DNA of 64,000 nt from Dyella sp. OK004 (GTDB lineage: Bacteria > Pseudomonadota > Gammaproteobacteria > Xanthomonadales > Rhodanobacteraceae), in contig NZ_FOZI01000002.1 in NCBI RefSeq assembly GCF_900114495.1, positions 1,178,001 to 1,242,000 on the forward strand, written 5' to 3'. The translations under genes were made by a program, and so were the position numbers. Of the stretch, positions 1 through 64,000 are shown piece after piece; the first letter of the stretch is position 1, and each line of letters opens with the position of its first letter. The notes under the pieces were generated by a model, which saw nothing but the letters and a program-made list of their open reading frames with translations, searched no databases and had not been told where the DNA came from.

Positions 1-1290
1 GCACCGCTGTGCTCGATGGAAACCGCCAAGGCGGTGGTCGATGTGCCGTCGCCGTACACCGGCACGGTGAAGAAGCTCTACGGCGCACCGGGCGACATTA
101 TCGAGACCGGCTCCGCGCTGGCCGATTTCGAGCCCGACCCGAACGCCAAGCAGCGTGCCGAGGCCGAAAGCACTGGCCATCACCATGGCCCAAAGAAGAG
201 TGTCGGCAGCCCGGCGCCGGACAACGCCAACAAGGTCGTCGCTTCTGACGAGGGTGGCGAAGTCGAGTCCAAGGCCGATCGCGAAGACGAAGGTACCGTG
301 GTCGGTGCTATGGTCAGCGGCAGTCATGTGCATGTCGAACAAGCTGCCAGCATCGGCGGCGTGAAGGCCGTGCCGGCGGTGCGCGCGCTCGCCAAGAAGC
401 TCAAGGTCGATCTCACCCGCGTGCGTCCGACCGGCGCCGATGGTGTGGTGACGATGAAGGACGTGAAGGACGCCGCCGCAAACGGTTCGGCTGCACTGGG
501 TGCCGCTCCCGCACGCTCGGTACCGGCTTCCGCTGGTCGCCACCTCGCCCCCGAACTGCCGCAGCCGGACCATGCCCCACAAGAGCAAGCTCGTACGCCG
601 GTGTCGCTCGCCGGTAAACCGGTGCGCACCGCGCCGCCGAGCGTGCAAGCCAGCGGCCAGCCGGAACAGCTCAAGGGCGTTCGCCGCAATATGGCGCGCG
701 TGATGGCCGAGGCCCACGCCAACGTGGTACCGACCACGTTGGTGGACGATGCCGACCTGCACGCCTGGATCGGCAAGCAGGACATCACCGCCCGCCTGAT
801 CCGCGCGATCGTCGCCGCCTGCAAGACGGTGCCAGCACTCAATGCATGGTTCGACGGCAAGAACCTCACCCGCACCCTGCATCCGCACGTGGACATCGGC
901 ATCGCCGTGGACACGGAGGACGGCCTGTTCGTGCCTGCCCTGCGCAATGCCGATGTGCTCGACGGCGCCGGTGTGCGCGCGGCGATCAAGCGCCTGCGCT
1001 CGCAGGTGGAAGATCGCTCGATCCCGGCCTCCGAGTTGTCGGGCTACACCATCAGCCTGTCCAACTTCGGCATGTTCGCCGGCCGCTACGCCACCCCAGT
1101 GGTGGTGCCGCCGACGGTCGCCATTATCGGTGCCGGCAAGTTGTGCCATGACGTGGTCGCGGTGATGGGCGGTATCGAAGTGCATCGCCGCATGCCGATC
1201 TCGCTGACCTTCGATCACCGCGCTGCGACGGGTGGTGAGGCGGCGCGCTTCCTCAAGGCGTTGCTCGACGATCTTGGCCTGCCGAACTGA
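1..1290 (+). CDS. 2-oxoacid dehydrogenase E2 (dihydrolipoamide acyltransferase), 5' partial
   Basis: Acyl-transferring core of a 2-oxoacid dehydrogenase complex, moving the acyl group from lipoyl-lysine to CoA in the cytoplasm. The frame is open from base 1, so the start and roughly the first half of the lipoyl domain lie outside the window. The lipoylation site reads CSMETAKAVV, with the Lys at codon 10. A peripheral-subunit-binding domain follows near residue 120 (VPAVRALAKKLKVDL, then TGADGVV), after a charged linker and before an Ala/Pro linker. The CAT-like acyltransferase domain fills the C-terminal half. The usual HRxxDG motif reads HRAATGG here. That variant is known in some E2 proteins, so activity is still likely. 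Substrate (pyruvate or branched-chain) cannot be decided without the E1 genes upstream. Confidence 0.93.
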   Translation, partial: APLCSMETAKAVVDVPSPYTGTVKKLYGAPGDIIETGSALADFEPDPNAKQRAEAESTGHHHGPKKSVGSPAPDNANKVVASDEGGEVESKADREDEGTVVGAMVSGSHVHVEQAASIGGVKAVPAVRALAKKLKVDLTRVRPTGADGVVTMKDVKDAAANGSAALGAAPARSVPASAGRHLAPELPQPDHAPQEQARTPVSLAGKPVRTAPPSVQASGQPEQLKGVRRNMARVMAEAHANVVPTTLVDDADLHAWIGKQDITARLIRAIVAACKTVPALNAWFDGKNLTRTLHPHVDIGIAVDTEDGLFVPALRNADVLDGAGVRAAIKRLRSQVEDRSIPASELSGYTISLSNFGMFAGRYATPVVVPPTVAIIGAGKLCHDVVAVMGGIEVHRRMPISLTFDHRAATGGEAARFLKALLDDLGLPN

Positions 1291-1306
1291 GTTCGGTGAT
1301 TGCTCG

Positions 1307-1341
1307 ATGTGAAAAAGGCGCCTAGGGCGCCTTTTTCACAT
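1307..1341. terminator. Bidirectional rho-independent terminator
   Basis: Perfect inverted repeat with 16-bp arms (1307-1322 and 1326-1341) around a 3-base loop. An A-tract in the left arm and a T-tract in the right arm make it work in both directions. It ends the E2 gene on the plus strand. It also contains the last codons and the stop codon (1322-1324) of the convergent glycosidase gene, so the stop codon lies in and next to the loop. Confidence 0.85.
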
Positions 1342-3601
1342 CTGCGTCGGGAACGTAACGCGTGATGCTTCCATCGGTTCGGATCGCAGTGATGCTATGA
1401 GCGTCATAGCGTTTCCCAGCCACTTCGCGCGAAGCGTCCGCGAAGTTGGCGATCAATCGAGTGCCATCGGCGAACGTCGTTTGCTGCAGGCGCCGGTCCG
1501 ACGACAGCCATTGCAGACCGGTCAGCGCCTGCGTGGCAAGCGCACGATGCAGAGGCTGGAAGAATGCATCCTGGCGCTTCATCAGCGGCAATCGTGCTGA
1601 CAAGGTGTCCGCGCTCAGGTGATACAGCGGCGGTGCGTTATAGAGCAATTGAGTCAGCTCGCTTTCGACATGCACATTGCTCAGCTTGAGATTGTCGAAA
1701 ACCCAATGATGGGTGGCGATGATCGAGCCGTGAAACACGGCCTGGTACAGCGGCAAGCGAAAAACCGGATCGAAGTACGCCGTGCGATAGGGCTCTTTCA
1801 TCGGCACGGACTTGAAAAAGACGGTCGGCTCGTCACCGGGAAACCAATCGCCGAGGTAGTAAGGCGACTGCTTGTTCTTCTTCGGTCCACTGCCCAGATC
1901 CGGATCGCCCCAACCCATCACCGGCGTTTGCATGCCGTGCGCGAAGACGAAGCCTTGCGAAGTCGGTCCGTTGCCGTCTTCGGAACCGATGGGGAGATGC
2001 AATTTTTCCGTCAGCCAGCGCATGCTGTCGATGTAGCCTGCCGCGTTCTGTTGCTCGGTCATCGTTGCGCCAGGACGATAGCTGTCGAATACCATCGCCG
2101 TGGCATAGACATCGAGAAACCAGCTATTGAATGGCACTTTCTTGAGCAACGCGGTGACTCGTGCTTCCAGCAAAGGACGCACACAGCGCGGATCGGTGTA
2201 GTAACCGGATTGCTGAAAACCCGCCTTGGGCTTGCCGTTCGCAAGCACGATGGCGCAGTTCTTGTAGGCATGCAGACCGAGATGCGCCGTGGCCCAATCC
2301 GGATTCTCCTTCTTACTGAACAGCGCTGTCTCGTAGGAGTCGTAAGGGCCAATCAGATAGCCCGCACGCACCGCCGCTGCGATGGCTTCGGGATGCCACA
2401 GCCCGCCCTCCCAGCCTTCACCAAGGCCCAGCCACAGATGAGACAAGCCGGCAGCCTGCAGTTGCTGCATGGTGGCCATAGATATACCACTGCCCCAGCG
2501 CGAAGCGTCCTGCTCAAGCACGCTGCCGAAGACAACGGATAGCTGTTGGCGCACATCACCATAGCTATCGGCGAGCACATGCATGTCTGGCTCGTCGCCA
2601 AACCAGCGGGCGCGTGCCTTCGCGTTGAGCGCTTGATTGAGTGCGGTCACCAGAACACGTTGCCCATAGCGATCAGGAGTTGCCTTCGTCTGTTTGAGCA
2701 CCGCACTGGCTTCGGCATCGAAGTGGCTCGCAAGATCGACAGCAAACGCGTGCTTTCCACGCAGCAAACGAAGCAAGCCCGACCAGTCTTTGACATCCTT
2801 CACTGCCAGCAGGCCGCTACCCCACAGATATACGTGCGTTGCGCCCAACAGCTTGTCGATCTCGGGCGTCTTGACGAGCTTGCTCTCAAGCGATTCGAAA
2901 CGCCCGGTATCGATCAGCCATTGCCGATACCGTTTGGCACCGGCCAGCGGATCGGCGTCCCCCAGATGCAACAACAAAGTCAGCGGCGTGCCGGGATCCA
3001 GCCGAGTGAACTGATGACTTGCCGCGATAGCGAGCGCATCACCATCGGCGGTGAACTTCAGTTGATTGTTGAATGGGTTGGTCAACAACCAGGTCAGAGA
3101 AAAGTTGCCGTGATCATTACCCCATAGCGGCAGACTCAGATCCTGTGCGGTATTGATCTCGCCCATGCGATCGATCATGAACCGCTGCCATAGCGCATTG
3201 CCACGCGGCACATAATGGCCTTCGGCAAGTGGAAAGATCAGCCCCTGGCCCATGGCCGACCCAGGCTGACGCAGGAAATCCAGTTCACCGGTGGCCTTGG
3301 CGCGAATGCTCAGCGCCAGATCGCCCCCTTCCAGCGCCACTTCAATGCGATAAGCATCGTTGTCCCATTGCCAGTCGGCATGCGTGGTGGTGGCGGTGAA
3401 TTGGGATACGGCATGCGCCGATACACCCGCAGAGGCCGTGACCGTCGCGCCGCGAGCCGGTGTTACGCGTATGGCTAGCGTGCCGGGCTCCAACGCCACT
3501 TGCCACTGTGAGTTTTCCAAAACCGTATCGGCCAGTGTCAGCGATGGGGCGGTCACGACACATAGTGCGATCAGGCGGCAAACACGATGGAACATGAGCA
3601 T
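1322..3601 (-). CDS. Secreted glycoside-hydrolase-like protein
   Basis: Protein of about 759 aa with an N-terminal signal peptide (FHRVCRLIALCVVTAPSLTLA), so probably periplasmic or secreted. The N-terminal third looks like a beta-sandwich. The middle has barrel-like segments with acidic residues in places typical of retaining glycosidases: WFLDVYAT (candidate nucleophile Asp) and LPIGSEDGNG (candidate acid/base Glu). This resembles the GH101/GH129 type of fold, but the family and substrate are inferred, not proven. The start at 3601 follows AGGAGAGGG closely; an ATG two codons later (3595) has better spacing and is equally likely. The last six codons lie inside the shared terminator. A decayed copy of the 3' end occurs at 6586-6800. 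Confidence 0.7.
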   Translation of the reverse strand: MLMFHRVCRLIALCVVTAPSLTLADTVLENSQWQVALEPGTLAIRVTPARGATVTASAGVSAHAVSQFTATTTHADWQWDNDAYRIEVALEGGDLALSIRAKATGELDFLRQPGSAMGQGLIFPLAEGHYVPRGNALWQRFMIDRMGEINTAQDLSLPLWGNDHGNFSLTWLLTNPFNNQLKFTADGDALAIAASHQFTRLDPGTPLTLLLHLGDADPLAGAKRYRQWLIDTGRFESLESKLVKTPEIDKLLGATHVYLWGSGLLAVKDVKDWSGLLRLLRGKHAFAVDLASHFDAEASAVLKQTKATPDRYGQRVLVTALNQALNAKARARWFGDEPDMHVLADSYGDVRQQLSVVFGSVLEQDASRWGSGISMATMQQLQAAGLSHLWLGLGEGWEGGLWHPEAIAAAVRAGYLIGPYDSYETALFSKKENPDWATAHLGLHAYKNCAIVLANGKPKAGFQQSGYYTDPRCVRPLLEARVTALLKKVPFNSWFLDVYATAMVFDSYRPGATMTEQQNAAGYIDSMRWLTEKLHLPIGSEDGNGPTSQGFVFAHGMQTPVMGWGDPDLGSGPKKNKQSPYYLGDWFPGDEPTVFFKSVPMKEPYRTAYFDPVFRLPLYQAVFHGSIIATHHWVFDNLKLSNVHVESELTQLLYNAPPLYHLSADTLSARLPLMKRQDAFFQPLHRALATQALTGLQWLSSDRRLQQTTFADGTRLIANFADASREVAGKRYDAHSITAIRTDGSITRYVPDADVKKAP

Positions 3602-3692
3602 CCCTCTCCTGTGACGGCGGCATCCAGCTCCAAGCATAGGCGACAAGGCCCACACGGGCCTCGTCTTTATGTCCAGAACTCTTAGAAATCAC

Positions 3693-3722
3693 AAAAAAAG
3701 CCGGCATCACGAAGATGCCGGC
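3693..3722 (-). terminator. Rho-independent terminator of the adhesin gene
   Basis: On the minus strand, a 9-bp stem (GCCGGCATC/GATGCCGGC) with a 5-base loop is followed by seven T. It lies 36 bases past the adhesin stop codon and before the glycosidase start. Confidence 0.88.
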
Positions 3723-3757
3723 CAGAGGACTTCACGAGTTGTCGTTATGGCCCAGTT

Positions 3758-5980
3758 TTACCAACCGATGCCGAGACCCGCACCGCCCGACGTTTCACTG
3801 CCCGATGCCGAGCCGCCGAACGACAGGCTGACGTTCGGGGCCACCGAACGCGAGTAGCCCACTGCGATCGCGGACTTGCCGCCCTGCGTACCCACGCCCA
3901 CACCCAGACGGTTCGGCGAGTCGATGCCCTGTGTACTGAAGGACATCTGCGACATCGCAGCGCTCATCGCGCCAACGCGGTTGATCTTGACGTCCTGCTG
4001 CTGGAAGCGCTGATTCACTTCACCTTTGAAGTTATCCAGCGTCTCGCTCAACGCAGTGAACTTGGAGTCGGTGTAGTTATTGGCCGTCTGAATCGCTTCG
4101 TTGACCTGCGTGTTCACCTGACCCACATTCGCCGCGTCCGAATCCGCTGTGCCTGCGCCAACATTGCTGATGGGCGCGCCGCCGTTGTCGGTGATCGGGC
4201 CACCACCACTACCACCGTCACCAATGGAGCCATCGGCGATACCGTTCTCGATGCCATCGACCCGACCGCTCAAATCGCCTATCTGGTTTTGCAACTGATC
4301 CCGGATATCCGACAGCTGACCGCCATTGACGGCGTCCCTGCTGCCAGAGGCGATACGGCCGTCGGCGATATTGGTCAGCAATGTGCCAGCCACGCCGCCA
4401 AACGTCACCACGTCGCGGCTGGCATCGTCATAGGCAATACCGTTAGTGGTGCCGCCCGCCTGCAAGTCGCCAATCACCGACTTGATGTTGGTAATGTCAC
4501 CTTCCGCCACAGCCATGCGGTCATCCAGCACCTGCACGTTCTGATTGGTGTTGAACAACTGCGAACCGTTTACCGCATCGGCGCTGGTCGCGTTGAGTGC
4601 ACCATCGGCGACATTGGTCAGCGTCACGCCCGTAGCGGCACCGATGCCACCTAACGTCACCTGAGTCTTGACGGTGGCGTCGTCGTACTGAACGCCGCTG
4701 GCACTGACATTACCGATCTGTCCCTGGAGGGCAGTGATGTTGGTGGTGTTGGCGGTCACTCGACCATCCAGCGCGGTGATGGCGTTAGTGTTGCTCGTTA
4801 CATTCTGATTTGTGGTGAACAGCTGCGAACCATTCACCGCCTCGGTACTGTTCGCGTTGATTGCACCGTCGGCCACGCTCTTGAGCGTACGCGCACCACC
4901 AGAACCCGCAAAATCCACCGATGTGCCGTCCTTGCCGGCAGCCACGGTGATGTCCGCGCCGGCGGCGCTTTGCTGCACAAGGCCAACGGTACCGTTATTG
5001 AGGTCGCTGGTCAGATTGGTGATGTTGGTCGCATTGTTGGTCACCGCGGTATCGAGTGCCGACACGGCGCCAGCCAACGTGGTTTCCGTGGCTCCCTGCA
5101 CCATCAAGGTCGGGCCGGTAATCGAACCGGTGGCGGGATCGAACGTGCCGCCCAGACTATCGACCACCGAACGGATCTGACCAACATTGACGGCATCTGT
5201 ATTGGCCGTACCGGAAGCCACATGGATGATCTGACGCTCTGCGCCGAAGGCGCCCACCGCCACACTGTTTATGCGATCCGCCACCGAACGCGTTCCCAGG
5301 GCGACGCTGTTGTTCGCAGTAACGCTGGCGCCATAGCCGACAGCCGTACCGTTGGAAACGGTGGCGGCAATATTGGTGGCAGAGCCCAGCGCCACAGCGT
5401 TGAGCCCACCCGCGACAGAGTCGACACCCAGCGAAACCGCGTCCTGGCCGGCCGCATTGGCACGCAGACCGACGGCGATACCGTTGCGCCCGGTCCCTCT
5501 TGCTGCACCGCCTACGGCGACGGCACCCGATCCGGAAGCGACGGTGTCGACACCATAGGCGACGGCAGAATTAGCGCTTGCTGAAGCTCTCTGGCCAATC
5601 GCTACCGATGAGAACGTATTCGAGCTGAGCGCCGCGGACGAGGTCGCACCCGCACCAATCGCGATATTTCCAGGCTCACCGCTAGCCACGCCACCACCCG
5701 CGTCGTAACTCGGCGCCGTGGCAAACACCGAGTAGGCCTTGTTGTCCAAGCAGACATTCGGATCGATCAGATCGGGCTTGGTGCAACTGGTCGTTGCCGT
5801 ACTATCAGCAGCCATCGCTGCCGAAGGCAACATCATCGCGCTGCTGATCAGCAGCGTGAATGCCGACACGCACAACGCGGACATGCTGCGAGTCGCCTTC
5901 CTGCGGCCCTTGGCCATTTCGGAAGCCACTGCCCATTGGTTGGTCGCGGTATTCCAAACGATGCGATAGATAATATTCAT
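3758..5980 (-). CDS. Trimeric autotransporter adhesin (YadA/Hia type)
   Basis: Type Vc surface adhesin of 740 aa that should trimerise in the outer membrane and mediate attachment. The N-terminus MNIIYRIVWNTATNQWAVASE is a classic extended signal peptide region, followed by the hydrophobic core to about residue 57. A head of YadA-like repeats (AVGxxA, SVALGT pattern) spans roughly 100-270. Stalk and neck segments with repeated DAVNGSQL motifs span about 270-600. The C-terminal 70-80 residues form the YadA-anchor (GVGTQGGKSAIAVGYSRSV) ending in a Gly-rich strand and a terminal Trp. It is short for this family. It is a monocistronic gene with its own terminator; the 5' leader upstream contains no gene. 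Confidence 0.95.
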   Translation of the reverse strand: MNIIYRIVWNTATNQWAVASEMAKGRRKATRSMSALCVSAFTLLISSAMMLPSAAMAADSTATTSCTKPDLIDPNVCLDNKAYSVFATAPSYDAGGGVASGEPGNIAIGAGATSSAALSSNTFSSVAIGQRASASANSAVAYGVDTVASGSGAVAVGGAARGTGRNGIAVGLRANAAGQDAVSLGVDSVAGGLNAVALGSATNIAATVSNGTAVGYGASVTANNSVALGTRSVADRINSVAVGAFGAERQIIHVASGTANTDAVNVGQIRSVVDSLGGTFDPATGSITGPTLMVQGATETTLAGAVSALDTAVTNNATNITNLTSDLNNGTVGLVQQSAAGADITVAAGKDGTSVDFAGSGGARTLKSVADGAINANSTEAVNGSQLFTTNQNVTSNTNAITALDGRVTANTTNITALQGQIGNVSASGVQYDDATVKTQVTLGGIGAATGVTLTNVADGALNATSADAVNGSQLFNTNQNVQVLDDRMAVAEGDITNIKSVIGDLQAGGTTNGIAYDDASRDVVTFGGVAGTLLTNIADGRIASGSRDAVNGGQLSDIRDQLQNQIGDLSGRVDGIENGIADGSIGDGGSGGGPITDNGGAPISNVGAGTADSDAANVGQVNTQVNEAIQTANNYTDSKFTALSETLDNFKGEVNQRFQQQDVKINRVGAMSAAMSQMSFSTQGIDSPNRLGVGVGTQGGKSAIAVGYSRSVAPNVSLSFGGSASGSETSGGAGLGIGW

Positions 5981-6541
5981 GCCGGATGCTCTCTAGAAGT
6001 CAGTCGAGTGGTTGAATCGTGCGCCCGCATCACATGCGGGCCTTGCGAATCACTCGCACGGTCGATGGATGTCCATAGGCTCATTTGTTCCTGCGCATCA
6101 CAAACCGATAGCCACGACGTTCTGCTGTGGCGGATTGAAGGCTTATGAAGGAGTGCCCGCGAAACTGAGAACGCACGCATGGGCAAGACGCATCGTATGA
6201 AGGCCAACGTGGACCAGACTATGGGAGTAATCTGAAAAGAGACGCGAGCTTCATTGACAAGCTCATCCGGCTCACATGCAGCCATCTACCCCGCCCGTCC
6301 TTCGACTACATGAACATATGCGCGAAGAACTTGCGTCCTGTCTGCCGGCATTGCGCGCGAAGCTGGCGTCGATCTCTGCATCAACGCAAAGTGACAATGA
6401 TTACCGACGTCCCTGGAAAAGATGAAAGCTATCTATAGCCATTCGCACACCATCGCCTGTCGGTCGCCTGCGCGGTCCGCTATATACGCTCAAACACCAG
6501 CAACCACTTTGCCCGCCATCGCTTCCATCGGCAGGTCGCAT
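5981..6541. other. Gene-free stretch upstream of the adhesin
   Basis: About 560 bases without a convincing gene. Short open frames on both strands lack ribosome binding sites and recognisable protein features. It should hold the adhesin promoter at its left edge. The right side runs into the decayed duplicate of the E2/glycosidase junction. Confidence 0.6.
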
Positions 6542-6571
6542 CTGCTGGACAATTTGGGTTTGTCGAACTGA
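6542..6571 (+). pseudogene. Relic of the E2 gene 3' end
   Basis: Thirty bases that translate to LLDNLGLSN-stop, against LLDDLGLPN-stop at the end of the E2 gene (1261-1290). The following bases (gttcg) also match the E2 downstream sequence. No further E2 coding sequence is recognisable to the left apart from a weak match near 6520. Confidence 0.65.
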
Positions 6572-6585
6572 GTTCGATCCCATCC

Positions 6586-6800
6586 CATGTCTGCATCAGG
6601 AGCGTAATGCGTGGTGGCTCCATCGGGCCGAATCACCGTGATGCTATGAGCGTCATAGCGCTTCCCAGCCACTTCGCGCGACACGTCAGCGACGTTGGCG
6701 ATAAGTCGGGGGCCATCAGCGAACGTCGTTTGCTGCGGACATCGATCCGACAATAGCCATTGCTGTCCGGTCAGCGCCTACGCACAAATGACGCAATGTC
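6586..6800 (-). pseudogene. Relic of the glycosidase gene 3' end
   Basis: Decayed copy of the glycosidase 3' end, matching about 1337-1550. Peptides such as QQTTFADG, REVAGKRYDAHSIT and HYAPDAD align with QQTTFADG, REVAGKRYDAHSIT and RYVPDAD of the intact gene. A TAG replaces the Gln codon before ALTG, which closes the frame upstream. The terminator hairpin carrying the stop codon is missing, so the frame reads on through the E2 relic in antisense. Together with 6542-6571 this is a second, degenerate copy of the whole E2-glycosidase junction. Confidence 0.8.
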
Positions 6801-6851
6801 CACCCTGCAGGCCCTACCCTAGAGCTACCCGCTTGTTCGCCGGAGACCGTC

Positions 6852-7235
6852 ATGCATCACAGCCGACTGAGCACCCTCGTTTTCGATTGCCGCACTGCCG
6901 ACCTCAAGCAGGCCGCCGACTTCTGGAGCCAAGCACTCGGCAAGCCTGTCGTTAGCTACGACCAGGACGGCGACGGGAAATACGCCGAACTGGCCACGCT
7001 CGCGGATGAGCCGATCATCTTGCTGCAGCGGGTGGATCATGACAGCCGCGTGCACCTGGATATCGAGACTGACGACTTGGAAGCCGAAGCGAAACGGCTG
7101 GAAAGCCTCGGCGCCAGGCGCATCGATCTGGTGCGTGGACGCTGGTGGGTAATGGAGGCACCGAGCGGGCAGCGCTTCTGCGTGGTGCAGAAACAGCGCG
7201 AAGCCTTCGGCCCGCACCTCAATCGCTGGGAGTAA
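6852..7235 (+). CDS. VOC/glyoxalase-like protein
   Basis: Protein of 127 aa with the beta-alpha-beta-beta-beta pattern of vicinal-oxygen-chelate proteins, closest to the glyoxalase-like (Glyoxalase_6) group. It begins with LSTLVFDCRTADLKQAADFW, has the central VHLDIETDDLEAEAKRLESL strand-helix unit, and ends with WWVMEAPSGQRFCVVQ. A GGAG box 6 bases upstream supports the ATG. Such proteins may bind a metal and act as small isomerases, lyases or resistance proteins; no substrate can be read from the sequence. It is a single gene, convergent with the membrane protein at 7242. Confidence 0.8.
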   Translation: MHHSRLSTLVFDCRTADLKQAADFWSQALGKPVVSYDQDGDGKYAELATLADEPIILLQRVDHDSRVHLDIETDDLEAEAKRLESLGARRIDLVRGRWWVMEAPSGQRFCVVQKQREAFGPHLNRWE

Positions 7236-7241
7236 GTGGCA

Positions 7242-7568
7242 TCACTGTGGCCTGGAGCGCCAGATCATGTGACGCACGAGCATCGCGGCTAGCAACACAA
7301 CGATGCAGGCGCCATAGCCATACAGCGCCGGCAATACCTGTTGCCAGATCGCGCCACTGGATGGACCGAACTGCCCCACGGCAGGAACCGTAGCCGCCTC
7401 GAAACCGATCACGGCAGATTGCACCGCAGCGAGCGCGGCCAGCAGTAAGGCGACGAGGTCGAAGGCCTTTCGCGCGCTGGTGCGCGGCAGACTCTTCGGA
7501 AAGGCCCAATAGGCCCAACCGAGAATAAGCAGCCATGGGGCAAGTAGCAGGATGGCGAGGTAACGCAT
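7242..7568 (-). CDS. Small inner-membrane protein, unknown function
   Basis: Protein of 108 aa with three predicted membrane helices (about 3-22, 38-58 and 82-99) and a basic C-terminus (RHMIWRSRPQ). No family is recognised. The start is supported by AGGAG about 9 bases upstream. It lies just downstream of trpS on the same strand, so it may be read as the last gene of that transcript unless the hairpin at 7591-7614 ends it. Confidence 0.7.
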   Translation of the reverse strand: MRYLAILLLAPWLLILGWAYWAFPKSLPRTSARKAFDLVALLLAALAAVQSAVIGFEAATVPAVGQFGPSSGAIWQQVLPALYGYGACIVVLLAAMLVRHMIWRSRPQ

Positions 7569-7590
7569 CGTCGGGCACTCCTAAGTACCC

Positions 7591-7614
7591 GCCGCGCAGT
7601 TATTCCTGCGCGGC
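7591..7614 (-). terminator. Hairpin overlapping the trpS stop codon
   Basis: Perfect 9-bp stem (GCCGCGCAG/CTGCGCGGC) with a 6-base loop holding the trpS stop codon. No T-tract follows, so it may be a weak terminator or an mRNA 3'-end stabiliser. Confidence 0.45.
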
Positions 7615-8967
7615 GAGCTGATCCAGTGCCTCGCGCAGGCGCGCGAGGGCTTCGTCTCGAGCCTGTTCATCGCGGTACTCGGGTGTAGCCGCCACATATT
7701 CACCATCCAGTTCCAGCGTCAGCGCTCTCGGCAGCACTTGCAGCACGGCCGCCGTGACGCCGGGGCCTTTGAGCCGCTTCTGCAACACACCAGCGGCCTT
7801 GGGATCGGCAAACGATTTCGACAGCAACAACTCTTCTCCGTCCGCGGAGAACAGGCGGAAGCGGAAGCTACCATCGGCGTCGCGGAAACTGGCGAAGCGC
7901 GGCAATTTGCCCGCCTTTGATTCGGCCTTGCTGGCCACCGTGGAAACGACGGTGGAAGCGCCCGAACGCAGGCCGATCGCATCGCGCAGCTCGGCGATTT
8001 TCGGCGCAGCGATGGCGCGTGCCTTGCGTGCGCCTTCGTGCAGGATCTCCTCGATCTGCGCCGGGCGTGCGATCAATGCGTCGTAGCTTTCGCGCATCGG
8101 CGCCACATCAGCCTCGATGCGTTCGAACATCACCTGTTTGGCCTCGCCCCAGCCGATGCCATCGAGCAGCGCCTGGTGGAACGCGTTGGACTCAGCTTCA
8201 GTAGCGAAGGCACGGAAGATGGTGAATAGCGAGGAGCTGCCCGGATCCTTCGGTTCGCCCGGCGCGCGTGAGTCGGTGACGATGCGCATGATCGAGTCGC
8301 GCAAATGCTTCTTTCCGCCGGAGAACAGCGGAATGGTGTTGTCATAGCTCTTAGACATCTTGCGGCCATCCAGGCCCGGCAAGGTAGCCACCTGTTCCTC
8401 GATCACCACTTCCGGCAACACGAAGAATTCGCGGCCGTAGATATGGTTGAAGCGCTGCGCGATATCGCGCGCCATTTCGATGTGCTGGATCTGGTCGCGC
8501 CCCACCGGCACCTTGTTGGCATTGAAGGCCAGGATGTCGGCGGCCATCAGCACCGGATACATGTACAGGCCGGCGGTGACCCCGGCATCAGCGTCCTCGC
8601 CCGTCTCGGTGTTCTTGTCCACCGCCGCCTTGTAAGCATGCGCACGATTGAGCAGACCCTTGGCGGTAACGCAGGTGAGAAACCAGGTGAGCTCCGGAAT
8701 CTCCGGAATATCCGACTGGCGATAGAACGTGACGCGCTGCGGATCGAGGCCGGCGGCCAGCCAGGTGGCGGCGATCTCCAGACGCGAACGCTCGATGCGC
8801 GCCGGATCGTCACTCTTGATCAGCGCGTGGTAGTCGGCCATGAAGTAGAACGCATCCACCTCGGCGCGACGGCTCGCCGCCACGGCCGGACGGATCGCAC
8901 CGACGTAATTACCCAGATGCGGGGTGCCGGTGGTGGTGATGCCGGTCAGTACGCGCACAGTTGTCAT
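7600..8967 (-). CDS. trpS: Tryptophanyl-tRNA synthetase with C-terminal extension
   Basis: Charges tRNA-Trp in the cytoplasm; class I synthetase. The start at 8967 ([14 protein letters not shown]) places the HIGH-like signature PHLGNY near residue 15; an upstream in-frame ATG would run into ccdB. The KMSKS loop is [10 protein letters not shown]. The catalytic core ends near residue 340. About 115 further residues ([18 protein letters not shown] onward) resemble a YegP/DUF1508-type repeat and are absent from the short E. coli enzyme; longer TrpS forms are known in xanthomonads. No clear Shine-Dalgarno box is visible, and the start is only 4 bases past the ccdB stop, so translation may be coupled to ccdB. 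Confidence 0.95.
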
Positions 8968-8971
8968 GAAG

Positions 8972-9289
8972 TCAGATACCGCTGAAAAGGAAGTCGATGG
9001 CACCGAGGATGGCATGCCTTTGGTCTTGCAGATTGCCGACCCGCTTGCGCAGGATCGCTACTGGTACGGCTGCGAGTTCAGGGGTGTACATCACCCATGT
9101 GTCTCCGTCGAGCGTCACCGCCGGCATCAGCTTTTCCATCGGTTTGCCGCTAACAGTCGCCGCTTTGCCGAGCGGAATGACCACGCAGGTGCGCAGATCC
9201 TCGAGCAGCTCCGATTGCACGGACAGCAGGTAGGGAAAGCGCTTGCTGCTCGCAGCATGTTCGTTGCGATATACGTCGAAGCGAGCCAT
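8972..9289 (-). CDS. ccdB: CcdB toxin (type II toxin-antitoxin)
   Basis: Protein of 105 aa, the size of CcdB, which poisons DNA gyrase. It begins [10 protein letters not shown] and has the family pattern [28 protein letters not shown], and the C-terminal [26 protein letters not shown] region, divided here into [11 protein letters not shown] and [13 protein letters not shown]. The C-terminal helix ending in SGI matches the gyrase-poisoning tail of CcdB (WGI in the F plasmid). Its ATG overlaps the ccdA stop codon (ATGA at 9286-9289), so translation is coupled to the antitoxin. It appears intact. Confidence 0.92.
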
Positions 9290-9519
9290 CAGAACGAGCG
9301 CAATCCATCGCTCCACAAGCCATCGCGATCCAGATGGCGGTTGTAGGCGTCGATCGCGTCCTGGTTGGCCTCACGCCATCGCTCTTGTTGGCGTTGGCGT
9401 ACCACTTCAGAGAGGAATTGCTCGAATTCGCGCGAAAGATTGATATTGAGCTGGCGCGCCTGCTCCAGCAAATCGCTACGAATACTTAGATTGGCGGCCT
9501 TGCGGGTGACGGCATGCAT
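9289..9519 (-). CDS. ccdA: CcdA antitoxin
   Basis: Antitoxin of 76 aa. The N-terminal ribbon-helix-helix part (TRKAANLSIRSDLLEQARQL) should bind the operator; the C-terminal part (ERWREANQDAIDAYNRHLD, ending GLWSDGLRSF) is the flexible CcdB-neutralising tail. The start at 9519 follows GAGGG by 8 bases; an upstream in-frame ATG would lie inside the operator palindrome. Gene order antitoxin-toxin is usual for ccd. CcdA-CcdB complexes repress their own promoter, which fits the palindrome just upstream. Confidence 0.92.
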   Translation of the reverse strand: MHAVTRKAANLSIRSDLLEQARQLNINLSREFEQFLSEVVRQRQQERWREANQDAIDAYNRHLDRDGLWSDGLRSF

Positions 9520-9533
9520 GACAATGCCCTCAT

Positions 9534-9564
9534 ATGGAATGCGCATAGTATATGCGCATTCCAT
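9534..9564. promoter_or_regulatory. ccdAB operator palindrome
   Basis: Perfect inverted repeat with 14-bp arms (ATGGAATGCGCATA and its complement) and a 3-base spacer. It ends 15 bases before the ccdA start codon. Its place and symmetry fit the autoregulatory operator of a ribbon-helix-helix antitoxin. Confidence 0.75.
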
Positions 9565-9574
9565 GCTATGCACG

Positions 9575-10489
9575 TTAACGCATCAGCGTGGATTTGCCGA
9601 ACAGCGATTCGACCAGGTCCACCGCCAGCCGGGCGGTCTGGTTGCGCTTGTCGAAGGCGGGGTTCAGTTCAACGATGTCGAGCGAGGCCATGCGGCCGGT
9701 GTCGGCGATCATTTCCATGCACAGCTGCGCCTCACGGTAGTTCGGGCCACCACGTACGGTGGTGCCGACGCCGGGTGCGATGGTCGGGTCGAGGAAGTCG
9801 ACGTCGAAGCTGACGTGGAGATGGGTGTTGTCGTCCATGTCGGCGAGTGCATCTTCCATCGCGCGCTTCATGCCGACTTCGTCGATGTGGCGCATGTCGT
9901 AGATGCCCACGTTCGCCTCGCGCACCAGCCGCTTCTCGCCCTCGTCCACCGAGCGGATGCCGATCTGACGGAATACTTCCGGCGCGGTCGCCGGCGCGTT
10001 ACCACCCAGCTTGGTCAACTCCTCCGGCCCCATGCCACACAGGCAAGCCACCGGCATGCCGTGGATGTTGCCTGAGGGTGTGATCTGCGCCGTGTTGAAA
10101 TCGGCGTGCGCATCCAGCCATAGCACGCGCAGTTGCTTGCCCTGCTCACGGCAGTGGCGTGCGACAGCGGTGATCGAACCGATCGCAAGGCAGTGGTCGC
10201 CGCCAAGCATCACCGGCAAACGGCCCGCGGTCAGTTCGGTGTAGATGGCTGTGTACACAGCGCGATTCCACGCCACCACTTCGGGCAAATGGCGATAGCC
10301 ATTCTGCGGGGGCTGCCACGGATTGACCGGTCCTTGCAGATTGCCGCGATCGATCACATCGAGTCCGCGTGCTTCGAGACGGCCCATCAGGTTCGCCACG
10401 CGCAGGGCCTCCGGCCCCATCGAGGCGCCGCGATGTCCAGCGCCGATATCGGTGGGAACGCCAATCAGCGATACAGCCTGCTTGCCCAT
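9575..10489 (-). CDS. rocF: Arginase
   Basis: Hydrolyses L-arginine to ornithine and urea in the cytoplasm; manganese enzyme of the ureohydrolase family. Length of 304 aa is normal. Visible metal-binding motifs: GGDHCLAIGS, DAHADFN and SFDVDFLDP, with the family start SLIGVPTDIGAGHRG. The start at 10489 (MGKQAVSL) fits the family. An ATG seven codons upstream (10510), one base past the rhodanese stop, is the alternative and would couple the two genes. No urease or ornithine genes are next to it. Confidence 0.95.
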   Translation of the reverse strand: MGKQAVSLIGVPTDIGAGHRGASMGPEALRVANLMGRLEARGLDVIDRGNLQGPVNPWQPPQNGYRHLPEVVAWNRAVYTAIYTELTAGRLPVMLGGDHCLAIGSITAVARHCREQGKQLRVLWLDAHADFNTAQITPSGNIHGMPVACLCGMGPEELTKLGGNAPATAPEVFRQIGIRSVDEGEKRLVREANVGIYDMRHIDEVGMKRAMEDALADMDDNTHLHVSFDVDFLDPTIAPGVGTTVRGGPNYREAQLCMEMIADTGRMASLDIVELNPAFDKRNQTARLAVDLVESLFGKSTLMR

Positions 10490-10511
10490 GTTTTCTCGAT
10501 TGCTTTGCATG

Positions 10512-10958
10512 TCAGGGGGTGGCGCCTTCGCGCACCAGCGGTAGTTCCTGCTGGCGCCAGGCGTTGATGCTTCCGTCGAGCAGACGCACATGGCTATAGC
10601 CTTGTGCTTGCAACATCTCCTGCGCGCGCGCGGCGCGGCGGCCGGAAACGCAATACACCACGATCTCCTGATCGCGCGGCACACCCAGTGCGGTATAGCG
10701 CGCGGCGAGTTGTTCGACGGGGATGTTCAAGGCACCAGCGATGTGGCCGTCGTGGTATTCGTCCACACGGCGCACGTCGAGCAGTATCGGCGCCTGATCG
10801 GCCTGTTGGCGCTGGATCAATTGCGCGGCCGCCAGCGGTTCGTCAGCGGCGAGAGCGGCCGCCGAGAACATCGACGCGGCGAGCATAAGGCCTAGCGCGA
10901 ACGCCTTGCCGCCAGCGCGAATGACTGGTGCAGACCCAGCGGATCGTCGGAGTTTCAT
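10512..10958 (-). CDS. Periplasmic rhodanese-domain protein
   Basis: Single rhodanese domain of about 100 aa behind a signal peptide (AFALGLMLAASMFSAAALAA), so probably periplasmic. The active-site loop is YCVSGRRAARA with the catalytic Cys; DVRRVDEYHDGHIAGALNIP is the typical second motif. Such proteins move sulfur as persulfide, but the acceptor cannot be told. The start at 10958 (MKLRRS) gives a better signal peptide than the ATG four codons upstream. It precedes arginase by 22 bases and is probably co-transcribed. Confidence 0.88.
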   Translation of the reverse strand: MKLRRSAGSAPVIRAGGKAFALGLMLAASMFSAAALAADEPLAAAQLIQRQQADQAPILLDVRRVDEYHDGHIAGALNIPVEQLAARYTALGVPRDQEIVVYCVSGRRAARAQEMLQAQGYSHVRLLDGSINAWRQQELPLVREGATP

Positions 10959-11051
10959 GCAAATCGCCAAGATGGCTCGCGGAATCGTGTGATGCGATCC
11001 GGCAAGTCTACAAGAACCCGCCAGGACGATGCCCTAGCGGATGGTCGTCCA

Positions 11052-12059
11052 TCAGGTATCGAGCGGGCGCTCGAACGAATCCAGCCACTCGACCAGCGGA
11101 AAGCTGCCATGCCGGCCAAGCGCCTCGCCGTGTTCGGCCAGCCAAAGCTCGGCGGTGGCGTAACCCTGGTCATGCAGGGTCTGCAGTTGGTGAGGGCGTG
11201 TGTCGGTGGCCGAATGTCCCAGCGCCGCCAGGCTTTCTTCCGGCGCCATGATGTGCAGGCGCAGGCGCCGCAGTTGGCGTTCGGTGGCGCTGGGCCAGAG
11301 CCGTTGCGTCGCACGTTCGCTCGCGATGGCGATATCTCTTAGTTCACGGATAAAAGCGCCACCGAACGCCAGTTCCGCAGAGAGCGCCACCGCGTCTTTG
11401 GTACTGCGCGGCAACAGCGAACGGCGCAGCGGCTGCAGCATCACGCAAAGCAGGTCGTCGCAGCCACCCTCGAGCAAGGGTTCCAGTGCGGGATTGCCGG
11501 CAAAGCCGCCATCCCAATAGGCCTCGCCATCGATCTCCACCGCGGGAAACCACGGTGGCAGGCTGGCCGAGGCGATCAGCGCGTCGGCGCTCAGGCGTGA
11601 TCCACTGAAAATCGCCAGTCCGCTGTCGCGAATCCGCGTGGCTACCAGGTGCACTGCGACCGGGCCAGTTCGCAGCACATCGAAGTCGAAGAACTCTTCC
11701 ACCAGCGGGCGTAGAGGATGTGCCGCCGACGCCATCGTCATCGGCCAGCCGAAGCTGTCGCTCAGGCTGCGCGAACTGGCCATCCACCAATCCACAGCCG
11801 AGTTGCGCCTGCCCATGTCGAGCCAGAACGTGTCCAGCGTCTCGCGCGCGCCGGCCGCACCATGGCGCGCCCAGCCTTGCGCCAGCGCCGAAGCATTCAT
11901 GGCGCCGCTGCTGGTACCGCAGACCGATTCGACGACAAGACCAGGTACCTGCAGCAACCGGTCCAGCGCACCCCAGGTAAAAGCGCCGTGTGCGCCGCCG
12001 CCCTGCAGGGCGAGCTTCACCGGGATGGAACCGGAAGGATGATTGGTGCGTTGCACCAA
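11052..12059 (-). CDS. Patatin-like phospholipase
   Basis: Protein of 335 aa with the patatin Ser-Asp dyad. The oxyanion loop is LALQGGGAHGAFTWG, the nucleophile elbow GTSSG, and the Asp motif DGGFAGNP. These enzymes hydrolyse acyl esters of phospholipids. There is no signal peptide or membrane anchor, so it is probably cytoplasmic (RssA/YchK-like in size) rather than an exported ExoU type. It is a single gene transcribed away from the tRNA terminator. Confidence 0.9.
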   Translation of the reverse strand: MVQRTNHPSGSIPVKLALQGGGAHGAFTWGALDRLLQVPGLVVESVCGTSSGAMNASALAQGWARHGAAGARETLDTFWLDMGRRNSAVDWWMASSRSLSDSFGWPMTMASAAHPLRPLVEEFFDFDVLRTGPVAVHLVATRIRDSGLAIFSGSRLSADALIASASLPPWFPAVEIDGEAYWDGGFAGNPALEPLLEGGCDDLLCVMLQPLRRSLLPRSTKDAVALSAELAFGGAFIRELRDIAIASERATQRLWPSATERQLRRLRLHIMAPEESLAALGHSATDTRPHQLQTLHDQGYATAELWLAEHGEALGRHGSFPLVEWLDSFERPLDT

Positions 12060-12096
12060 TCGATCTTCGGACTATTCGCATGGAAGCGTCAAGGCT

Positions 12097-12126
12097 AAAA
12101 ACAAAAACCCGCCAGGAGGCGGGTTT
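12097..12126 (-). terminator. Terminator after tRNA-Thr
   Basis: On the minus strand, a 9-bp stem (AAACCCGCC/GGCGGGTTT) with a 4-base loop runs into TTTTTGTTTTT. It lies 12 bases after the tRNA 3' end. Confidence 0.88.
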
Positions 12127-12137
12127 CGATAGAGACG

Positions 12138-12213
12138 TGGTGCCGACAGTCTGACTCGAACAGACGACCTACCGCTTACAAGGCGGTTGCTCTACCAACT
12201 GAGCTATGCCGGC
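12138..12213 (-). tRNA. tRNA-Thr(TGT)
   Basis: 76 bases including an encoded CCA. The acceptor stem is GCCGGCA paired with TGTCGGC (one G-T pair). The D-arm is AGCTCAGTTGGTAGAGC; the anticodon loop CTTGTAA gives anticodon TGT, reading ACA. The T-loop is TTCGAGT. A terminator follows directly. Confidence 0.97.
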
Positions 12214-12269
12214 GAAGTCGCGCAGTTTAGCAGGGGCCGGCCCGCGGCTGTAGAACACGGACGCCGCTT

Positions 12270-12986
12270 TCAGAAACAACCAGTGCTGTGCGAGCCCACG
12301 CTGCTGTTATGCAGACGGCTGCGCCAGTCGAAACGCGCACTGTCGGTGACGGCGAGATCCAGCCAGTACTCGGGCACTGTTTCGGTGCGCTCGGTCATCT
12401 GCGCGGGGAAGCCCGCGGCGGCGACTTCGTCACGGCGCTTGCGCGCATTGGCAGGATCCTTAAACAACCCTAGCGAGATGGTGTTCGGCTGGCCACCCGA
12501 GCCGACCACGAAGTAGTCATTGATGCTGGCGGCGGTGAGCTTGCGTGCCTGCTCCAGCGCCTGCTCGCGACTGGCACTCGCCGGCAGGTAGACCCACCAG
12601 CCGCGCGTCTGCGTGGTCTGCTCCTGGCGCGAACGCATGCGCGCCGCCTGCGCGCTGAGTGCGCCACGCGCATTGCGCAGATCGATCGGCGTCGCAAACG
12701 GGCCGATCGAGATACAGGTGTAGCTGTTGGAGCGCGTGGTGGGCGCGGCTTTGACCGTCGACGCCGGCACCGGCGCAGTAACCGGCGCGGGAGATGAAAC
12801 GGGCTCGGGATTCGCCGCCGCTGTGGTGCTCGCCGGCGCGGCTGGGCGTTCCGACAGCAGATGCAGGGTCGGCACGCCAGGATCGGTGGCACTACGGCCG
12901 TGCGTGTCGTCCTGTCCAAGCAACAGCCACGCGCCTACCGCGATATTGAAGGCAATCAGTAAGACGAACAGCAGGCGCAGGAACAT
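12270..12986 (-). CDS. SPOR-domain membrane protein
   Basis: Protein of 238 aa with one N-terminal membrane helix (FLRLLFVLLIAFNIAVGAWL), a Pro/Ala-rich periplasmic linker (about 40-85) and a C-terminal SPOR-like repeat region. Typical pieces are SYTCISIGPFAT, GWWVYLPASASREQALEQ and ISLGLFKDPANARKRRDEV. SPOR domains bind glycan strands lacking stem peptides at the division septum. It follows coaX by 37 bases and is the last gene of a birA-coaX-SPOR operon, an arrangement common in xanthomonads. Confidence 0.87.
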   Translation of the reverse strand: MFLRLLFVLLIAFNIAVGAWLLLGQDDTHGRSATDPGVPTLHLLSERPAAPASTTAAANPEPVSSPAPVTAPVPASTVKAAPTTRSNSYTCISIGPFATPIDLRNARGALSAQAARMRSRQEQTTQTRGWWVYLPASASREQALEQARKLTAASINDYFVVGSGGQPNTISLGLFKDPANARKRRDEVAAAGFPAQMTERTETVPEYWLDLAVTDSARFDWRSRLHNSSVGSHSTGCF

Positions 12987-13023
12987 TCAGCGATCCGGAA
13001 AAGCACAGGCGAAGGGCGACATT

Positions 13024-13782
13024 CTAAGAAGCCCGGGCCGATAGCGAATGCGCATTCGCCCACACCGCGAGGCCATGCAGCACACCATCCTCGGCCAGTT
13101 GCGCGGGCTGCCCCAGCAGCGGCAACAGCGCAGCGGCGTCACCGCCACCGAGGCGCAACGACGGTGCGCCGCCCAATGCGGGCGTCATGCGGGTGGTGAA
13201 GCGTTCGATCAACGCGGCGGCGGCCTGCCAACAGCCAGAAACCACCGCGTCGGCGGTGTTGTCGGCCACGTCCAGCACCTGCCCCGGCCGCTCGGGACGT
13301 ACGCGCGATGTGGCGCCTACCAGCGACTGCTGCATCAGCTGTGGACCCGGTGCGATCAAGCCGCCAAGATGGCGGCCATCCGCCGCCAGCGCATCCAGGG
13401 TCAGCGCTGTGCCGACACCCGCCAGCACGCAGGGCGAGTGACCCGAAGCGTGCGCCGCGACCATCGCCAGAAAACGGTCCACGCCCAAGCGCTGTGGTTC
13501 GGCGTAGGCGCTGCGTACGCCGCAGGCTTCAGCTGGCGTGCGCAACCAATAGCTATCCAGTGACCACAGCGCTTTCGCGACAGCAGCGACTTGCGCTTCG
13601 CGGGCGTTATCCACCACCGACGCGCCAAGTACTTCGCGCGGCGTGGGCAGATCGCGCCAGGCGTGATGGAGCGCGTCGCCGACATCCTCGTCCCAACCCA
13701 CCGCACCGCGCGTACGCCACACGGCGCCCTGCAGCAACGCCCATTTCAGGCGTGTGTTGCCGAGATCCAGCAGCAGCCTCAT
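13024..13782 (-). CDS. coaX: Type III pantothenate kinase
   Basis: First step of coenzyme A synthesis, phosphorylating pantothenate; ASKHA-fold enzyme needing a monovalent cation. 252 aa. The phosphate-binding start MRLLLDLGNTRLKWA, the GVDRFLAMVAA motif and the GVGTALTLDAL segment (with LGGLIAPGPQLM) are characteristic of CoaX. The ATG overlaps the birA stop codon (ATGA), so translation is coupled. Confidence 0.95.
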   Translation of the reverse strand: MRLLLDLGNTRLKWALLQGAVWRTRGAVGWDEDVGDALHHAWRDLPTPREVLGASVVDNAREAQVAAVAKALWSLDSYWLRTPAEACGVRSAYAEPQRLGVDRFLAMVAAHASGHSPCVLAGVGTALTLDALAADGRHLGGLIAPGPQLMQQSLVGATSRVRPERPGQVLDVADNTADAVVSGCWQAAAALIERFTTRMTPALGGAPSLRLGGGDAAALLPLLGQPAQLAEDGVLHGLAVWANAHSLSARAS

Positions 13783-14750
13783 GCGCGGCGCACCGTGACG
13801 TCGGCGCTGTCGATGCTGCGCAGGCCATCGGCGGCCCACACCTGCAGCGCGCCCCGCACATCGACACCAGCGCCGACACCGTCCAGTACGCCTTGGGCGC
13901 CGTGTACACGCAGCGGTGCCTCTTTCAGCAGATCGTGCCGGGCGTATTCGTCGACGAAGCCGGCAAAACCTTCGCGCTCGAATTGCCCCAGTCCTTCGAT
14001 CAGGGCGGTGATCAGCGCGGCCGCGACCTGATTGCGGTCCGGCGGGGTGCCGCCCGCCAGGGCGGCCAGGTCGCAAGTGGGCTGGCCGGCCTGTTCGCGC
14101 AAGGTGTCGGTAAGACGCAGGTTGAGGCCCACACCAATCACAGCGGCGCAAGGTCCCTGGTACTCGCCACTGAGCTCGACCAGGATGCCGGCCAGCTTGC
14201 CGCCTTGCGCCAGCACGTCGTTCGGCCACTTTAGGCCGGCATCGGCGATGCCCAGCGACTCCAGTGCGCGCAGCAGGATCACACCCACCGCCAGCGACAG
14301 ACCAGACAGCGAGGCGAAGCCCGCATCGAAGCGTTTCAGGCAGGACAGATACAGATTCAAACCCGGTGGCGACAGCCACGTGCGGCCGCGTCGGCCACGG
14401 CCGGCGCTCTGTGTCTCGGCCAGCACCATGCTCAGGTCAGCCAGTGCCGCTGCGCGCCTCTGCAATTCGCTGGAGGTGGAGTCGAGCTCCCAATGCACTT
14501 CCAGCGTGCCCAGCCGCTTGCGCACTGGCACCGGTACACCGGCGCGGATGCGCTTGATATCCAGCATCTGCACCGGCCACGGCAGCCGGTAGCCCGCCGC
14601 GCCGCGCGCCTCGATCGGCACACCGCGCGAGCGCAGGGCCTCGACCTGTTTCCAGATGGCGGCGCGCGTCACCCCGGCCCGTTCGGCCAGCCATTCGCCG
14701 GAAACGGCCTCTCCCCCGGCCAGCAGGGCGAGCAACTGCGGGGCCTGCAT
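13779..14750 (-). CDS. birA: Biotin-protein ligase / biotin operon repressor
   Basis: Attaches biotin to acetyl-CoA carboxylase carrier protein. 323 aa. The N-terminal 60 residues form a winged helix (LAERAGVTRAAIWKQVEAL), so it may also repress transcription. The ligase core has the biotinyl-adenylate loop SAGRGRRGRTW, LKWPNDVLAQGGKLAGIL and the SH3-like C-terminal domain. The start at 14750 was chosen because it begins just before the winged helix; the frame stays open upstream but without homology. It overlaps coaX by four bases. Confidence 0.94.
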   Translation of the reverse strand: MQAPQLLALLAGGEAVSGEWLAERAGVTRAAIWKQVEALRSRGVPIEARGAAGYRLPWPVQMLDIKRIRAGVPVPVRKRLGTLEVHWELDSTSSELQRRAAALADLSMVLAETQSAGRGRRGRTWLSPPGLNLYLSCLKRFDAGFASLSGLSLAVGVILLRALESLGIADAGLKWPNDVLAQGGKLAGILVELSGEYQGPCAAVIGVGLNLRLTDTLREQAGQPTCDLAALAGGTPPDRNQVAAALITALIEGLGQFEREGFAGFVDEYARHDLLKEAPLRVHGAQGVLDGVGAGVDVRGALQVWAADGLRSIDSADVTVRRA

Positions 14751-14991
14751 CAGCGGAGGCCGCCCATTGAAAGAACCCGGTACGCGGACAAGGCCGCCGG
14801 GAAACAAGGGATTGCGTGCATTGCGCCATCTTAGAGCCTGGCCCGCGCGGCGAGTAGCCGACCAGGGCGCTCGCGGACCAGTACTTGTGGGACTGGTACC
14901 GTCGTTTGAACGGCGGCAGCGGCACTGGTATCCGCCCAGGGATTCTGCGACGATCCGGACCTTGGTTTGCGGATCAAGGGGTTGAGCCGCC

Positions 14992-15309
14992 ATGGGCATT
15001 AGGCAGTTCCTGTTCGCGTGTGTTCTGGGCGTCGGCGGCATCAATGCCGCATCGGCCATGGACGCCGATACCCAGGAATTGGGCTCCGTTTCCATGCAGC
15101 GCGTCAGCACCGATAGCGCCGTCAGCCACGATGTGAGCGGCAATGGCGGCGACGCTCTCGGCGTGTCTCGAGATACCACTCCGCAGACCAGCCCGGCTTC
15201 CAGCTCGAGCAGCGAGAACTGCCCCACAGGCGGTAGCTCCTCGGGTGCCCAGCGCAGCCGGCGCATCAGTCTGGGCTGGCAGTCGCTGCTGCCTGGCTCG
15301 ATCCAGTAA
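14992..15309 (+). CDS. Small secreted protein, unknown function
   Basis: Protein of 105 aa with a signal peptide (IRQFLFACVLGVGGINAASA). The mature part is low-complexity, rich in Ser, Gly and Asp, with a Ser run (TSPASSSSSENCPTGG) and one Cys, ending in a basic-hydrophobic tail (RRISLGWQSLLPGSIQ). No family recognised. It is divergent from birA and ends 8 bases before mtfA, so the two may share a transcript. Confidence 0.65.
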   Translation: MGIRQFLFACVLGVGGINAASAMDADTQELGSVSMQRVSTDSAVSHDVSGNGGDALGVSRDTTPQTSPASSSSSENCPTGGSSSGAQRSRRISLGWQSLLPGSIQ

Positions 15310-15317
15310 GCCGTTCC

Positions 15318-16085
15318 GTGCCGGGGGCCTGGTGGCGACAGCTGCTGTCGCGCTTCGACCCGCTGCCGATTCCCGACCCACTCTGGCGCCGCGCTCTGGT
15401 TTCATGCCCGCTGGCGCGGCGTCTCGATGACGCGCGCCAGCATGCATTGCGCGGATTGAGCGCAGCTTTTCTTGCCCGCAAGCGCTTCCACCCACTCGCC
15501 GGCGCCGTGCTGGATGAAAGGATCCGCTTGCTGATCGCCATGCAAGCTTGTCTGCCGGCGCTCGAGCAAGGTGTGCGCAGCCTGCGAGGCTGGCGCGAGC
15601 TGCTGGTATATCCGGGCGAATTCAAAGTGCGCCGCAGCCATCACGACGAACACAGCGGCGTGGTCAGCGAAGCCGACGATGTATTGATCGGCGAAGCCTG
15701 GGAACGTGGCCCGCTGATTCTTTCCCTCGCCGACGTGCAGCTCGACCTGGAGCAACCGTGGGACGGCTACAACGTGGTCGTGCACGAGATGGCACACAAG
15801 TTCGACATGCTGGATGGCCCACCGGACGGCGTGCCGCTCCTGCCCGACGGGATCAACCGCCGCGACTGGATCGTGGCGTTCCAGCGCGCCTACGACCATC
15901 TCTCCAACGATGTGGCGCGCGGCCGCGAGACCTTGATCGATCCCTACGCCGCCGAGAGTGCCGATGAATTTTTCGCTGTGGTCAGCGAAATGCACTGGTC
16001 GCAACCGGGCCTGCTGCAACGTGCGGAACCCTGTGTAGCCGCGCTGCTGACGGCGTACTACGGACCGTCGTCGGCACCTACCTGA
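15318..16085 (+). CDS. mtfA: MtfA-type zinc metallopeptidase
   Basis: Protein of 255 aa of the MtfA (YeeI) family, soluble zinc peptidases. In E. coli MtfA binds the Mlc repressor and affects glucose PTS expression. The zinc site HEMAHKFDMLDG (HExxH) is near residue 155, and the downstream ESADEFFAVVSE supplies the third ligand. It starts with GTG; no strong Shine-Dalgarno box is visible, so the start is less certain. It converges on the sensor kinase gene with only 7 bases between stops. Confidence 0.9.
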   Translation: MPGAWWRQLLSRFDPLPIPDPLWRRALVSCPLARRLDDARQHALRGLSAAFLARKRFHPLAGAVLDERIRLLIAMQACLPALEQGVRSLRGWRELLVYPGEFKVRRSHHDEHSGVVSEADDVLIGEAWERGPLILSLADVQLDLEQPWDGYNVVVHEMAHKFDMLDGPPDGVPLLPDGINRRDWIVAFQRAYDHLSNDVARGRETLIDPYAAESADEFFAVVSEMHWSQPGLLQRAEPCVAALLTAYYGPSSAPT

Positions 16086-16092
16086 GCGCAAC

Positions 16093-17529
16093 TCAGCTCG
16101 GCGGCAGTTTCACGCTGAAACGCGCACCGCCGAATTCGGGCGAGCGGTCTACCGCCAGCTCGCCGCGATACGCCTTGATGATGTCCTGCACAATCGACAA
16201 GCCGATGCCATGGCCTTGCACGCGCTCGTCGCCGCGCACGCCGCGCTGCAGGACTTTTTCTATCTTGTCGTCGTCGATGCCGGGGCCATCGTCTTCCACG
16301 CTCATCCACAGACCGGGACGCTGGCGACTGCCAGCCGGCTCGGTTTTCACCACCAGCAGTACGCGATGGCTGGTCCACTTGAAAGCGTTTTCCAGCAGGT
16401 TGCCCATCAGCTCCAGCAAGTCACCCTGCTCGCCATAGAAAGCGGCGCCGTCATCGATGTCGAATTCGCACAACACGTTCTTGGCGGCGTAAACCTTCTC
16501 CAGGCTTTGCACCAGATCTTCGGCGTGACCGGCGATAGGAATCGCGGTAGCGAAGGTTTGGCGGCCGGTAGTGGCCGCGCGTGCCAGCTGGTAGGCCACC
16601 AACTCGTCCATGCGACGCACCTGGTCCAGCACGTCGCTGCGCAGGGGCACCGTACCGCCATCGACGGATTCGAGTCGCGAGCGGATTACCGCCAGCGGCG
16701 TCTTCAGACTGTGCGCGAGATCGGCGAGGGTATTGCGATAGCGCGTGCGCTGTTCGCGCTCGCTATCGACGAAAGCGTTGATGCGCTCAGTGAGGCCGGT
16801 GAGCTCCAGCGGGTATTGGCTGTCCAGATGCTCGGCATCGCCGCGCTCGACGCGACTCATGTCGCTGGCCACCTTGCGGAGCGGTGTCAGGCTCCAACGC
16901 AGCAACAGCAACTGCAACAGGATCAGCATCACGCCCAGCGAAGCAAGCCAGAAAATCATGCTGCGGCGGAACACGGCGTTCTGGCCTTCGAGCTGATCTT
17001 CGGCCTGCGCCACCATGAAAGTCAGCTTCACCGACTTCTTCTCAGAGGTGTCCAGCGCCACGCCATACGCGTAGTAATACAGCCGCCCCATGCGTGTATC
17101 GATGGGTCCGACGAACTGGCTCTGTCCGGGTTCGAGTCGGCTGAGAAAACTGAAGTCGCGGCCGATCGCCGAAGGCGATTCCAGCTTTACCCCGTTCTCG
17201 CCGAGAGCCAGCGCATACAGCCCGGAACCCGGCTGCGAGAAGCGCGGGTCGGGCGGTGTATCAGGCAGCAGCACCTTGCCCGAGCGCCCGACTTCGGTAC
17301 CGGCCAGGTAAGCCACGACGTTGTTCTGCAGGCGGTCCTGCAGTTCTTTCACCGCGGTTTCCGCGCTGGTGCGCGAAAGGGTCAGCCCGACGACGCCAAG
17401 GAAGGCCGCCAGCACGAAGCCGGTGGCCAATGCCGCGCGCGCCGCCAGTGAAAACGGGCGGCGCGGCGGGCTGGGATCACTCGTCTTCGGCTTCGCTGCG
17501 AGGGATGGCAAAGCGGTATCCGCGTCCAC
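16093..17529 (-). CDS. PhoQ-like sensor histidine kinase
   Basis: Inner-membrane kinase of about 478 aa, partner of the overlapping OmpR-type regulator. Two membrane helices (ALATGFVLAAFLGVVGL and MIFWLASLGVMLILLQLLLL) flank a periplasmic sensor of about 150 residues. HAMP-like linker, then the DHp helix with the phospho-acceptor His in DLAHSLKTPLAVI, then the ATPase domain (LMGNLLENAFKW, VEDDGPGID, GHGIGLSIVQDII). No ATG exists near the N-terminus: GTG at 17529 is used here, TTG at 17511 is possible. Either way the gene overlaps the regulator by more than 30 bases. Confidence 0.88.
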   Translation of the reverse strand: MDADTALPSLAAKPKTSDPSPPRRPFSLAARAALATGFVLAAFLGVVGLTLSRTSAETAVKELQDRLQNNVVAYLAGTEVGRSGKVLLPDTPPDPRFSQPGSGLYALALGENGVKLESPSAIGRDFSFLSRLEPGQSQFVGPIDTRMGRLYYYAYGVALDTSEKKSVKLTFMVAQAEDQLEGQNAVFRRSMIFWLASLGVMLILLQLLLLRWSLTPLRKVASDMSRVERGDAEHLDSQYPLELTGLTERINAFVDSEREQRTRYRNTLADLAHSLKTPLAVIRSRLESVDGGTVPLRSDVLDQVRRMDELVAYQLARAATTGRQTFATAIPIAGHAEDLVQSLEKVYAAKNVLCEFDIDDGAAFYGEQGDLLELMGNLLENAFKWTSHRVLLVVKTEPAGSRQRPGLWMSVEDDGPGIDDDKIEKVLQRGVRGDERVQGHGIGLSIVQDIIKAYRGELAVDRSPEFGGARFSVKLPPS

Positions 17530-18169
17530 GTACCGTCTCGATGGGCTTGAGGGTGCCTTCCGGGTCGAGCTTCCTGCGCAGACGGCCGATGAAGACCTCC
17601 AGCACATTGGAGTCGCGGTCGAAATCCTGCTGGTAGATGTGCTCGGTGAGGTCGGCCTTGGAGACCAGCTCGCCCGCATGCAGCATCAGGTATTCCAGCA
17701 CCTTGTATTCGTAGCTGGTGAGGTCGACCAGCTTGCCTTCCACCGACACCGTCTGCGCGGTGGTGTCCAGCTTGATCGGGCCGCAGGCCAGCACTGGCTT
17801 GGACCAGCCACTGGCGCGACGCACCAGCGCGTTGATGCGCGCCAGCAGTTCCTCGACATGGAACGGCTTGACCAGGTAATCGTCGGCACCGTGCTTGAGG
17901 CCTTCGACCTTGTCCTGCCAGCTGCCGCGCGCGGTGAGGATCAGGATGGGGTAACGCTGGCCTGCTTCACGCAGCGCCTTGACCAGATCCATGCCGGACA
18001 TCTTGGGCAAGCCCAGGTCGATGATGGCCAGATCGAACGGCACTTCGCGACCGAGGTAAATGCCCTCTTCGCCGTCCTGCGCCGCGTCGACGGCAAAACC
18101 ATCGCGCTTCAGGCGTGCGGCGAGCGTCTCGCGCAGCGGCGCCTCGTCCTCTACCAAAAGGATGCGCAT
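17477..18169 (-). CDS. PhoP-like OmpR-family response regulator
   Basis: 230 aa. The receiver domain (MRILLVEDEAPLRETLAARL) has the phosphorylation Asp in LAIIDLGLPKMSG and the conserved Lys in DYLVKPFHVEEL. A winged-helix DNA-binding domain follows (LTSYEYKVLEYLM, VFIGRLRRKLDP, TVRGRGYRFAIP). Strong ribosome site AGGAG 8 bases upstream. Its ATG overlaps the PepSY stop (ATGA), and its 3' end overlaps the kinase gene: a three-gene signalling operon. Confidence 0.94.
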   Translation of the reverse strand: MRILLVEDEAPLRETLAARLKRDGFAVDAAQDGEEGIYLGREVPFDLAIIDLGLPKMSGMDLVKALREAGQRYPILILTARGSWQDKVEGLKHGADDYLVKPFHVEELLARINALVRRASGWSKPVLACGPIKLDTTAQTVSVEGKLVDLTSYEYKVLEYLMLHAGELVSKADLTEHIYQQDFDRDSNVLEVFIGRLRRKLDPEGTLKPIETVRGRGYRFAIPRSEAEDE

Positions 18170-18483
18170 CAGTGTTTCTCCTTGTTGCCCTCGCCGTCGC
18201 CGGCGGAGTTCTTGGTGGAATCCGAGGAAGCCGGGCCCTTGCCCGCTTCCGTGTTCAAAGTGACCACGCGTACATGCCCGTCGGGCGTGAGCACCTTGAT
18301 GCGGTGCTCGAACGCATTGCGCCCGCGCCGCACCGTGCTGGCCGACAGCACCTTGCCGCCGGTGTCGTGCTGCACTTGGTTCACCGCCTCTTCCAGCGTC
18401 ATGGACGGCTCCAGCGCCTGTGCGGCCACCGAAACGGTCGCCAGGAGCAACAAAAGGGCCGGCATGCGGAGCATTGTCTTCAT
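18169..18483 (-). CDS. Exported PepSY-domain protein
   Basis: 104 aa with a signal peptide (MLRMPALLLLLATVSVAAQA) and one PepSY-like unit (MTLEEAVNQVQHDTGGKVLSA, then RIKVLTPDGHVRVVTLN), followed by a charged Ser/Gly/Lys tail. PepSY domains are often small periplasmic inhibitors or sensors. As the first gene of the PepSY-regulator-kinase operon it is a likely periplasmic modulator of the kinase; this is inference from position. Confidence 0.82.
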   Translation of the reverse strand: MKTMLRMPALLLLLATVSVAAQALEPSMTLEEAVNQVQHDTGGKVLSASTVRRGRNAFEHRIKVLTPDGHVRVVTLNTEAGKGPASSDSTKNSAGDGEGNKEKH

Positions 18484-18579
18484 TTCGACAACAAAACCTC
18501 GTGGAAACGCCTTAAGGACGGCTATGCTCGTTCAGCCTATGAAACCGGGCCTGAATACTGACCCGACAGCCGTGCGCTG

Positions 18580-19596
18580 TCACGCAGCGACACGCCTCGG
18601 CGCCATGGCCTGCTCGATCAGGTCCCAGCCCGCGCCCGGCAGATGGGCGCCTTCGCTGATCAGGCGCCGGAAACCGCGCGCGCCCGGCTCACCCTGATAA
18701 AGCCCCAGCAGATGGCGGCTGATGTGCTTGAGCGAAGTGCCGCGCGCCAGCTCGGCCTCGATGTAGGGGCGCATATGGCGCAACACCTCGTCGCGCTCCG
18801 GCAGCGGCTCGCCGTAGAGCGCCGCCTCCACCCGCGCCAGCAGATAAGGATCGTGATAAGCCGCACGGCCCAGCATCACGCCATCTACCTGGGCGAGGTG
18901 CGCCTGCACCTGCTCGACCGTAGTGATGCCGCCGTTGATGATGACGGTGAGATGCGGAAACTCGCGCTTTAGCCGATAGACGCGCTCATAATCCAGCGGC
19001 GGAATCTCGCGGTTCTCCTTCGGGCTCAGCCCCTGCAGCCACGCCTTGCGTGCGTGCACCGCCAGAATCTCGATACCAGCCGCGATCATAGTTTCAGTGA
19101 AATGCTGCAGGCCAGCGTAATCATCCTGATCGTCCACGCCGATGCGGCACTTCACCGTCACCAGCACATCCACCGCATCGCGCATCGCCTTCACGCAGTC
19201 GCCGACCAAGGCCGGCTCGCGCATCAGGCAGGCACCGAATTTGCCCGACTGCACCCGATCCGAAGGACAGCCCACGTTGAGGTTGATCTCGTCGTAGCCG
19301 GCCTCGGCACCGAGGCGCGCCGCTTCCGCCAATTCCTTTGGCTCGCTGCCGCCCAACTGCAACGCCACCGGGTGTTCCTGCTGACTGTGTTCGAGCAGGC
19401 GCAATTGTTTGCCGCGCACCAAAGCGGCGCTGGTCACCATCTCGGTGTACAGGCGCGCACGCGGGGACAGCAGGCGGTGGAAGTACCGGCAGTGCCGGTC
19501 CGTCCAGTCCATCATGGGGGCCACGCATACACGAAATGAGTCAATATTGCGGCTCAACCCTTGCGTAATATGACTTTCGTGACTGAGTGGAAGCAT
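18580..19596 (-). CDS. dusA: tRNA-dihydrouridine synthase A, N-terminus replaced by the integrative element
   Basis: FMN enzyme reducing uridines 20/20a in the D-loop of tRNA. 338 aa. Motifs: VAPMMDWTDRHCRYFHR, LNVGCPSDRVQSGKFGACLM (catalytic Cys in NVGCPS region), VTVKCRIGVDD, and INGGITT. An integrative element has inserted in the 5' end: the first 20 codons (MLPLSHESHITQGLSRNIDS) and the promoter come from the element. The native start (MTSALNPDDFRV) is left at 32441. From FRV onward the reading frame is restored, so the enzyme is probably active. Confidence 0.94.
   Translation of the reverse strand: MLPLSHESHITQGLSRNIDSFRVCVAPMMDWTDRHCRYFHRLLSPRARLYTEMVTSAALVRGKQLRLLEHSQQEHPVALQLGGSEPKELAEAARLGAEAGYDEINLNVGCPSDRVQSGKFGACLMREPALVGDCVKAMRDAVDVLVTVKCRIGVDDQDDYAGLQHFTETMIAAGIEILAVHARKAWLQGLSPKENREIPPLDYERVYRLKREFPHLTVIINGGITTVEQVQAHLAQVDGVMLGRAAYHDPYLLARVEAALYGEPLPERDEVLRHMRPYIEAELARGTSLKHISRHLLGLYQGEPGARGFRRLISEGAHLPGAGWDLIEQAMAPRRVAA
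19504..19526. repeat. attL of the dusA integrative element
   Basis: 23-bp direct repeat within dusA codons for VAPMMDW. It matches 32382-32404 at 22 of 23 positions; weaker similarity continues into the neighbouring FRV codons. dusA 5' ends are a known target of a family of tyrosine integrases. Confidence 0.88.
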
Positions 19597-19683
19597 TGCA
19601 TTACTACTCGTTTTGTGTGATTTCGGGCCGTTTTGCGATCAGCGGTGTAACATGGAGTGCAACACAAAGGGAAAAGTTGCACC

Positions 19684-20730
19684 GTGGGAACCATCCTCAC
19701 CCGCCGCCGCAAGGACGGCCAATCGAGCTACACAGCGGTCATCCGCCTCAAGAAAGCCGGCAAGGTGATCCATAGCGAGTCGGAGACCTTTGGGCGCAAG
19801 GCGCTGGCACAGGAATGGATGCGCCGGCGTGAGGCAGAACTTGACCAACATCGTGCCCGCGGCACGTTGCACGGCGCAAAGACGACGCTGGCCAGCCTGA
19901 TCACATGGTACCGCGAGACCGTTGGCCCCACAGCGAAGTGGGGGCGCACCAAGGCATTTGACCTCCTTCGCCTCGAAGGGTGCGACATCGCGCGCAAAGT
20001 GGCCACCGAGCTGGGCACCGCTGATTACATCAACCATGTGATGGCCAGACGCGCCGAAGGCGCCGGCCCGGCCACGGTTGGCAACGATCTTGTATGGATC
20101 GGCCAGGTGCTGCGATCGGCCCGCGCTGGCTTCAATCTCCCCCTGCGCCTCGACTTTCTGGCGGACGCTCGCCACGAGCTGCGGCAACGGAAGGTGGTCC
20201 GCAAATCGCGATGGCGAGATAGGCGTGTCACGCCGGCCGAAGACGTGGCACTGCGTGACTACTTCGCGCGACGCGATAGGCGCGCGCAGATACCTATGTC
20301 GGACATCTATGCGTACGCAGTGCTCACGACGCGACGGCAGGAAGAAATAACCGAGATCCGGCGCTCGAACTTCGAGCGGCCGTGCGCCTGGCTGGACGAC
20401 GTAAAGCACCCGACCATGAAAGAGGGCAACCGGAAGAAATTCCGCATGCCTCCCGAGGCATGGGAGATCATCGACCGGCAACGCGCGATCGATGGCGAGG
20501 ACCGCGTGTTCCCCTACAACCCCAAGTCCGTGGGCGCAGCTTTCGCCCGGGCGTGCAAAGTGTTGGGCATCGAGAACTTGACCTTCCACGACCTACGCCA
20601 CGAAGCAACGTCGCGGCTGTTTGAGCGCGGCTACGCCATCCAAGAGGTGCAGCAATTTTCGCTTCACGAGTCCTGGCAAACGCTCAAGCGATACACCCAC
20701 CTGCGACCCGAGCACCTCGTCGACCGTTGA
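19684..20730 (+). CDS. int: Tyrosine recombinase (dusA-type integrase)
   Basis: Phage-type integrase of 348 aa. The N-terminal arm-binding part (GTILTRRRKDGQSSYTAVI) is typical of integrases that use dusA. Catalytic residues: Arg in LTTRRQEEITEI, HDLRHEATSR (His-x-x-Arg), then LHESWQTLKRYTHL with the second His and nucleophile Tyr. The GTG start at 19684 matches the family N-terminus; an upstream in-frame GTG (19657) would add nine residues. It reads away from dusA and appears intact. Confidence 0.94.
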   Translation: MGTILTRRRKDGQSSYTAVIRLKKAGKVIHSESETFGRKALAQEWMRRREAELDQHRARGTLHGAKTTLASLITWYRETVGPTAKWGRTKAFDLLRLEGCDIARKVATELGTADYINHVMARRAEGAGPATVGNDLVWIGQVLRSARAGFNLPLRLDFLADARHELRQRKVVRKSRWRDRRVTPAEDVALRDYFARRDRRAQIPMSDIYAYAVLTTRRQEEITEIRRSNFERPCAWLDDVKHPTMKEGNRKKFRMPPEAWEIIDRQRAIDGEDRVFPYNPKSVGAAFARACKVLGIENLTFHDLRHEATSRLFERGYAIQEVQQFSLHESWQTLKRYTHLRPEHLVDR

Positions 20731-20829
20731 GCCTCCAAGTCGCTGTGCAGCGGCACACTAACTGCACACCGCTGCCTCCATGCCGATACGGAAAGCACGG
20801 GGGATTTGCTAGTGGCAAGGAGTACCACC

Positions 20830-21147
20830 ATGAAAGACAGCAGCACCATCATCGCCACGCTTGATCGCGCGATCGAGCACGTAGACGCCATCGAGACGCT
20901 TGGCGCAAGCTTGGCCGCAGGCATGCATGCCGGCGTGGTCATACCCGACCACGTGCAAACGCTCATGGCCATGATGGCCACGCAGATACGTGAGCAGTTG
21001 GTCGAACTGAGCGTGATGCTGCAGGGGGCAAGAGAGCAGCGGCAGGGAGGTAGTGAAAATCCCTCCCCTTTATATAGCCCCCAATGGGTGGCTTCTTCGG
21101 AAACGGGTAATTTTGGTAACTACGTCACCAAGTCACTCACTTTTTAA
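20830..21147 (+). CDS. Small element-encoded protein, unknown function
   Basis: 105 aa, start supported by AAGGAG 8 bases upstream. The first 70 residues look helical (IIATLDRAIEHVDAIETLGA, MAMMATQIREQLVELSVML), the tail is polar. No family recognised; proteins of this kind are common next to integrases. The last third reads through sequence whose base composition drops sharply towards the AT-rich array. Confidence 0.55.
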   Translation: MKDSSTIIATLDRAIEHVDAIETLGASLAAGMHAGVVIPDHVQTLMAMMATQIREQLVELSVMLQGAREQRQGGSENPSPLYSPQWVASSETGNFGNYVTKSLTF

Positions 21148-21306
21148 AGCTAAAACATATAGTTACGAGATCATGACAAGGGTAATCAAAAGGTAATTCC
21201 TGGGTAATCGGATTACCCTAACAAAAGGTAATTTCACTCTCACAGCTACTCATTTATATTCAATCACTTAGATGATGAGGGTAATTTTAATTACCCTCAA
21301 ATTACC
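21106..21306. repeat. Array of GGTAAT/ATTACC boxes in an AT-rich intergenic region
   Basis: Exact GGTAAT boxes on the plus strand at 21106, 21181, 21192, 21203, 21227 and 21280; on the minus strand (ATTACC) at 21212, 21290 and 21301; a near match GGTAAC at 21115. Spacing is 11 bp between 21181, 21192 and 21203 and between 21290 and 21301, one helical turn. The region is far more AT-rich than its surroundings. It lies upstream of the methylase operon and may be an operator cluster, iterons or an integrase/excisionase arm-site region. Confidence 0.7.
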
Positions 21307-21340
21307 TTTCCAAATAACTAACATAATCGTTTTATATCAA

Positions 21341-21706
21341 TTAGTTAGGCCGAAATAAAGGAACGCGGTTACCTTCATCACCCTTTTCCGCGCCCAACCC
21401 AAGCAGCACTCGAATCGTGTGACCAATGGACTCCAAGGCTTTGAGACCAACGCGACGTACCACACGTGTCATGAACTGACAAAGACAACGGGACCGGCCG
21501 CTGTGTCTTGCGGCGTGGTGTCGCATCGTCTTGATCAGGGCTTCAACCATGTGAAGGAAGGTGACACGGAAAGCCAGATCGTCGCGGTGATGGGGATTGG
21601 GATGAAACCGAGCGTTTGGTCCATACAGTCCACCTGATCTCGCCTTGATGTCCGCCCAAGCCAGATAAGGGGCCGCGTCGAACAAGTTGTAACGTCGGCA
21701 CAACAA
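21341..21706 (-). CDS. Doubtful small protein
   Basis: Open frame of 121 codons from a TTG, without a good ribosome site. The C-terminal half (RRVGLKALESIGHTIRVLLG) could be a real helix and the frame ends cleanly beside the AT-rich array. No family recognised. It could also be a chance frame. It is divergent from the methylase gene. Confidence 0.3.
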   Translation of the reverse strand: MLCRRYNLFDAAPYLAWADIKARSGGLYGPNARFHPNPHHRDDLAFRVTFLHMVEALIKTMRHHAARHSGRSRCLCQFMTRVVRRVGLKALESIGHTIRVLLGLGAEKGDEGNRVPLFRPN

Positions 21707-21745
21707 CGCAACAATTCAGTGTCAGTGCGACTTAAGGGGATAGGA

Positions 21746-22603
21746 GTGAACCGAGAACGGACGGCAGGCAAACCTGCTGGGGAAGACGGTGTCGGTATCG
21801 TCGTTCCTTTTCTCAAGTGGCCGGGCGGGAAACGGTGGCTGGCCGCAGAACACCGCAATGTGTTTCCCAAGAAATACAAGCGTTATGTCGAACCGTTTCT
21901 CGGCTCAGCATCCGTTTTCTTTGCGCTGCAACCCGAGCGCGCACTCCTGTCCGATGCAAATGAAGAACTGATCACCACTTACCGTGCTATCCGGTCGCGG
22001 CCCAAGGCAGTCATGGACGCGCTCAACCGCCATGCATTAAAGCACTGCGACACGTACTACTACGAGGTGCGATCGATGCGGCCCACAGGGTTGATCGAGC
22101 GCGCTGCGCGCCTGATTTACCTCAACCGAACCTGCTTCAACGGCATTTACAGAGTAAACCTTGAAGGTGTCTTCAACGTTCCGCGCGGAACAAAGAACAC
22201 AGTCGTGCTCCCAACTGACGATTTCCACACTCTTAGCCGGGTACTCCACGGAGCCGAGCTGGAAAACAAGGATTTCGAGGAAATCATTGATCAGTCGGGT
22301 GACGGCGACTTTGTATTCGCCGATCCGCCATACACGGTGCGCCACAACACCAACGGCTTCATCAAATACAACGAAAAGCTTTTTTCTTGGGCGGACCAGG
22401 AGCGCCTCGCAGCCGCACTAGCACGCGCGAGGCGTCGCGGCGCCCGGATTGTTGCGACGAACGCGAACCACTCATCCATCCGCGAACTCTACGCATATCA
22501 CCGGTTCGCACAGCGCACGGTCTCCCGCTTCAGTTCGATTTCCGCCACCAGTTCGAGCCGAAAACAATTTGAGGAGCTTGTCATCCTAGGAGGGCGGCGA
22601 TGA
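21746..22603 (+). CDS. D12-class (Dam-type) adenine-N6 DNA methyltransferase
   Basis: 285 aa. SAM-binding and catalytic motifs of the Dam family: FLKWPGGKRWLA, VEPFLGSASVFF (motif I) and FADPPYTVRHNTNGF (motif IV DPPY), with LIYLNRTCFNGIYRVN in between. It probably methylates adenine in a short site such as GATC, but the target domain does not allow a reading. The start is GTG at 21746 with AAGGGG six bases upstream; an earlier GTG (21719) lacks such a site. Its stop overlaps the next ATG. No restriction endonuclease gene is adjacent. Confidence 0.9.
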   Translation: MNRERTAGKPAGEDGVGIVVPFLKWPGGKRWLAAEHRNVFPKKYKRYVEPFLGSASVFFALQPERALLSDANEELITTYRAIRSRPKAVMDALNRHALKHCDTYYYEVRSMRPTGLIERAARLIYLNRTCFNGIYRVNLEGVFNVPRGTKNTVVLPTDDFHTLSRVLHGAELENKDFEEIIDQSGDGDFVFADPPYTVRHNTNGFIKYNEKLFSWADQERLAAALARARRRGARIVATNANHSSIRELYAYHRFAQRTVSRFSSISATSSSRKQFEELVILGGRR

Positions 22604-23199
22604 CGGCCGGAGACCCCAACACCGCACGAGACGTGGAGACTGACGGTAGATGGAAGCGATTTACCAAACACCCTTGGGTAAGGGCGACTTTGCGCTTTCT
22701 GAAGCGGCACCGCGAAGCTTTCTACCAGTTGTTCATGACAGTGGCCTTGGCCAACATCCCGATCGCTATTGTCTATCTCGACAAGATAACCAGCCTTGAT
22801 CCAAAGGCGCCTCATGATGGGTACTGGACCATCCTTCTGCACCTGTTTCGTAGCGGCGATGTTTACGTCTATTCGGCAGCACTTGTGGCACCGTTCTGGT
22901 GGACGCTACTTACCTATATGAGGAACAAGCGCAAGATGTGGCTCGCCCCATTGCCCTTCGTGCTGAGCTGCTTCTGCACTGTTGCAGGCGGCCTCATCTA
23001 CGCGAATCAGCTAAACGGACGTCTAAGCAACGAGCCAGTGGTAAATACTCTGGCGATCGCCATCTTTCTCTCATCGCTTGTGGTGCTGTACTGGTCTATC
23101 TATTGCGATCAGGCTTTGGCCGGGGACAACATGGAAGATCCCTTCGAAAAAGACCAGGACGACATCAACGATCTCATGAACGACATGGATAAGGGCTGA
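22600..23199 (+). CDS. Four-helix membrane protein of the methylase operon
   Basis: 199 aa, no family recognised. A basic N-terminus (RWKRFTKHPWVRATLRFLKR) precedes four predicted membrane helices (about 42-60, 85-106, 116-135 and 147-168) and an acidic cytoplasmic tail (FEKDQDDINDLMNDMDKG). Translation is coupled to the methylase (ATGA overlap), so it is part of the same functional unit. Small multi-helix proteins in defence operons often act as membrane-damaging effectors; that role here is only an inference. Confidence 0.75.
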   Translation: MTAGDPNTARDVETDGRWKRFTKHPWVRATLRFLKRHREAFYQLFMTVALANIPIAIVYLDKITSLDPKAPHDGYWTILLHLFRSGDVYVYSAALVAPFWWTLLTYMRNKRKMWLAPLPFVLSCFCTVAGGLIYANQLNGRLSNEPVVNTLAIAIFLSSLVVLYWSIYCDQALAGDNMEDPFEKDQDDINDLMNDMDKG

Positions 23200-23204
23200 G
23201 CCGC

Positions 23205-24302
23205 ATGGCGACTAAGAGCATCAAGCTAGACGGTCTCGTGGTCTCGCAACCTATCGGTGAGTTTTACGTCGTCGTCATGGAGCCTGACCAGTTAACCAGC
23301 CTAGCTGTCGCCGACGTGCGTAAGCTAGATGACAACGAACTCGATAAGTACCTAGGAATCCAGCGCCGCCTCGACAAAAAGCGTGTCGCCGAAATCAAGC
23401 AATACGTGAAGGGTATCGACGCGACTTTTCCAACGTCGGTACTACTCCACATCAGCGCGGAAAACGCGGAGTGGGACGACGATAGCCGCAAGCTGACGAT
23501 CTTCTCGAATCAGGATGGGGACTTTAGCGAAATCGCCCATATCCTTGACGGTCAGCATCGTGTCGCCGGGCTGGAAGGGTATAGCGGCCCCACTTTTCAG
23601 CTCTGCGTCTGCATCTTCATTGGCGCCGATATCGCGGACCAGGCGAGCATTTTTTCCACAGTGAACCTTGCGCAGACCAAGGTCAGTAAGAGCCTCGTCT
23701 ACGACCTCTACGAATATCAGAAGGCAAGGAGCCCGCAAAAAACGTCGCACAACATCGCGATTGTGATGGACCGGAGGGAGGGCAGCCCTTACCTAGGCAA
23801 GATCAAACGCCTCGGGTTTGCCACTAAGCCAGGTCAGATGCTCACCCAGGCCACCGTGGTGGAAGAGCTGATGCGGCTAATTACCCGCAGCGAGACCCAG
23901 GATCGGCAGGACCTGATGAAGGGCAAAAAGCTGCTACCTGCAACCGATGCAGAGCTACGCAAGACACCGTTCCGCAAAATGTTTATAGCTGGGCAAGACA
24001 GCAATATCGCGCTCAACGTGCTGAATTTCTTCCTTGCCGTTGAGGCCAGGTGGCCTACGGCATGGGAAGGCAACAAAGGCGTCATCCTTCCCAAAACGAA
24101 CGGCTTCAAGTCCCTTATGTGGGCACTTGGCGAGTGGTACTCCAGGAATATGGTGGAGGGTGACGAGGTCTTCGACGCAAAAGTGTTTGGCAGTTATCTC
24201 CAGAAGGTGAATCTTCGAGACGAGGATTTCACCACCGACCTGTTCAAACCGGGCTCTACCGGCCAAGCCACGTTCAAAGATTACCTTCGCGAAGCACTTT
24301 GA
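23205..24302 (+). CDS. DGQHR-domain protein (DndB-like)
   Basis: 365 aa. The signature AHILDGQHRVAGLEGY near residue 115 defines the DGQHR domain, as in DndB (regulator of DNA phosphorothioation) and DpdB of the deazaguanine-DNA system. The N-terminus has a ParB-like look (RLDKKRVAEIKQYVKG). FSTVNLAQTKVSKSLVYDL is also typical of the family. No dnd or dpd partner genes are present; the partners here are the methylase and the membrane protein. It starts 5 bases after the previous stop and is followed by a strong terminator. Confidence 0.88.
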   Translation: MATKSIKLDGLVVSQPIGEFYVVVMEPDQLTSLAVADVRKLDDNELDKYLGIQRRLDKKRVAEIKQYVKGIDATFPTSVLLHISAENAEWDDDSRKLTIFSNQDGDFSEIAHILDGQHRVAGLEGYSGPTFQLCVCIFIGADIADQASIFSTVNLAQTKVSKSLVYDLYEYQKARSPQKTSHNIAIVMDRREGSPYLGKIKRLGFATKPGQMLTQATVVEELMRLITRSETQDRQDLMKGKKLLPATDAELRKTPFRKMFIAGQDSNIALNVLNFFLAVEARWPTAWEGNKGVILPKTNGFKSLMWALGEWYSRNMVEGDEVFDAKVFGSYLQKVNLRDEDFTTDLFKPGSTGQATFKDYLREAL

Positions 24303-24353
24303 GTCGTTGCGTGCATCATTTCGCATCACGCGCGAGCGGTTCGCTACACCAAG

Positions 24354-24379
24354 CGGCGCCAGTAATGGCGCCGTTTTTT
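24354..24379 (+). terminator. Terminator of the methylase-DGQHR operon
   Basis: 7-bp GC stem (CGGCGCC/GGCGCCG), 6-base loop, then six T. It starts 52 bases after the DGQHR stop codon. Confidence 0.88.
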
Positions 24380-25067
24380 CGTCTGCACCACTCGCATCAA
24401 AAGCAAGGGGCGAAGCGCGCAGGCGTGGAGGGGGGATGACCGCGCGCGCTGAGGGCTGGCTGACGAGATTTGATCATTTGTTGATCAGCCGACAGGCTTC
24501 CAGCCTGAGCCGTCCTGCCCCTCCCCTTCGGGGACCAAGAGAGCATCACCACTAGCCACAATGGCGTTAGGATGCGCTCATCTTTGCTGATGGAACCAAG
24601 CAATCAGCACCGGGCGTCGACGCCGATTGATCCAACTACAAAGCCCCGCATTTGCGGGGCTTTTCATTTATGGCCAGGGGCCACGTCGCTGCACCGTTAC
24701 GGTGTAGGCATTCCCTTACTCGCACATGAGAATCCCCTTATAGTCAATCGAGGAGACAGTAATGGACGATGGACATGCCCAGTGAGTCTGGCGACCAAAG
24801 CATCGACCTTTGGTGACAGCCGATGACCTGGGTATCGACTTCTCGGCGATGGCCCGGCATTACCTGTCGCTTGGTTCAATAGGCGTGCTTCACGATACGT
24901 CGACGGCCTTCATGGCCTGTTAGCAAGTCGAAACCATCGCCGCGCCGTCTCGGTCCTTGCGACGGATGTCAGGAAATCTGTAACGAATGGCTGGTTGAAT
25001 GACGGGCGCACGACTGATAGGCGCCAGAACGACTCACAACTGAAGCACACAACATAGGGAATTGGAC
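24380..25067. other. Gene-poor stretch with decayed fragments
   Basis: About 690 bases with no convincing gene. A reading frame of 36 codons (24813-24923, TADDLGIDFSAMARHYLSLG) could be a leftover of a larger protein. At 24772 an ATG with an AGGAG box is followed by only seven codons, suggesting a frame broken early. TGATCA occurs twice 11 bases apart (24471, 24482). The RHS promoter should lie at the right end. Confidence 0.5.
24641..24664. terminator. Rho-independent terminator-like hairpin
   Basis: 10-bp stem AAGCCCCGCA/TGCGGGGCTT with a 2-base loop, continuing into TTTT. No intact gene ends before it, which suggests a lost gene or an unseen short transcript. Confidence 0.7.
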
Positions 25068-28000
25068 ATGAGCACAAGGAAGTGGTGCGCCGCCTCGGCG
25101 CGCCGTGCAGTCGTCATGGTACTAGGGATGATGCTGTCGTTAGCTTGGTCTAACGCCAGTCGCGCGAGCTACGGCCTGCCCTACTACATCCAGAACTACG
25201 AGAACGGTCAGCTGGTCACGTATACCTTTGACAAGCTCGACGATGGCATTGCCTTTGCCAAACAGTACATAGTCGTTGTGTGGCCATCAGGCACCCGTGA
25301 GCAGTGCCCGATAACCGTCACCTACGCCGACGCCAATACGATACAGAAAAATATACAGGCATCCGTTGGCTACACTTCGAGCAAGCCAGGCTGGTACACC
25401 TGCGAAGCGCGCGTCCTCGACATTAAGCTGACGACCTACGCGTACGACCCTGGAAAGAACACAGGCGAGAATTGCAATGGCGGTAATGGCATGCCGGATG
25501 GCGATGGCGCCATCACTTGCCCGGGCATGCCCCAAGCAGGCGATCCCATTAACGTCGCGACCGGCAACAAGTATGAGCAAGAAACCGATTTCGATACCTC
25601 GCCTTGGCTGACATTCCGGCGCTTCTACAACAGTGAGCGGAGCATTTCCCGGTCCAACCTAGGACCACAGTGGCGTCACTCGTTTGATCGCTCACTAATC
25701 CAATCCACCACCTTGCCCAATGGCCAGGGTACGCCGTATATCCAGCTCCAGCGCCCCTCCGGAAGCAGTGAAAATTTCCAACCGACGGCGAACGGTGGCT
25801 GGGCGCCCGATTCCAATGTGGCCGACACTCTAACCGCCGATGCGAACGGTTATACGGTCTACGTGGCAGGCCCGAACCAGTTTGAGCGCTATTCGACATC
25901 GGGACAATTGCAGTACATCGCCGATGCATCGGGGCAGATGACCACGTTCACCTACAACGGATCGCTACTCCAGGCAGTCACAGACCCCTTCGGTCGCACG
26001 CTTCAGTTCAGCTACGACAGTAATAACTTGCTGCATACCGTCACGCTTCCGGACAACGGTGTCCTCACGTACGGCTACACCAATGGCGTGCTGACCTCCG
26101 TTCAATACCCTGATAGCAAGACGCGTCAATACGTCTACAACGAGGCAGCCCTTACGAGCGGCACGAACCTGCCTTATGCGATGACCGGCGTTATCGACGA
26201 ATCGGGCAAGCGATACGACAGCACCGGCTACAACACTGCAGGCCAAGCGATATCCTCGACCCACGCCGGGGGCGCCAACGCTGTGCGCCTATCTGGCATC
26301 AGCACTATGAGCACGACCATGACGTCGCCGTTGGGCGCGTCCATGCGCTTCTCCACAGCAGATGATGGCCATGGCCGAATCACGCTGAGCGGCTTTTCGC
26401 AGGCATGCCACGCCGACTGGTGCTATCAGCCCTGGACATCGATTAAATACGATGCGAACGGCTATGCCAACTCACTGCAGGACTTTGCCGGAAACACCAC
26501 CACACTCACTCACAACGCCGCGGGATTAGAAACACAGCGCACTGAGGGCATGGCATCAATCGGAGAACAGCGCACCATTAACACCACTTGGGATGCGGTT
26601 CTACGCCGTCCTTTGACTCGGGTGACCTTGGATAGCAAGAACAACCCCGTCAAGCAAAGTGCATGGATATACAACAGCTCAGGGCAAGTCACTGCCCGCT
26701 GTGACATCGATCCTACGAACGCGAACGCCACCAGCTACACCTGTGGCAGCTCACCTCAAGCGCCGATCGGGGTCCGTCAATGGACCTACACGTACTGCAC
26801 CGCCATCGACAACGTTCAATGCCCCGTCACCGGGTTGCTGTTGAGCGAAGATGGCGCGCGCGTAGATGTTTCAGACGTCACCCACTACAGCTACTACCTG
26901 ACCACAGACACCTCGGGATGCGGGACAGCCGGCAGCGTCTGCCATCGTGCGGGTGATCCCTATCAAATCACTGATGCGCTCGGGCACGTCGTCACCTATG
27001 CGTCCTACGATGGCGCGGGGCGCGTCACACGCGTGATCGATCCCAATGGTGTGACGACGGACCTCACCTACACGCCGCGCGGCTGGATACAAACCCGCAA
27101 GGTCGGTAGCGCCACCACGACCTATGCTTATACCCCCTATGGCTCTGTAGCCTCCGTTACCGATGCGGACGGGGTCGTTGTGACCTATGGTTACGATGAC
27201 GCTCATCGCCTGATAGACATCACTGACGCTCAGGGTAACCGTATCCATTACACCCTGGATGCCGCAGGGAACGAGACCGACGAATCGATCTATGCAGCAG
27301 GTAGTAACACGCCGAGCCGCCACCTCTCGCGTACGTTCAACAATCTGGGACAGCTCACTAAGATCATTGACGGCCTCAATCAGACCGTGTTCGATGCGAG
27401 CGCAAGCGGCGCCTATAACCTCAACGGCAACCTGGCGAACTCCATTGATGTGCTGGGGGTTCAGCGTACGCGTCGGTTCGACACGCTGAACCGCTTACAG
27501 ACGATCCAAGACAGCGCCAAAGTCAACGGATCTACACAGTATTCCAGCACCACGTACGCCTACGATGCATTGGATCACGTCAATAAAGTCACTACGCCAG
27601 ACTACAAAAGCACCGCCAGCACGTACGATGGCTTGGGCAATCCCCAGTCACTCAATAGCCCAGACACGGGTGTAACGTCATCGACATTTGATGCGGCTGG
27701 TAATGTGCTGACTCGCACGGACGCCAAAGGTAATGTTGCCACCTTCACTTACGACGCCATAAACCGCACGACCGCAACCACCTATGTGGATCCCACCCTC
27801 AACGTATCCTATCGCTACGACGAAGCAGATAGTGTCACTGGCTGCACTGGCTCCTACCCTATCGGACGCCCGACCCGAATTATCGAAACCAGCGTAACGA
27901 CGGTCTACTGCTATGACGCGCGGGGTAACGTCACGCAGAAAAGCCAGATACAGGGAGCATCCACCGACATCACCGGCTATACGTATACCTCGGCTAATCG

Positions 28001-29729
28001 ACTGGCCAGCGTCCGCACACCCAGCGGCGCGTCGATTCAGTACCAGCGTGACGTCAACGGACGCGTCAGCGCAATCACTGCGCTAGCACCTGGAACAATC
28101 AGCGCAAGTGCGGGCAATGTCGCGACGAGCATCACCTATTTACCGTTTGGACCCATTGCAAGCTACACCCTGGGTAATGGACAAACGATCACGCGCTCCT
28201 ACGACGTGAACTATCAAGTGACGGACGTGGTAAGTCCGGCACTCAATCTGCATTTCGCTCGAGATGCTATGGGACGCATCGTAGCTCTGGGCAACGCACC
28301 AGGGGCCAGTCCGGCGGTAGAGACATATAGCTATGACTGGCTCTCAAGGCTGGCAGCTGTAACCGATGCGACTGGAACGAATCTAGAGTCCTATACGTAT
28401 GACGCTATTGGTAACCGCGCGAGCAAGACAGCCAATGGTCTAGCGACGGGTACTTACGGCTACTACCAGTACCCACACAACTGGCTGACTAACGTCGGTA
28501 GCACGGCACGTACGTACGACAACAACGGCAACACGACCGGCAGCGCCATGGGTGGCGAGACCTTCGGCTTCGGGTATAACAGCCGGAATAGGATGACGGT
28601 CGTACAGCGAAATGGGAGCACGGTTGGTACCTATACCTACAATGCTCAGGGCCAGCGAACAGCCAAATCAATCTCGTTCCCCGCCCCCCTGAATCAGCGC
28701 TTCGCCTATGATGAGCAGAGCCAGCTCATCGGCGAATATGGTGATACGACACGCGACTACGTCTGGCTGGGCAATCTGCCACTAGCAGTGATCGACACGC
28801 AGGGAACAGCTAGCACAACGAGCTTTGTGCATGCAGATGGTTTAAGTACACCTCGCGCCATCACTGACGCCAACGGCACCTCCCTGTGGAAGTGGGATCA
28901 ACAGGGCAATCCATTTGGCGAGCAAATGCCGCTGGCTCCAACCGGGTACGTTTTCAACCTGCGCTTCTCAGGACAGTACTACGACGCAGAATCAAGCATC
29001 TTCTACAACGGATTTAGGAACTACGACCCGGCAACTGGTCGCTACCTCCAAAGCGATCCGATCGGACTCAACGGCGGCATAAGTAGCTATGCGTACGTCC
29101 AGAATAGTCCGGCAATGGGGACTGATCCCCAAGGCCTGCAGACCATTCCCCGCGATGCTTACTTTACCGATTGGACAAACCCAGAGACTCGTGCAGCTGC
29201 GCGCGGCTTTTGGGCAAACATGATCCCCGGTTACGCCCTAGCCGGATGTGTCAATAATGGCTGCACCGGCTGGGGTTGGGGTCTCTCCGCAGCCGGGGTA
29301 CTACCTGGCATTGGAATGGTGTCTGGCGTAGCGAGAGAAGCCCGCGCCGTCAGGGCGATGTGCCAAGCGTCCGGAGCCGCCAGAGGCGTGGCAAATCCGA
29401 TATCCAGCACGTTGGCCCGTGTCGTGCCTCGCAACATCAATCCGACCACGCTCGGGAGAGCAGGTGATGTCGATGTTTTTGTCACCAATGCCAGCGAACT
29501 TAGAGGGTTGTCCAACGCAGAAATTGCAAGTAAATTGACGATCCCAGAAGTGCCTGGTGGGTTTAGGGTGATTGAGTTTCCCAGCTCCTCCGTTGACGGC
29601 ATCGCGTCTCCAGTGTTTAGGTCAAATCCCGGTTTTCTGCAGGGAGGGCAAACCGCTAATGGTGCCGCAGAATTTGTGATCCCAAATGGCCCAATCCCTC
29701 CGGGAGCGACGCAATGGCTTCCACATTGA
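25068..29729 (+). CDS. RHS/YD-repeat protein with C-terminal toxin domain
   Basis: 1553 aa polymorphic toxin. Signal peptide at 1-34, then a unique N-terminal domain, a DUF6531-like entry (GDPINVATGNKYEQETDF), and a long series of YD repeats (GRVTRVID, GYDDAHRLIDITDAQGN and similar) that build the RHS shell. The core ends with FYNGFRNYDPATGRYLQSDP near residue 1330. The remaining 190 or so residues are the variable tip, ending in GGFRVIEFPSSS and GAAEFVIPNGPIPPGATQWL, which resembles polymorphic-toxin tips of the type-10 kind; the activity is not certain. Base composition is lower in GC than the core genes, consistent with transfer. ATG has AGGGA 7 bases upstream. Confidence 0.92.
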   Translation: MSTRKWCAASARRAVVMVLGMMLSLAWSNASRASYGLPYYIQNYENGQLVTYTFDKLDDGIAFAKQYIVVVWPSGTREQCPITVTYADANTIQKNIQASVGYTSSKPGWYTCEARVLDIKLTTYAYDPGKNTGENCNGGNGMPDGDGAITCPGMPQAGDPINVATGNKYEQETDFDTSPWLTFRRFYNSERSISRSNLGPQWRHSFDRSLIQSTTLPNGQGTPYIQLQRPSGSSENFQPTANGGWAPDSNVADTLTADANGYTVYVAGPNQFERYSTSGQLQYIADASGQMTTFTYNGSLLQAVTDPFGRTLQFSYDSNNLLHTVTLPDNGVLTYGYTNGVLTSVQYPDSKTRQYVYNEAALTSGTNLPYAMTGVIDESGKRYDSTGYNTAGQAISSTHAGGANAVRLSGISTMSTTMTSPLGASMRFSTADDGHGRITLSGFSQACHADWCYQPWTSIKYDANGYANSLQDFAGNTTTLTHNAAGLETQRTEGMASIGEQRTINTTWDAVLRRPLTRVTLDSKNNPVKQSAWIYNSSGQVTARCDIDPTNANATSYTCGSSPQAPIGVRQWTYTYCTAIDNVQCPVTGLLLSEDGARVDVSDVTHYSYYLTTDTSGCGTAGSVCHRAGDPYQITDALGHVVTYASYDGAGRVTRVIDPNGVTTDLTYTPRGWIQTRKVGSATTTYAYTPYGSVASVTDADGVVVTYGYDDAHRLIDITDAQGNRIHYTLDAAGNETDESIYAAGSNTPSRHLSRTFNNLGQLTKIIDGLNQTVFDASASGAYNLNGNLANSIDVLGVQRTRRFDTLNRLQTIQDSAKVNGSTQYSSTTYAYDALDHVNKVTTPDYKSTASTYDGLGNPQSLNSPDTGVTSSTFDAAGNVLTRTDAKGNVATFTYDAINRTTATTYVDPTLNVSYRYDEADSVTGCTGSYPIGRPTRIIETSVTTVYCYDARGNVTQKSQIQGASTDITGYTYTSANRLASVRTPSGASIQYQRDVNGRVSAITALAPGTISASAGNVATSITYLPFGPIASYTLGNGQTITRSYDVNYQVTDVVSPALNLHFARDAMGRIVALGNAPGASPAVETYSYDWLSRLAAVTDATGTNLESYTYDAIGNRASKTANGLATGTYGYYQYPHNWLTNVGSTARTYDNNGNTTGSAMGGETFGFGYNSRNRMTVVQRNGSTVGTYTYNAQGQRTAKSISFPAPLNQRFAYDEQSQLIGEYGDTTRDYVWLGNLPLAVIDTQGTASTTSFVHADGLSTPRAITDANGTSLWKWDQQGNPFGEQMPLAPTGYVFNLRFSGQYYDAESSIFYNGFRNYDPATGRYLQSDPIGLNGGISSYAYVQNSPAMGTDPQGLQTIPRDAYFTDWTNPETRAAARGFWANMIPGYALAGCVNNGCTGWGWGLSAAGVLPGIGMVSGVAREARAVRAMCQASGAARGVANPISSTLARVVPRNINPTTLGRAGDVDVFVTNASELRGLSNAEIASKLTIPEVPGGFRVIEFPSSSVDGIASPVFRSNPGFLQGGQTANGAAEFVIPNGPIPPGATQWLPH

Positions 29730-30013
29730 CGATTCAATCGAATGAATCAAAATTATGCGGAAAATGGATTTCTGAGGATGGGAAGTTGGTGGCCGATGTC
29801 ACCACGAAGCGCATTTTCCATCTGGTGGAAAATGAGCTTGTAGAGGTTGCCCGCTCAGAGGACGGCTGGTCAGTTCTTTACTTAGACAAGAAAGATGGTC
29901 GTTACTGGGAGCTAAATTATCCTGATAGCGATCAGCACGGCGGAGGTCCTCCATGCCTGGAATTCTTATCGCGCGATGCAGCTCTGGCTAAGTTCAAACT
30001 CTCAGCCAATTGA
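29714..30013 (+). CDS. Imm27-like immunity protein
   Basis: 99 aa, overlapping the end of the RHS gene by 16 bases, the classic position for the cognate immunity gene. The pattern KWISEDGKLVADVTTKRI, then DGRYWELNYPDSDQHGGGPP and LEFLS, matches immunity proteins of the Imm27 family as I know them. It should bind and neutralise the RHS tip. A GGGAG box lies inside the RHS 3' end, giving independent translation. A hairpin follows. Confidence 0.85.
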   Translation: MASTLTIQSNESKLCGKWISEDGKLVADVTTKRIFHLVENELVEVARSEDGWSVLYLDKKDGRYWELNYPDSDQHGGGPPCLEFLSRDAALAKFKLSAN

Positions 30014-30023
30014 ACAGATGCAA

Positions 30024-30052
30024 GAAGAAGGCGGCCGAGGGCCGCCTTCTTC
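30024..30052. terminator. Bidirectional terminator between immunity and portal genes
   Basis: Perfect 12-bp stem (GAAGAAGGCGGC/GCCGCCTTCTTC) with a 5-base loop, placed between two convergent genes. T-rich sequence follows on both strands but no uninterrupted T-tract. Confidence 0.65.
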
Positions 30053-30056
30053 GTTA

Positions 30057-31079
30057 CTAGGTGGTCTTGAAGCCGAAGACCCTAGCACCCAATCCGTCAT
30101 TCAAGCCAAGCATCCGAACGATCAGCGGATCGATCTCGTTCTCCCTGAACACGTCCCTCGCCTTTCCCACATCGCCGAAGCCGCCAGCGTTGGTCGGAAT
30201 CATGCCAAGCAACTGTGGTGGCACGCGGTGCGCCGCGAGAATGTCGTCACGGCTGGTGTTCTTGATCGCGGCGAAGTCGTCCTTGGCGGCCACTTCGCTG
30301 ATGGGGATCACCTGCACGCCGTCTTTCTTGCCGTTGGGCGCATACATGAAGAGGTTGCGGAAGTTACCCGGTCCTTTCGCGTCGCGCAGCGCCTTGCGCA
30401 GGTTGTCGACGTCCGAAGCCTGCTGCGCGGTGTCGGTCATGTAGAGAATGAATCCGGCGTGCGATCCGTTGTCGTAGTACTTGCGCCGGAATAGCGTCGC
30501 CGACTTGTTGAGCTGGGCCGCGTGTAGCGCGCTCAGATATTCGGGGACGCCGTACACCTCCTGACTCACGTCCGTGGCCTTGAGCTGGATCACCGGTCGC
30601 GTGAACTCGAACGCCTGCCCGCTCAGCGGTACGAACCAGCACTGTCCCTCTTTCACGCCCGGGCGGGTGAACATCGCCGGCGAACGCTTCAACGACAACA
30701 GGTTTCCCGACAGTGCCTTGGTCTGCTCAAGGTAGGCATGGCCGAACGTCAGGTAGTCGGTGGCGAAGGCCTCGAACTCGCCCACGGAGAGGTAAGGCGA
30801 CGCCTCAAAGGACGACACCAGCAGATTGCGTTTCACGTAGATGGCCGATGCGTGGTGTGGCGCAACACGCAGCATGTTGGCCAGGCCGTTGAGGTTCACC
30901 GGCGGCTCGTACCAGCGGCCGTTGTTCCACACTTGGACGTAATCCAGCAACGATGCACGGTCGATCGGCTCGGGGTCACCGAAGGTGAACGCATGAATCC
31001 GCCCCGCCTCGGCGGCATCCGTCGGCCGTGTCGTCTCGCGCAGGATCGCTCGCTTGTGCTCAAGGCGGAGAGACGTCAC
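30057..31079 (-). CDS. P2-type phage portal protein (gpQ family)
   Basis: 340 aa, full length for the P2 gpQ family of capsid portal (DNA-entry) proteins. Shared landmarks: FTFGDPEPID, NNGRWYEPPVNLNGLAN, YVKRNLL, EVYGVPEYLSALHAAQLN, SATLFRRKYYDNGSHAGFIL, NLFMYAPNGKKDGVQVIP. No terminase, capsid or scaffold genes accompany it. It starts at a GTG overlapping the DUF6194-like stop (GTGA), so the two are translationally coupled. An intact portal standing alone could be a recent remnant, or a kept gene that interferes with phage packaging. Confidence 0.93.
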   Translation of the reverse strand: MTSLRLEHKRAILRETTRPTDAAEAGRIHAFTFGDPEPIDRASLLDYVQVWNNGRWYEPPVNLNGLANMLRVAPHHASAIYVKRNLLVSSFEASPYLSVGEFEAFATDYLTFGHAYLEQTKALSGNLLSLKRSPAMFTRPGVKEGQCWFVPLSGQAFEFTRPVIQLKATDVSQEVYGVPEYLSALHAAQLNKSATLFRRKYYDNGSHAGFILYMTDTAQQASDVDNLRKALRDAKGPGNFRNLFMYAPNGKKDGVQVIPISEVAAKDDFAAIKNTSRDDILAAHRVPPQLLGMIPTNAGGFGDVGKARDVFRENEIDPLIVRMLGLNDGLGARVFGFKTT

Positions 31080-31501
31080 CAGCTAGTTGGCCGAAGCTCT
31101 CGAATCTCGCGGGCTCGAGCCAATAGCGTCTTGCACTCCGGCCAGACGAAATCTGGATTTACCACGCTCACCCATCGCATCGCGCCATAGATCGGATGAG
31201 GGAAAAACGCGTCAGAGGCTTGATGGTTGAAGCTCGCTTTCTGTAGATCTGCCTTGCCTCGGATTCCGGGAAAGAGACTCTGAAAGGTCTCCTTGTCTGT
31301 CGGAAAGTTCAGACGGTATATGCCCTCGCGGTTCAATTGCGATGAACTATCGTGATCATCGTCATGAGTCACGATTGTCGCGAAAGGAAACTTCGCGTCA
31401 TTGCCTGTAAAGAAGTACAGGTCGGCCGTGCTGTCATCAACCTCAACGTCTTGCAGTGCTGTTTGAATCCAGTCACGGATGTCGTTAAGCGCCATTTCCA
31501 T
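31076..31501 (-). CDS. DUF6194-like protein
   Basis: 141 aa. Pattern MALNDIRDWIQTALQDVEV, then PFATIVTHDDDHD, YRLNFPTDKETFQSLF and HPIYGAMRWVSVVNP resembles the DUF6194 family, whose function is unknown. The start at 31501 was chosen because AAGGAGG lies 5 bases upstream; an ATG seven codons earlier would place this box inside the gene. It is divergent from PadR with the palindrome between them, so PadR probably controls it and the coupled portal gene. Confidence 0.78.
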   Translation of the reverse strand: MEMALNDIRDWIQTALQDVEVDDSTADLYFFTGNDAKFPFATIVTHDDDHDSSSQLNREGIYRLNFPTDKETFQSLFPGIRGKADLQKASFNHQASDAFFPHPIYGAMRWVSVVNPDFVWPECKTLLARAREIRELRPTSW

Positions 31502-31511
31502 AATGGCCTCC

Positions 31512-31535
31512 TTGGTAGTCAAATTTGACTACCAA
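31512..31535. promoter_or_regulatory. Perfect 24-bp palindrome, probable PadR operator
   Basis: Each half is TTGGTAGTCAAA or its complement, without spacer. It lies 11 bases upstream of the DUF6194-like start and 57 bases upstream of padR. A second, shorter inverted repeat (TGTCTA, 5-base spacer, TAGACA) lies at 31557-31573, just before padR. Confidence 0.75.
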
Positions 31536-31591
31536 TGTAGATTGGGTGACCAAATTTGTCTAGCCTGTAGACAAAAATGAAGGTTGAAGTG

Positions 31592-32125
31592 ATGAACGTC
31601 GTTAGATTGCTGGTGCTGGGAGTGATCCGCGAACTCGGGCGTTGCCATGGCTACGCCATTCGGCAGACGTTGGACGAGTGGCAGGTGCAAACCTGGACCC
31701 GGCTGCATTCGGGTTCCATCTATCACGCGCTGCAGCAGCTCACTAAAGAGGGGCTGCTAGAAAGTGGCGCACCCGAACCAGGTAATCGAGGCCCAGGAAA
31801 ACTGACCTTCGCGATAAGCAGGGCTGGAGAAGTAGAGTTTCATGACCAGCTTCGACAGGCGCTTGCAAGCTTCGACTTAATCGAGTTGAGCGCTGGTATC
31901 GCATTTATCGGCTGCCTACCGAAAGCTGAAGCCACTTCCCTGATTTCTCAAACCATCGAATGCCTGAAGGACAACGCGGACCGTTTGGCGCTTATCGCCT
32001 CGTCGGTCCGGCCCAGCCCCAAGCCCCCCCGCACCAAGGACCTCCTCGCTCTTTGGCGCACAAATTTGGCGACGACGGCTACGTCACTGGAAGAAATTCG
32101 CGGCACGCTGGATACCTTTCATTGA
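31592..32125 (+). CDS. PadR-family transcriptional regulator
   Basis: 177 aa. The N-terminal winged helix is typical (VVRLLVLGVIRELGRCHGYAI, SGSIYHALQQLTKEGLLE, KLTFAISRAGEVEF), followed by a C-terminal helical dimerisation part of about 90 residues. The start at 31592 fits the family and follows AAGG by 8 bases; an ATG at 31577 would add five residues. PadR proteins are usually repressors released by a small ligand. It is the last gene inside the element. Confidence 0.88.
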   Translation: MNVVRLLVLGVIRELGRCHGYAIRQTLDEWQVQTWTRLHSGSIYHALQQLTKEGLLESGAPEPGNRGPGKLTFAISRAGEVEFHDQLRQALASFDLIELSAGIAFIGCLPKAEATSLISQTIECLKDNADRLALIASSVRPSPKPPRTKDLLALWRTNLATTATSLEEIRGTLDTFH

Positions 32126-32381
32126 GTCGACGCACTCGGGCGACGCATATGAACGCGCCCTCTTGGCCTGATGGCTTTCCCATCCCCCTCTCAGTTCCGC
32201 TTACCAGTCCTCAAAAGGTCCGCCTTGGGTCGGAAGCGCACACTCCGAGCTTGTCGAGTCGCCCTGAACGCAGCAAGCCAGGCCGCTCCGAGGCCAGACC
32301 TCCGGGGCAACGATGGTGCAACGCGAGGGAGACCGAAAGCCCTAACCCGCTGCCTTATAAGGCTTATATGCCTTCGCTGGC
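32126..32381. other. Element right end, no gene seen
   Basis: About 255 bases between padR and attR. Open frames here lack ribosome sites and recognisable protein features. No terminator was found after padR. Confidence 0.5.
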
Positions 32382-32404
32382 CCAGTCCATCATGAGGGCC
32401 ACGC
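32382..32404. repeat. attR of the dusA integrative element
   Basis: Second copy of the 23-bp repeat found at 19504-19526; one base differs (A at 32395 for G at 19517). Confidence 0.88.
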
Positions 32405-32441
32405 TGACGCGAAAATCGTCGGGATTCAAAGCGGAAGTCAT
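32382..32441 (-). pseudogene. Displaced native 5' end of dusA
   Basis: Reads MTSALNPDDFRVSVALMMDW from an ATG at 32441, then runs to a stop a few codons inside the element (WASEGI-stop). FRVxVAxMMDW matches the intact dusA at 18580-19596. This is the original start of dusA, separated from its body by the insertion. It fixes the right border and shows the native N-terminus. Confidence 0.88.
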
Positions 32442-32515
32442 GCGGCATTTTAACGGCTGCCGGCATGCGCACCTATGGCAGGGCATATCTCAGCCACTGA
32501 GACCGCCACGGTGGT

Positions 32516-32544
32516 ATCTTGATTACCATCCCTACAATCAAGAT
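32516..32544. promoter_or_regulatory. Inverted repeat at the start of the mutagenesis operon
   Basis: 8-bp arms (ATCTTGAT and ATCAAGAT) with a 13-base spacer, just before or overlapping possible start codons of the UmuD-like gene. It could be an operator for a LexA-type repressor, but it does not match a LexA box I can name. Confidence 0.3.
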
Positions 32545-32551
32545 GGCGGCC

Positions 32552-33121
32552 ATGTCTCCTCCCTCCCACGGCGGTGCCCGACCCGGCGCCGGCCGCCCCG
32601 CCAGCGAGCCGACCCAGCGCCTGCGCGTGCCGGAAAGCCAGGTGCCCGCTGTGCTGGCCTATCTGGAGGCATACCGGCAAATCACCACATTGGACGTGCC
32701 GCGCCCGCTTTCGTTGATGCCCTCGACGGTGGCGCTGACCGCGTTCACCAGTCGGGTGCCGGCGGGCCTGCCCAGTCCGGCCGACGATACGGTGGAAGAT
32801 GTGGTCGATCTCAACCGGTATCTGGTCATTGCGGGGCATGAGCCCAGCACTTACATCATTCGTGTCTCGGGCTGGTCGATGGTCGGCGCGGGCATCTTCG
32901 ACGGCGACGAGGTGTTGGTCGATCGCGCGCTGAAGCCAAAACAGGGCGACATCGTGGTAGCGCTGGTCAACGGCGAACTGTCGATCAAGCGGCTGGGCAA
33001 GGTGGAAGGCAAGGTCGCGCTGTTGCCGGAAAACGCGCACTTCAAACCTATCGTATTCAAGGAAGGCGAAACGCTGGAATTGTGGGGCGTGGTCACGCGC
33101 TGCCTGCGCAATCTGCGCTGA
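32552..33121 (+). CDS. UmuD-like S24 autopeptidase, first gene of the mutagenesis cassette
   Basis: 189 aa. An N-terminal SHGGARPGAGRPA segment precedes the UmuD/LexA peptidase. The cleavage bond is probably Ala-Gly in VPAGLPSPADD, equivalent to the UmuD site. The catalytic Ser is in SGWSMVGAGIFDGDEV and the Lys in NGELSIKRLG. No helix-turn-helix is evident, so it looks like UmuD rather than the LexA2 repressor often found at this position. The start is uncertain: ATG at 32543 or TTG at 32519 would lengthen it; they overlap the inverted repeat. imuA follows after 6 bases. Confidence 0.88.
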   Translation: MSPPSHGGARPGAGRPASEPTQRLRVPESQVPAVLAYLEAYRQITTLDVPRPLSLMPSTVALTAFTSRVPAGLPSPADDTVEDVVDLNRYLVIAGHEPSTYIIRVSGWSMVGAGIFDGDEVLVDRALKPKQGDIVVALVNGELSIKRLGKVEGKVALLPENAHFKPIVFKEGETLELWGVVTRCLRNLR

Positions 33122-33127
33122 GCCGCC

Positions 33128-33754
33128 ATGGGTCAGGTCGTTGCTCTCCAATCGCTCATCACAGGCCGCCAGATCTGGCAGGGGCGTGCGGTTCCCCAGC
33201 CCTCCGGTGGCGAGACGACAGGCTGGCCCGCGCTGGATGCTGCGCTTCCAGCCAGCGGTTGGCCGAAAGCATCGCTGAGCGAAATCCTACTGCCCGCCGA
33301 CGGCGTGGGTGAATTGCAACTGGTCCTGCCCACCCTCGCACGCCTGAGCAAGCAACAACGCGCGATTGCCGTCATCGCACCGCCCTATGTGCCTTGCGTC
33401 GCCGGCTGGGAAAATAGTGGTGTGGCCATGACGCACATCGACATCGTGTGTGCGGGCGATCCGCGCGACGCCTTGTGGGCCAGCGAGCAGTGCCTGCGCT
33501 CGGGCAGTTATGCCGCTGTCCTGAGCTGGCCGCTGCATGCCGACGATCGCGCGCTGCGCCGCTTGCAGGTTGCCGCCGACAACGGCCGCGCGCTCGGCTT
33601 CGTGTTCCGCGATCGCCGCCATGCCGTGCAGGCCTCGCCTGCGGCGCTGCGGCTGGAGCTGGAGACCGAACCTGTTCGACAGATCCGCGTGCGCAAATGC
33701 CGCGGCAGTCAGCCGCCGGCGCTGCCCATTCCTTTTCCCGCCGATGGCTGGTGA
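33128..33754 (+). CDS. imuA: ImuA translesion-synthesis accessory protein
   Basis: 208 aa, RecA/SulA-related protein that works with ImuB and DnaE2 in damage-induced mutagenesis. Landmarks: TGWPALDAALPASGWPKASL, LSEILLPADGVGELQLVLP and ALRRLQVAADNGRALGFVFR. It lacks a canonical Walker A motif. Operon order with neighbours confirms the call. The next gene starts 11 bases after the stop, or overlaps it if a GTG at 33751 is used. Confidence 0.9.
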   Translation: MGQVVALQSLITGRQIWQGRAVPQPSGGETTGWPALDAALPASGWPKASLSEILLPADGVGELQLVLPTLARLSKQQRAIAVIAPPYVPCVAGWENSGVAMTHIDIVCAGDPRDALWASEQCLRSGSYAAVLSWPLHADDRALRRLQVAADNGRALGFVFRDRRHAVQASPAALRLELETEPVRQIRVRKCRGSQPPALPIPFPADGW

Positions 33755-33765
33755 GGCATACCGCG

Positions 33766-35174
33766 ATGCTCTGGGCCTGCGTTCTGCTTCCGCACCTTGC
33801 TTTGGACGGCGTCCTGCGCCGGCGCCCGTCGTCGGACGAGCCGTTGGTGCTGGTGACCGGCAGTGCACAGTCGCGCAGCATCCTGGCCGCGAACCGGCCT
33901 GCGCGAGCGGCCGGCTTGCGTCCCGGGCAACGCCTTGCAGTCGCGCAAGCCTTGCTCTCCCGCTTCGAAGCGGTGGAGCACGATCCGGCCACCACCGAAC
34001 GTTGGCACCGCCTACTCGCGGCTTGGGCCTACCGTTACAGCGCCGAGGTAGTGCTGTGGCCACACGCCATCGTGCTGGAGGTGAGCCGTAGCCTGGGTCT
34101 GTTCGGCCCCTGGCCGCGCTTCGAAGCTCTGCTGCGCGACGACCTGAGCCAGCTCGGTTTTCGCCATCGCATCGCGCTCGCGCCTACGGCTCGTGCAGCC
34201 TATGTGCTAGCAGGCACGCATGACGGTATGGCGGTGATGTCGCCCGAGCTGCTGCGCGGCGCACTGTCGCCCATTCCCGTCGGCAAGGCGCGACTTCCTG
34301 ACGAGGCTGCCGACAACCTGGCTGCGATGGGATTGCGCACACTTGGGCAGCTGCTGCATGCGCCACGCGATGGATTACGTCGTCGCTTTGGCGAGGCACT
34401 GATCGAGCATCTCGACTACCTCATCGGCACCGCGCAGGAGGTACTCCGTTATTACCGTCCGCCGGACCGTCTCGAACTGGCGATGGAATGGACGCACGAG
34501 ATCGAGCAGGTCGAGGCCCTGGTGTTTCCGCTACGCCGCCTCACCGGCGACCTTGCCGCCTGCCTTGCCGGCCGCGATGGCGGCGTGCAGCGCTTCATGA
34601 TCCGGCTGGTGCATCGTGATGGCACATCCACCGATGTCTCCATCGGCTTGCTCGCGCCCGAGCGCGATCCCACCATGCTGTTCGAACACACGCGCAGCCG
34701 CATGGAGCGCACCGAATTGCCGCAGCCGGTGATTGCTATGCGGCTGGTCGCGCACGAGCTGCCACCCTTCGTACCGGCCGGTCGCGATCTGTTCGATACC
34801 CGTCCGGCGAACGCCCTGCCACTTGGCCAATTGCGCGAACGTTTGCGTGCGCGCCTGGGTGATCGCGCCATCCAAACCTTGCATGCCACCACCGATCCGC
34901 GCCCTGAGCATGCGCAGAGCGCAGCCCGCGATGATGTCGTGATCGGCCAACCGGCCTCCCTGCCCCGCCCCACCTGGCTGCTCGACACACCGATGCCCTT
35001 GCGCGGCCTTGCACCACGCATCGTTGCCGGCCCCGAGCGACTGGAAACCGGCTGGTGGGACGGCGGCGACATGCGTCGTGATTACTACGTGGTGGAAACC
35101 GCGCAAGGCCAACGCGCCTGGGTGTTCTGCGCACCGGGTGAACGCGGCCCCTGGATGCTGCATGGGTGGTTCGC

Positions 35175-35178
<4 letters not shown>
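33766..35178 (+). CDS. imuB: ImuB, Y-family polymerase-like protein
   Basis: 470 aa. It has the Y-family layout, but the N-terminus reads [14 protein letters not shown] instead of the catalytic DCDxFFA type, so the metal-binding Asp residues are absent and it should be inactive as a polymerase. ImuB instead links DnaE2 to the beta clamp. [19 protein letters not shown] is the helix-hairpin-helix part; the C-terminus ([20 protein letters not shown]) is the family's conserved tail. The start at 33766 has GAGG 9 bases upstream. The last codon overlaps dnaE2. Confidence 0.92.
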
Positions 35179-38267
<3,089 letters not shown>

Positions 38268-38283
38268 GACAATCACTCCGTCG

Positions 38284-38949
38284 TCAATCGCGAGGATCCG
38301 CACCACCTTCGTCGGATATCGCACCGTCTTTGTGCCTGCGTATGAACCAGCGCGACGCTATCAACAGCAGTACCCCGGCCAGGGTGATCGCCAGTGCGCC
38401 GTTCCTGGCCTTCGCTTCATAGAGCACCGCCGCTAGCATGACCAGCGGCGCCAGGATCATCTGCACCAACCACTCACGTGCCGTGGCATGGTCCAGATCC
38501 GGCGCCAGTTTGGCGATGAATGCCGCATAGACCCAGAACGCCAGCATGCAAGTGAAGGTAGCTGCGATGGCCACCGCATAGATGGCGAAAGCCTCCTGTT
38601 GCGAGGTGTCCTCGAAGGAGAACCGGATCACCACTGGCATCAATGCCACCAGGCTCAGCAGCACCATATTGATCGCCGTGCCGACCGCATCGATATCACG
38701 CAAATGCGCCACGATGCGCCGATGGTTGGCCCAGATCACGCCAATCAATAGGAAACTCAGGAAATACAGAAGTAGCGGCTTCGACCAGGCCTGCCACAAC
38801 GAAAGCCCAGCGCTGGATTCCGGCTTGATCTCGATCGCCGACAACGTGATGGCAATGGCGAACACGCCATCGGACAACATGATCAGTCGGTCGAGATGAC
38901 GCTGACCGACATGCCGGTCCTCGACCGGCTCGTGCACACGACCACCCAT
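38284..38949 (-). CDS. TMEM175-family (DUF1211) potassium channel-like protein
   Basis: 221 aa with six predicted membrane helices in one repeat. The signature in helix 1, RLIMLSDGVFAIAITLSAIEI, is the (R)xxxSDxVFAI motif lining the pore of bacterial TMEM175 channels, which assemble as tetramers and conduct K+. WANHRRIVAHLRDID is another conserved piece. It is a single gene between dnaE2 and the hybrid kinase. Confidence 0.88.
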   Translation of the reverse strand: MGGRVHEPVEDRHVGQRHLDRLIMLSDGVFAIAITLSAIEIKPESSAGLSLWQAWSKPLLLYFLSFLLIGVIWANHRRIVAHLRDIDAVGTAINMVLLSLVALMPVVIRFSFEDTSQQEAFAIYAVAIAATFTCMLAFWVYAAFIAKLAPDLDHATAREWLVQMILAPLVMLAAVLYEAKARNGALAITLAGVLLLIASRWFIRRHKDGAISDEGGADPRD

Positions 38950-39017
38950 GCCTACCCCCTATCGTTGAGTGGCGGCATGATGCCGTAGTTAGGCCGGCTT
39001 GCGCAGCCGCCCCCGAT

Positions 39018-42000
39018 TCACGCCGCAGGCAGCGACCGGGCAGTTGCCTCGAGATGATCGATGTAGGCCTCCACGCGCCGCCTGAAGATCACCGCGGTGG
39101 ACAGGGCTTCGTAGCGCTCTTCGGACTTCAGTGCGTGCTCCAGCACCTCGCCTTCACCCGTCAGCGGCGTGCTGCCGAATACTTGCAGGCCGCCAAGCAG
39201 ACGATGCACCCAATGGGCCACATCGGCGGGGCGGCGTTCGGCGATCAAGGAATCAAGTGTCGCCAGGTCGATCCGCGTGGTACGCACGAACCGCACGATC
39301 AGGGACTGGATCACTTGATCATCCCCGAAGCTCTCGCGCAACAGATCCAGGTCGACGGCGAACGCGGAGTCATCACTGGAATCGGGCGTCGACGCGACGT
39401 CTGCGAACACACGCCCGAGCTTGGCGCCAAGCTCCGCGATGCGCACCGGCTTGGGCAGAAAATCGTCCATGCCAGCGCTCGTGCAATGCTCCAGCTCGCC
39501 AGGCATCGCATTGGCGGTCATAGCCAGGATGTACAGATGCTCTCCACTGGTGGTTTCACGGCGGCGCACGGCGCGGGCCAGTTCATAACCATCCATAAGC
39601 GGCATATGACAGTCCGTGATCAGCATGGCGTAGTCGCGACGGTCCAGGGCCGCCAGCGCCTCCATACCATTGCCGGCCACGTCACTGGAGTAACCGAGTT
39701 TTTCCAGCTGCGCGGCGATCAACGTCTGATTGATGGGATTGTCTTCCGCCACCAGCACATGACGCTCCTGCGGCGATGCTCGCTGCGCGCCTACCAGTTC
39801 TTCGCCATCACCCTCCAGCCCCAGTGCGCGTTGGCAGGCAATGGCGAAGGTCGACCATTTGAGCGGATTACTGGTGATGGTGATGCCCGATGCGCCGCTG
39901 GCGTATCCGTGCGGCTCGGGAATAGCGGTCACCGCGATACATGCGCTTGCCTCGTTCGGGCGCGCACGACCAAATTCGTCATCGACAAAGAGCAGATCCG
40001 CATCGCCGTCGATCGCTTCCAATGACATGCCAAGCGCCAGCAGGTTTTGCTCCAGCGCATGAGCCACCGTGGCATCTTCCAGCTGCACCCGCGCCGCGCG
40101 GCCACGCAATGAGTAATGAGGCAGGCTGCGGCGATGGATTAGCATCGGCAACTCCACGTGCATGCTCGTGCCTCTGTTTTCCTTGCTCTCCAGCGTGATG
40201 CTGCCGCCCATCAGCTCAACCAGGCGGCGACAGATATACAGGCCAAGCCCAGTGCCGCCATAGCGGCGGGTAGTGGAAGACTCCGCCTGAGTGAAGGGCG
40301 CGAACAACCGCTCGGCTTGATCTGAGGACATACCGATGCCGGTATCGATCACGCTCAGCCGCACGCGCTGTATATCGTCGGTTTCCTCCAGCACCACGAC
40401 CCGCACGTTCACGGAACCAAGCACAGTGAACTTAATCGCGTTACTGAGCAGATTGAGCATCACCTGCCGTAGCCGCACGTTCTCTGCGCTCACTTCCGCG
40501 GCAAGGCGCGTATCGATGTCGATGGCAAGCGAAAGCCCTTTGCGGTGCGCCTGCGCGGCCAGCACGCTGACAGTGCTGTCGATGAGATCGCGCACATCTA
40601 CCGGCACGTATTCGATACTGAGACGGCCGGCCTCCATTTTTGAGAAGTCCAATACGTCGTCCAGGATCTGCAGCAACGCCGTAGCGGATGTCTCCACCGT
40701 GCCGAGCATCTGTCGCTGTTCTTCTGTCAACGAAGTATGCCCCAGCAATTCGAGCATGCCGATCACACCGCTCATCGGCGTGCGGATCTCATGACTCATC
40801 GTGGCGAGGAATTCTGTCTTAACCTGCGTGGCGGATTCGGCCTCTTCTTTCGCGGTCGCTAGTTGCATGGCCTGGAGATGTTGCTCGGTCACATCCACCC
40901 AGTAGCCGCTAAAATAAACAACGCCATCGGCCTTGCCTGGTGTGGCCGTGGTAGCTACCCACCGTTGCACACCATTCGCGCGCACACGCATGGTGACCTG
41001 CATGGGCGTCATCGTGCGGGCAGCCCGCTCCACCTCGTCCATCAATAGCTCGCGATCTTCCTCCACGATGGTCGCAAAGGCGACGGGCTCGTCATCGATG
41101 AAAGTCTGGGCCGCAACGCCGAAGATGGGCTCTGGATTCCCCCCTACGAACAAGAATTGCACCGTCTTGTCTGGCGTATAACGGAACTTGTAGACCACTG
41201 CCGGCAAATTGCGCGTGATATCGGTCAGCTGCTGCTCGCTGCGTTGACGCTGGCGGGTCTCGCGGCGTAAGCGGATGTACGCGTAGGACACCGTAACCAG
41301 AAACAACAGCACCACCGCTATCACTGGCAGGGTCTTGCGCGCGATTTCCCTCCACGATCCACCGTAGGTATAGCGCGATGCCAGCCAGGTATTGCGAATG
41401 GACTGCTGCTTGCGATCCGGCATGTCCATCAGCACGCGATTGATCAATGGCACCAGCGGCGCGTACCTCTGAGCGACTCCCATCGCCAGCACCACATGAT
41501 CGTCTGTCGGCGCACTGATCTTCAGGCGCCCGGCAAAGTGTTCCCGGATGAGGTAGTCGGCGTTCGCCAGATCGCCGACAAAGGCGTCTGCTGTGCCATC
41601 AGCCACCATGGCCAGGCCTTGATCGGTGGTGGCCACCGGCAACACCGTTGCCTTGTGCATCCGGTCGGTGACCACCTTGATCGACTGTTTGGAGACGTTG
41701 GCCGCCACACGCGTACCATCGAGGTCGTGCGCTCCTGTCATCGGGCCAGCGTCACTACGGGTCACGATCATGACTGGGTAGTCGAGATAGGCAACGCTGA
41801 AATCCATCAGCCTCGCGCTCTCCTGACTAAACGGCGACACCGCCGGCAGCAGGTCGACCTTGCCCTCCGCCATTAACCGCATGGCGTCGGCCCAGTCCTT
41901 CGCCGGCACGTAGGTCAGGCGGAGGTGGAGCGCTTTGGCTACTTCTCGCAGATAGTCGCTGGCGATGCCGGCCGGCTGTCCGTTGCGGTCGAGCAGCGTA

Positions 42001-42896
42001 TAGGGCGGCGAAGTCGGGTCCATCGCGACTCGCAGCGAGGGCAATTTCTGCAGCCATGCGCGCTCCTCTTCGTTGAGCGGCACCGGTGATTCATTACCAT
42101 GCGACTGACCGAGGTCGCTATTGAGCCAACTCGCTCTCAACCGCGCATGATCCTCTGTCGTCAGTTTCGTAAGCTCTCTATCCAGTAAATCGACCAAAAC
42201 TGCGCGATCGCGAGGCGCGGCAAACGCCAGCGAGGAAATGGGCAATGCCACGCGCTGTCCTACATGCAGCTGGCGCTGCAACCCCGCTGCGGCGATAGCC
42301 GCGTGCCCGGTATAGGGATCAACGATATAAGCGTCGGCTCTTCCGGCGGCGACCAGCTGCAATGCCTCCCGGATACTCGCCACCTGGACGAGTTTGACGC
42401 CAGAGATGTACTTTCGCGCCGCCTCACCCATGGCATCGCCCGTTAGCGAAACCAAGGTCGCATTGCGAAGGTCGGACGAATCCCGCAGACGGTCATTGCC
42501 TATCCGGGTCACTAGCGCGGGTAGGTCTTCGAAATATGGATGACTGAACTGCAGATACGCCATCCGCTCCGGCGTCGCCGAAACATTCATGAGCAAATCG
42601 ACGTTCCCGTCATGCGCCGCGTTGAGCAGTTCGTTCCAGCTCGGAAACACCCGGTAGTTCACCCGAAGACCAAGAGGGCGCGTGATCTCGGCAAGATAGT
42701 CCGGTGCCAACCCCTGCGCCTGACCGGATATCACCGCCTCAAAAGGTGGGAATCCGTCTGCGGAGACTCCTACGGTGATCACCGGGTGTGCATGCAGCCA
42801 GCTTTCCTCGGCCGGCGTCAGGGACACCTCCTCGGCCCGCGCCAGCGCGGCGAGGCAGAAAAGCATTGTGAGGAGACAGCACCGCAACCAGGCCAT
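39018..42896 (-). CDS. EvgS/BvgS-like hybrid sensor histidine kinase
   Basis: 1292 aa. Signal peptide, then two periplasmic solute-binding (SBP_bac_3) Venus-flytrap domains (about 27-260 and 275-505), one membrane helix (LPVIAVVLLFLVTVSYAYI), a PAS domain, the HisKA helix with His near 701 (MSHEIRTPMSGVIG), ATPase domain (NLLSNAIKF, GTGLGLYICRRLV), a receiver domain with Asp near 1093 (ITDCHMPLMDG) and an Hpt domain with His near 1229 (VHRLLGGLQVFG). This is a complete four-step phosphorelay. The likely target is the RcsB-like regulator upstream at 43472-44119. The ligand is unknown. Confidence 0.94.
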   Translation of the reverse strand: MAWLRCCLLTMLFCLAALARAEEVSLTPAEESWLHAHPVITVGVSADGFPPFEAVISGQAQGLAPDYLAEITRPLGLRVNYRVFPSWNELLNAAHDGNVDLLMNVSATPERMAYLQFSHPYFEDLPALVTRIGNDRLRDSSDLRNATLVSLTGDAMGEAARKYISGVKLVQVASIREALQLVAAGRADAYIVDPYTGHAAIAAAGLQRQLHVGQRVALPISSLAFAAPRDRAVLVDLLDRELTKLTTEDHARLRASWLNSDLGQSHGNESPVPLNEEERAWLQKLPSLRVAMDPTSPPYTLLDRNGQPAGIASDYLREVAKALHLRLTYVPAKDWADAMRLMAEGKVDLLPAVSPFSQESARLMDFSVAYLDYPVMIVTRSDAGPMTGAHDLDGTRVAANVSKQSIKVVTDRMHKATVLPVATTDQGLAMVADGTADAFVGDLANADYLIREHFAGRLKISAPTDDHVVLAMGVAQRYAPLVPLINRVLMDMPDRKQQSIRNTWLASRYTYGGSWREIARKTLPVIAVVLLFLVTVSYAYIRLRRETRQRQRSEQQLTDITRNLPAVVYKFRYTPDKTVQFLFVGGNPEPIFGVAAQTFIDDEPVAFATIVEEDRELLMDEVERAARTMTPMQVTMRVRANGVQRWVATTATPGKADGVVYFSGYWVDVTEQHLQAMQLATAKEEAESATQVKTEFLATMSHEIRTPMSGVIGMLELLGHTSLTEEQRQMLGTVETSATALLQILDDVLDFSKMEAGRLSIEYVPVDVRDLIDSTVSVLAAQAHRKGLSLAIDIDTRLAAEVSAENVRLRQVMLNLLSNAIKFTVLGSVNVRVVVLEETDDIQRVRLSVIDTGIGMSSDQAERLFAPFTQAESSTTRRYGGTGLGLYICRRLVELMGGSITLESKENRGTSMHVELPMLIHRRSLPHYSLRGRAARVQLEDATVAHALEQNLLALGMSLEAIDGDADLLFVDDEFGRARPNEASACIAVTAIPEPHGYASGASGITITSNPLKWSTFAIACQRALGLEGDGEELVGAQRASPQERHVLVAEDNPINQTLIAAQLEKLGYSSDVAGNGMEALAALDRRDYAMLITDCHMPLMDGYELARAVRRRETTSGEHLYILAMTANAMPGELEHCTSAGMDDFLPKPVRIAELGAKLGRVFADVASTPDSSDDSAFAVDLDLLRESFGDDQVIQSLIVRFVRTTRIDLATLDSLIAERRPADVAHWVHRLLGGLQVFGSTPLTGEGEVLEHALKSEERYEALSTAVIFRRRVEAYIDHLEATARSLPAA

Positions 42897-43091
42897 TCAG
42901 AACGTATCCGTCGTGAGTTGGGGCCAGCAGGGGGACACCCGGTTTCACCGTCGTTCGAGATGATCCCCCCGCGCCTTCCGTTGCGAGCCTGAGGCTTCGG
43001 CTACAGAGCACTATGGCTCCGGCTTCCGCAGGGCGACGTTAACACCCGTCAGGCGGGTATCACAGAGTACGCCCGGTATCAGCGCGCAGAC

Positions 43092-43319
43092 TCAACCGCG
43101 CCAGGCCGACCACAAGCCGACACGCCGGGCATCGCCGTTGGTTTGCACGGCAACGCGGGTCATGCAGTCCGGCAACGCGGCCTCGCGCTCTGCGAAGTGC
43201 GTTGCAAAGGCCACCGCTTCGAACAGGTCGCCACGATGGCCAATTTGCTCGTCATTCCGGAAGACGGACCAGCCGTCGCTTTCACCATGAGTGACGTGGT
43301 ATTCGACGTAAGTAACCAT
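43092..43319 (-). CDS. Small hypothetical protein
   Basis: 75 aa with AGGGAG 9 bases before the ATG. The pattern VEYHVTHGESDGWSVFRNDE and AVAFATHFAEREAAL recalls small DUF2188-like proteins that read a residue string as a WxVxxDG motif; similarity is weak. It sits between the response regulator and the hybrid kinase on the same strand and may belong to that operon. Confidence 0.6.
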   Translation of the reverse strand: MVTYVEYHVTHGESDGWSVFRNDEQIGHRGDLFEAVAFATHFAEREAALPDCMTRVAVQTNGDARRVGLWSAWRG

Positions 43320-43471
43320 CGGCTTTCACTCCCTAAAGCTGAGAGCGATACGCCGCTCTCCGTAGGGGAAAACCTTAGCCATTAATCCAAAAGGCGAAAA
43401 TAAGACGGTTCTTAAATATCAAATGCGAGTTCAGCAAAAAAATAACTGAGATAAATCAGCACCCATGCATT

Positions 43472-44119
43472 TCACTCGAGAAAACCATGCTCGCGTGCAT
43501 AGATCACCATCTCGCGGTCATGCTCTAGCCCCAGCTTCTGCATCGCCTGGCGCTTCTGGGTACTCACTGTCTTTACGCTTCGATTGAGCTTCTCCGCAAT
43601 CTTGGTCACGGTGAGGCCACCTACGTATAGACGGAACACTTCCAGTTCTTTCGGCGAGAGCTCGACGCCACTTTCAGTCGGCTTGACCAGCTCGGACTCC
43701 TCGAAGCGTTCGCGCAGCGAGGCGCTGATGAAGGCCTTCTTGGCCGCCACCGTACGCACCGCCTGCACCAGTTCGGTCATGGGTGAGCGCTTGTCCGCCA
43801 GACCTAGCGCGCCACCTTTCACGGCATCGCGCAGCAAGCCCACGTTGTTCACCATGGTTTGCAAGATCACTGGGACATTCGGGTAGAGCGACGACAACTT
43901 GGATATCAACTGCAAGCCGTCACCATATCGCCCACCAGGCATGGTGAAGTCCGTGATAATCACGTCACAGGGGCAGCGCTTCAGCAACTCGATCAACTCT
44001 TCGCCGTTACGCGCTTCGCCGACTACCTTGATGTCGGTATCGGGCGACCGCTCCAGCACGGCTTGTACGCCTGCCAGCACTACAGGATGGTCGTCCGCAA
44101 CGATGACTCGAATCTGCAA
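43472..44119 (-). CDS. RcsB/LuxR-type response regulator
   Basis: 215 aa. Receiver domain (IRVIVADDHPVVLAGVQAVL, Asp in CDVIITDFTMPGG) and a LuxR helix-turn-helix (LSPKELEVFRLYVGGLTV, KLNRSVKTVSTQKRQAMQ). The start is an unusual TTG at 44119: GGAGG lies 5 bases upstream and the family N-terminus begins there. The frame stays open for another 67 codons upstream, but those codons have no homology. Probable output partner of the EvgS-like kinase downstream. Confidence 0.88.
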   Translation of the reverse strand: MQIRVIVADDHPVVLAGVQAVLERSPDTDIKVVGEARNGEELIELLKRCPCDVIITDFTMPGGRYGDGLQLISKLSSLYPNVPVILQTMVNNVGLLRDAVKGGALGLADKRSPMTELVQAVRTVAAKKAFISASLRERFEESELVKPTESGVELSPKELEVFRLYVGGLTVTKIAEKLNRSVKTVSTQKRQAMQKLGLEHDREMVIYAREHGFLE

Positions 44120-44631
44120 GCCGACCTCCGCTATGTGCAAGCCCTTGTGTGAAACACTCACGCCATACGGCGCGTAAGTCTCATCCCATGTCACCGGCTC
44201 AGCTGGCGACCGTCCAGTGCCTTGCGGGACCCGGATGTAGTCATAATCACAGAGATTATTCTTATTTTCCATGGCTAGCAAAATCCATATTGAAAAACAG
44301 AGACGTAACTGGCAAATCAAAAAGCATTGGCGCCCGGAATCTACAGGAACACTCTTCGTTATCGGCTGAACGAGAAAGCGGGCGCTTTAATGCACCTGCT
44401 TTTTCACCACATTGGCATCCAGATGGACCACACAGGTTTGCAGCGCATTGCCTCGATCCGACGCAGGGCCGAAACCGCCCGGCGATGGCATAATGAGCGC
44501 CTGCAGCTGCGCTTTCGGGCAGCACTCGTCAGGCAGCGGTACGCCGCCTACCCACACGAGTCTGATGACTGGCCTCTCGCTGGTCTCTCTGCCTTGCAGC
44601 GAACTCTGAATCTTTTGAGACGGTAACCGGC
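44120..44631. other. Intergenic region between regulator and fpr
   Basis: About 510 bases between divergent genes. Overlapping open frames exist on both strands but none has a clear ribosome site or family. The left half, AT-richer around 44240-44330, probably holds the regulator promoter and a long 5' leader. Confidence 0.5.
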
Positions 44632-45408
44632 ATGGTGGCTTTGGCGACGGAGCACGTAATCGACGTGCACCACTGGAACGACACCCTTTTCAGCTTCCGC
44701 ACGACGCGCGACCCTGGCTTTCGCTTCGACAGCGGCCATTTCGTGATGATCGGCTTGGAGGTGGAGGGCCGCCCGCTGATGCGCGCGTACTCGATCGCCA
44801 GCGCAAACTGGGAAGAACACCTGGAGTTCTTCAGCATCAAGGTGGCCAACGGGCCGCTCACCTCGCGCCTGCAGCACCTCAAGCCTGGCGATCCGGTGAT
44901 CGTCAGCCGCAAACCTACCGGCACCCTGGTGCTTAACGACCTCAAGCCCGGCAAGCACCTGTACCTGCTTGGCACCGGCACCGGCCTGGCACCGTTCATG
45001 AGCATCATCCGCGACCCGGAAACCTACGAGCGTTTTGACAAGATCGTGCTGGCTCACGGCGTGCGCCACATCAACGACCTGGCCTACGCCGACTATCTGG
45101 AGCGCGAACTACCCCAGCATGAGTATCTCGGCGAGATGGTGCGCGAGAAGCTGATCTACTACCCCAGCGTCACCCGCGAGCCCTTCCGCAATCGCGGCCG
45201 TATCACCGACGCCATCGCCGATGGCTTGATGAGCGAAACCATTGGTTTGCCGCCCCTGAATCCGGACACCGATCGCGTGATGCTGTGTGGCAGCCCTGCC
45301 ATGCTCGACGACATTTGCGCCCTGCTCGACGGCCGTGGCTTCCACGCTTCGCCGCGCACGCGCGAACCAGGCCACTACGTGATCGAACGCGCCTTCGTCG
45401 AAAAATAA
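44632..45408 (+). CDS. fpr: Ferredoxin/flavodoxin-NADP+ reductase
   Basis: 258 aa, FAD enzyme moving electrons between NADPH and ferredoxin or flavodoxin; in proteobacteria it supports redox-stress repair. FAD-binding RAYSIASANWEEHLEFFSI, NADP-binding LLGTGTGLAPFMSIIRDPE, and CGSPAMLDD. The C-terminus (GHYVIERAFVEK) follows the subclass with a C-terminal lysine. The start at 44632 fits the usual length. It converges on the kinase-like gene with 6 bases between stops. Confidence 0.94.
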   Translation: MVALATEHVIDVHHWNDTLFSFRTTRDPGFRFDSGHFVMIGLEVEGRPLMRAYSIASANWEEHLEFFSIKVANGPLTSRLQHLKPGDPVIVSRKPTGTLVLNDLKPGKHLYLLGTGTGLAPFMSIIRDPETYERFDKIVLAHGVRHINDLAYADYLERELPQHEYLGEMVREKLIYYPSVTREPFRNRGRITDAIADGLMSETIGLPPLNPDTDRVMLCGSPAMLDDICALLDGRGFHASPRTREPGHYVIERAFVEK

Positions 45409-45414
45409 GCGCGA

Positions 45415-46068
45415 TTACTGGCGGATGCGGCCCTGCCCTTCGTTATCCCAATAGCCGAAAATCTTCCGCGCCACCAGTTTGTAGAGCCGCTTGAACGTGG
45501 CCCGCCACAAGCGGGCATGCGGCGCTGGCGTGGAAAGGATGGCGCGCTGGCGGGCACTTAGGGCCTCGGGACAATAGGTGCGCTTGTGCTTGAGCAGATG
45601 GCGCAGGTCTTCTCGCGCCAACAGACGGAATAGCGCGCCGCGCTTGCCGCGGGTCCACGCAATCTGGAAATCCACCAGCGCAGGCCGGCCGTCCTCCCGC
45701 ACCAGCCAGTTCGGCTCCTTGGCCAAATCGTTGTGCACAATGCCGCGCCGGTGCAGGACAGCGAGCAGACGCAAGGCCTCACGGTAATACGCACGATCGC
45801 GCGGCTGCGCCTGCTGCATCGGGGCACCCGCGATATAGCCGCGCAGGAGTTCACGCCCGTCCCAGCCGAGCAATGGCGGAACTCCATCCACGCCTTCCAG
45901 TTTGGCCAGCGCGCGCGCCTCGCGTGCGGCGGCTCGGCGCGCAAATGCGCGCGCCCACCAGCGCGCGGCAGCCACGTCGCGACGGATCACGGGCACGCCA
46001 TCACGCTGCGCGATCTCGATGCGCCCCAGTTCGTCGGCCTTGAGCAGGATGGTGTCGCTGGTATTCAC
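45415..46068 (-). CDS. Protein-kinase-fold protein (RIO/Kdo-kinase-like)
   Basis: 217 aa. Kinase-like catalytic elements: LLAVLHRRGIVHNDLAKEPN (HxD loop with Asp and Asn) and ALVDFQIAWTR (DFQ in place of DFG). An N-terminal ADELGRIEIAQRDG part replaces the normal glycine loop, as in small lipopolysaccharide or RIO-like kinases. The GTG start at 46068 has GGAAG 4 bases upstream; an upstream ATG at 46146 is less likely. The target is unknown. Confidence 0.8.
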   Translation of the reverse strand: MNTSDTILLKADELGRIEIAQRDGVPVIRRDVAAARWWARAFARRAAAREARALAKLEGVDGVPPLLGWDGRELLRGYIAGAPMQQAQPRDRAYYREALRLLAVLHRRGIVHNDLAKEPNWLVREDGRPALVDFQIAWTRGKRGALFRLLAREDLRHLLKHKRTYCPEALSARQRAILSTPAPHARLWRATFKRLYKLVARKIFGYWDNEGQGRIRQ

Positions 46069-46184
46069 AAGTCTTCCGGCAAGCTGCGACCGGGGTACAC
46101 TCGCCCGCCATGTCGCCAAGCATCTATTGTGGCTGATCCACAACACGCTTGCGCCACAGGCCGGATCGCCAGGGAGAACACGTC

Positions 46185-46943
46185 ATGCCGTTGCGCTCGC
46201 CTTTGCTCGCCCTGCTGCTGGCTGGCGGCGTTGCGCTATGTTCCGGCGCCATGGCGGCATCCCCAGTCAGCGCCAACGCCGAAGCACCGAAGCGCGAAAG
46301 CGGCGAACTGGCGGGCCACCCCTATGCGATCGACCTGGCCATCGGCCCACTCGAATCCAGCTGGACGGCGCTGCGGCAATCACTGGACCGCTACATCGCG
46401 ACCCAGCGCACGAGTTTCCTGGACAAAGTGAAGCAAGCCGCACCCAGCCGCCTGCCCGCACCCTGGAAGCTGTCGCTGGAATTCAGCGTGGCAGCCCGCA
46501 CGGAGCGCTTCGTCAGCGTGGTGGCCTTTGGTGATATCGAACCCGGCGGCGCCAGCCCTAGCGCCATCATCGACAGCTTTACCTACGACACGAAAACCGG
46601 ACAGATGATCGCGCTGCCTGATCTGTTCACCGACTTCGCTCCTGCCGAAGCCGCACTCGCCGGCAGTGCGCGCGCGCAATTGCTGGCCAAGCTGAAACCC
46701 GGTAAACACCACCGGCCACTGGCCTCCGATGCAGCAACGGTGCGCAGCGGCACGGTAGTCGGCAAGGGCCGGCTCCGCATGTTCGTACCCATCGTGCACA
46801 AGGACCGCAGCGCGCGTGGCCTCAGCCTGATCTTCCCTTCGCGCCAGGTCGCCGCCGATACCGCCGGCCCGCAGAATGTGGATGTACCGACCGCCGTGTT
46901 CGCACACTGGCTGAAGCCCGAGTATCGCGACGCCTTCCACTAA
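46185..46943 (+). CDS. Exported DUF3298/RsiV-like protein
   Basis: 252 aa with a signal peptide (LRSPLLALLLAGGVALCSGAMA). The C-terminal half matches the DUF3298/PdaC-like arrangement: SFTYDTKTGQMIALPDLF and VPTAVFAHWLKPEYR. Such domains bind or act near peptidoglycan or lysozyme in other bacteria; no catalytic residues are evident. The ATG at 46185 has GGAG 8 bases upstream. The next gene follows after 11 bases, probably one transcript. Confidence 0.8.
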   Translation: MPLRSPLLALLLAGGVALCSGAMAASPVSANAEAPKRESGELAGHPYAIDLAIGPLESSWTALRQSLDRYIATQRTSFLDKVKQAAPSRLPAPWKLSLEFSVAARTERFVSVVAFGDIEPGGASPSAIIDSFTYDTKTGQMIALPDLFTDFAPAEAALAGSARAQLLAKLKPGKHHRPLASDAATVRSGTVVGKGRLRMFVPIVHKDRSARGLSLIFPSRQVAADTAGPQNVDVPTAVFAHWLKPEYRDAFH

Positions 46944-46954
46944 TCGGGAACGAC

Positions 46955-47437
46955 ATGGACATCGCCCTCTACTGCCTGGCTGCCGTACTGATCATCGCCG
47001 GTGTCGCCGGCACCATCCTGCCGGCACTGCCGGGCATACCGATGATCTTCGGCGGTATCTGGCTGGTGGCCGCGCTCGACAACTACGAACGCCTCGGGTT
47101 GTGGTGGCTGCTGGTTATCGGCGCCCTGGGCACGCTCGGCGTGATCGTTGATTTCGTCGCTGGCGCGATGGGTGCCAAGCGCGTAGGCGCGAGCAAGCTG
47201 GCTTTATGGGGAGCAACCCTTGGCACCATCGTCGGCATGTTCTTCGGTTTGATCGGACTGATCCTCGGCCCCTTCCTTGGCGCGCTGGCGGGCGAACTGA
47301 TGGCGGGCAACAGCGTGCTGCGCTCGGCCCATGTCGGTATTGGCACCTGGCTGGGGCTGTTGTTCGGCACACTGGTCAAGCTGGTGATTTCTTTCATCAT
47401 GATCGGCCTGTTCGGCTTTGCCATGCTGCTGGGCTGA
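46955..47437 (+). CDS. DUF456 membrane protein
   Basis: 160 aa with four to five membrane helices and the family's glycine-rich loops (GVAGTILPALPGIPMIFGGI, DFVAGAMGAKRVGASKLALW, GPFLGALAGELMAG). The duplicated glycine-zipper look is typical of DUF456. Function unknown. It is probably co-transcribed with the DUF3298 gene. Confidence 0.9.
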   Translation: MDIALYCLAAVLIIAGVAGTILPALPGIPMIFGGIWLVAALDNYERLGLWWLLVIGALGTLGVIVDFVAGAMGAKRVGASKLALWGATLGTIVGMFFGLIGLILGPFLGALAGELMAGNSVLRSAHVGIGTWLGLLFGTLVKLVISFIMIGLFGFAMLLG

Positions 47438-47538
47438 AAGTCGATAGGCCCAAAGCAAGAGCCTCACTGGACCTTCGGCACAGGTACGCAGCCACCGCAG
47501 CCTTTTACGCTGCGTCGACCACTCAGGGATCCCACACC

Positions 47539-49311
47539 ATGTCCAAACGTCTTGCCCTTGTCATCGCAACCACACTGGCCGCTACCGGTGCCGTACACGC
47601 GCAATCCAAAGCGCCGGAATGGATCGAACGCAGCAATGCCAACGCCAAGGTGCTGCTCAATGTGATGGCTCACTACTCGCCGGAATTTGCCTCGCAGGTC
47701 GGCTTCCCCGGCTACGACGACAAAGTCGCGGACCTTAAGCCCGGCGTCGACGAACGCTCGCGCGCCGCACTCGCCGAGACCAAGGTGAAGCTGCAGAAAC
47801 TGCTGGCCACAGAGAAAGACGCCAACGTGCGGCAAGACCTGCAGATCATGATCAAGGCGGTGGACGAGCAGATCGAAGGCATCGATCTCAACCGCAAATA
47901 CATGCTGCCGGTGCAGGACGTTGGTCAGCTGATCTTCGGCGGCGAGTTCGCCCTGCTGAAAGACGATGTGGATCCCAAGCGCCGCTCCCTGGCGCTCAAC
48001 CGACTGCAGTGCTACGTGGGCAAGGCACCCGGCTGCACGCCGATCACTGAGCAAGCCAAGGCCCAGACCACCGAGCGCCTCGACAACAAATCGCTGCTGG
48101 GTCCGTACAAAGGCGAGATCGAGCAGAAGCTGTCGAACACGCAGCGCTACGTGGATGGCATTCACCAGCTGTTCGCCAAGTACAAACTGGACAACGCTGA
48201 CGGCAAAGCCGCACTGGCCGCGCTGGACAGTCAGATGAAGGATTACGACGCATGGGTGCGCAGCACGGTGCTGCCGCGCACACGCGCCGACTTCCGCCTG
48301 CCCGAGCCGCTCTATGCGTACAACCTCAAGCAGGTCGGCATCGACATTCCGCCGCAGGAATTAATTAAGCAGGCCGAGCTGGAATACGTGGAGCTGCGTT
48401 CCGCCATGCAGATGATGGCGCCGGTGGTGGCGAAGGCCGAAGGCATCAACGCTACCGATTACCGCGAAGTGATGAAGGCCCTGAAGAAGCAGCAGCTTGC
48501 CAAGGATCAGGTGATGCCCTGGTACAGCGAGGTGATCGCGAAGATCGAGGACATCATCCGCCGCGAGCACATCGTGACCCTGCCGCAGCGCAAGATGGCG
48601 ATGCGCTTGGCTTCCGATGCCGAGGCTGCCGCGGTGCCGGCACCGCATATGGACCCGCCGCCCTTCATCAACAACAAAGGTGAGCAGGGAACCTTCGTGT
48701 TGACCATGGGCAACCCCTCGGCCAAGGCCGGCAGTTCGGATGCCTACGACGACTTCACGTACAAGGCTGCCGCGTGGACGCTCACCGCGCACGAGGGCCG
48801 CCCCGGTCACGAGCTGCAGTTCGCCGCTATGGTGGAGCGTGGCGTGTCGCTGGCACGCAGCCTGTTCGCTTTCAACAGTGTCAACGTGGAAGGCTGGGCG
48901 CTGTATGCGGAAGCCGAGACGCTGCCGTATGAGCCGCCGGCGGGCCAGTTCGGCGCACTGCAGGCGCGACTGATGCGTGCGGCGCGCGCCTATCTCGATC
49001 CCATGCTCAATCTCGGCATGATCACTCGTGAGCGTGCCCACGACGTGCTTACCCACGAAGTCGGTCTGTCTGAAGCGATGGCGCGCCAGGAGCTGGATCG
49101 CTACACCTTCAACAGCCCCGGCCAGGCCACCGCCTACTTCTATGGCTACATGCGCCTGCAGCAGCTGCGCCTGGAAACCGAACTTGCGCTGGGCTCACGC
49201 TTCGACCGAAAAGCCTTCAATGATTTCGTGATTGGCCAGGGCCTGCTGCCACCGGAACAGTTGGCGGAAGCGGTGCATACACAGTTCATTCCGCAATACG
49301 CGAAGAAGTAA
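47539..49311 (+). CDS. DUF885 family protein, putative metallopeptidase
   Basis: 590 aa with a signal peptide (MSKRLALVIATTLAATGAVHA). The metal motif TAHEGRPGHELQFAAM is the HExxxxHxLQ type of DUF885, related to M32-like peptidases; GWALYAEAETLPY provides the conserved downstream Glu. Probably a periplasmic carboxypeptidase-like enzyme; the substrate is unknown. The start at 47539 begins the signal peptide; the frame continues upstream without meaning. A hairpin follows the stop. Confidence 0.88.
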   Translation: MSKRLALVIATTLAATGAVHAQSKAPEWIERSNANAKVLLNVMAHYSPEFASQVGFPGYDDKVADLKPGVDERSRAALAETKVKLQKLLATEKDANVRQDLQIMIKAVDEQIEGIDLNRKYMLPVQDVGQLIFGGEFALLKDDVDPKRRSLALNRLQCYVGKAPGCTPITEQAKAQTTERLDNKSLLGPYKGEIEQKLSNTQRYVDGIHQLFAKYKLDNADGKAALAALDSQMKDYDAWVRSTVLPRTRADFRLPEPLYAYNLKQVGIDIPPQELIKQAELEYVELRSAMQMMAPVVAKAEGINATDYREVMKALKKQQLAKDQVMPWYSEVIAKIEDIIRREHIVTLPQRKMAMRLASDAEAAAVPAPHMDPPPFINNKGEQGTFVLTMGNPSAKAGSSDAYDDFTYKAAAWTLTAHEGRPGHELQFAAMVERGVSLARSLFAFNSVNVEGWALYAEAETLPYEPPAGQFGALQARLMRAARAYLDPMLNLGMITRERAHDVLTHEVGLSEAMARQELDRYTFNSPGQATAYFYGYMRLQQLRLETELALGSRFDRKAFNDFVIGQGLLPPEQLAEAVHTQFIPQYAKK

Positions 49312-49321
49312 TTCGCCAATG

Positions 49322-49349
49322 GACAAGGGCGGCGCGTGCCGCCCTTGTC
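49322..49349. terminator. Bidirectional hairpin between DUF885 and TfoX genes
   Basis: Perfect 12-bp stem (GACAAGGGCGGC/GCCGCCCTTGTC) with a 4-base loop between two convergent genes. No T-tract follows on either strand. Confidence 0.6.
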
Positions 49350-49356
49350 GCGAACA

Positions 49357-49716
49357 TCAGCGGCGCCGCTTTGGCGCCGGCTTCGCGCGCTGCGCCTCCA
49401 CACTGCGCGCCAACCACGCAGCGAAAACCGGTGTGTCGCGGGTCAGCGAAACCGGCAGCACGATGTACTGACGACTGGGTGCCGCGCCCGGTTTAGCCTC
49501 GAGACGCGAAGTCCCTTCCACTGCCAGCAGATCCGCCTGATCATCCGTCGCCAGCTTCAGCGCCAGCCCGGACGATGTCAGCCAGGCACAGGGACGCCCA
49601 GCCATATAAGCCATCAAGCCGCCGAACATGGGATGGAAACGCAGGTCATGCGCCAGACCGAGATGCGTGGCCGCATCTTCCAGATCGTGCCGAAGGGTTT
49701 CGAGCGCCGGGTTCAC
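49357..49716 (-). CDS. TfoX N-terminal-domain protein
   Basis: 119 aa. The pattern RFHPMFGGLMAYMAGRPCAW, then LTSSGLALKLATDDQADLL, is the TfoX/Sxy N-terminal domain. Only this domain is present, followed by a basic tail (KPAPKRRR); the C-terminal domain of competence regulators is missing, so a competence role is not implied. GTG start overlapping the haemolysin III stop (GTGA), so it is coupled to it. Confidence 0.82.
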   Translation of the reverse strand: MNPALETLRHDLEDAATHLGLAHDLRFHPMFGGLMAYMAGRPCAWLTSSGLALKLATDDQADLLAVEGTSRLEAKPGAAPSRQYIVLPVSLTRDTPVFAAWLARSVEAQRAKPAPKRRR

Positions 49717-50381
49717 GCCACCGGGTCGGGAATCACGTAAAGCAGTACCGCCAGGTAGTGCAGCACGCTGCCGGCCAGCACGAAGAAATGCCAGATCGCA
49801 TGGTGGTAAGGCATGCGGCGCGCCAAATAGAACGGCACGCCCAAGGTGTAAGCCACGCCACCGGCAATCAACAGCACCATCCCGCCGGTTTCCAGATGCG
49901 CGCTCAGTGGCTTGAAGGCAACCATACCCACCCAGCCCATCGCCACGTACAACAGCACTGCGAATTTGCGATAGCGCTTGAGCACGCCCAACTCCAGCGC
50001 GCTACCCGCAATGGCCAGCGCCCAGATCGTGCCGAATAGGCTCCAGCCCCAGGCGCCCGGCAACGCGACCAGCGTAAACGGCGTGTAGGTACCGGCGATC
50101 AACAGGAAGATCGCGATGTGGTCCAGCGTGCGCAACACGCGCTTGGCAAGTACGCCTGGAATCGAGTGATAAAGCGTCGACGCGGTGTAAAGCAGGATCA
50201 GCGTGGTGCCGAACACCGCGCTGGACACCACCGCGCGCGCGTCGCCCACCATCGCGGCATATGCCACCAGCGTCGCCAGGCCGGCAATGCTCAGCAGAAT
50301 GCCGATGCCGTGGATAACACTGCTCGCGAGTTCGTCGCCGAAGGCGTAACGCGGGGTGGCCGCGCCATGGGTGGCGGACAT
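49713..50381 (-). CDS. Haemolysin III family membrane protein
   Basis: 222 aa, seven membrane helices, PAQR/HlyIII family. Landmarks: GDELASSVIHGIGILLSIAG, STLYHSIPGVLAKRVLRTLD (Ser, His and Asp of the predicted zinc site) and AIWHFFVLAGSVLHYLAVL (the two remaining His). The family has hydrolase-like zinc sites; true haemolysin activity is not shown for most members. GAGGA lies 6 bases before the ATG. Confidence 0.92.
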   Translation of the reverse strand: MSATHGAATPRYAFGDELASSVIHGIGILLSIAGLATLVAYAAMVGDARAVVSSAVFGTTLILLYTASTLYHSIPGVLAKRVLRTLDHIAIFLLIAGTYTPFTLVALPGAWGWSLFGTIWALAIAGSALELGVLKRYRKFAVLLYVAMGWVGMVAFKPLSAHLETGGMVLLIAGGVAYTLGVPFYLARRMPYHHAIWHFFVLAGSVLHYLAVLLYVIPDPVA

Positions 50382-50398
50382 GGGTATTCCTCAAAGAA

Positions 50399-50424
50399 AC
50401 GGGGACGCCGATGGGCGTCCCCGT
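50399..50424 (-). terminator. Terminator of the 50481-50909 gene
   Basis: 11-bp stem (ACGGGGACGCC/GGCGTCCCCGT) with a 4-base loop, followed on the minus strand by GTTTCTTT. Confidence 0.75.
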
Positions 50425-50480
50425 CACCTTACCTGTGCGGCCTGTGCTTGCATACTCCCACGCATGGAAGCATGCGTGGG

Positions 50481-50909
50481 CTATTCGATGATGAAGGCAC
50501 CGAAGGCAATGCCCAGATTCCAACCCTCGCCAGTTCCGCTAAGCGCCAGCGACACGTTGCCCTTGGTCAACACCTGCGCGGAGGCCGACTTCTCAGCGCC
50601 CGCGTGGACTTGAGCATTCGCGTAATGCCCCTTGATTTCGCCGATACTGGCCACCCCGGTGAACTTGCCGACACCGTCCGTGATCTTGCTCTTGCCGAAG
50701 GTGAGGCCGCCGCCTTTGACGCGGATCTTCACGTGCGTGCTCTGCCCGTTACTGCAACGGACCGTGCCGCTGCCGGAGGCGGTCTGATAGAACACCGACC
50801 AGCCGGAGAGCTGGAAATTCATCTTGCAGGAAATATCCGCGGCCTTTGCCGACGCAGGCATCACCATCCACATCACTGCCAGCGCGATGCCCCCCAGCCA
50901 CTTCCACAT
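50481..50909 (-). CDS. Exported protein of unknown function
   Basis: 142 aa with a signal peptide (WLGGIALAVMWMVMPASAKA). The mature part looks like a small beta-barrel or beta-sandwich: SGWSVFYQTASGSGTVRCSN, IRVKGGGLTFGKSKIT, and the glycine-rich GEGWNLGIAFGAFIIE end. Two Cys could form a disulfide. Resemblance to EipA (DUF1134)-type envelope proteins is too weak to name. The start at 50909 begins the signal peptide. Confidence 0.72.
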   Translation of the reverse strand: MWKWLGGIALAVMWMVMPASAKAADISCKMNFQLSGWSVFYQTASGSGTVRCSNGQSTHVKIRVKGGGLTFGKSKITDGVGKFTGVASIGEIKGHYANAQVHAGAEKSASAQVLTKGNVSLALSGTGEGWNLGIAFGAFIIE

Positions 50910-51084
50910 AGTCGCTCTGCCTCCACCGTCGCATGCCGGCGGCCGCCGGATCGCGCGATTGTGACAAGCATGCATGAACTCGCGGCAACGCCCGGCCGGC
51001 CACCACTAAAGTTTTCCGGCCTGCCCGGCCGTAAACAGCCTGTTCACATGTATTCAACGCGGGCGAAAGCCGGTACAGCGCAAA

Positions 51085-51166
51085 GTCGACAGTCCGGGCA
51101 TCTCCCCCTCTCTCTCCCCCGATGCCCGGTCCATTGCGCCCCGCCACCCTGAGCGGGGCTTTTTTT
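51085..51166 (+). ncRNA. Candidate small RNA with a pyrimidine loop
   Basis: A perfect 9-bp stem (CCGGGCATC at 51094-51102, GATGCCCGG at 51121-51129) encloses an 18-base loop made only of C and T, with C runs at both ends. A strong intrinsic terminator follows at 51138-51166. No protein gene on this strand ends nearby, so the terminator needs another transcript. C-rich loops that pair with Shine-Dalgarno sequences occur in several bacterial small RNAs. The 5' end is not determined. Confidence 0.42.
51138..51166 (+). terminator. Rho-independent terminator without an upstream gene
   Basis: 7-bp stem GCCCCGC/GCGGGGC (51138-51144, 51153-51159; indices within one base) with an 8-base loop, followed by seven T. 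Most likely the end of the candidate small RNA. Confidence 0.8.
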
Positions 51167-51235
51167 GCCCTGGATCAAGTCATCCCCACGACCACGGGTT
51201 AAGCTGGAACCGCACTTGGCGAACAGGAGCGACCA

Positions 51236-52066
51236 ATGTCCAGCACCGACCTGCTGCTCTACCTCCAGGAAACCGATCTGCGCACGCCCGGCACGCGCGC
51301 CGCCATCGCCCTGGCGGCCAGGCTCGGGGCGCGACTCGACGGACTCTACGTCGCCGATCTGCCGGCCGCTGCCTTCAGCCTGCCCGAGGCCGTGCCCGTG
51401 CAACTGGAGGAAACCCGACGCCGCTGCGCGGAGGCCGAGGAACACGGCGGTGATTGGCAAAGCCTGCTCGCCTCGCACTCATTGACTGGCAGCTGGCGCG
51501 TCGCCCAGGGCGATACCGTGCAGACGGTGTGCCAGGCCGCCGCCGGCTATGACTACCTGGTGATGGAACGCAGCCAGCAGCGCAGCGACGCGCCGGTCGG
51601 GTTCGGCACCGTGTCGCGCTGCGTGTTTGGCAGCGACCGCCCGGTGCTGGTCGTGCCCGATACCGCGCGCATCGACGACACACTGGGCGCACGCGTACTG
51701 GTCGCCTGGAACGGCAGCCGCGAATCCGCCCTGGCCCTGGCCGCCGCCGCACCTGTACTGCAGCAGGCGGATGACGTCCTGTTGCTCGACGGCAGCGAAA
51801 TGTACGCCGACACCATTGCCGTGCTGCCGCCGCCCGGCTTGGCCGACTGGCTGCAGCGGCACAGCATCAAGGCCCGTATCCAGACACTGGACGCCGGCCC
51901 GACACACGCGGCCGGCGCATTGATCCTTGACGCTGCACGCGCCCATCGCGCAGACCTGCTGGTGATGGGTGCCTGGAGCCGCTCGCGCCTCGCCCAGATG
52001 GTGTTGGGCGGAACCACGCGCCACCTTTTCATGCATGGCGACCTGCCCATGCTGGTCGCGCACTAA
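51236..52066 (+). CDS. Universal stress protein (two UspA domains)
   Basis: 276 aa. The first Usp domain (about 1-145) is degenerate; the second (about 150-276) has the nucleotide-binding end LLVMGAWSRSRLAQMVLGGT followed by TRHL, close to the G-2x-G-9x-G(S/T) motif of ATP-binding Usp. Cytoplasmic, role in stress survival not defined. AGGAG lies 7 bases upstream. It is a single gene. Confidence 0.9.
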   Translation: MSSTDLLLYLQETDLRTPGTRAAIALAARLGARLDGLYVADLPAAAFSLPEAVPVQLEETRRRCAEAEEHGGDWQSLLASHSLTGSWRVAQGDTVQTVCQAAAGYDYLVMERSQQRSDAPVGFGTVSRCVFGSDRPVLVVPDTARIDDTLGARVLVAWNGSRESALALAAAAPVLQQADDVLLLDGSEMYADTIAVLPPPGLADWLQRHSIKARIQTLDAGPTHAAGALILDAARAHRADLLVMGAWSRSRLAQMVLGGTTRHLFMHGDLPMLVAH

Positions 52067-52095
52067 GTCACCGCAGAAGCCCACCCCGTGGGCGA

Positions 52096-52119
52096 CAAAC
52101 CGGCAGGACTGCCGGTTTG
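52096..52119 (+). terminator. Hairpin after the universal stress gene
   Basis: 10-bp stem (CAAACCGGCA/TGCCGGTTTG) with a 4-base loop, 29 bases after the stop codon, without a T-tract. Confidence 0.45.
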
Positions 52120-52204
52120 CACGGCGCAAGCCGCCTGTAGGGTGAGGGCCATGAATGGTCCAAATGAAAGCCACGTGCAGCGTAGCCAAGGGCAGCACCA
52201 AGAG

Positions 52205-52248
52205 GCGGCCTTTGTGGGCCGCTTTCGCGCACAGGGTGCGCTCCTACC
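52205..52248 (-). repeat. REP-like element (single)
   Basis: Reads on the minus strand GGTAGGAGCGCACCCTGTG, then CGCGAAAGCGGCCC and a short hairpin. The same family occurs at 55668-55776. Short GTAGGAGCG-type palindromic repeats are common between genes in this group. The rest of the 52067-52440 gap holds no gene. Confidence 0.7.
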
Positions 52249-52440
52249 GGGGCGGCCGGCAGGGATTTTGGCGAGCCGGGGGCGTACTCCCCATTTAGCC
52301 ATCCAAACACCCCACTTGCGCAAGCGCTTTCGACAGGCATAGGCTGAAGCCGCGTTCGACACGATCCCCCTGCGTCCCCACGCAGCGTGTCCAGGGCGCG
52401 CTCAACATCGCCCAACATCGATATCGTCAGGAGGTCGCTT

Positions 52441-53106
52441 ATGCCGTCCGCAAGCCTGGCTGTTGCTCATCGTCCCCATCCCGACCGCGTACGCATTGCC
52501 GCACTCAGCGCGGCCATCGCCGTCAACCTCGCCGTATTGCTGGCCGCGCTGCGGCCGATGGCACCGCAGTTCGTGGAAAGCCTGCGTCATCCTGAAAGCA
52601 TGACGCTCACCTGGCTGACCGCTCCCGAAGTGAAACCCGATCCGCCACCGATAGACATGGCACCCGCGGTGAAGACACCGCCAACACCGCACACTCGTGT
52701 GGCCCCCCGCCCGGCGCCACCAATCGCCGTGCCCACTGACGCAGGAAACGTGGCAACTCCGCCAGTTACCGCTACGCCGGCCATCGAGCCGACCACCACA
52801 GCCACGCCGACCGCGGATGCCGCGCCCGTCGAAGCCACACTGGCCTATCGCTCCTCGCCGCTCACCTTCCCCTCCATTGCCATCCGCAAACACATGCACG
52901 GCACCGTGCTGCTGCGCGTACTGGTCGACGAGGACGGCAAACCGGTCCAGGTGAACGTGGAGCAGAGCAGCGGCGAACCCGTACTGGATCGCAGCGCGCG
53001 CGAACAAGTCATGGCGAATTGGCGCTTCCAGCCCGCCACGGTGCAAGGGCGTGCTGTGCAGGCCTGGGCGAGAGTGCCGGTGAGTTTCGAGTTGCGCGAA
53101 CTCTAG
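52441..53106 (+). CDS. TonB-family energy transducer
   Basis: 221 aa. One N-terminal membrane helix (IAALSAAIAVNLAVLLAAL), a Pro/Thr-rich spacer (about 55-130), and a TonB C-terminal domain (SPLTFPSIAIRKHMHGTVLL, VNVEQSSGEPVLDRSAREQV, NWRFQPATVQGRAV). It would pass energy from ExbB/ExbD to outer-membrane receptors, but no exbB, exbD or receptor gene is nearby. AGGAGG lies 7 bases upstream. A hairpin follows at 53139. Confidence 0.9.
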   Translation: MPSASLAVAHRPHPDRVRIAALSAAIAVNLAVLLAALRPMAPQFVESLRHPESMTLTWLTAPEVKPDPPPIDMAPAVKTPPTPHTRVAPRPAPPIAVPTDAGNVATPPVTATPAIEPTTTATPTADAAPVEATLAYRSSPLTFPSIAIRKHMHGTVLLRVLVDEDGKPVQVNVEQSSGEPVLDRSAREQVMANWRFQPATVQGRAVQAWARVPVSFELREL

Positions 53107-53138
53107 TTCGCCAAAGTGAGATAGGGAGAAGTTGAGAG

Positions 53139-53170
53139 GGACCCGGCGGCGATAAATGCCCGCCGGGTCC
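53139..53170. terminator. Hairpin between tonB-like and convergent membrane gene
   Basis: 11-bp perfect stem (GGACCCGGCGG/CCGCCGGGTCC) with a 10-base loop between two convergent genes. No long T-tract. Confidence 0.5.
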
Positions 53171-53188
53171 TTCCACGGCAAACCTGCC

Positions 53189-53479
53189 TCAGTGCGCCGA
53201 ACTGGCCGGCGGCGATGCGGGTCCGCGCGCCGCGCGCACCACCAGCCATACCAATGCCGCCAGCAGCAGAACGGGAAGGAACATCGGCAGTAAGGCCAGC
53301 GCCACCAGCGGTGCCACCACGACCAAGGCCAGACCGCCGAATACCAGCCCGAGCAGCCAGCCGATCATGCCGAGCACGCCACCCACTATCGCAAAGGTCA
53401 GCTTGAACACCGCGCCGATCAGCGCAGCAACCAGCCACAGCGATAACACCAGCATCACCATCACGCTCATCACAATCAT
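53189..53479 (-). CDS. Small membrane protein, unknown function
   Basis: 96 aa, almost entirely hydrophobic, with three closely spaced membrane helices and glycine-rich turns (IVGGVLGMIGWLLGLVFGG), ending in a short polar tail. GGAG lies 6 bases before the ATG. No family recognised. Convergent with the tonB-like gene. Confidence 0.7.
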   Translation of the reverse strand: MIVMSVMVMLVLSLWLVAALIGAVFKLTFAIVGGVLGMIGWLLGLVFGGLALVVVAPLVALALLPMFLPVLLLAALVWLVVRAARGPASPPASSAH

Positions 53480-53681
53480 GGTGCTCTCCTCATTTCGTCA
53501 CTTCACGGGCGAAGGACACGAGCAGCGAACCTGAACTTCACGACCCGAATTCTGCGCGCCGCCTGCATAACTTGCATGGTGCGGAAGTCATAGCGGTACT
53601 GAGATGAATTCAAGGTCCGGGTTACAGGTCTTTAACGATCCGCATGCTCCACTGCGCGCCGGTTCCAACCGAGTCCATCGC

Positions 53682-54260
53682 ATGAGTCAACCCATGCACA
53701 CCCTCAAGGCGCTGCGTGAAATCGCCTTCGATCTCGGCGTCGGCCAGCATCCCGATCTCGCCGCCATGGCGCGCGAACTGGGCAGCGTGGTTCATCGGGA
53801 TGCACAAGCATTGAACGAAGGATTGGCGCATCTACGCACGCGCCAGCGCGGCTTCGAGCGCTGGCTGCTGGCCGAACGCAATAAGCCCGGCCTGAGCATG
53901 CTGGTGATGGCATGGCCCGCCAATCACGCCACGCCAGTGCACGATCACGATGGCCTATGGGGTTTGGAACTCGCACTGCACGGCGCACTCGAAGTGCAGA
54001 CCTGGTCGCGCGATGCCGCCACCAGCAGCTTGCAGTTGCAAGGCCAGGACTGGCTTGGTCCCGGTGACGCCACCTGGTTCGATGCGGATACGGCCTACGC
54101 GCACCGTTGCCGTAACCTTTCACGGCACGACACCGCGCTTACCCTTCACGTCTATGGCGGCGATCTGGCAAAGTACTTCGCGTACGAGCAGGTCGGTCAG
54201 GCCGATGAGTGGCTCGCACGGCCGCAACGCGCCGCGATTGCCGGCCGGCTGAGCGCCTGA
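53682..54260 (+). CDS. Cysteine-dioxygenase-like cupin protein
   Basis: 192 aa of the cysteine dioxygenase type I superfamily, mononuclear iron cupins. Metal ligands: ATPVHDHDGLWGLELALHG (two His) and TAYAHRCRNLSRHD (third His). The start at 53682 gives the family length; the frame is open upstream without homology. It may oxidise cysteine or a related thiol (for example 3-mercaptopropionate). The FAD gene follows after 37 bases and may share its transcript. Confidence 0.82.
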   Translation: MSQPMHTLKALREIAFDLGVGQHPDLAAMARELGSVVHRDAQALNEGLAHLRTRQRGFERWLLAERNKPGLSMLVMAWPANHATPVHDHDGLWGLELALHGALEVQTWSRDAATSSLQLQGQDWLGPGDATWFDADTAYAHRCRNLSRHDTALTLHVYGGDLAKYFAYEQVGQADEWLARPQRAAIAGRLSA

Positions 54261-54297
54261 TCGCCGCATCCCGGATCAAGCAATACAAAGGAGTGGC

Positions 54298-55665
54298 ATG
54301 TATCGACGGGTCGCCATTATCGGCGGCGGCGCGGCAGCGGCGACGCTGTTGAGCGAGCTGCTGGAACGCCAGCCGCCGCAGCCGCTGCATCTGGATTGGT
54401 ATACGGGCGGCGGCACGCCGGCCCGCGGCATCGCCTACGGCACTCGCTCGGAGCGGCATCTGCTGAACGTGCGCGCCGCCTCCATGAGCATGTTCGCCAG
54501 CAAACCGCGCGGTTTCCTGGATTTCGCCCAGCGTGGCGACCACAGCATCACCGGCACCGATTTCCTGCCACGCCGTCTCTACGGCGACTATCTCGAAGCG
54601 GAAGTCGCGCGCGCATTGGAGCGCGCCGCGTCGCTCGGACATGATGTGCGCGTCATGCCGTTCGCCGTGGACGCGCTGGTGCCAGAGAACGATGGCGTCA
54701 CCGTAATCCAGGGCGAGGACACTACCCACGTCGATGCCGCCGTCATGGCTCTCGGCGCATTGCCGCCACAGCCACTGAGCGGCGTCAGCGAAACTGCCCT
54801 GAGCAGCAAGCGCTACATCACCGATCCCTGGTCGTTCCTGTCCACCGTGCAACCCGATCCGGCACCGCGCAAAGTGGTGCTTGTCGGCCTCGGCCTCACC
54901 GCCGTGGATGTGTTGCTGGAACTGGCCGCGCTATGGCCCAACGCCAGCTTCACTGCCATCTCCCGTCACGGGCACCTCCCGGAAGCGCACCTTGCCTCCG
55001 CCACCGCGCCCAGCGACGACAGTGCGGATCTGATCGAAACCATGCGCGCCGCGCCGGATATCCGTACCTGGATGCGCCTGCTGCGCGAAGCCATTGCGCA
55101 AAGCAACGACTGGCGCGTGGTGATCGACAGCATGCGCCCGCACACACCCAGCCTGTGGCAGGGCCTGTCGCAGGAAGAGCGCGCGCGCTTTCTGCGCCAC
55201 GCGCGCTGGGCATGGGAGCGCGCGCGTCACCGCATGGCGCCGCAGATCATGGACGCCCTGCAGGCGCTCGAAGACGCCGGCCGCCTGCAATGCCGCCGAG
55301 CGCGCCTGCATCAGGTCGATGTCGAGGGCGATCATCTGCATTTGAGCATCACCCCAACCGGCAGCACCAAGCCCGAGCCGATGGACACCGACCTTGTGAT
55401 CCAGACCATCGGCCTCAACACCGACGTGCGCCGCACCCAGCATCCGCTGATACGGCAACTGGTCACCAATGGCCACGTCAGCCCCGATCCATTGGGCCTG
55501 GGCTGCAACGCCACGCCGGAAGGCCGTCTGCAACACAACGGCAGTACTTGGCCACATCTGTACGCCATGGGCAGCCTGCTGCGCGGCACATTATGGGAAT
55601 CCACCGCGATGCCGGAAATCCGCCAGCAAGCGCGCAACCTCGCCGAACGACTGCTCACCGAATGA
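54298..55665 (+). CDS. FAD/NAD(P)-binding oxidoreductase-like protein
   Basis: 455 aa of the FAD_NAD_binding (PF13454-like) group. Dinucleotide motif RRVAIIGGGAAAATLLSELL at the N-terminus; second motif KVVLVGLGLTAVDVLLELAA near 200; the pattern ARGIAYGTRSERHLLNVRA is characteristic. C-terminal part closes the FAD fold (LYAMGSLLRGTLWESTAMPE). Substrate unknown. AGGAG 6 bases upstream. Likely operon with the cysteine-dioxygenase-like gene, which hints at thiol or amino-acid oxidation. Confidence 0.87.
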   Translation: MYRRVAIIGGGAAAATLLSELLERQPPQPLHLDWYTGGGTPARGIAYGTRSERHLLNVRAASMSMFASKPRGFLDFAQRGDHSITGTDFLPRRLYGDYLEAEVARALERAASLGHDVRVMPFAVDALVPENDGVTVIQGEDTTHVDAAVMALGALPPQPLSGVSETALSSKRYITDPWSFLSTVQPDPAPRKVVLVGLGLTAVDVLLELAALWPNASFTAISRHGHLPEAHLASATAPSDDSADLIETMRAAPDIRTWMRLLREAIAQSNDWRVVIDSMRPHTPSLWQGLSQEERARFLRHARWAWERARHRMAPQIMDALQALEDAGRLQCRRARLHQVDVEGDHLHLSITPTGSTKPEPMDTDLVIQTIGLNTDVRRTQHPLIRQLVTNGHVSPDPLGLGCNATPEGRLQHNGSTWPHLYAMGSLLRGTLWESTAMPEIRQQARNLAERLLTE

Positions 55666-55667
55666 CA

Positions 55668-55776
55668 CGTAGGAGCGCACCCTGTGCGCGAAGCGGCCCG
55701 CGAGGGCCGCGCTCCAAGCCCTAAAGGACAAGCCCCGCGTTGCGGGGCTTTCGCGCACAGAGGGTGCGCTCCTACG
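55668..55776. repeat. REP-like inverted pair with internal hairpin
   Basis: Two REP-like units face each other: CGTAGGAGCGCACCCTGTG at the left and the complementary pattern ending CTCCTACG at the right. Between them lies a hairpin AGCCCCGC/GCGGGGCT (55731-55749) that may end both convergent genes. The unit also occurs singly at 52205-52248. Confidence 0.78.
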
Positions 55777-55779
55777 GGG

Positions 55780-56796
55780 TCAGGCAAACCCGCCAAGCAC
55801 CAGCTTGCCGATAGTGCCTGCGCTCTCGATTTGCGCATGCGCGCGACGCAAATGGGTCGCATCAATCGGTCCCAGATGCTCCCGCAAAGTTGAACGCAGC
55901 ACACCAGCATCCACCAGGTCGGCGACCTCGTTGAGCAGGCGATGCTGCGCCTTCATATCCTCGGTCTGGAACAGCGAGCGAGTGAACATGAACTCCCAGT
56001 GCAATGAAAGACTGCGGCGCTTGAGTAGGGTGATATCCAGCGGCGTTGCCGGGTCGTCGATCAAACCCAGCTTGCCTTGCGGCTTCAACAGCTCCACCAG
56101 CACCGGATAGTGCTGCTCGGTATGCGTGAGGCTGAGCACGTAGTCCACGCCTTGCGGCGATACCGCCAGCACCTGTGCCTTCAGATCGCCGCGATGGTCG
56201 ACCACGTGATGCGCACCCAGCTCGCGCACCCATGCCTGGGTCTCCGGCCGTGAGGCTGTGCCGATCACGGTCAGGTTGGTCAATCGACGCGCCAGCTGCA
56301 CCGCCATGGAGCCCACGCCACCGGCGGCGCCGGTGATCAGCACCGTCCCGCTTTGCGCTGCGTTGCCGCGCGCAATGCCGAAGCGATCGAACAACAACTC
56401 CCATGCTGTGATAGTGGTCAGCGGCATCGCCGCAGCCTGGAAGAAGTCCAGCGTGGATGGCTTGCGCCCCACAATGCGCTCATCCACCAATTGCAGCTCC
56501 ACATTGCTGCCCGAACGATCGAGTGCACCGGCGTAATACACCTGATCGCCCGGCTTGAACAACGACACATCCGCGCCCACGGCGACGACCGTCCCTGCGG
56601 CATCCCAGCCCAGCACCTTGTCGGCGCCTTGTGGATCGACCCGCGCGCGGATTTTTGTATCAACCGGATTCACCGACACCGCTTCCACCCGCACCAGCAG
56701 ATCGCGCCCTTGCGCCACCGGTTCCGGCAAGGTGACATCGAGCAGACTTTCCGCATCGGTGATCGGCAACGAGCGGCGATAGGCAACAGCTTTCAT
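55780..56796 (-). CDS. Zinc-type alcohol dehydrogenase-like / quinone oxidoreductase
   Basis: 338 aa, MDR superfamily. N-terminal GroES-like fold (VSVNPVDTKIRA, GWDAAGTVVAVG) and an NADPH-binding Rossmann part (VLITGAAGGVGSMAVQLAR). Zinc ligands of true alcohol dehydrogenases are absent, so a zinc-independent quinone or enone reductase is most likely. The start at 56796 has GGAG 7 bases upstream. It is followed by the REP pair. Confidence 0.92.
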   Translation of the reverse strand: MKAVAYRRSLPITDAESLLDVTLPEPVAQGRDLLVRVEAVSVNPVDTKIRARVDPQGADKVLGWDAAGTVVAVGADVSLFKPGDQVYYAGALDRSGSNVELQLVDERIVGRKPSTLDFFQAAAMPLTTITAWELLFDRFGIARGNAAQSGTVLITGAAGGVGSMAVQLARRLTNLTVIGTASRPETQAWVRELGAHHVVDHRGDLKAQVLAVSPQGVDYVLSLTHTEQHYPVLVELLKPQGKLGLIDDPATPLDITLLKRRSLSLHWEFMFTRSLFQTEDMKAQHRLLNEVADLVDAGVLRSTLREHLGPIDATHLRRAHAQIESAGTIGKLVLGGFA

Positions 56797-56883
56797 CGTG
56801 TTCTCCATAGCGTTGAAGTCCCGGCGCGAGCAGAACGATGCTGCACCGGTGGCAATCATCAAAAAGTGACGGCAAAGAAAAAC

Positions 56884-58074
56884 TCAGGCACGGGCAGGGC
56901 AGGAACTGGCAACAGGTACGCGGCGTTCGATCGCCATGCTCCACAGCGTCGCCAGCAGACCGAGCACCGTCACGGCCGCGCCAGCGATGCCCAGCACCGA
57001 CAAGCCAAGGCCCCCATCAATCACGGCACCACCGATGAACGCACCGATGGCATTGCCCAGGTTGAACGCGGCAATATTCAAGGTGGACGCCAGATGTGGC
57101 CCATCCACCGCCTGCTGCACCACGCGCATCTGCAGCGGCGGCACGGTAGCGAACGCAGCCAGGCCCCACACAAACACAGTGACGATCGCCGCCACGCTGT
57201 TGTGCATGGTCCAGGTGAAAGCCAGCATCACCAGCGACAGCACCACCAGGATCGTCACCAGCGACGGCATCAATCGCCAGTCCGCCAGACGTCCGCCGAA
57301 CAGATTGCCCAGGGTCGTACCTAGACCAAACAGCACCAGCACCCAGCCCGTCGCACCCATGCTTACGTGCGACTGCGTCTGCAGGATCGGTGCGATATAG
57401 GTGAACACCGTGAACACACCGCCGAAACCCAGCACCGTCATCGCCAGCGCCAACAACACTTGTGGCTGACGCAGCACCGCCATTTCCTTGCGCATATCCG
57501 GCGCATGCAGCTCAGGCAATGCCGGTACCAGCCGCCACACACCAATAGCCGCAAGCACACCGAGTCCGGTCACCGCCGCGAAGGTCGAACGCCAGCCGGC
57601 CCATTGCCCGAGGAAGGTGCCGAACGGCACGCCGAGCACATTGGCCAGGGTGAGGCCGGCGAACATCAGCGCGATCGCCCGCGCCGCCTGCCCACGCGGC
57701 ACCACATGCGAGGCCACCACCGCGCCAATGCCAAAGAACGAGCCATGACAGAACGCGGCCACCACACGCGCCACCATCAATACCGAGTAATTGGGCGCGA
57801 CCGCGCACAGCGCATTGCCCAGGATGAATAACCCCAACAGGGCCAGCAGCGCATTGCGCCGCTCCATCCGCGCGGTCAACGCCGCCAGCAAAGGCGCACC
57901 GGCTGCCACGCCCAGCGCATAGCCCGACACCAGCAAACCCGCCGAAGGAATGCTCACGCGCAGATCGGCTGCCACCTCCGGCAGCAGACCCATGATCACG
58001 AACTCGGTCGTACCGATGGCGAACGCAGCCACTGACAGGGCAAACAAGGCCGCCTTGGAATGATCGCGGCTCAT
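56884..58074 (-). CDS. MFS exporter (DHA1, AraJ/YdhP-like)
   Basis: 396 aa with twelve membrane helices. Marks of drug/sugar efflux members: FAIGTTEFVIMGLLPEVAAD in helix 1, LTARMERRNALL in loop 2-3 and PFGTFLGQWAGWRSTF in helix 5. Likely exports small solutes or drugs. The start at 58074 fits family length; earlier ATGs at 58131 and 58149 would add residues unrelated to the family. It is divergent from the LysR gene, a common regulator-exporter pair. Confidence 0.92.
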   Translation of the reverse strand: MSRDHSKAALFALSVAAFAIGTTEFVIMGLLPEVAADLRVSIPSAGLLVSGYALGVAAGAPLLAALTARMERRNALLALLGLFILGNALCAVAPNYSVLMVARVVAAFCHGSFFGIGAVVASHVVPRGQAARAIALMFAGLTLANVLGVPFGTFLGQWAGWRSTFAAVTGLGVLAAIGVWRLVPALPELHAPDMRKEMAVLRQPQVLLALAMTVLGFGGVFTVFTYIAPILQTQSHVSMGATGWVLVLFGLGTTLGNLFGGRLADWRLMPSLVTILVVLSLVMLAFTWTMHNSVAAIVTVFVWGLAAFATVPPLQMRVVQQAVDGPHLASTLNIAAFNLGNAIGAFIGGAVIDGGLGLSVLGIAGAAVTVLGLLATLWSMAIERRVPVASSCPARA

Positions 58075-58216
58075 CGCGCGATCTCGCAGCACGGCACAGG
58101 GAAGCGTGGCGTCGGCATGGGAAATACTCATCCATTCGGGGATGGCCACTGTGCAACTTGCCCAAACGGATGAGAATTCACCAAACTAAGCAAGCATCTT
58201 TTCCAAGAAGTTGAAG

Positions 58217-59155
58217 ATGATTGATCTCGAAGACATGCGCCTGTTCGTGCGCGCCGTCAGCGACGGCAGCCTTTCCGCGGCCGGTCGCGAACTCGGTCTC
58301 TCCCCGGCCGTCGCCAGCAAACGCCTCAGTCGCCTCGAACAGGCCTTGGGCGTGCGCCTGCTCCAGCGCAGTTCGCGCCGCCTGGTGTTGACCAGCGAAG
58401 GCAGCTGCTATTACGAGCGCTGCCTCAGCATCCTGGCCGATATCGACGAAGCGAACGCGATGGTTGGCCAGGGCCAGATGGAAGTGCGCGGCGCCCTGCA
58501 CATCTCCACTTCGCTCGATCTGGGCCGGCAATACATCGGCCCGATGGCAGCGGACTTCGCCTCGCGTCACGCCGAGCTGCGCATGCGCATCAGCACCTCC
58601 GACGCCATGCTCGATCTGTTCGAACATGGCGTGGATGTCGCCGTCCGCAGCGGGGCCATGGCCGATTCGCGCCTGATCTCGCGTCGACTGGCGCTCAACT
58701 ATCGGGTGATCTGCGCGGCCCCCTCTTACCTGGCGAAATACGGCCGCCCCACCAGCACCGACGACCTGCAACGGCACAGTTGCCTGATGCTGCATCGCCC
58801 GGGTCGCGGCATCCTGCCGTGGATGCTGCAGACACCGGAAGGCCAGCGTCCGCTGCGCCTGGAAGCCAACATCACCACCGATAGCGGCGATCTCATGCGC
58901 GAACTCGCCGTCGCTGGCCGAGGCCTCGCCTTCAAGTCGATCTGGGATATCGCCAACGATGTGCGGGCCGGCCGGCTGGAGCCCGTGCTGACTGACACCG
59001 CGTTCCAGGAAGCTCACATCTACGCCATTTACCCCAGTCGCGACTTTCTGCCCGCACGCATCCGCCTGTTCGTCGATCACCTGCAACGCGAGATGCAACA
59101 ACAGGAGGCCTCCGTGCTCGACCTCATCCGCCCCAACGCTGGAGCACCCGCATGA
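58217..59155 (+). CDS. LysR-family transcriptional regulator
   Basis: 312 aa. N-terminal winged helix (MRLFVRAVSDGSLSAAGREL, SPAVASKRLSRLEQALGVRL, RLVLTSEGSCYY), C-terminal ligand-binding domain of the DmlR/AaeR-like kind. ATG at 58217; a TTG two codons earlier is less likely. It is 142 bases from the divergent MFS gene, and its stop overlaps the next ATG. It probably controls the exporter and itself. Confidence 0.92.
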   Translation: MIDLEDMRLFVRAVSDGSLSAAGRELGLSPAVASKRLSRLEQALGVRLLQRSSRRLVLTSEGSCYYERCLSILADIDEANAMVGQGQMEVRGALHISTSLDLGRQYIGPMAADFASRHAELRMRISTSDAMLDLFEHGVDVAVRSGAMADSRLISRRLALNYRVICAAPSYLAKYGRPTSTDDLQRHSCLMLHRPGRGILPWMLQTPEGQRPLRLEANITTDSGDLMRELAVAGRGLAFKSIWDIANDVRAGRLEPVLTDTAFQEAHIYAIYPSRDFLPARIRLFVDHLQREMQQQEASVLDLIRPNAGAPA

Positions 59156-59934
59156 CGCGGCGCCTACCCTTGCTGCTTCTGCTGATGATCGCCAGCCTGC
59201 CCTCGCACGCCGCTGCCCGCTTTGTCGAACACAAAGTGACCATCAAGGGACACAGCTATCGCTATCAGGTTTTCGTGCCGAACGGATGGACGTCCAAACA
59301 CACATGGCCGGTGGTGCTTTTCCTGCATGGCAGCGGCGAGCGCGGCAGCGACAACCAGAAGCAGATGAGCCAGGGCCTGCCGCCATGGCTGAAAGAACAC
59401 GGCGCGAATTTCCCCGCCGTCCTGGTGATCCCGCAGGCTCCCGAAGATCACTACTGGACCGGCGATGTAGAAGATGCTGCCATGCAGGCGCTGGAAGCCA
59501 GCATCAAAACCTATCACGGCGACCGCCAACGCCTTTACCTCACCGGTCTCTCGATGGGTGGCTACGGTTCATGGCAAATCGCACTCGATCACCCTAACGT
59601 CTTCGCCGCCGCAGCCATCGTATGCGGTGGCCTGCTCCCGCCACGCGATGATTCGACACTGCGCGTGGAAGGCATCCCTACAGATACCGATCCCTACGCC
59701 TGGGTCGCCGACCGCGTCGCCACCCTGCCGACCTGGATCTTCCATGGCGCGGAGGATGACGTCGTACCGCCGCAAGGCTCGCGCAACATGCACGCCGCAC
59801 TGGAAGCACGCCGTGCTGACGTGCGCTACACCGAATTCCCTGGCGTCAATCACGGCTCATGGGTTCCCGCATATGCGACGGAAGCACTGTGGCCGTGGAT
59901 GTTCAGTCATCGACTCGCGGCGACAGCGAAGTAA
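59152..59934 (+). CDS. Secreted alpha/beta-hydrolase (esterase, PHB-depolymerase-like)
   Basis: 260 aa with signal peptide (RRLPLLLLLMIASLPSHAAA). Catalytic triad: Ser in TGLSMGGYGSW, Asp in FHGAEDDVVPP, His in GVNHGSWVP. Oxyanion region LFLHGSGERGSDN. Similar proteins are called phospholipase/carboxylesterase or LpqC-like esterases. Probably periplasmic or secreted. ATGA overlap with the LysR gene means translation is coupled. Confidence 0.9.
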   Translation: MTRRLPLLLLLMIASLPSHAAARFVEHKVTIKGHSYRYQVFVPNGWTSKHTWPVVLFLHGSGERGSDNQKQMSQGLPPWLKEHGANFPAVLVIPQAPEDHYWTGDVEDAAMQALEASIKTYHGDRQRLYLTGLSMGGYGSWQIALDHPNVFAAAAIVCGGLLPPRDDSTLRVEGIPTDTDPYAWVADRVATLPTWIFHGAEDDVVPPQGSRNMHAALEARRADVRYTEFPGVNHGSWVPAYATEALWPWMFSHRLAATAK

Positions 59935-60082
59935 CTAAGCCGGAAAGAAGCCGCCCTATGGGCATGCCCGAACCCTGGGCACGAACCGATGCCCTGTGCG
60001 CTCCTGATCTCCTGGAAGTTCGCAAAGATCGTCGACAGAAGAGACCCAAGAAGCAAAGCGCAAAATCTTGCGCGTTGCTGAT

Positions 60083-60101
60083 GCGAATGATTCTCGAACA
60101 T
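60083..60101 (+). promoter_or_regulatory. Possible Fur-box half site
   Basis: GCGAATGATTCTCGAACAT: the left ten bases (AATGATTCTC) match a common Fur-box variant, the right half is poor. It lies 43 bases before the start of the flavin/haem redox module. Confidence 0.35.
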
Positions 60102-60143
60102 AATCTCGTTACTCATCTTTCCGCCTGTTTCCCGGGATCTCCC

Positions 60144-61076
60144 ATGCCACTTACCACTGCCCGATTCCGCGTCGGGTTGCATGCCCTGCTATCCGTCGCC
60201 TTGCTTGGACTAGCTCTTTCCGGCCAAGCAACCGCCGAAGAAAGTCAGTTCGGCTACACCTACACCACCGACCTGCTGCCCCAGGGTGCGAAGGAAGTGG
60301 AGCAGTGGATGACGTGGCGTCACCGCAAAGTGGCCGGCAGCTTCGATCAGCTGGACGGCCGTACCGAAGTGGAATACGGCCTCACCGATCGCCTGCAGGT
60401 GGCGATGTACGCCAACTACGTCTGGTCCTCTGCCTATCACAACGGGCCGTTCGGGCAGACCACGCCGCCCGAGCCGTTATCGTATGACCAGCCCGGTCCG
60501 GACCAGCATTACAACGCAAAGCGTTTTGTGGGCATCTCTGGCGAGGCGATCTATCGCCTGTGGAGTCCTTACACCGATCCGCTCGGCGTGGCGGTCTATG
60601 TGGAGCCCACGATTGGCCCGGCCTTCCGCGAAGTGGAAACTAAGCTGATCCTGCAGAAGAACTACCTGGACGATCGCCTGACCCTGGCCACCAACTTCAC
60701 CTACGCTCCCGAGTGGCGCTATCAGGAAACCGACGGCCAGCCCGGCCACAAGACCTGGCAGGAAGAAACCGACGTGAATGTCAGCTTCGCGGCTTCGTAT
60801 CGCTTTCGCGAGAACTGGTCTGCCGGCGTCGAGTTCATCAACGAACACGAATACAACAGCTACAACTTCAATCGCGAATCCAACAGCGGCTATTTCTTCG
60901 GCCCGGCCATCCATTACGGCGGCAAGCGCTTCTTCATTACCGCCACCTTCCTTGAACAGTTGCCGTGGGCCAGCATGCATTCGGATTCGGTCCCGGGCGC
61001 TGTTGTGGGCCGCCGCGTCTATGACAACGACTTCGAGAAGTACCGGCTGCGCATCAAAGCCGGCTGGTATTTCTGA
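60144..61076 (+). CDS. Outer-membrane-type protein, DUF6662-like
   Basis: 310 aa with signal peptide (GLHALLSVALLGLALSGQATA). The mature part shows alternating beta strands with aromatic ends (TEVEYGLTDRLQVAMYANYV, ITATFLEQLPWASM) and ends in Phe (IKAGWYF), as in outer-membrane barrels. It resembles DUF6662 proteins; function unknown. The ATG at 60144 starts the signal peptide; the frame continues upstream without homology. It heads a four-gene cluster with the FMN-binding protein, ApbE and a membrane cytochrome. Confidence 0.78.
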   Translation: MPLTTARFRVGLHALLSVALLGLALSGQATAEESQFGYTYTTDLLPQGAKEVEQWMTWRHRKVAGSFDQLDGRTEVEYGLTDRLQVAMYANYVWSSAYHNGPFGQTTPPEPLSYDQPGPDQHYNAKRFVGISGEAIYRLWSPYTDPLGVAVYVEPTIGPAFREVETKLILQKNYLDDRLTLATNFTYAPEWRYQETDGQPGHKTWQEETDVNVSFAASYRFRENWSAGVEFINEHEYNSYNFNRESNSGYFFGPAIHYGGKRFFITATFLEQLPWASMHSDSVPGAVVGRRVYDNDFEKYRLRIKAGWYF

Positions 61077-61085
61077 GGAGGCACC

Positions 61086-61616
61086 ATGCGTTCACGCTTT
61101 CTGCTGATTCCCGCCTACGCACTGGTCGCCAGCGCGCCAGTGCATGCCACCGTTTATCTCAGCGTCGAACAGGCGCAGGCACTAATGTTTCCGGGTGCCA
61201 CGCTGACGCCGGATTTCGTCACGCTCACACCGGAGCAGATGAAGGCCATCGAGAAGGCCTGCGATGTGAACGTGCTCACGCCGAATCTGAAAGCCTGGCG
61301 TGTCTCCACCGGTGGCTGGTTCATTGCCGACCAGGTGGTGGGCAAGCACGAGTTCATTCCCTTCGCGGTGGCGATCGATGCGCAAGGCGCGGTAAGGAGC
61401 GTGGAGATTCTCGAATACCGCGAGACCTTTGGCGACCAGGTGCGTAACGAGGCGTGGCGCGCGCAGTTCGTGGGCAAGACGCACGACGCACCACTCAAAC
61501 TCAACAGCGATATCAAGAATATTTCCGGCGCTACGCTGTCGAGCCGTCACATCACCGACGGCGTCAAGCGCCTGCTCACCACCTATGCACTCGTCCTCGC
61601 CGCTCCGCACGGTTGA
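61086..61616 (+). CDS. Periplasmic FMN-binding-domain protein
   Basis: 176 aa with a signal peptide (FLLIPAYALVASAPVHA). The C-terminal FMN-binding domain has the flavinylation motif KNISGATLSSRHITDGV; the residue after GATL is the expected covalent FMN site, modified by ApbE. VEILEYRETFGDQV precedes it, as in NqrC/RnfG-type domains. GAGGAGG lies 5 bases before the ATG. Its end overlaps apbE by 32 bases. Probably an electron carrier in the periplasm. Confidence 0.9.
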   Translation: MRSRFLLIPAYALVASAPVHATVYLSVEQAQALMFPGATLTPDFVTLTPEQMKAIEKACDVNVLTPNLKAWRVSTGGWFIADQVVGKHEFIPFAVAIDAQGAVRSVEILEYRETFGDQVRNEAWRAQFVGKTHDAPLKLNSDIKNISGATLSSRHITDGVKRLLTTYALVLAAPHG

Positions 61617-62463
61617 ACGCGCGCGCCCCTTGCTGGGCACCACGGTAAATATCCGGGTCGAGTACGCGGACGAGCTGGCTGCGCATCGCGCCATCGATGC
61701 GGCCTTCGCCGCCGTCGCCAGCGTGCATGGCGCGATGAGTTTCCACGAAGCCGACAGCGATCTGGCACGGCTGCACCGCACCCGCTGCGGCGTGCGCGTG
61801 CAACTCGCCGAACAAACCGCTGAAGTGCTGCGCGAAGCGTTGAAGCTGGCCGCGCTCAGCAACGGCGTGTTCGATGTCAGCATCGCCACCCAACTGGTGG
61901 CGTGGGGCCTGCTGCCCCAGCCGGCACATGTGAATCGGCCCGCACCCGATGCCTGCTGGCGCGACATTCACCTCGACGAAGAGCATGGCGTGCGACTGGA
62001 ACGTCCGCTATGGATCGACCTCGGCGGCATTGCCAAGGGCTATGCCGTCGACTGCGCCATCGAAGCCCTGCGCGCGCACGGGATCGATAGCGGCTGCGTC
62101 AATGCAGGTGGCGATCTGCGCACGCTCGGCGGCGGCCCGCACCGCATCGTCATCGATACCGGTGAGGCAGCAGCCTCACATCATCCCGTGCTGGAACTGG
62201 GCGAAGCCGCGGTGGCGACCAGCCATAGCCGCGCGCTGCCCGATCACGCCGCCGCGCCACACGTGCACGGCCAGGCGCGCACTGCGGCCGGCCGTCGGGA
62301 ATGCGCCACCGTAGTGGCCGAACGCTGCATCCACGCCGATGCACTGACCAAGCTGGTGCTGGCACTCGGCCCCGCCAGTACCGACCTGCTGCTGCACTAC
62401 GACGCTACCGCGTACTGGCAGGACGCCGACGGATGCTGGACCACCCTGGGTACCTCGCCATGA
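61585..62463 (+). CDS. apbE: FAD:protein FMN transferase
   Basis: 292 aa. Attaches FMN from FAD to a Ser/Thr of target proteins; the target is surely the preceding gene product. Conserved pieces: MSFHEADSDLARLH, SNGVFDVSIATQL, WIDLGGIAKGYAVDCAIEAL, NAGGDLRTLGG and CIHADALTKLVLAL. No signal peptide or lipobox can be seen from this start, although ApbE normally acts outside the cytoplasm; the true start could not be moved without losing the frame context. It overlaps both neighbours (32 bases and ATGA). Confidence 0.92.
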   Translation: MHSSSPLRTVERARPLLGTTVNIRVEYADELAAHRAIDAAFAAVASVHGAMSFHEADSDLARLHRTRCGVRVQLAEQTAEVLREALKLAALSNGVFDVSIATQLVAWGLLPQPAHVNRPAPDACWRDIHLDEEHGVRLERPLWIDLGGIAKGYAVDCAIEALRAHGIDSGCVNAGGDLRTLGGGPHRIVIDTGEAAASHHPVLELGEAAVATSHSRALPDHAAAPHVHGQARTAAGRRECATVVAERCIHADALTKLVLALGPASTDLLLHYDATAYWQDADGCWTTLGTSP

Positions 62464-62936
62464 GCCCGCATCCGCACCATCCCACCGTCGTCGGGCATCG
62501 CACGCCGCTGCGTCTTTCGCGCCGGCGCCGTTATCTGGTGTACGGCATCGGCTGGACGCTATGGGCCAGCGGCGCGCTATGGCTGCTGTTTCACTACGCG
62601 CTGATGCAGAAAGGCGAGTTCGGCGATACGCCGCACCCGCTGGAACCGTGGTGGCTGCGCCTGCATGCAGCGATGGCCTTTGCGGCGCTATGGAGTTTTG
62701 GCCTGGTATGGGGCGTGCACATCGTGGCCGGCTGGCGCACGCGGCGCCAGCGCCTGTCGGGTGGTTTGTCGGTCGGCTTGCTGCTGTGGCTGGTGATCAG
62801 CGGCTACCTGCTTTACTACCTCGGCGACGAGCAATGGCGCGGCATTACCTCGGTCGCGCACTGGCTGACCGGACTAAGCCTGCCCCTGCTGCTCGCCTGT
62901 CACATCATTTTCGGGCGACGCCGCACCAAGCGGTAA
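62460..62936 (+). CDS. Four-helix membrane protein with haem-type histidines
   Basis: 158 aa, four membrane helices (about 25-47, 68-90, 102-120, 132-150). His residues at 69, 87, 134 and 148 sit near both ends of helices 2 and 4, the pattern of di-haem b cytochromes (cytochrome b561/DUF4405-like). It could carry electrons from quinol to the periplasmic flavoprotein. Family not certain. ATGA overlap with apbE. Confidence 0.75.
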   Translation: MSPHPHHPTVVGHRTPLRLSRRRRYLVYGIGWTLWASGALWLLFHYALMQKGEFGDTPHPLEPWWLRLHAAMAFAALWSFGLVWGVHIVAGWRTRRQRLSGGLSVGLLLWLVISGYLLYYLGDEQWRGITSVAHWLTGLSLPLLLACHIIFGRRRTKR

Positions 62937-62940
62937 AACC

Positions 62941-63333
62941 TTACTTGTCCGCAGCATGCGAGTGCTGCTCGCCCCGGCGGCCCACCAGCAGATACCAGGC
63001 GACAAACACGCCCACCGCCACACCAACAAACTCGAAGAACACGCGCGTACCGAGGCCGTCGGGATCGTGCACCTCGGCCAGCTTCACTTTCAGCAGTTGC
63101 AGCGATTCCACGCGGCCGTAGCTGAAATAGACGATGTCCCACAGATCTCCGCTGGCGGTCAGGAACAATGCCAGTAGATAGGCCCAGCCGATCTGCGTCC
63201 CCTGGCCCCAGCCATTGCGCCGGCCGAGCCAGTGAAACAGGGCATACAGCAGAAAACCTGCGGCCGCGGCGATGGCACCGGCCTGCAGGCCACCGACCAT
63301 GCCGTAACCCATCCACGATTGGTTGTAGTGCAT
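62941..63333 (-). CDS. Membrane protein, unknown function
   Basis: 130 aa with three membrane helices (about 13-35, 48-70 and 99-117), and a His-containing C-terminal tail (GEQHSHAADK). GGAAGG lies 5 bases before the ATG. No family recognised. It converges on the redox module with 4 bases between stops. Confidence 0.7.
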   Translation of the reverse strand: MHYNQSWMGYGMVGGLQAGAIAAAAGFLLYALFHWLGRRNGWGQGTQIGWAYLLALFLTASGDLWDIVYFSYGRVESLQLLKVKLAEVHDPDGLGTRVFFEFVGVAVGVFVAWYLLVGRRGEQHSHAADK

Positions 63334-63539
63334 CTGCCCTTCCGTTGCCCCATGGCGTCAGCGCCCATTATGCCTGTCGGCTCAATCTCGGCCGCGGCAC
63401 GGCCGATAACAGCGTGACGTAGTCCTTAACCGGGCTTAATCCGGCAATTCCCCTACAGACTAGCCGTCCACCGCGTCACACCTTGTTCCGCAGGGCTGAC
63501 GCTAGACTCCCTATCCCGAAACACGCCAACCGCACAGCC
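63334..63539. other. Promoter region between divergent genes
   Basis: About 205 bases between the divergent membrane protein and pncA. It must carry both promoters; no clear operator or hairpin was seen. Confidence 0.5.
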
Positions 63540-64000
63540 ATGCGACACCCCATCAGCGAAAGCGCCGCTCTGATCCTCGTCGACGTGCAGCCGGACTTCA
63601 TGCCTGGCGGAAGCCTGGCCTGCCATGAGGGTGACGCCATCGTGCCGGGCATCCGACACTTGCTGGAGACACGTGCTTTTCGCCATGTCGTCGCCACCCA
63701 GGACTGGCATCCGGCGGGACACATATCCTTCGCCAGCAGCCATCCCGGCCGCGAGCCGTTCGACCGTATTCCGCTCTACGGCCATGCGCAGACGCTGTGG
63801 CCGGACCATTGCGTACAGGACACCCCCGGGGCCGCACTGCATCCGGCCCTCGATCTGTCGCGACTGGACAAGGTCGTAAGAAAAGGCAGCGACCCGCGCG
63901 TAGATTCCTACAGCGGTTTTCGCGAGAACTACGGCCCGCATGGTACGCGGCCGAATACCGAGCTCGCCGAATGGCTACGCGCGCGCGGCGTGGACGAACT
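63540..64000 (+). CDS. pncA: Nicotinamidase, 3' partial
   Basis: Hydrolyses nicotinamide to nicotinate in NAD salvage. The first 153 codons are visible; the gene runs off the window. Catalytic Asp in LILVDVQPDFMPGGSLA, metal ligands in TQDWHPAGHISFASSHPG, and Lys in KVVRKGSDPRVDSYSGF; the nucleophile Cys lies beyond the end. LWPDHCVQDTPGAALHP is typical. The short spacing to the start shows no strong ribosome site. Confidence 0.94.
   Translation, partial: MRHPISESAALILVDVQPDFMPGGSLACHEGDAIVPGIRHLLETRAFRHVVATQDWHPAGHISFASSHPGREPFDRIPLYGHAQTLWPDHCVQDTPGAALHPALDLSRLDKVVRKGSDPRVDSYSGFRENYGPHGTRPNTELAEWLRARGVDE

Follow-up and report, generated by a model that had tools for sequence, protein, structure and literature searches.

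The locus raises the question of what a Dam-family DNA methylase, a four-helix membrane protein and a DGQHR protein do together on a mobile element. The three genes lie next to one another in the stretch of Dyella sp. OK004 DNA analysed here, which is 64,000 nucleotides long and is referred to as the window. We found no paper on this trio among the matches listed in the open-licence PubMed Central literature, and a report elsewhere is possible. The reading we favour, with a probability slightly better than even (about 0.53), is that the trio would be a mobile, modification-gated, membrane-based anti-phage module.

The coordinates and strand of the three ORFs at 21746..24302, as given in the original prediction, were verified on the ORF list (Table 1), and so were the ATGA overlap of ORF1 and ORF2 at 22600-22603 and the 5-base gap between the end of ORF2 (23199) and the start of ORF3 (23205). 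As predicted, we prefer GTG 21746 as the start of ORF1 over GTG 21719, where its longest version begins, because this in-frame codon has AAGGGG 6 bases upstream. The terminator expected at the end of the operon was also found, as a hairpin of 11 pairs followed by T at 24351-24376; it is one of 14 terminator-like matches in 19500-25100, against 5.9 expected in shuffles. Promoter-like sites were near chance (3 seen, 2.8 expected).

Table 1 Features of the trio and its carrier element in the window
Feature	Position	Strand	Evidence
dusA (tRNA-dihydrouridine synthase), gene flanking the element	18580..19596	-	ORF; putative dusA
Tyrosine recombinase / phage integrase	19657..20730	+	PF00589 2e-13; phrog_1 integrase 2.4e-33
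Dam-family N6-adenine DNA methylase gene (ORF1)	21746..22603	+	TIGR00571; longest ORF from 21719
Four-helix membrane protein gene (ORF2), DGQHR partner	22600..23199	+	AlphaFold2 model; no known family
DGQHR protein gene (ORF3)	23205..24302	+	TIGR03187; ParB/Srx-fold model
Intrinsic-terminator-like hairpin at operon end	24351..24376	+	11 pairs, 7 GC, T tail
Phage portal gene (P2 gpQ-like), prophage remnant	30057..31079	-	PF04860 8.4e-13

ORF1 scored 226.3 bits against TIGR00571 'dam' (cut-off 114.85), and its matches to solved structures include DpnM (2dpm, E 1.2e-48), which is the closest, and E. coli Dam (4e-28). The DPPY motif is intact in all 85 aligned Dam sequences, that of the window included. 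By this cut-off and motif, we assign ORF1 to the Dam-family DNA adenine methylases. Residues K33, N141, R145 and P155 of the window Dam align with K9, N120, R124 and P134 of E. coli Dam, which we take to contact GATC, and GATC is most likely the putative target. The closeness to DpnM recalls type II restriction-modification of the DpnII/BglII type, as does the BglII-type nuclease found with a methylase in some sister loci; the window trio differs in that no nuclease was found in it.

ORF3 scored 161.7 bits against TIGR03187 'DGQHR' (cut-off 58.85). Its AlphaFold model (pLDDT 90.2) has a ParB/Srx-fold domain at residues ~13-160 and then a helical C-terminal half, and the best 21 rows of a structure search with this model were ParB, PadC, Noc, KorB, sulfiredoxin or the ParB-like 1vk1. 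The motifs Q53-R54, D115GQHR119 and F150xxxN154 are each kept in at least 97% of 110 sequences. Judged by these motifs and the modelled fold, ORF3 belongs to the DGQHR domain of the ParB-Srx superfamily. It shares this fold with DndB and DpdB, the DGQHR/ParB-fold proteins of DNA-modification systems, and differs from both in its neighbours, a Dam and a membrane protein, and in falling far below the NCBIfam cut-offs (DndB TIGR03233, 18 bits, cut-off 328; DpdB, 58.6 bits, cut-off 300). It likewise failed DGQHR_dnd_1 TIGR04172 (166.8 bits, cut-off 450) and passed the broader Pfam model PF14072 DndB (42.7 bits, cut-off 29.1). Scans with Pfam, NCBIfam, PADLOC and PHROG revealed no domain in ORF3 besides DGQHR/DndB.

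The membrane protein had been called unassigned, and indeed ORF2 exceeded the cut-off of no Pfam or NCBIfam family and had no PADLOC or PHROG match at E≤1. Its AlphaFold2 model (pLDDT 87.6) contains long helices at 25-51, 87-106, 117-138 and 145-177 and a C-terminal helix at 181-198. ORF2 itself has a basic N-terminus and an acidic C-terminal helix; of this charge pattern, which the original prediction had mentioned, the basic N-terminus holds across the family (median net charge +2.5), whereas the acidic C-terminus does not (median -1, 10-90% range -5 to +2). Structure comparison yielded no relative that reveals how the protein acts, which counts against a defence reading.

The neighbourhood of the trio recurs in dozens of other contigs, and its arrangement is therefore beyond chance. 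We compared 112 related loci, comprising 80 of 157 genome matches, 26 viral contigs and 6 plasmids (14 of the 18 plasmid matches were examined, all except H3, H4, H5 and H8); three pairs with identical DGQHR ends are counted twice (L080/L101, L085/L110 and L105/L120). The co-occurrence that had been predicted was borne out by this search. A Dam-type gene is present in 86 of the 112 loci, and a multi-pass membrane gene lies directly upstream of the DGQHR gene in all 108 loci with sufficient upstream sequence. The two genes are within 20 nt of each other in 105 of these 108, the others being L040, L091 and L015, and overlap in 90, a count that may be inflated because each DGQHR start was taken from the longest ORF (overlaps of more than 30 nt number 18). 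Among the five matches other than its own in a sample of 398 genomes, a multi-pass ORF is directly upstream in L122, L123 and L125 and absent in L124 and L126; two further, distant DGQHR proteins (L133 and L134) lie outside these helix scans. In 64 loci Dam immediately precedes the membrane gene and shares its strand, and in 17 it lies directly downstream of the DGQHR gene, convergent in 15 of them. Across 76 loci, the distances of the DGQHR and membrane proteins correlate at 0.77, compared with 0.40 for DGQHR and Dam, and none of 1000 shuffles reached either value. The picture of three equal partners thus needs correction: as judged from these comparisons, the constant core is the membrane and DGQHR genes, and the modification enzyme is exchangeable.

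Exchange is also evident in what replaces Dam. Another modification gene is carried by 16 of the 26 Dam-less loci; MT-A70, a BglII-like nuclease or another D12 methylase occurs in 12 loci, an N6_N4 methylase in L071 and dnd genes in 3. In L011 and L086 the DGQHR proteins are 82.8% identical and the membrane proteins 65.5%, yet Dam adjoins the pair in L086 and MT-A70 with BglII lies further upstream in L011. On the tree, the MT-A70 label changes 9 times, at least 7 of them forced. MT-A70 or other methylases are often accompanied by a BglII-like nuclease, and a BglII-type gene is absent from the examined DNA of all 86 Dam loci. Loci with such a nuclease already own a restriction enzyme, an observation that speaks against the defence reading.

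The pair also accompanies phosphorothioation. In 9 of 9 dnd/dpt loci examined for DGQHR protein 1 (TIGR04172), the gene immediately before DGQHR is a multi-pass ORF, with gaps of at most 11 nt except for 77 nt in L132, and these DGQHR proteins are homologous to that of the window. The loci differ in their mark, phosphorothioation instead of the product of an adenine methylase, and the five dnd-type DGQHR proteins on the tree form a separate branch (100% SH-aLRT). A comparison of dnd-type with Dam-type membrane profiles gave a probability of 55.8 over 120 columns when the dnd-type L013 and L014 were removed from the target, and 93.1 with them inside it. For comparison, six Dam-type members held out of the profile reached 99.0-100, and dnd members taken singly ranged from 8.7 to 82.3. 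Seven multi-pass neighbours of no relation scored 0.1-8.8, and the reversed controls 1.8 and 3.9. Since the value is 55.8 without L013 and L014, kinship of the two membrane protein types is suggested and goes no further, a point against the defence reading.

These associations bear on an alternative, which we consider unlikely, that the DGQHR-membrane pair regulates the modification enzyme in the manner of DndB, sensing DNA state or nucleotide level while the membrane protein tethers or sequesters the regulator, so that the outcome would be epigenetic control and not immunity. DndB, a studied DGQHR protein, is reported to be a transcription regulator that binds and regulates the dnd promoter (PMC4507180), which also weighs against defence, and a DndB-like ParB-fold protein is described as binding ATP and GTP (PMC12704722); a modification gene of any kind is present in 102 of the 112 loci. 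However, L127 and L128 hold an annotated dndB besides the pair, which makes a purely regulatory DndB-like role, the analogy drawn originally, less likely on the gene content. L015 has a second DGQHR-family gene, the window DGQHR protein fails the DndB model, and a membrane partner at every locus is not obviously needed by a regulator. Furthermore, in L020, L027, L040 and L081, four pairs whose flanks are long on either side, we could find no methylase nearby, and a D12 methylase search of the genomes of L020, L027 and L040 found none anywhere. These four pairs count against regulation and against defence alike. In L074, with ~0.5 kb downstream, a convergent Dam could be missed, and a D12 methylase occurs elsewhere in that genome.

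The integrative element that the original prediction had placed around the trio is supported by an integrase (PF00589) adjoining the ORF at 18580-19596, which we take to be dusA, and by the phage portal gene (PF04860). By this gene content, the trio is carried by a P2-like prophage remnant beside dusA. The gene order dusA-integrase-trio-portal is repeated in a Stenotrophomonas prophage (L028), whose identity to the window is 61% for the flanking dusA, 42% for the integrase, in the same place, and 50% for the portal, which in L028 is followed by a terminase. One Rhs gene and one Imm27 gene lie between the window trio and the portal gene, and the defence locus of P2-like prophages is reported to lie between gpA and gpQ, the portal gene (PMC9122126). 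No stretch of ≥14 bases from the dusA end (19400-19760) recurs exactly in other parts of the window as a candidate attachment site. Many copies of the trio lie in prophages, on plasmids or close to integrases; gpD-like genes are close to 14 of the 112 loci and portal or terminase genes to 3 (three locus pairs being duplicates). DGQHR relatives are encoded on 26 viral contigs of IMG/VR, and a tblastn search of 50,697 records of isolated phages with the DGQHR protein gave zero matches.

Such carriage could also mean that Dam shields the prophage DNA from GATC-cutting host nucleases while the pair keeps out related superinfecting phages or plasmids whatever their methylation. We regard this as quite improbable, since it leaves the pairing with MT-A70/BglII and with dnd unexplained and in 64 loci Dam immediately precedes the pair on its strand, in an operon-like arrangement. 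More improbable still is a cryptic restriction-modification system in which DGQHR itself is the nuclease and the membrane protein merely localises it at DNA entry sites: nuclease activity is described in ParB/Srx relatives (PMC4619093, PMC12839542) and the gene clusters around Dam loci show no recurrent separate nuclease family, but no further domain was found in the DGQHR protein, in GmrSD a separate HNH domain, not found here, is also credited with the nuclease motif (PMC4619093), and a nuclease is already present in the BglII-bearing loci.

We return to the anti-phage module as the preferred reading, which draws on gene content, constant pairing, correlated membrane-DGQHR divergence, enzyme exchange, intact Dam motifs, P2-like prophage carriage and the modelled ParB/Srx fold. 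In such a module, the membrane and DGQHR proteins would work as a single unit at the inner membrane, and DGQHR would be a ParB/Srx-fold nucleotide switch that engages DNA without the cognate mark. Here, the mark would most likely be N6-methyladenine in GATC, set by Dam, which would label self DNA and keep the pair silent. The membrane protein may serve as anchor and/or effector of DGQHR, either by a RexB-like opening of the membrane that aborts the infection or by holding incoming DNA at the membrane as in Kiwa. A more general form, which we put forward as a doubtful though conceivable extension, is immunity without a dedicated nuclease: a ParB-type switch would load on DNA that lacks the local mark, methyl or phosphorothioate, and pass it to a dedicated membrane protein that would halt either the invader or the cell, with enzyme exchange resetting what counts as self. 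If so, one membrane-switch pair would serve several DNA-modification systems, which would hint at what the unassigned 'DGQHR protein 1' does in phosphorothioation loci and what some 'orphan' Dam genes do on mobile elements. Discrimination of the restriction-modification type would then be united with membrane effectors (RexAB, Kiwa), although the two are usually classed apart. Since GATC methylation is switchable in laboratory E. coli, the question lends itself to a direct test.

Recurrence in defence islands, which had been proposed as a check, was examined with PADLOC for 73 loci (L016-L090), which contributed 139 neighbours of 170-900 aa from a simple ORF caller, two per locus at the most. 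Among the 25 of 55 matched families listed in order of members, methylase families match up to 6 members, and the others (PDC, HEC-06, Orf5, mREase_IV and further families) a single member each; 33 window ORFs outside the element, used as a control, had no PADLOC match. We count the enrichment as weak because this control is small and uneven, and this weighs against the defence reading.

Several known systems share parts of the proposed design. The fold of DGQHR residues ~13-160 is that of the Noc/ParB/KorB CTP switches, and Noc is described as coupling a CTP switch to membrane binding (PMC8429893); in the trio the membrane part is a separate protein and CTP-switch behaviour of DGQHR is putative. 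Kiwa is likewise a two-gene membrane and DNA-binding system, reported as a KwaA membrane tetramer with the DNA binder KwaB that works without DNA cleavage (PMC12904381). It differs in that the Kiwa passages of that source name no modification enzyme, and the Kiwa model was absent from PADLOC matches of the trio at E≤1. RexAB also combines a DNA-binding cytosolic protein with a membrane protein and is prophage-borne. It differs from the trio, with which no sequence relation was found, in that the trio has a DGQHR protein of modelled ParB/Srx fold and adds a DNA methylase; we know of no Rex system with such an enzyme. No Rex family appeared among the Pfam matches of the trio or of 94 membrane proteins, a result that is informative if Pfam holds a Rex model. 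A CI gene was not noticed in passing in the window's element. In four other prophages (L109, L112, L113 and L114), the pair occupies the position reported for lambda rexAB, directly downstream of the CI repressor (PMC12894663), because a CI-type repressor gene lies 24-74 nt upstream of it on the same strand.

The layout put forward in the original prediction was reproduced by ORF and hairpin searches: all three ORFs are present, the first two overlap by ATGA, 5 bases separate the second from the third, and a hairpin lies downstream. ORF1 belongs to the Dam methylase family (TIGR00571, 226.3 bits versus a cut-off of 114.85); its nearest solved structure is DpnM, and it was the sole D12-class methylase (the class that includes Dam) found by a search of the window's genome. 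Since it retains the residues aligned with K9, N120, R124 and P134 of E. coli Dam, which we take to be the GATC-contacting residues, GATC would be its expected recognition site. ORF3 is a DGQHR protein by its match to TIGR03187, and the membrane protein ORF2 fitted no family in the four libraries scanned. The GC content of the three genes is 0.53-0.57 versus 0.618 for the window.

Related loci (L numbers below) were found with a profile of four DGQHR proteins, which gave the best 80 of 157 genome loci and 26 viral contigs; together with six plasmid loci they form a set of 112, in which three locus pairs share identical DGQHR ends. The trio indeed co-occurs elsewhere, as a Dam-type gene was observed in 86 of the 112 loci and a membrane gene precedes DGQHR in 108 of 108 testable loci. 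The latter count comprises 105 loci with a multi-pass ORF of 149-265 residues no more than 20 nt upstream of DGQHR and three further loci (L040, L091 and L015) with such an ORF directly upstream, four uninformative loci (L031, L043, L047 and L107), whose sequence starts no more than 180 nt before the DGQHR gene, being set aside. The two genes overlap in 90 loci, a count that may be inflated, since the start of each DGQHR gene was taken as that of its longest ORF and 18 of the overlaps are longer than 30 nt. In 64 loci the Dam-type gene immediately precedes the membrane gene and shares its strand, and in 17 it immediately follows DGQHR (15 of them convergent). By clustering, the 61 Dam-bearing genome loci fall into ten named phyla, with 43 in Pseudomonadota. 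The module is rare, because at E 1e-20 the DGQHR profile matches only 6 of 398 genomes sampled in the window's phylum, the window's own included. Enrichment in defence islands was weak. The pair (membrane and DGQHR genes) was not found in the collection of isolated phages searched with DGQHR, nor was a description of the trio among the matches listed in the open-licence literature; a report elsewhere is possible.

Within the module, it is the modification enzyme that can be exchanged. Among the 26 of 112 loci without Dam, a BglII-type nuclease accompanies an MT-A70 methylase in seven and another D12 methylase in one; an MT-A70 methylase alone is present in three, such a D12 methylase alone in one, an N6_N4 methylase in one (L071) and phosphorothioation (dnd) genes in three (L013-L015). 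As for the remaining ten, L017, L022, L043, L047 and L064 lie at contig ends, L074 is cut off downstream, and no methylase was found near the pairs with long flanks in L020, L027, L040 and L081. Searches of nine of these ten genomes (L081 left out) revealed a D12 methylase elsewhere for L017, L043, L064 and L074 and none anywhere for L020, L022, L027, L040 and L047. When the MT-A70 label is mapped on a tree of 113 DGQHR proteins, 9 changes are required, at least 7 of which are forced by well-supported branches, and the five dnd-type rows included form one clade. L011 and L086 are 82.8% identical in DGQHR and 65.5% in the membrane protein; Dam adjoins the pair in L086, and an MT-A70 methylase and a BglII-type nuclease lie ~2-4 kb upstream in L011. 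Over 76 non-redundant loci, the distance matrices of DGQHR and the membrane protein correlate at 0.77, those of DGQHR and Dam at 0.40 and those of Dam and the membrane protein at 0.36, none of these values being reached in 1000 shuffles; the shuffles leave shared ancestry in, and the informative part is the contrast of 0.77 with 0.40. Since BglII sites also contain GATC, the non-dnd partners may have one common recognition core. In L011 (plasmid pRiA4, 4291-7241), the genes preceding the pair are those for the MT-A70 methylase, the BglII-type nuclease, a VapC-family protein and a 364-aa protein without family.

At the dnd-type loci (L013-L015 and L127-L132), DGQHR is immediately preceded by a multi-pass ORF of 171-228 residues in 9 of 9 examined, with gaps of at most 11 nt except in L132 (77 nt). 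L131 carries FtsK and AAA genes and no dnd-annotated gene in the stretch examined. The pair is no substitute for DndB, the DGQHR-family regulator of dnd, in L127 and L128, because an annotated dndB is present there too. Profile comparison of dnd-type with Dam-type membrane proteins, with dnd members removed from the target, gave a probability of 55.8 over 120 columns. Reversed controls gave 1.8 and 3.9, seven multi-pass neighbours that are unrelated scored 0.1-8.8, and six Dam-type members held out of the profile reached 99.0-100. The value of 55.8, above background and far below true members, suggests that the two may be one family. A probability of 93.1 was set aside, as its target profile contained two dnd-type members.

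Most parsimoniously, Dam would mark self DNA and the pair, produced in the lysogen or the host, would act at the membrane on unmarked DNA. A regulatory role of the pair is also possible, and the existence of the pair without a methylase found nearby argues against the mark-gated reading. RexAB is a precedent for DNA-binding and membrane partners that stop phage without cutting DNA, its mode being membrane opening; Kiwa (PMC12904381) does so by DNA capture. In L109, L112, L113 and L114, the membrane gene is preceded on its own strand, at a distance of 24-74 nt, by a CI-type repressor gene (assigned by family matches, in L112 by clustering only), and Dam follows DGQHR in convergent orientation. 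Lambda rexAB, described in PMC12894663 as a DNA-binding sensor and a membrane effector directly downstream of the repressor, occupies the equivalent position. An HTH protein takes the repressor position in L065, and in L116 the repressor is one ORF further off. A gpD-like gene is found close to the pair in 14 of the 112 loci (a count that contains duplicates), and a portal or terminase gene in 3. In L104 (7336-11200), Dam lies beside gpD on the gpD strand and the pair on the opposite strand; judging from this split, lytic growth could be the phase that supplies the mark and lysogeny the one that supplies the effector.

The gpA-gpQ interval in P2-like phages of E. coli is a known site of anti-phage genes (PMC9122126). 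In the Stenotrophomonas locus L028, the genes run dusA, integrase, Dam, membrane, DGQHR, portal, terminase, and its proteins are 61% (dusA), 42% (integrase), 58% (Dam), 47% (DGQHR) and 50% (portal) identical to those of the window; its membrane protein gave no match to that of the window at E 1e-3. From the shared gene order and these identities, we read the window element as a probable reduced P2-like prophage with its cargo intact.

Features of the element around the trio, in window coordinates
Feature	Position	Strand	Remarks
Gene presumed to be dusA			left of integrase and trio
Integrase	19657-20730		left of trio
Rhs-repeat protein with Ntox10 C-terminal domain, directly followed by Imm27 immunity gene	25062-30013	+	between trio and portal gene, within prophage remnant
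Phage portal gene		opposite to trio	right of Rhs/Imm27 genes
DUF6194 gene	31076-31522	-	PF19694, 4.4e-33; adjoins portal remnant

In the 200 bases upstream of the trio (21106-21306), GGTAAT/ATTACC occurs in 9 of the 34 copies present in the whole 64-kb window, partly arranged as direct and inverted repeats. Situated in an AT-rich stretch, this cluster resembles an array of iterons or operators.
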